Source: Deltaproteobacteria bacterium
GTDB lineage: Bacteria; Myxococcota; Polyangia; Polyangiales; B10-G4
Direction of reading: 5' to 3'
NCBI GenBank assembly: GCA_019312705.1
Contig: JAFDCW010000069.1
Span: 1 to 10,515, forward strand
Length of the DNA: 10,515 bases
In this document: positions 1 through 10,515 of the stretch, in pieces
How positions within the stretch are numbered: position 1 is the stretch's first letter
Layout of the letters: each line of letters starts with the position of its first letter
The notes under the pieces: model-generated
Databases searched by the model: none
The model's input: the letters and a program-made list of their open reading frames with translations, nothing else
Told to the model about the DNA's origin: nothing
Made by a program: the position numbers and the translations under genes

Positions 1-1
1 G

Positions 2-1273
2 ACCCATATCGACCTTTCCGGGGCCGGGGTCGGCGTTCTCGACGATCGGGAGGTGAGCGTGCGGGGGCTCTTCGGTGGCGAAACCGCGGCCGTCGAGGTG
101 GTCCATCGCTCCCGTCACCACGCAAAAGCCGTCGCCCGGGTGGTCGAGCTGCGCACGGCGCACCCGGCGCGTCGCGTCGCCCCCTGCGCCAACCACGAAT
201 CTCTCGCCGATGGGCGCAGTCGCTGCGGGGGGTGCGCGCTGATGGAGCTCACCGAACCTGCCCAACGCGCGCAGAAGGGCGTCATGCTCGAGGCCCTAGG
301 CCTCGATGTGTCCGACGTCATCGGCGATGCGGACTTCGGCTATCGGTGGTCGAGCAAGCGCGTGGCCTTCGCAGACAAGGGCCGCCTGCGCCTCGGCAGC
401 TGGGTCCGGGGCACGCACGAGGGGGCGACGATGCCCGGGTGCCGGGTCGATCACGCGCTCATCGCCGCCGCCGCCGACCAGGTCGAGCATGAAGCCCGGG
501 CATTGCGCATCGCGCCCTACGACGAAGCCAAAGGCAAAGGCGACCTCCGCTACGTGTGGTTGAAGACCGACGGTGAGTCGGTCTTGGTGACGCTCATCGT
601 CGCACATGAAGAAACCCGCGTAGGCGAACTCGCCGAGCAGCTGACCCTCGCCGCTGGTGTGGCCGTGAGCGTGCAGTCGGGGGCGGGCAATGCAATGCGC
701 GGCGCCAGAGAACCCGTGACCCTTCGTGGAGTCGCCCGCATCCCCGCAAACGTTGGCGACGTGCACGTAGACGTTGGCCCCATGGGCTTCCTCCAGCCGA
801 ACCCGAAGGCCATCGCCGAGGCCTACCGAGACTTGGTGGGTGACATCGATGGCGCGCCCGCTGTCGGCGCCGTCGCCTGGGACCTCTATGCCGGTGCCGG
901 GGTGACGACGGCGCTCCTCCGAGCGGGATTCGCTGAGGTCGTCGTGGCCGAGAGCTATCCCGAGAGCGCCGCTGCCCTCGGCATCGAGCCGGTTCGGGTC
1001 GAAGACTTCCTCGGGGCGCGGGCCGAGTCGGATGTGACCCCCGACCTCATCGTCGCCAATCCGCCCCGCAAAGGTCTCGGTGAAAAGGTCTGCGCTGCCC
1101 TCGTGGCTGCCGGGGCCCCGCGCCTGCACGTGATGTCCTGTGGCCCCGAGGGCCTCGCTCGGGACCTCGGCCGCCTCATCGACGGTGGCTACACCCTCTC
1201 GTCCCTCACCGCTTACGACACCCTGCCCCAGACGCCCCACGTCGAAGTGGTGGCGAAGCTCGTTCGCGGCTGA
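2..1273 (+). CDS. RNA 5-methyluridine methyltransferase, RlmD/TrmA family (5' end missing)
   Basis: Class I SAM-dependent enzyme expected to methylate C5 of a uridine in rRNA or tRNA. The reading frame is open to the left edge, and the bases before the GTG at 53 encode THIDLSGAGVGVLDDRE, which continues into a TRAM RNA-binding domain, so the true start lies outside the window and GTG 53 is internal. Four cysteines at codons 185, 224, 233 and 440 give a C-x12-C-x2-C-x68-C pattern like the [4Fe-4S] site of RlmD (RumA). Later motifs in order are FLQPNP, DLYAGAGVTT (SAM-binding loop), NPPRKGL (the family's DPPR loop, with N for D), and MSCGPEGLARDL with the nucleophilic cysteine at 1139-1141. HVEVV near the end carries the expected catalytic Glu. 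The stretch between SAM loop and NPPR is shorter than in RlmD. The family is secure; the target (U1939, U747 or tRNA U54) cannot be decided. Confidence 0.88.
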   Translation, partial: THIDLSGAGVGVLDDREVSVRGLFGGETAAVEVVHRSRHHAKAVARVVELRTAHPARRVAPCANHESLADGRSRCGGCALMELTEPAQRAQKGVMLEALGLDVSDVIGDADFGYRWSSKRVAFADKGRLRLGSWVRGTHEGATMPGCRVDHALIAAAADQVEHEARALRIAPYDEAKGKGDLRYVWLKTDGESVLVTLIVAHEETRVGELAEQLTLAAGVAVSVQSGAGNAMRGAREPVTLRGVARIPANVGDVHVDVGPMGFLQPNPKAIAEAYRDLVGDIDGAPAVGAVAWDLYAGAGVTTALLRAGFAEVVVAESYPESAAALGIEPVRVEDFLGARAESDVTPDLIVANPPRKGLGEKVCAALVAAGAPRLHVMSCGPEGLARDLGRLIDGGYTLSSLTAYDTLPQTPHVEVVAKLVRG

Positions 1274-1300
1274 CTGAGCCCGACCGTCTTCGTCACTCAG
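1274..1300. terminator. Possible bidirectional hairpin between convergent genes
   Basis: CTGAG at 1274-1278 pairs with CTCAG at 1296-1300. Inside, GACCG and CGTC can pair around a TCTT loop. It sits directly after the methyltransferase stop and overlaps the stop codon of the oppositely directed lipoprotein gene. There is no T-tract, so a terminator role rests on position and weak pairing only. Confidence 0.3.
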
Positions 1301-2388
1301 CGGATCGCCGTGTCCATGTGCGCGCGGCCGCTCGTGGCGTCCGTGAAGCTCAGCAGCCCTCCCGAGTCTTCTTCGCCGGCGAAGATTCTGGACCAGGTGC
1401 GTACACGAGCCAGCTGAGCCTCGGTGGCGGGCGTTTCGGTCACCAGGACGAAGGCGCCTCGGAAGCTTCGTTCGTCCTCCGGGAGCGGCGTCTTCTCTCC
1501 GTGTATCGCGATGATCTCGGAGAGGGGCACCTCGCGGATACCGTCGGCCTCGAAGGAGAGCCGCCCCGAGGGGAGCTCTTCGACGAACATCGGACGGATG
1601 AACACCTGGAGCGGCGTCGCTACCTCGGCTGCCGGGGCGAGGCCCATCAAATAGAGCTCGAGGGGCGCGTAGGGCACGACGTCGCCACCGTTCGCCGCCG
1701 GACCGAACGGCGCCGTCGTATAGCCGATGCGTCCGGAGGGTTCGGAGGTACACGGCGGCAGGGCATCTTCCGGTGACGTGCATCTGACGGTGTCGCCATC
1801 GAAGCCGCCGAGCTGGCCGTTCACGCTCGAGGCTCCCCAGTGCGGGCCCCAGTCGCGGTCGAGGTCCTGGCCGAAGCCCAAGGAGCGGTCGAGGAAGTTC
1901 ATCCAGTAGTGACCGGTCTCATGGAGGGTCGGACCGTTGCCGGAGTCCCCCAACCGCAGCGCGACCATGCCCTTGAGTCGCCCGGCGCTCCCATACCGCG
2001 CGTCCGAGGCCGCCGATGGCAACCCGTTCTCAGGCATCGCCGGCCGGTGGGCCGTCATGTAGCGCCCGGTGCCGCCCTCGACCTCGGCCATGAGGTAGAG
2101 AAAGTCGAAGTCGTCTTCGTAGGCGTCGTAAAAGGCGTTGGTGATGGGAAGAAGGCCGTCGTCCGGGCCGCCCTCCATGAAGCTGCGAATCGCCTCGGGC
2201 CCTCCGGCGACGACGATGTTGACCGCCCAATCCGTCGCCGGCGTGCTGCCATCGACGGCGGGCGCACCCGTGTCGAGGGTGCCGGCATCGATCCCGGAAT
2301 CGGGGCGCGCCTCGTCATCGCGGCACGCAACCAGAGAAAGCAGACAGAGCAGCCACGTCGCGGTGCACGGTAGAGGTCGAAAGATCAT
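1297..2388 (-). CDS. Putative lipoprotein with HExxH metalloprotease-like motif
   Basis: Exported protein of unknown function, 363 residues from the ATG at 2388. A GTG directly before it (2391) is also in frame, but GAGG in the upstream sequence lies 4 bases from the ATG and only 1 from the GTG, so ATG is preferred. The N-terminus is a lipoprotein signal ending in LVAC (Cys22), followed by an Asp/Gly/Pro-rich linker. HETGH at residues 156-160 (bases 1909-1923) is a zinc-peptidase signature; possible third ligands are His183 (GPHWGASS) or Glu244 in LELYLMGL, which follows a Pro/Tyr-rich stretch. From memory, a (Y/F)xPLELYLMGL block accompanies HExxH in other bacterial secreted proteins, but I cannot name the family. 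It starts 20 bases after dctP on the same strand, so the two are probably co-transcribed. Peptidase activity is inferred from the motif alone. Confidence 0.75.
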   Translation of the reverse strand: MIFRPLPCTATWLLCLLSLVACRDDEARPDSGIDAGTLDTGAPAVDGSTPATDWAVNIVVAGGPEAIRSFMEGGPDDGLLPITNAFYDAYEDDFDFLYLMAEVEGGTGRYMTAHRPAMPENGLPSAASDARYGSAGRLKGMVALRLGDSGNGPTLHETGHYWMNFLDRSLGFGQDLDRDWGPHWGASSVNGQLGGFDGDTVRCTSPEDALPPCTSEPSGRIGYTTAPFGPAANGGDVVPYAPLELYLMGLAPAAEVATPLQVFIRPMFVEELPSGRLSFEADGIREVPLSEIIAIHGEKTPLPEDERSFRGAFVLVTETPATEAQLARVRTWSRIFAGEEDSGGLLSFTDATSGRAHMDTAIR

Positions 2389-2408
2389 CACGCCTCAGCG
2401 TACCCCAG

Positions 2409-3431
2409 TCAGCGGTGCTGGGCGGCGATGCGCTCGACTCGTTCGAGCAACTCCGGCTGGAAGAGGCGCCCGCGGAGGCTTTGGCGAGTGCGCTCCCCTA
2501 TCGCCTGCCACTCGGCGCGGTGAGCGCTGGCGTCGACCGGCGTCATACCGCGCTCGATGAGGGTCGCGTACGCCCGATCGTCCAAAGTGCGCACCGCTTG
2601 CTGCACTGCGCGTTCGGACTCCCGGGCCGTCTGCATGAGGGCGGTCTGGATGTCCGCCGGGAACGCGTCGAAGACCGACTTCCGCATGACCGTCGCGCCG
2701 ACGACGATGCCCGTCGGATGGGCTGAGACGAAGCGTGCGTGGTTGAACCATTGCAGCCCGACCGCGGCGATGGCACTCGCCGGGAAGGTGTCGATGCGCC
2801 CCGTCGACAGGCCTCCGAGGACCTCGCCAATGCCGAGAGGCACTCCCGTGACCCCCATCGCGCGCAGCGTCGCGACGAAGATCGGGTTGTCGCGCCACAC
2901 CCAGACGCGAGCGGAGCGCATGTCCCGGGGCCTCATGATGCGCCGGTCTGAGAAGAGGCGCACGCGGCCCGCGTCGCCCCAACCGAGCAATTTGAAGCCC
3001 GCGTCTTCGAACTGCTGGGCCAGCTCGGGGGCGAGGGCGGTACGCACGGCATCGAGCTGGGCGTAGTTCTCGATCACCCCGGGAGCCGAGAGCACCATGG
3101 CCTCGCGCACGATCATGCCGAGGCCGGTCGTGGTGACCGATGCGGCGTCGAGTTGGTTGTTGCGCATCTTGCGCACCACCGACCGCTCGCCGCCCGCGAC
3201 GCCCCCGTAGTAGACGTGCAGCCGGAGCCGTCCCCCGGTTCTGTCCGAGAGCCGACGCTGGAAGCGCGCAAATGTCCGCTGCATCGCCGTGCCCCGGGGC
3301 GCGAGGGTCGCGAGGCGAATCGTGTAGACGTCCTGGGCCTGGGCGTTGCCGTGCGCCGATGTGGGTAGCGCCTCGGGGAGGGCGACCAGGACGAGGGCCA
3401 GGCATGGCACGAGGAATAGGGCGCGTCTCAC
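2409..3431 (-). CDS. TRAP-type substrate-binding protein, DctP family
   Basis: Periplasmic solute receptor of 340 residues starting at GTG 3431. A hydrophobic signal peptide (about residues 1-31, basic MRR then an Ala/Leu/Val core) leads into YTIRLATLAPRGTAMQ, the usual first strand of DctP proteins. Later family features are the GGERSVVRKMRNNQLDAASVTTTG region, the DMRSARVWVWRDNP segment whose Arg is the likely carboxylate-contacting residue, and PLGIGEVLGGLSTGRIDTF, the equivalent of the PLPFSELYTALQTGVVDG block. TRAP transporters import organic acids with DctQ/DctM membrane partners; neither is in the window, so the receptor is either an orphan or its partners lie elsewhere. The ligand cannot be predicted. 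It reads into the HETGH lipoprotein gene and is divergent from the beta-propeller lipoprotein, with a 59-base gap that must hold both sets of start signals. Confidence 0.88.
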   Translation of the reverse strand: MRRALFLVPCLALVLVALPEALPTSAHGNAQAQDVYTIRLATLAPRGTAMQRTFARFQRRLSDRTGGRLRLHVYYGGVAGGERSVVRKMRNNQLDAASVTTTGLGMIVREAMVLSAPGVIENYAQLDAVRTALAPELAQQFEDAGFKLLGWGDAGRVRLFSDRRIMRPRDMRSARVWVWRDNPIFVATLRAMGVTGVPLGIGEVLGGLSTGRIDTFPASAIAAVGLQWFNHARFVSAHPTGIVVGATVMRKSVFDAFPADIQTALMQTARESERAVQQAVRTLDDRAYATLIERGMTPVDASAHRAEWQAIGERTRQSLRGRLFQPELLERVERIAAQHR

Positions 3432-3490
3432 GGCCCAAGCATAGCGCGGGAAGGCTCGAAAAAGAGGCGGCGCTCTGGTCCAATGCCGTC

Positions 3491-4558
3491 ATGACGATGC
3501 GCTTGGCGATCTCGGGGCTCGGTGGATGGGGGACGGCAGGCACTCTCTTCGTATTGGTCGCCGCGTGCGGCGGTGGCGCGGCGCAGTCGCCCTCGAGCCC
3601 GGGTGACCGCGCAGCGCGTCCCGAAGAGGCTTCCCCCCAGGGGCACGCGACAGAACCGACGCCCACGGGAGTTTCTCTCCCGACCGAAATTCCGTCCAAC
3701 CCGGAAGCGGTGTCCGTCGTTGCACCGCCGTCCCTGGAGCCGCCGCCGGAACAGGCCGCACCACCGGCTCAGTCCCTCGCGCCGGCGCCGCAGCGTCTCC
3801 CGGCCCCGACTTTTGCGCAGCAACTTGCGGCGGTCCCGAGCCCCGTTCGCGGCGCCCGCCTCGTTCGGATCTCGCGGCAGCGCAACCAGGTGACCGACCA
3901 AGACGCGTGGTTTCAACGCAACGGCCTCCCGCGTCCCTTCGTCGGGCCGCAGCGAGGCCGCGCCTCACCGGGATTCGCGGTTCATCCGAGTACTCATGGT
4001 GGGCTCGGGCTCATCCGGGTGGTCAGCCGGCCCGACCACGCGGTGCGCTTCTACGGCCCGAACTTCGGTGGAGGCCCCTTGGTGTGGGTGGTCGATTCGA
4101 ATGGCCGGACCCTCGCGTCCTTCGACTTCACCAACTGGGTGCACCCGCCTACGGGCCGTGTCGGCCAGTACACCGACATGTGGCCCCAGTACGCCGAGGT
4201 CCGCGATGGCGTGCTCTACATCTCCCATGCTCATCGCACCTATGCGGCCGAGTCCGGGGGGCGCAACGCCTACCTCTCCGCCATCGACCTCCCAACCGGC
4301 CAGTTGCTGTGGCGGACCGGCCCCCTCGTCAGCAATGTGCGCAGCTTCGCCATCGTCGGCGACGTCATCGTGACGGGCTACGGCTTCACCGACGAGAAGG
4401 ACGAACTCACCGTCATCGATCGCGCGACGGGTCGCCGCCTACACCGCCAGCGCCTCGCATCCGGCCCCGGCTACATCATCGAGCACCAAGGCCGGCTCTT
4501 CGTACGCACCTACAACCAAGACTACGTCTTCGAGGTACGCGTGCGAAGCGCGCCGTAG
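3491..4558 (+). CDS. Lipoprotein with Pro-rich linker and PQQ-like beta-propeller repeats
   Basis: Envelope protein of 355 residues, function unknown. The frame is open much further upstream (to 3140), but that extension lies antisense to dctP, is Arg/Pro-rich and has no signal sequence. ATG 3491 (or ATG 3497) instead begins a clean lipoprotein signal with lipobox VAAC (Cys26). Residues 30-115 are a Pro/Ala/Ser-rich spacer, probably crossing the cell-wall space. From about residue 120 to the end come beta-strand-rich blocks of the PQQ-like type: GPLVWVVDSNGRTLASFDF, a block with LSAIDLPTGQLLWRTGPL, and one with ELTVIDRATGRRLHRQRL. Each has the DxxTGxxLW-like turn of these propellers. There are too few blocks for a full seven- or eight-bladed propeller, so it may be a partial or divergent one. 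No catalytic residues are recognised. It converges on the small Cys-rich gene. Confidence 0.8.
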   Translation: MTMRLAISGLGGWGTAGTLFVLVAACGGGAAQSPSSPGDRAARPEEASPQGHATEPTPTGVSLPTEIPSNPEAVSVVAPPSLEPPPEQAAPPAQSLAPAPQRLPAPTFAQQLAAVPSPVRGARLVRISRQRNQVTDQDAWFQRNGLPRPFVGPQRGRASPGFAVHPSTHGGLGLIRVVSRPDHAVRFYGPNFGGGPLVWVVDSNGRTLASFDFTNWVHPPTGRVGQYTDMWPQYAEVRDGVLYISHAHRTYAAESGGRNAYLSAIDLPTGQLLWRTGPLVSNVRSFAIVGDVIVTGYGFTDEKDELTVIDRATGRRLHRQRLASGPGYIIEHQGRLFVRTYNQDYVFEVRVRSAP

Positions 4559-4563
4559 GAGGA

Positions 4564-4600
4564 TCGACGGGCTTCTCGATCGAGTGACCTCCCCCGTCGA
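4564..4600. terminator. Palindromic hairpin between convergent genes
   Basis: TCGACGGG (4564-4571) and CCCGTCGA (4593-4600) form a perfect 8-bp stem. The 21-base loop contains a second perfect 10-bp palindrome, CTCGATCGAG (4575-4584). The element lies 6 bases after the stop of the beta-propeller lipoprotein and 14 bases beyond the stop of the oppositely directed small gene, as expected for a bidirectional terminator. No U-tract follows on either strand, so this is an inference from symmetry and position. Confidence 0.45.
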
Positions 4601-4613
4601 CAGGAGATGAGGC

Positions 4614-4964
4614 TCAGCCCTCGTCGTCGCTGAAGACGCCGGGGCAGAGAGCCTCGAGGGTCTGACACTCGGCGGGATTGGGCTCCTCGAACTCCATGCC
4701 GGCGTCGGCGCACGAGAGCGCGTTGAGTTGGTCGACGTAGGCGGTGTAGCCCGCGTTCATGCAGTCCTCGAACTGCCCGACCGTGGCTTCGCAGCCGGCG
4801 AGGTCGCTCGCGTTCGCCGTGCTGCAGTCGGTGGGCTCCGTGGGCTCCGGCGGCGGAGGATCCATCTCGAGGCACCCGGTCCGCGCGGCCGCACACGCGT
4901 CTGGCGTTTCGGTCGCGAATACAGCCCCCGCGGTGCACTGGCGCTCCCAGCTCACGTCGGGCAC
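4614..4964 (-). CDS. Small acidic Cys-rich protein, probably missing its signal peptide
   Basis: Hypothetical protein of 116 residues from a GTG at 4964. It has nine cysteines spread along its length (for example LAGCEATVGQFEDC and ECQTLEALC), an acidic composition and a Pro-rich PPPPEPTEPTDC linker. That composition resembles disulfide-stabilised secreted proteins, not cytoplasmic ones. The frame stays open upstream to a TAG at 5019-5021, adding AARSRAQDSGEPKPQETL, which reads like the linker after a signal peptide. No signal peptide or hydrophobic segment appears in any of the three frames just upstream, and the GTG has only a poor Shine-Dalgarno. It may therefore be a 5'-damaged gene or a start I cannot place. 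No domain recognised; coding status is moderately supported by composition and the fit with the convergent hairpin. Confidence 0.5.
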   Translation of the reverse strand: MPDVSWERQCTAGAVFATETPDACAAARTGCLEMDPPPPEPTEPTDCSTANASDLAGCEATVGQFEDCMNAGYTAYVDQLNALSCADAGMEFEEPNPAECQTLEALCPGVFSDDEG

Positions 4965-5055
4965 GAGCGTCTCTTGCGGCTTCGGCTCACCGCTGTCCTG
5001 AGCTCGAGACCTAGCGGCCTAGAACGCCGCGCCGAGGGGCCAGGCGCCGATTCGC

Positions 5056-5083
5056 TTGACATTCCGGGGCCTCCGGCTAGGTT
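5056..5083 (+). promoter_or_regulatory. Predicted sigma-70-type promoter for the rpmI operon
   Basis: A perfect -35 TTGACA (5056-5061) is followed after 16 bases by TAGGTT (5078-5083) as the -10. The -10 is a poor match to TATAAT, but a TAGGTTGCC-like -10 is what I associate with strong promoters of high-GC myxobacteria. It lies about 70 bases upstream of rpmI on the same strand and implies a leader of roughly 60 bases. No other gene on this strand lies between, so it is the likely main promoter of the translation cluster. Confidence 0.6.
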
Positions 5084-5151
5084 GCCGCCTCTGCTGCGTG
5101 GAACCGCGTGCGCGCTGGGACCTCGTAATACGTAAAAAGGTAGGAATTTCG

Positions 5152-5349
5152 ATGCCTAAGATGAAGACAAACCGCGCTGCGGCCAAGCGCCTCCGGGTCA
5201 CCGGAAGCGGGCGTGTGCGCCGGGCGAAGGCTGGCAAGAGCCATCTGATGCGCGGCAAGTCCGCCCGTCGGCTCCGCCGACTCGAGAAGAACGACATGGT
5301 CGACAAGTCGGATCAGAAGCGCGTCAAGCGCCTGATCCCCTACATGTGA
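5152..5349 (+). CDS. rpmI: 50S ribosomal protein L35
   Basis: Small basic protein of the large ribosomal subunit, 65 residues, the normal length. It begins MPKMKTNRAAAKR, the standard L35 N-terminus, and has the conserved KAGKSHLMRGKS region. ATG 5152 is chosen because AGGA (5142-5145) lies 6 bases upstream and because the longer open frame to 5056 encodes unrelated sequence over the promoter. rplT follows after 8 bases. In many bacteria infC comes directly before rpmI; here it does not, and rpmI has its own promoter. Confidence 0.97.
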   Translation: MPKMKTNRAAAKRLRVTGSGRVRRAKAGKSHLMRGKSARRLRRLEKNDMVDKSDQKRVKRLIPYM

Positions 5350-5357
5350 GGTAAGCC

Positions 5358-5702
5358 ATGCCCCGCGCAAAAAGAGGCTTTAAGGCCCGTCGCCGTCGTA
5401 ATCGCATCATGAAGCACGCCCGGGGCTATTACGGCGCCCGTGGACGTACCTTCGCCAACGCCATCGAGCAGGTTCACAACGGCTGGGAAGACGCCTATGC
5501 CGGCCGTCGCCGCAAGAAGCGTGAGTATCGCCGTCTGTGGATCGTGCGCATCAACGCCGCGGCCCGTCTGCATGGGCTGAGCTACTCGAAGCTCATCTTC
5601 AAACTCAAGAACGCCAGCATCGGTCTCGACCGTAAGGTGCTCGCGGACCTCGCCCTCAGCGACCCCGGCGGCTTCAAGGCTGTCGTCGACGCTACCGCTT
5701 AG
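5358..5702 (+). CDS. rplT: 50S ribosomal protein L20
   Basis: Large-subunit assembly protein, 114 residues (typical about 117). It starts MPRAKRGFKARRRRNRI, continues with the conserved ARGYYGARGRTF and YRRLWIVRINAAARLHGLSYSK blocks, and ends with the L20 globular domain. GAGG overlapping the rpmI stop serves as Shine-Dalgarno, which suggests translational coupling. In Escherichia coli and Bacillus, L20 represses its own operon by binding leader RNA. The short leader before rpmI could do this, but I cannot recognise a binding site in it. pheS begins 24 bases downstream. Confidence 0.97.
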   Translation: MPRAKRGFKARRRRNRIMKHARGYYGARGRTFANAIEQVHNGWEDAYAGRRRKKREYRRLWIVRINAAARLHGLSYSKLIFKLKNASIGLDRKVLADLALSDPGGFKAVVDATA

Positions 5703-5713
5703 TCCCCTTCAAT

Positions 5714-5720
5714 GGAGAGG
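5714..5720 (+). promoter_or_regulatory. Ribosome binding site that sets the pheS start
   Basis: GGAGAGG lies 6 bases before ATG 5727. The earlier in-frame ATG at 5712 overlaps this site and has only a pyrimidine-rich sequence upstream, so translation most likely begins at 5727. Confidence 0.7.
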
Positions 5721-5726
5721 CCGTCG

Positions 5727-6806
5727 ATGACGGACACCGACGCGGTCACCCGGTTCGAAGCGGGCCTTGCCGACGTGCGCGAGGCCTTCGGGTCTGCGTT
5801 CGGTGAGGCGACGGACGAGCAATCGCTCCGCGCCGCAAACGCGAAGCTCACGGGCCCCGAGGGCACGCTCACGAAGCTGATGAAGCTCATGCGCGAGGTT
5901 CCCGGGGACCGTCGTCGTGAGTTCGGCCAGGCGGCCAACGCCCTCAAAGAGGAAGTGGCCGCCGCCTTCGACGGGGCGCTGCTCGCCCTGGCCCAGGCCG
6001 AGCGGGAGGCGGAACTCGCCGCGCCGCACATCGACGTGAGCCTACCCGGGCGGCGCCCGAAGCCCGGGCGTCTGCACCCGATCACTCGGGTCACCATCGA
6101 GCTCGTCGACATCTTCACGGCCCTCGGCTTCGACGTCGCCCACGGTCCGGAGATCGACCTCTACGAATACAACTTCGACAAGCTCGGTTTCCCGCCGGAC
6201 CATCCAGCGACGGACATGCAGGACAGCTTCTTCGTGAAGAGCGATGGAGCCCGCAGCATGCTGCGCACGCACACCTCGACCATTCAGGTGCGCGAGATGT
6301 TGAAGCGTAAGCCGCCCTTGGCGATCGTCGCCCCCGGTGCGGTCTACCGCCGCGACGACGACATCACCCACTCGCCGATGTTCTTTCAGATCGAGGGGCT
6401 GCTCGTCGACGAGAAGGTGAGCTTCGCCGACCTCAAGGGCGTGCTCACCCGGTTTGCTCAGCGCCTCTTCGGCCCGGACGTTGGCGTCCGCGGGCGGCCC
6501 AGCTACTTCCCCTTCGTCGAGCCCGGCGCCGAGATCGACATCTCCTGCGTCTTCTGCAAACCCTGGGAGGGCGATGCCGCCCGGACGGCAGCCTGCCGCG
6601 TATGCAAGGGCACGGGGTGGCTCGAGATCTTGGGTTGCGGGATGGTTCATCCCGTCGTCTTCGAGTCCGTCGGCTACGACCCCGAGAAATACACCGGCTT
6701 CGCTTTCGGTCTCGGTATCGACCGCATCGCCATGCTGAAGTACGGCATCAGCGACATCCGCATGCTCTACGAGAACGACGCTCGGTTCTTGGAGCAGATC
6801 GGATGA
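5727..6806 (+). CDS. pheS: Phenylalanyl-tRNA synthetase alpha chain
   Basis: Catalytic subunit of the alpha2-beta2 class II synthetase that charges tRNA-Phe; 359 residues from ATG 5727. Residues 1-100 form the N-terminal helical coiled-coil arm. Class II motif 1 lies around residues 116-143 (LHPITRVTIELVDIF to HGPEIDL). Motif 2 covers RTHTSTIQVR and PGAVYRRDDDITHSPMFFQIEG (about 180-225), and motif 3 GFAFGLGIDRIAMLKYGI (324-341). Between the PSYFPFVEPGAEIDIS and GTGWLEILGCGMVHP blocks is an insert with C274-x2-C277-x12-C290-x2-C293 (bases 6546-6605) that looks like a zinc knuckle. Escherichia coli PheS has only a few residues there; Cys-containing versions are known in Deltaproteobacteria and others, usually with a shorter spacer. 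pheT follows after 49 bases. Confidence 0.97.
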   Translation: MTDTDAVTRFEAGLADVREAFGSAFGEATDEQSLRAANAKLTGPEGTLTKLMKLMREVPGDRRREFGQAANALKEEVAAAFDGALLALAQAEREAELAAPHIDVSLPGRRPKPGRLHPITRVTIELVDIFTALGFDVAHGPEIDLYEYNFDKLGFPPDHPATDMQDSFFVKSDGARSMLRTHTSTIQVREMLKRKPPLAIVAPGAVYRRDDDITHSPMFFQIEGLLVDEKVSFADLKGVLTRFAQRLFGPDVGVRGRPSYFPFVEPGAEIDISCVFCKPWEGDAARTAACRVCKGTGWLEILGCGMVHPVVFESVGYDPEKYTGFAFGLGIDRIAMLKYGISDIRMLYENDARFLEQIG

Positions 6807-6855
6807 CCCGCCTTCCGGAAGAGACCCCAGGAGAGACCCGAGGAGAGAGAGTCTG

Positions 6856-9276
6856 ATGCTCGCGTCGTACAAATGGCTCGTCGAGCTCACCGGAGTCTCC
6901 GCCTCGCCGCGGGAAGTCGCAGACAAGCTCACCGGCGGCGGCCTCGAGGTCGAGGCGTTCGAGACCCGGGGCGAAGGCCTCGACTCGGTCGTCATCGCCG
7001 AGGTGCGGTCCAAGACCAAGGTTCCCGACAAAGACAAGCTCAGCCACGTCGTCGTCTTCGATGGCGAGGGCGAGGTCGACGTCATCTGCGGGGCAGCGAA
7101 CGTGCCGGACCCGGGAGGGCGTGTGCTCTTCGCCCGCGTCGGCAGCGTGCTCCCGAACGGCATGGAGATAGGCGAGCGCAAGCTCGGCGGCGTGCTCTCC
7201 CGAGGCATGATCTGCTCCGAAGATGAGCTCGAGATCGGAACCGGGTCGGAGGGCATCTTCGTCGTTCCGGCCGATATCGAGGCCGCTCCGGGCACAAGCA
7301 TCGCCGACGCCCTGGATCTGCGCGATACCATCTTCGAGCTGGGCCTCACGCCCAACCGCCCCGACGGGCTCGGCCACATCGGCCTCGCCCGGGACGTCGC
7401 CGTGCACTTCGGCCTGAGGTTCACGCCCCCGGCTCCGCCGGAGCCCGTGCGCCGGGCGGACGGTGAACTCGGTGTTTCGATCGAAATCGCCGACGCCGAA
7501 CGATGCCCACGCTACGGCGCGGGATTGGTGCGCGGTGTCACCCTCGGGCCGTCTCCCTTCTGGCTCCGGTATCGCCTGCACTGCCTCGGCCTCCGTGCGA
7601 TTCACAATGTCGTCGACGCGACGAACTACGTGCTCCTCGAGCACGGCCACCCGACTCACGCCTTCGACTTGGCTTCGGTTCGCAAACAAGCGATCGTCGT
7701 GCGCCTCGCGACCGACGGCGAGAAGATGACCACCCTCGACGAAGTCGAGCGCACACTCACCGCCGACGACCTCTTGATCTGCGACGGGGAAGGGCCCGTG
7801 GCCGTCGCCGGAGTGATGGGCGGGGCCAACTCGGAGATCGGCGACGGGACGAACGACGTGCTCGTCGAGTGCGCCTATTTCGCTCCGCGGTCAGTTCGTC
7901 GCACCGGGCGCCGCCTGGGGCTGCACACCGACGCGAGCCACCGCTTCGAGCGCGGCGTCGACCCGAACGGCGTGCCGCGGGTCCTGGCGCGCACGACGCA
8001 GCTGATCGCCGACCTCGCCGGCGGCACCGTCATCGGTGCTGGGGTGGACGAGAACGTGCTGGCCATCGCGCCTCCGGTCATCGACTTCCGCCTCGACCGC
8101 TGCGATGCGTTGCTCGGCTTCGAGACCGAGCCCGCGGAAGCTGTGCGCATCTTCGAAGGGCTCGGCTTTTCGGTCGAGAAGACGGGGGAGCGGACCTTCC
8201 GCGTGACCGTGCCGACGTTCCGGCCGGACATCAGCCGCGAGGTCGACCTCACCGAGGAAGTGCTCCGTTTTACGGGCTTTTCCCTCATTCCGACGACGAT
8301 TCCTCACGTGCGCCCGTCGGCGGACGGCACGCCCCTCGAAGTGCGCTTCGAACGCCTCACCCGGGGCATCGCGGCCATCGCGGGCCTCTACGAGGCCGTC
8401 ACCTATGCCTTCGTCTCACCCCCCGAGCTCGCCGCGGCCCGGGTTCCGGAAGCTTCGGTAGTCCTCGAGAACCCTCTGTCCGAAGACCGGTCGGTGATGC
8501 GCACGTCGTTGCTCCCGGGCCTCGCGGCGGCCGCCGGGCGTGCCCTTCGTCGGCAGGTCCAGCGCGTCTCCCTCTTCGAAGTCGGCAATACATTCACGGC
8601 CACGGACGGTGACCTTCCGCGCGAACACCAATCCCTCGCGTTCATGCTCGCGGGGCCCCGTGAGGCGTGGATCGGTGACGGCGAGGCCTTCGATTTCTAC
8701 GACGGCAAGGGCTTCATCGAGACCATCGTCGGTCCCCTGTGTCTCAGCGCCCCGGTGTTCTCCATCGACGATTGACTCTCCGAAACCGCACCTTGGTTTC
8801 ACCCCCGGCGCCGCGCTGCAGTCTCCGTGCAGATCGACGGAGAGGACGTTGCACTGGGCTCCCTCGGGGAGCTGCACCCCGACGTCGCCGAGGCCCTCGA
8901 CCTCGACACCCGAGCCATCTATGCCGAGCTCTCGGTCGCCGCGCTCTTCCGCGCGCGGCAGGCGGTGGGTGACCCCCAGGCGAGCGTATTGCCGCGCTTC
9001 CCCGCCGTGAACCGCGACATCGCGATGGAGCTCGACGAAGAACACGCGGCGGGCGCTGTCGCCGACGCGATTCGTCAGGCCGGCGGCGATCTCGTGGAGC
9101 AGGTCCGACTCTTCGACCTCTATCGCGGTGAGCAGGTCGCAGCGGGCAAGAAGAGCCTCGCCTTCCGCGTTACGTACCGAGATCCGGCCGCGACACTGAC
9201 CGACAAGAAGGTCGACAAGGCTCACGCCAAGGCGGCCAAGGCGATGAAGACGCAATTTACGGCCACGGTCCGCTGA
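6856..9276 (+). CDS. pheT: Phenylalanyl-tRNA synthetase beta chain, interrupted by an in-frame TGA
   Basis: Structural and editing subunit paired with PheS. ATG 6856 follows a purine-rich AGGAGAGAGA (6841-6850). Domains: N-terminal OB-fold tRNA-binding region (about 40-150, with VICGAANV and SRGMICSEDEL); B3/B4 editing domain (210-395, NVVDATNYVLLEHGHPTHAFD); B5 domain (405-475, PTFRPDISREVDLTEEVLR); catalytic-like core (480-690, NPLSEDRSVMRTSLLPGL); FDX-ACB anticodon-binding domain (from about 712, LPRFPAVNRDIA to the end). Codon 640 is TGA (8773-8775), after FDFYDGKGF...SIDD. The same frame resumes with LSETAPWFHPRRRAAVSV and LGELHPDVAEALDL, both PheT-like. Read through, the product is about 806 residues against 795 in Escherichia coli. 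Stopping at the TGA would remove part of the core and the whole FDX-ACB domain. The gene is normally essential and single-copy. A simple pipeline would call 6856-8775 and 8827-9276 as two ORFs. Confidence 0.9.
8773..8800 (+). other. In-frame stop codon plus adjacent hairpin inside pheT
   Basis: TGA (8773-8775) followed by C is in frame with pheT. After a 6-base spacer, GAAACC (8782-8787) and GGTTTC (8795-8800) form a perfect 6-bp stem around a 7-base loop, GCACCTT. A hairpin at this distance could stimulate readthrough, or could cause polymerase or sequencing errors. The pairing is direct; a function is not shown. Confidence 0.45.
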
Positions 9277-9280
9277 TTTT

Positions 9281-9304
9281 TCGAGGGCTGGTGTAAGCCC
9301 TTGA
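9281..9304 (+). promoter_or_regulatory. Hairpin between pheT and ihfA
   Basis: TCGAGGGCT (9281-9289) pairs with AGCCCTTGA (9296-9304) over 9 bp with one G-T, around a 6-base loop GGTGTA. It begins 5 bases after the pheT stop. No T-tract follows it, although TTTTT precedes it. It may be a weak terminator, an attenuator or an mRNA-stabilising stem separating the synthetase genes from ihfA. Confidence 0.4.
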
Positions 9305-9329
9305 GATCAGCACCGAATCATGGTTCGAT
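9301..9329 (+). promoter_or_regulatory. Weak candidate promoter for ihfA
   Basis: TTGAGA (9301-9306) matches the -35 consensus at five of six bases. TTCGAT (9324-9329), 17 bases later, is a poor -10. The -35 overlaps the right arm of the hairpin. It is offered only because the 78-base gap before ihfA is the longest on the + strand within the cluster. Confidence 0.22.
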
Positions 9330-9354
9330 GCAGCACGTTTTGGGAGGGGTATCG

Positions 9355-9699
9355 ATGACAAAAGCCGAAATCATCGACGCTGTTTACGAGAAGGTCGGAG
9401 GGTTCTCCAAGAAGGAGGCCGCCGAGATCGTAGAGGCGGTTTTCGACACGATGAAAGAGGTTCTCGCCGACGGCGAGAAGATCAAGATTTCCGGCTTCGG
9501 CAACTTCGTCGTGCGCGCCAAGAAGGAGCGTATCGGTCGCAACCCGCAGACCGGTTCGCCGATTCCCATCAGCGCGCGCAAGGTGCTGACCTTCAAGCCC
9601 AGCCAGGTGCTCAAGGGCGCCCTCAATCCCCACAAAGAAGAAGCCAAGCGCGCCGCCACCCCCGACGCCGGCGCGCCGGCCTCTGGTGACGAGGCCTGA
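9355..9699 (+). CDS. ihfA: Integration host factor alpha subunit
   Basis: DNA-bending HU/IHF-family protein, 114 residues. It starts MTKAEIIDAVYEKVGGFSKKEA and has the family blocks KISGFGNFVVRAKKERIGRNPQTGSPIPISARKVLTF in order. Pro64 in the GRNPQTG tip is the residue that intercalates between base pairs. ATG 9355 is chosen because GGGAGGGG (9342-9349) is a strong Shine-Dalgarno 5 bases upstream; the open frame from 9301 adds unrelated residues. The alpha type, not HU, is supported by position after pheST. Residues 92-114 are an Ala/Pro/Lys-rich tail beyond the usual IHF-alpha end near residue 99. merR begins 14 bases after the stop, so the two are probably co-transcribed. Confidence 0.93.
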   Translation: MTKAEIIDAVYEKVGGFSKKEAAEIVEAVFDTMKEVLADGEKIKISGFGNFVVRAKKERIGRNPQTGSPIPISARKVLTFKPSQVLKGALNPHKEEAKRAATPDAGAPASGDEA

Positions 9700-9713
9700 G
9701 GCCGAAGGACTCC

Positions 9714-10166
9714 GTGGCGGCCCCCCTCCCGGATAAGCTCTTCTTCAAGATCGGCGAGGTCGCTCGCATTGTGGGCGTGAAGACCCACGTGCTTCGCTAT
9801 TGGGAGACCGAGTTTTCCCAGCTGCGTCCGATGAAGACGCGGGGCAGCCATCGTCAGTATCGGCGCCGCGACGTCGAGCTCGCGGTTCAGATCAAGCGCT
9901 TGCTGCACGACCAAGGCTTCACCATCCCCGGGGCACGGCGGCGCCTCAAAGAGCTGGGGCAGGCGTCGGTCAAGAGCGAGGCCGACCCCGCAGCGGCTCG
10001 CGAGATGGCCCTCAAGACCGAGCTCCTCGGCGTCCGGGAGACCCTCCTCGGCCTCCTCGGCGAGCTCGACGCGATTGCTCAGGAGCCGGCTCCGGCGCCC
10101 CAGGCGGTGCGGGTTGAGAAGGTTACCGCCTCGGTTCCCGTTGGCGTCCGGCACCGCCGGAGCTGA
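9714..10166 (+). CDS. MerR-family transcriptional regulator
   Basis: Small DNA-binding regulator of 150 residues from GTG 9714, with GAAGGA (9704-9709) 4 bases upstream. Residues 10-78 are a MerR winged helix-turn-helix: FFKIGEVARIVGVKTHVLRYWE, then LRPMKTRGSHRQYRRRDVE and the HDQGFTIPGARRRL helix. A short helical stretch (about 95-122) could serve as the dimerising coiled coil, followed by a Pro/Ala/Val-rich tail. There is no large effector domain and no cysteine anywhere, so it cannot be a Cys-ligated metal or redox sensor like MerR or SoxR. A MerR gene directly after ihfA is a recurring arrangement in Deltaproteobacteria; its target is unknown to me. Confidence 0.92.
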   Translation: MAAPLPDKLFFKIGEVARIVGVKTHVLRYWETEFSQLRPMKTRGSHRQYRRRDVELAVQIKRLLHDQGFTIPGARRRLKELGQASVKSEADPAAAREMALKTELLGVRETLLGLLGELDAIAQEPAPAPQAVRVEKVTASVPVGVRHRRS

Positions 10167-10182
10167 GCGGGGCTGAGCGGGG
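10163..10182 (+). repeat. Two tandem copies of a 10-bp unit
   Basis: CTGAGCGGGG occurs at 10163-10172 and again at 10173-10182. The first copy includes the merR stop codon. Probably local slippage. Confidence 0.5.
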
Positions 10183-10203
10183 GGCGTTTAGGTGCGCGTT
10201 CGC

Positions 10204-10359
10204 CGTTGGCGTTGGCGTTCGCGTTGGCGTTTCCGTTCGCGTTTCCGTTCGCGTTTCCGTTTCCGTTCCCGTCGCCGTCTCCGTTCCCGTTCCCGTTCCC
10301 GTTCCCGTCTCCGTTCCCGTTCCCGTCTCCGTCTCCGTTCCCGTTCCCGTCTCCGTTCC
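10204..10359 (+). repeat. Hexanucleotide tandem array, 26 in-phase units
   Basis: Every sixth base from 10204 begins CGT, without a single phase slip, for 156 bp. By direct count the units are CGTTCC 10, CGTCTC 5, CGTTTC 4, CGTTGG 3, CGTTCG 3 and CGTCGC 1. CGTTGG occurs only at the left, CGTTTC and CGTTCG in the left half, and CGTTCC and CGTCTC only in the right half. One more CGTTCG at 10197-10202 is out of phase by one base. No unit creates a stop in any frame, so long ORFs across it mean nothing. It lies between merR and the right-edge region. Confidence 0.93.
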
Positions 10360-10515
10360 CGTGTAACGGCTCTTCTCCGCTTCGCTCCGAACTCGCGTGC
10401 CATTGCGAGACGCGCGCATTGTTGCTCCTTCGCTCGGGGCGCCTGGACGGTGCCACCGTGCTCGACCGAGTAAAGGCTCGGCCCGCCGAGGCGGCGGACG
10501 CGCCCGGCGAGCGCC
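10360..10515. other. Right-edge region without a supportable gene
   Basis: After the hexamer array come 156 bases with no recognised protein or RNA. Two frames from GTG 10397 and GTG 10458 (the latter reading VLDRVKARPAEAADAPGER) stay open to the edge and could be the start of a gene, but neither has a clear Shine-Dalgarno or recognisable residues. Small inverted repeats are CCGAG/CTCGG (10466-10470 with 10477-10481) and CCGCC/GGCGG (10484-10488 with 10491-10495). Confidence 0.4.

What the first reader, a model, noticed from the sequence alone, without database searches (positions are those of the whole stretch)
8773..8775. Single in-frame TGA in an otherwise full-length pheT
Seen: the pheT frame runs from 6856 to 9276 with one internal stop at codon 640, and recognisable PheT sequence (PWFHP...RAAVSV, LGELHPDV, FDX-ACB domain) continues in the same frame. 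Known: PheT is essential and normally single-copy, and the FDX-ACB domain contacts tRNA-Phe. Inference: this is a sequencing or assembly error, a real nonsense mutation covered by a second copy or suppressor, a gene split into two polypeptides, or readthrough. A pair of compensating frameshifts is also possible: the neighbouring frame reads DSPKPHLGFTPGAALQ across this stretch. There is no good Shine-Dalgarno before GTG 8827, which argues against a deliberate split.
Basis: partly seen in the sequence, partly recalled or inferred. Interest (0 to 1): 0.7.

Follow-up and report, generated by a model that had tools for sequence, protein, structure and literature searches.

The report
Stray stop codon in tRNA-synthetase gene
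An otherwise ordinary bacterial gene for half of the phenylalanine tRNA-charging enzyme carries one stop codon that its closest relative lacks; it is most likely an error in the assembled sequence or a very recent mutation, not a new mechanism.

Summary
In detail: TGA at 8773-8775 is codon 640 of the pheT frame 6856-9276, and PheT sequence continues in the same frame on both sides. A close relative (L001, 91.6% DNA identity over 5.3 kb, same gene order) has an uninterrupted 806-residue PheT with a glutamate codon there and no gap in pheT. The site is a variable loop inside the catalytic-like module, not a domain border; in 119 aligned relatives no Cys stands there. A chain restarted at GTG 8827 would lose the His-Pro kept in 119 of 119. 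TGA also ends 5 of the 6 genes examined, pheT among them, so TGA is not sense here. The near relative's genome has no SelB or tRNA-Sec above cut-off and no Rfam match overlies the site. Substitution patterns on both sides of the stop are alike, so the 3' part shows no decay. I favour a sequencing, assembly or strain-mixture error, with a very recent nonsense mutation as the main rival. The window's genome and reads are not held, so the two cannot be separated here. Low interest.

The parts
6856..8775 (+). 5' part of pheT (639 codons + TGA): tRNA-binding, B3/4, B5 and most of the catalytic-like module
   Evidence: Pfam tRNA_bind, B3_4, B5, tRNA_synthFbeta (profile 1-159 of 214) and TIGR00472 at 564.1 bits
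8773..8775 (+). in-frame TGA, codon 640
   Evidence: close relative L001 has a Glu codon, differing at all three positions
8776..9276 (+). 3' part of pheT in the same frame: end of the catalytic-like module and FDX-ACB (B8) anticodon-binding domain, ending in TGA
   Evidence: PF17759 profile 168-213, PF03147 1-94, TIGR00472 645-798
8827..8829 (+). first in-frame start-type codon (GTG) after the stop; a Val codon in L001 as well
   Evidence: same valine in the L001 translation
5712..6806 (+). pheS, intact
   Evidence: TIGR00468 305.7 bits over cut-off 237.45; L001 copy collinear, 39 of 1095 bases differ
9355..9699 (+). HU/IHF-family gene, intact
   Evidence: PF00216; collinear in L001, 17 of 345 bases differ

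Best explanation
This is an ordinary bacterial pheT gene (PheRS beta subunit) in the gene order rpmI-rplT-pheS-pheT-HU/IHF-MerR. The TGA most likely is not in the gene of the living population: it is a consensus error of the contig (sequencing error at low coverage, or mis-joined strain variants) in a hypervariable loop codon. Shown: the gene is otherwise full length, in frame and conserved, and the near relative is uninterrupted. Inferred: that the stop is an error and not a mutation.
For: L001 (91.6% over 5304 aligned bases) has an open frame of the same length and no gap in pheT. Of the best 120 PheT homologues listed (of 6200 found with the 5' piece), 119 carry FDX-ACB in the same chain by their precomputed domains and one (P0095, 703 aa) does not. 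In 96 genomes around L001 (its own included), 94 match; by eye all but three of these (G007, G079, G096) have a match over residue 640, and none of the pheT matches has an internal stop; the one row with stops is a weak match elsewhere in G089 (E 3.1e-4). The nonsynonymous share of codon differences to L001 is alike before the stop (34 of 141) and after it (14 of 60). Of 14 amino-acid differences after the stop, outgroups place 3 on the window's side, 4 on L001's side and 7 are unclear; before it 9, 7 and 18 of 34. So the 3' part shows no decay in the window's lineage. All three bases of codon 640 and the base before it differ from L001, the only 4-base mismatch run in pheT; 2 of 807 codons differ at all three positions, about 0.2 expected if positions varied independently (the expectation is my arithmetic). 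PheT is a universal essential enzyme (established knowledge), so a real null would be lethal without a second copy or suppression. Broken pheT genes also turn up singly in assemblies of relatives: frameshifts in G050 (near residues 440-463) and G143 (near 422-445).
Against: No reads or coverage could be seen, so there is no direct sign of error. The rest of the contig looks clean: rplT, pheS, HU/IHF and merR are intact and gapless against L001; within genes only the contig-edge gap and a one-base gap at the rpmI stop codon appear. Codon 640 is a fast-varying position (conservation rank 193 of 217 compared) and codons 640-680 differ from L001 more often than the 40 before (18 of 41 against 11 of 40), so a natural change there is easier than at an average codon. 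Leaky UGA readthrough is documented for bacteria in general.
Confidence: 0.62

Rival explanations
1. A real, very recent nonsense mutation carried by the sequenced cell line or strain. It survives through low-level UGA readthrough, a suppressor tRNA or a second pheT elsewhere, or belongs to cells that were dying.
For: In-frame stops under purifying selection are reported as widespread in bacterial genes (PMC7918605, abstract and passages). UGA is the leakiest stop, with readthrough of at least 10^-2 to 10^-3 quoted for Salmonella and E. coli (PMC4989110, passages). The following base is C, recalled as a weak UGA context in bacteria (no call). The 3' part shows no decay.
Against: No relative examined shares the stop (L001; pheT matches); PMC7918605 counted a stop only when two or more independent genomes shared it, to exclude sequencing errors. 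Readthrough near 1% would give very little of a universally needed enzyme (inference). No second copy is seen in the near relative.
Confidence: 0.3
2. A working split gene: beta subunit made as two polypeptides, 1-639 and one restarted at GTG 8827 (149 residues), that assemble.
For: The downstream ORF is long and holds a complete FDX-ACB domain. Other C-terminal PheT pieces are listed as separate proteins, some on long contigs, and 3 of the 15 checked begin near this place (648, 660 and 661 in L001 numbering).
Against: The stop cuts the catalytic-like module about 53 residues before its end, not at a domain border. Restart at 8827 loses residues 640-657 with the His-Pro kept in 119 of 119. No Shine-Dalgarno is seen before 8827, and the TTG overlapping the stop opens a different frame (by eye). 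The 15 separate C-terminal pieces begin anywhere from 549 to 712, not at one border. No sigma-70-like promoter was found in 8600-9400.
Confidence: 0.04
3. Recoding: TGA read as selenocysteine, or TGA reassigned to an amino acid in this organism.
For: Single in-frame TGA with homologous sequence on both sides.
Against: TGA terminates rpmI, pheS, pheT, HU/IHF and merR here (5 of 6 genes; rplT ends in TAG). No Cys at the column in 119 relatives. No Rfam hit over the site, and the downstream fold is no stronger than shuffles (z -0.15). In G001 SelB matches stay under the cut-off, and the only tRNA-Sec-like match (36.2 bits, gathering 47) lies at a tRNA-Ser(gct).
Confidence: 0.01

Closest known systems
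Bacterial PheRS beta subunit (PheT, TIGR00472)
   Same: Domain set through FDX-ACB, gene beside pheS, 806 codon positions exactly as in the nearest relative
   Different: One codon reads TGA
In-frame stop codons within conserved bacterial genes (as in PMC7918605)
   Same: Nonsense codon in a gene whose flanks look under purifying selection
   Different: Seen in one contig only; [quoted passage not shown]
   Same: An essential gene broken once in one assembly among intact relatives
   Different: Frameshifts, near residues 440-463 and 422-445

Membership tests
Bacterial PheT (TIGR00472) | Matches the equivalog model over its cut-off (402.65 bits) | tested here: met
   5' piece alone scores 564.1 bits; 3' piece adds model 645-798 at 119.1 bits
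Bacterial PheT (TIGR00472) | One uninterrupted chain through the catalytic-like module and FDX-ACB | tested here: not met
   TGA at codon 640 in the sequence as given
Selenoprotein | SECIS element at the TGA | tested here: not met
   No Rfam match in 8700-8900 at E up to 1; fold z -0.15
Selenoprotein | Cys in homologues at the TGA position | tested here: not met
   0 of 119 relatives
Selenoprotein | SelB and tRNA-Sec in the genome | tested here: inconclusive
   Not found above cut-off in the near relative G001, whose completeness is not told; the window's own genome is not held
Genome with TGA reassigned | TGA not used as terminator | tested here: not met
   5 of 6 genes end in TGA, pheT itself among them
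Naturally split gene | Relatives share the same gene boundary | tested here: not met
   Near relative intact; no internal stop in pheT matches of the 94 matching genomes of 96; separate C-terminal pieces start from 549 to 712, 3 of 15 near the site
Leaky nonsense codon with readthrough | Full-length product detected | not testable with these tools
   Needs proteomics or a reporter
Sequencing or assembly error | Reads disagree with the consensus at the site | not testable with these tools
   No reads held; no genome held

The most novel reading that the evidence does not exclude
The TGA is real and fixed in this population, and PheRS beta is made through regulated UGA readthrough in a weak UGA-C context. 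The supply of an essential tRNA synthetase would then be set by termination efficiency.
Probability: 0.03. Interest if true: 0.6.

Novelty: not a real feature. Interest (0 to 1): 0.08.

Why it matters
Mainly as a caution: a single in-frame stop in an essential gene of an uncultured bacterium should be checked against a close relative and the reads before a new translation mechanism is proposed. If the stop proved fixed and read through, it would be an unusual control of an essential enzyme.

Tried and rejected
Wide compensating frameshift (DSPKPHLG frame): rejected, because L001 is gapless and homologous in the original frame across the stretch. Selenocysteine and code change. Split gene. Second copy in the window's genome: could not be tested; G001 has one match. 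Short pheT open frames (8 rows under 750 residues by eye) were followed up: six are cut by contig edges (G028, G069, G082, G112, G204, G246) and two are frameshifts away from residue 640 (G050, G143).

Papers. 'Guaymas Basin' with the relative's isolate name: 0 papers. pheT with stop codon, pseudogene and essential gene: one paper, on planthopper endosymbionts, listing only. Metagenome-assembled genomes with premature stop codons and sequencing errors: 0 papers; listing only; PMC12007338, on gene-fragmenting errors in long-read assemblies, seen as title and abstract start; three papers listed, none used., meant to check the UGA-C context: 10 of 15 papers listed, none titled on bacteria, none read; the context remark is recalled. 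Searches gave PMC3275996, PMC4989110 and PMC7918605, of which I saw passages (and the abstract of PMC7918605). No structure was predicted.

Full report
Observation. The pheT frame 6856-9276 holds one internal stop, TGA at 8773-8775 (codon 640), and the frame continues to a TGA at 9274-9276. The 5' piece matches TIGR00472 at 564.1 bits (model 1-631). The 3' piece matches the rest of the model (645-798) and the whole FDX-ACB domain. The neighbours are rpmI, rplT, pheS, an HU/IHF gene and a MerR gene, all intact.

Close relative. A scan of genome contigs gave L001 (QMMC01000545.1, MAG 'Deltaproteobacteria bacterium isolate B10_G4'). It aligns to window 5225-10515 at 91.6%. Its pheT has 806 sense codons and no gap against the window. 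At codon 640 it has a Glu codon that differs from TGA at all three positions. With the base before, this is a run of four mismatches, the longest in pheT; of 202 runs 186 are single, 13 double, 2 triple and 1 quadruple. Two of 807 codons differ at all three positions. About 0.2 would be expected from the per-position totals 27, 25 and 170 if independent (my arithmetic). The block can be described as adjacent substitutions or as a one-base insertion and a one-base deletion close together. The data do not choose between them.

The site. In an alignment of the C-terminal parts of 119 relatives (120 listed; P0095, which lacks the FDX-ACB domain, was left out), the column holds Val (59), Ala (17), Leu (12), Thr (7), Ser (6), Asp, Gly and others, and no Cys. 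It ranks 193 of 217 in conservation (1 = most conserved). The four residues after it are gaps in 82 or 83 of 119, so it is a loop of variable length and the residue at the column depends on gap placement. The His-Pro at 649-650 is kept in 119 of 119. The loop lies inside PF17759, the catalytic-like module: profile 1-159 lies before the stop and 168-213 after it. PMC3275996 (passages) describes B8 as the domain that contacts the tRNA-Phe anticodon loop; a chain ended at residue 639 would lack it.

Is the 3' part decaying? Codon differences to L001 are 141 before the stop with 34 nonsynonymous, and 60 after it with 14 nonsynonymous (the stop codon left out). Using P0002-P0005 as outgroups, amino-acid changes after the stop fall 3 on the window's side, 4 on L001's side and 7 unclear; before it 9, 7 and 18. 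The numbers are small, but nothing suggests decay. This fits an error, a very recent mutation, or a product still made.

Base rate. In 96 genomes around L001 (its own included), 94 match PheT; by eye all but three of them (G007, G079, G096) have a match over residue 640. No pheT match has an internal stop; one weak match elsewhere in G089 (E 3.1e-4) has two TAG. A second search, with the 149 residues after GTG 8827, found matches in 261 of 290 genomes; the list of matches was cut short, and since that query begins after the stop only its open-frame column bears on the site. By eye eight listed rows have open frames under 750 residues. Six are cut by contig edges; G050 and G143 have frameshifts near residues 440-463 and 422-445. 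None breaks at 640. Additional rows per genome are, by eye, adjacent stretches of the same gene, contig-end pieces or weak matches, so no second full pheT was seen. G001 itself has one match.

Rivals. Recoding fails: TGA ends five of six genes here including pheT; no RNA family overlies the site; the fold downstream is ordinary (z -0.15); the near relative has no SelB over the cut-off and its only tRNA-Sec-like match lies at a tRNA-Ser(gct). A working split is unlikely: the stop is not at a domain border, the next start drops the invariant His-Pro, there is no sigma-70-like promoter in 8600-9400, and the separate C-terminal PheT pieces from other contigs start from 549 to 712 (15 pieces, those on contigs of 4 kb or more among the 119 foreign rows listed of 129 hits). 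Three of the 15 do start near the site (648, 660, 661), which is the one result that leans towards a boundary here. Leaky readthrough of a real mutation stays possible: in-frame stops under purifying selection are reported widely in bacteria (PMC7918605, abstract and passages) and UGA is quoted as the leakiest stop (PMC4989110, passages). That study accepted a stop only if two or more independent genomes shared it, a test this case does not pass.

Verdict. The sequence feature is as described, but it is best read as an error in the contig (0.62) or a very recent nonsense mutation (0.30). The window's genome and reads are not held, so direct proof is missing.

Noticed in passing
L095 (G050:C314:2900-5700) and L097 (G143:C221:600-3300): pheT of two unnamed relatives is broken by a frameshift, near residues 440-463 and 422-445, the two parts lying in different frames about 32 bases apart in each. 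Two breaks in nearly the same stretch may be chance or a hard-to-assemble spot.
   Followed up: partly
P0159, P0160, P0166, P0236: Short C-terminal PheT proteins predicted on contigs of 365-959 kb; they start at different places and may be broken or alternatively started pheT genes.
   Followed up: partly
P0121: The window's own 149-residue C-terminal piece stands for a cluster of two member sequences on one contig; whether a second assembly shows the same break could not be told.
   Followed up: no
window 10195-10362: Array of short C/G/T-rich repeats (periods 6 to 24) after the MerR gene; it gives long open frames on both strands that are probably not genes.
   Followed up: no
window 6820-6848: 2.4 copies of a 12-base repeat in the pheS-pheT gap, where the alignment to L001 has a 6-base gap.
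   Followed up: no
window 2-1273: Long open frame without a Pfam match at E 0.001; its NPPRKG motif recalls RNA methyltransferases (recalled, not tested).
   Followed up: no
window 2409-3431, minus strand: DctP-type TRAP transporter solute-binding protein.
   Followed up: no
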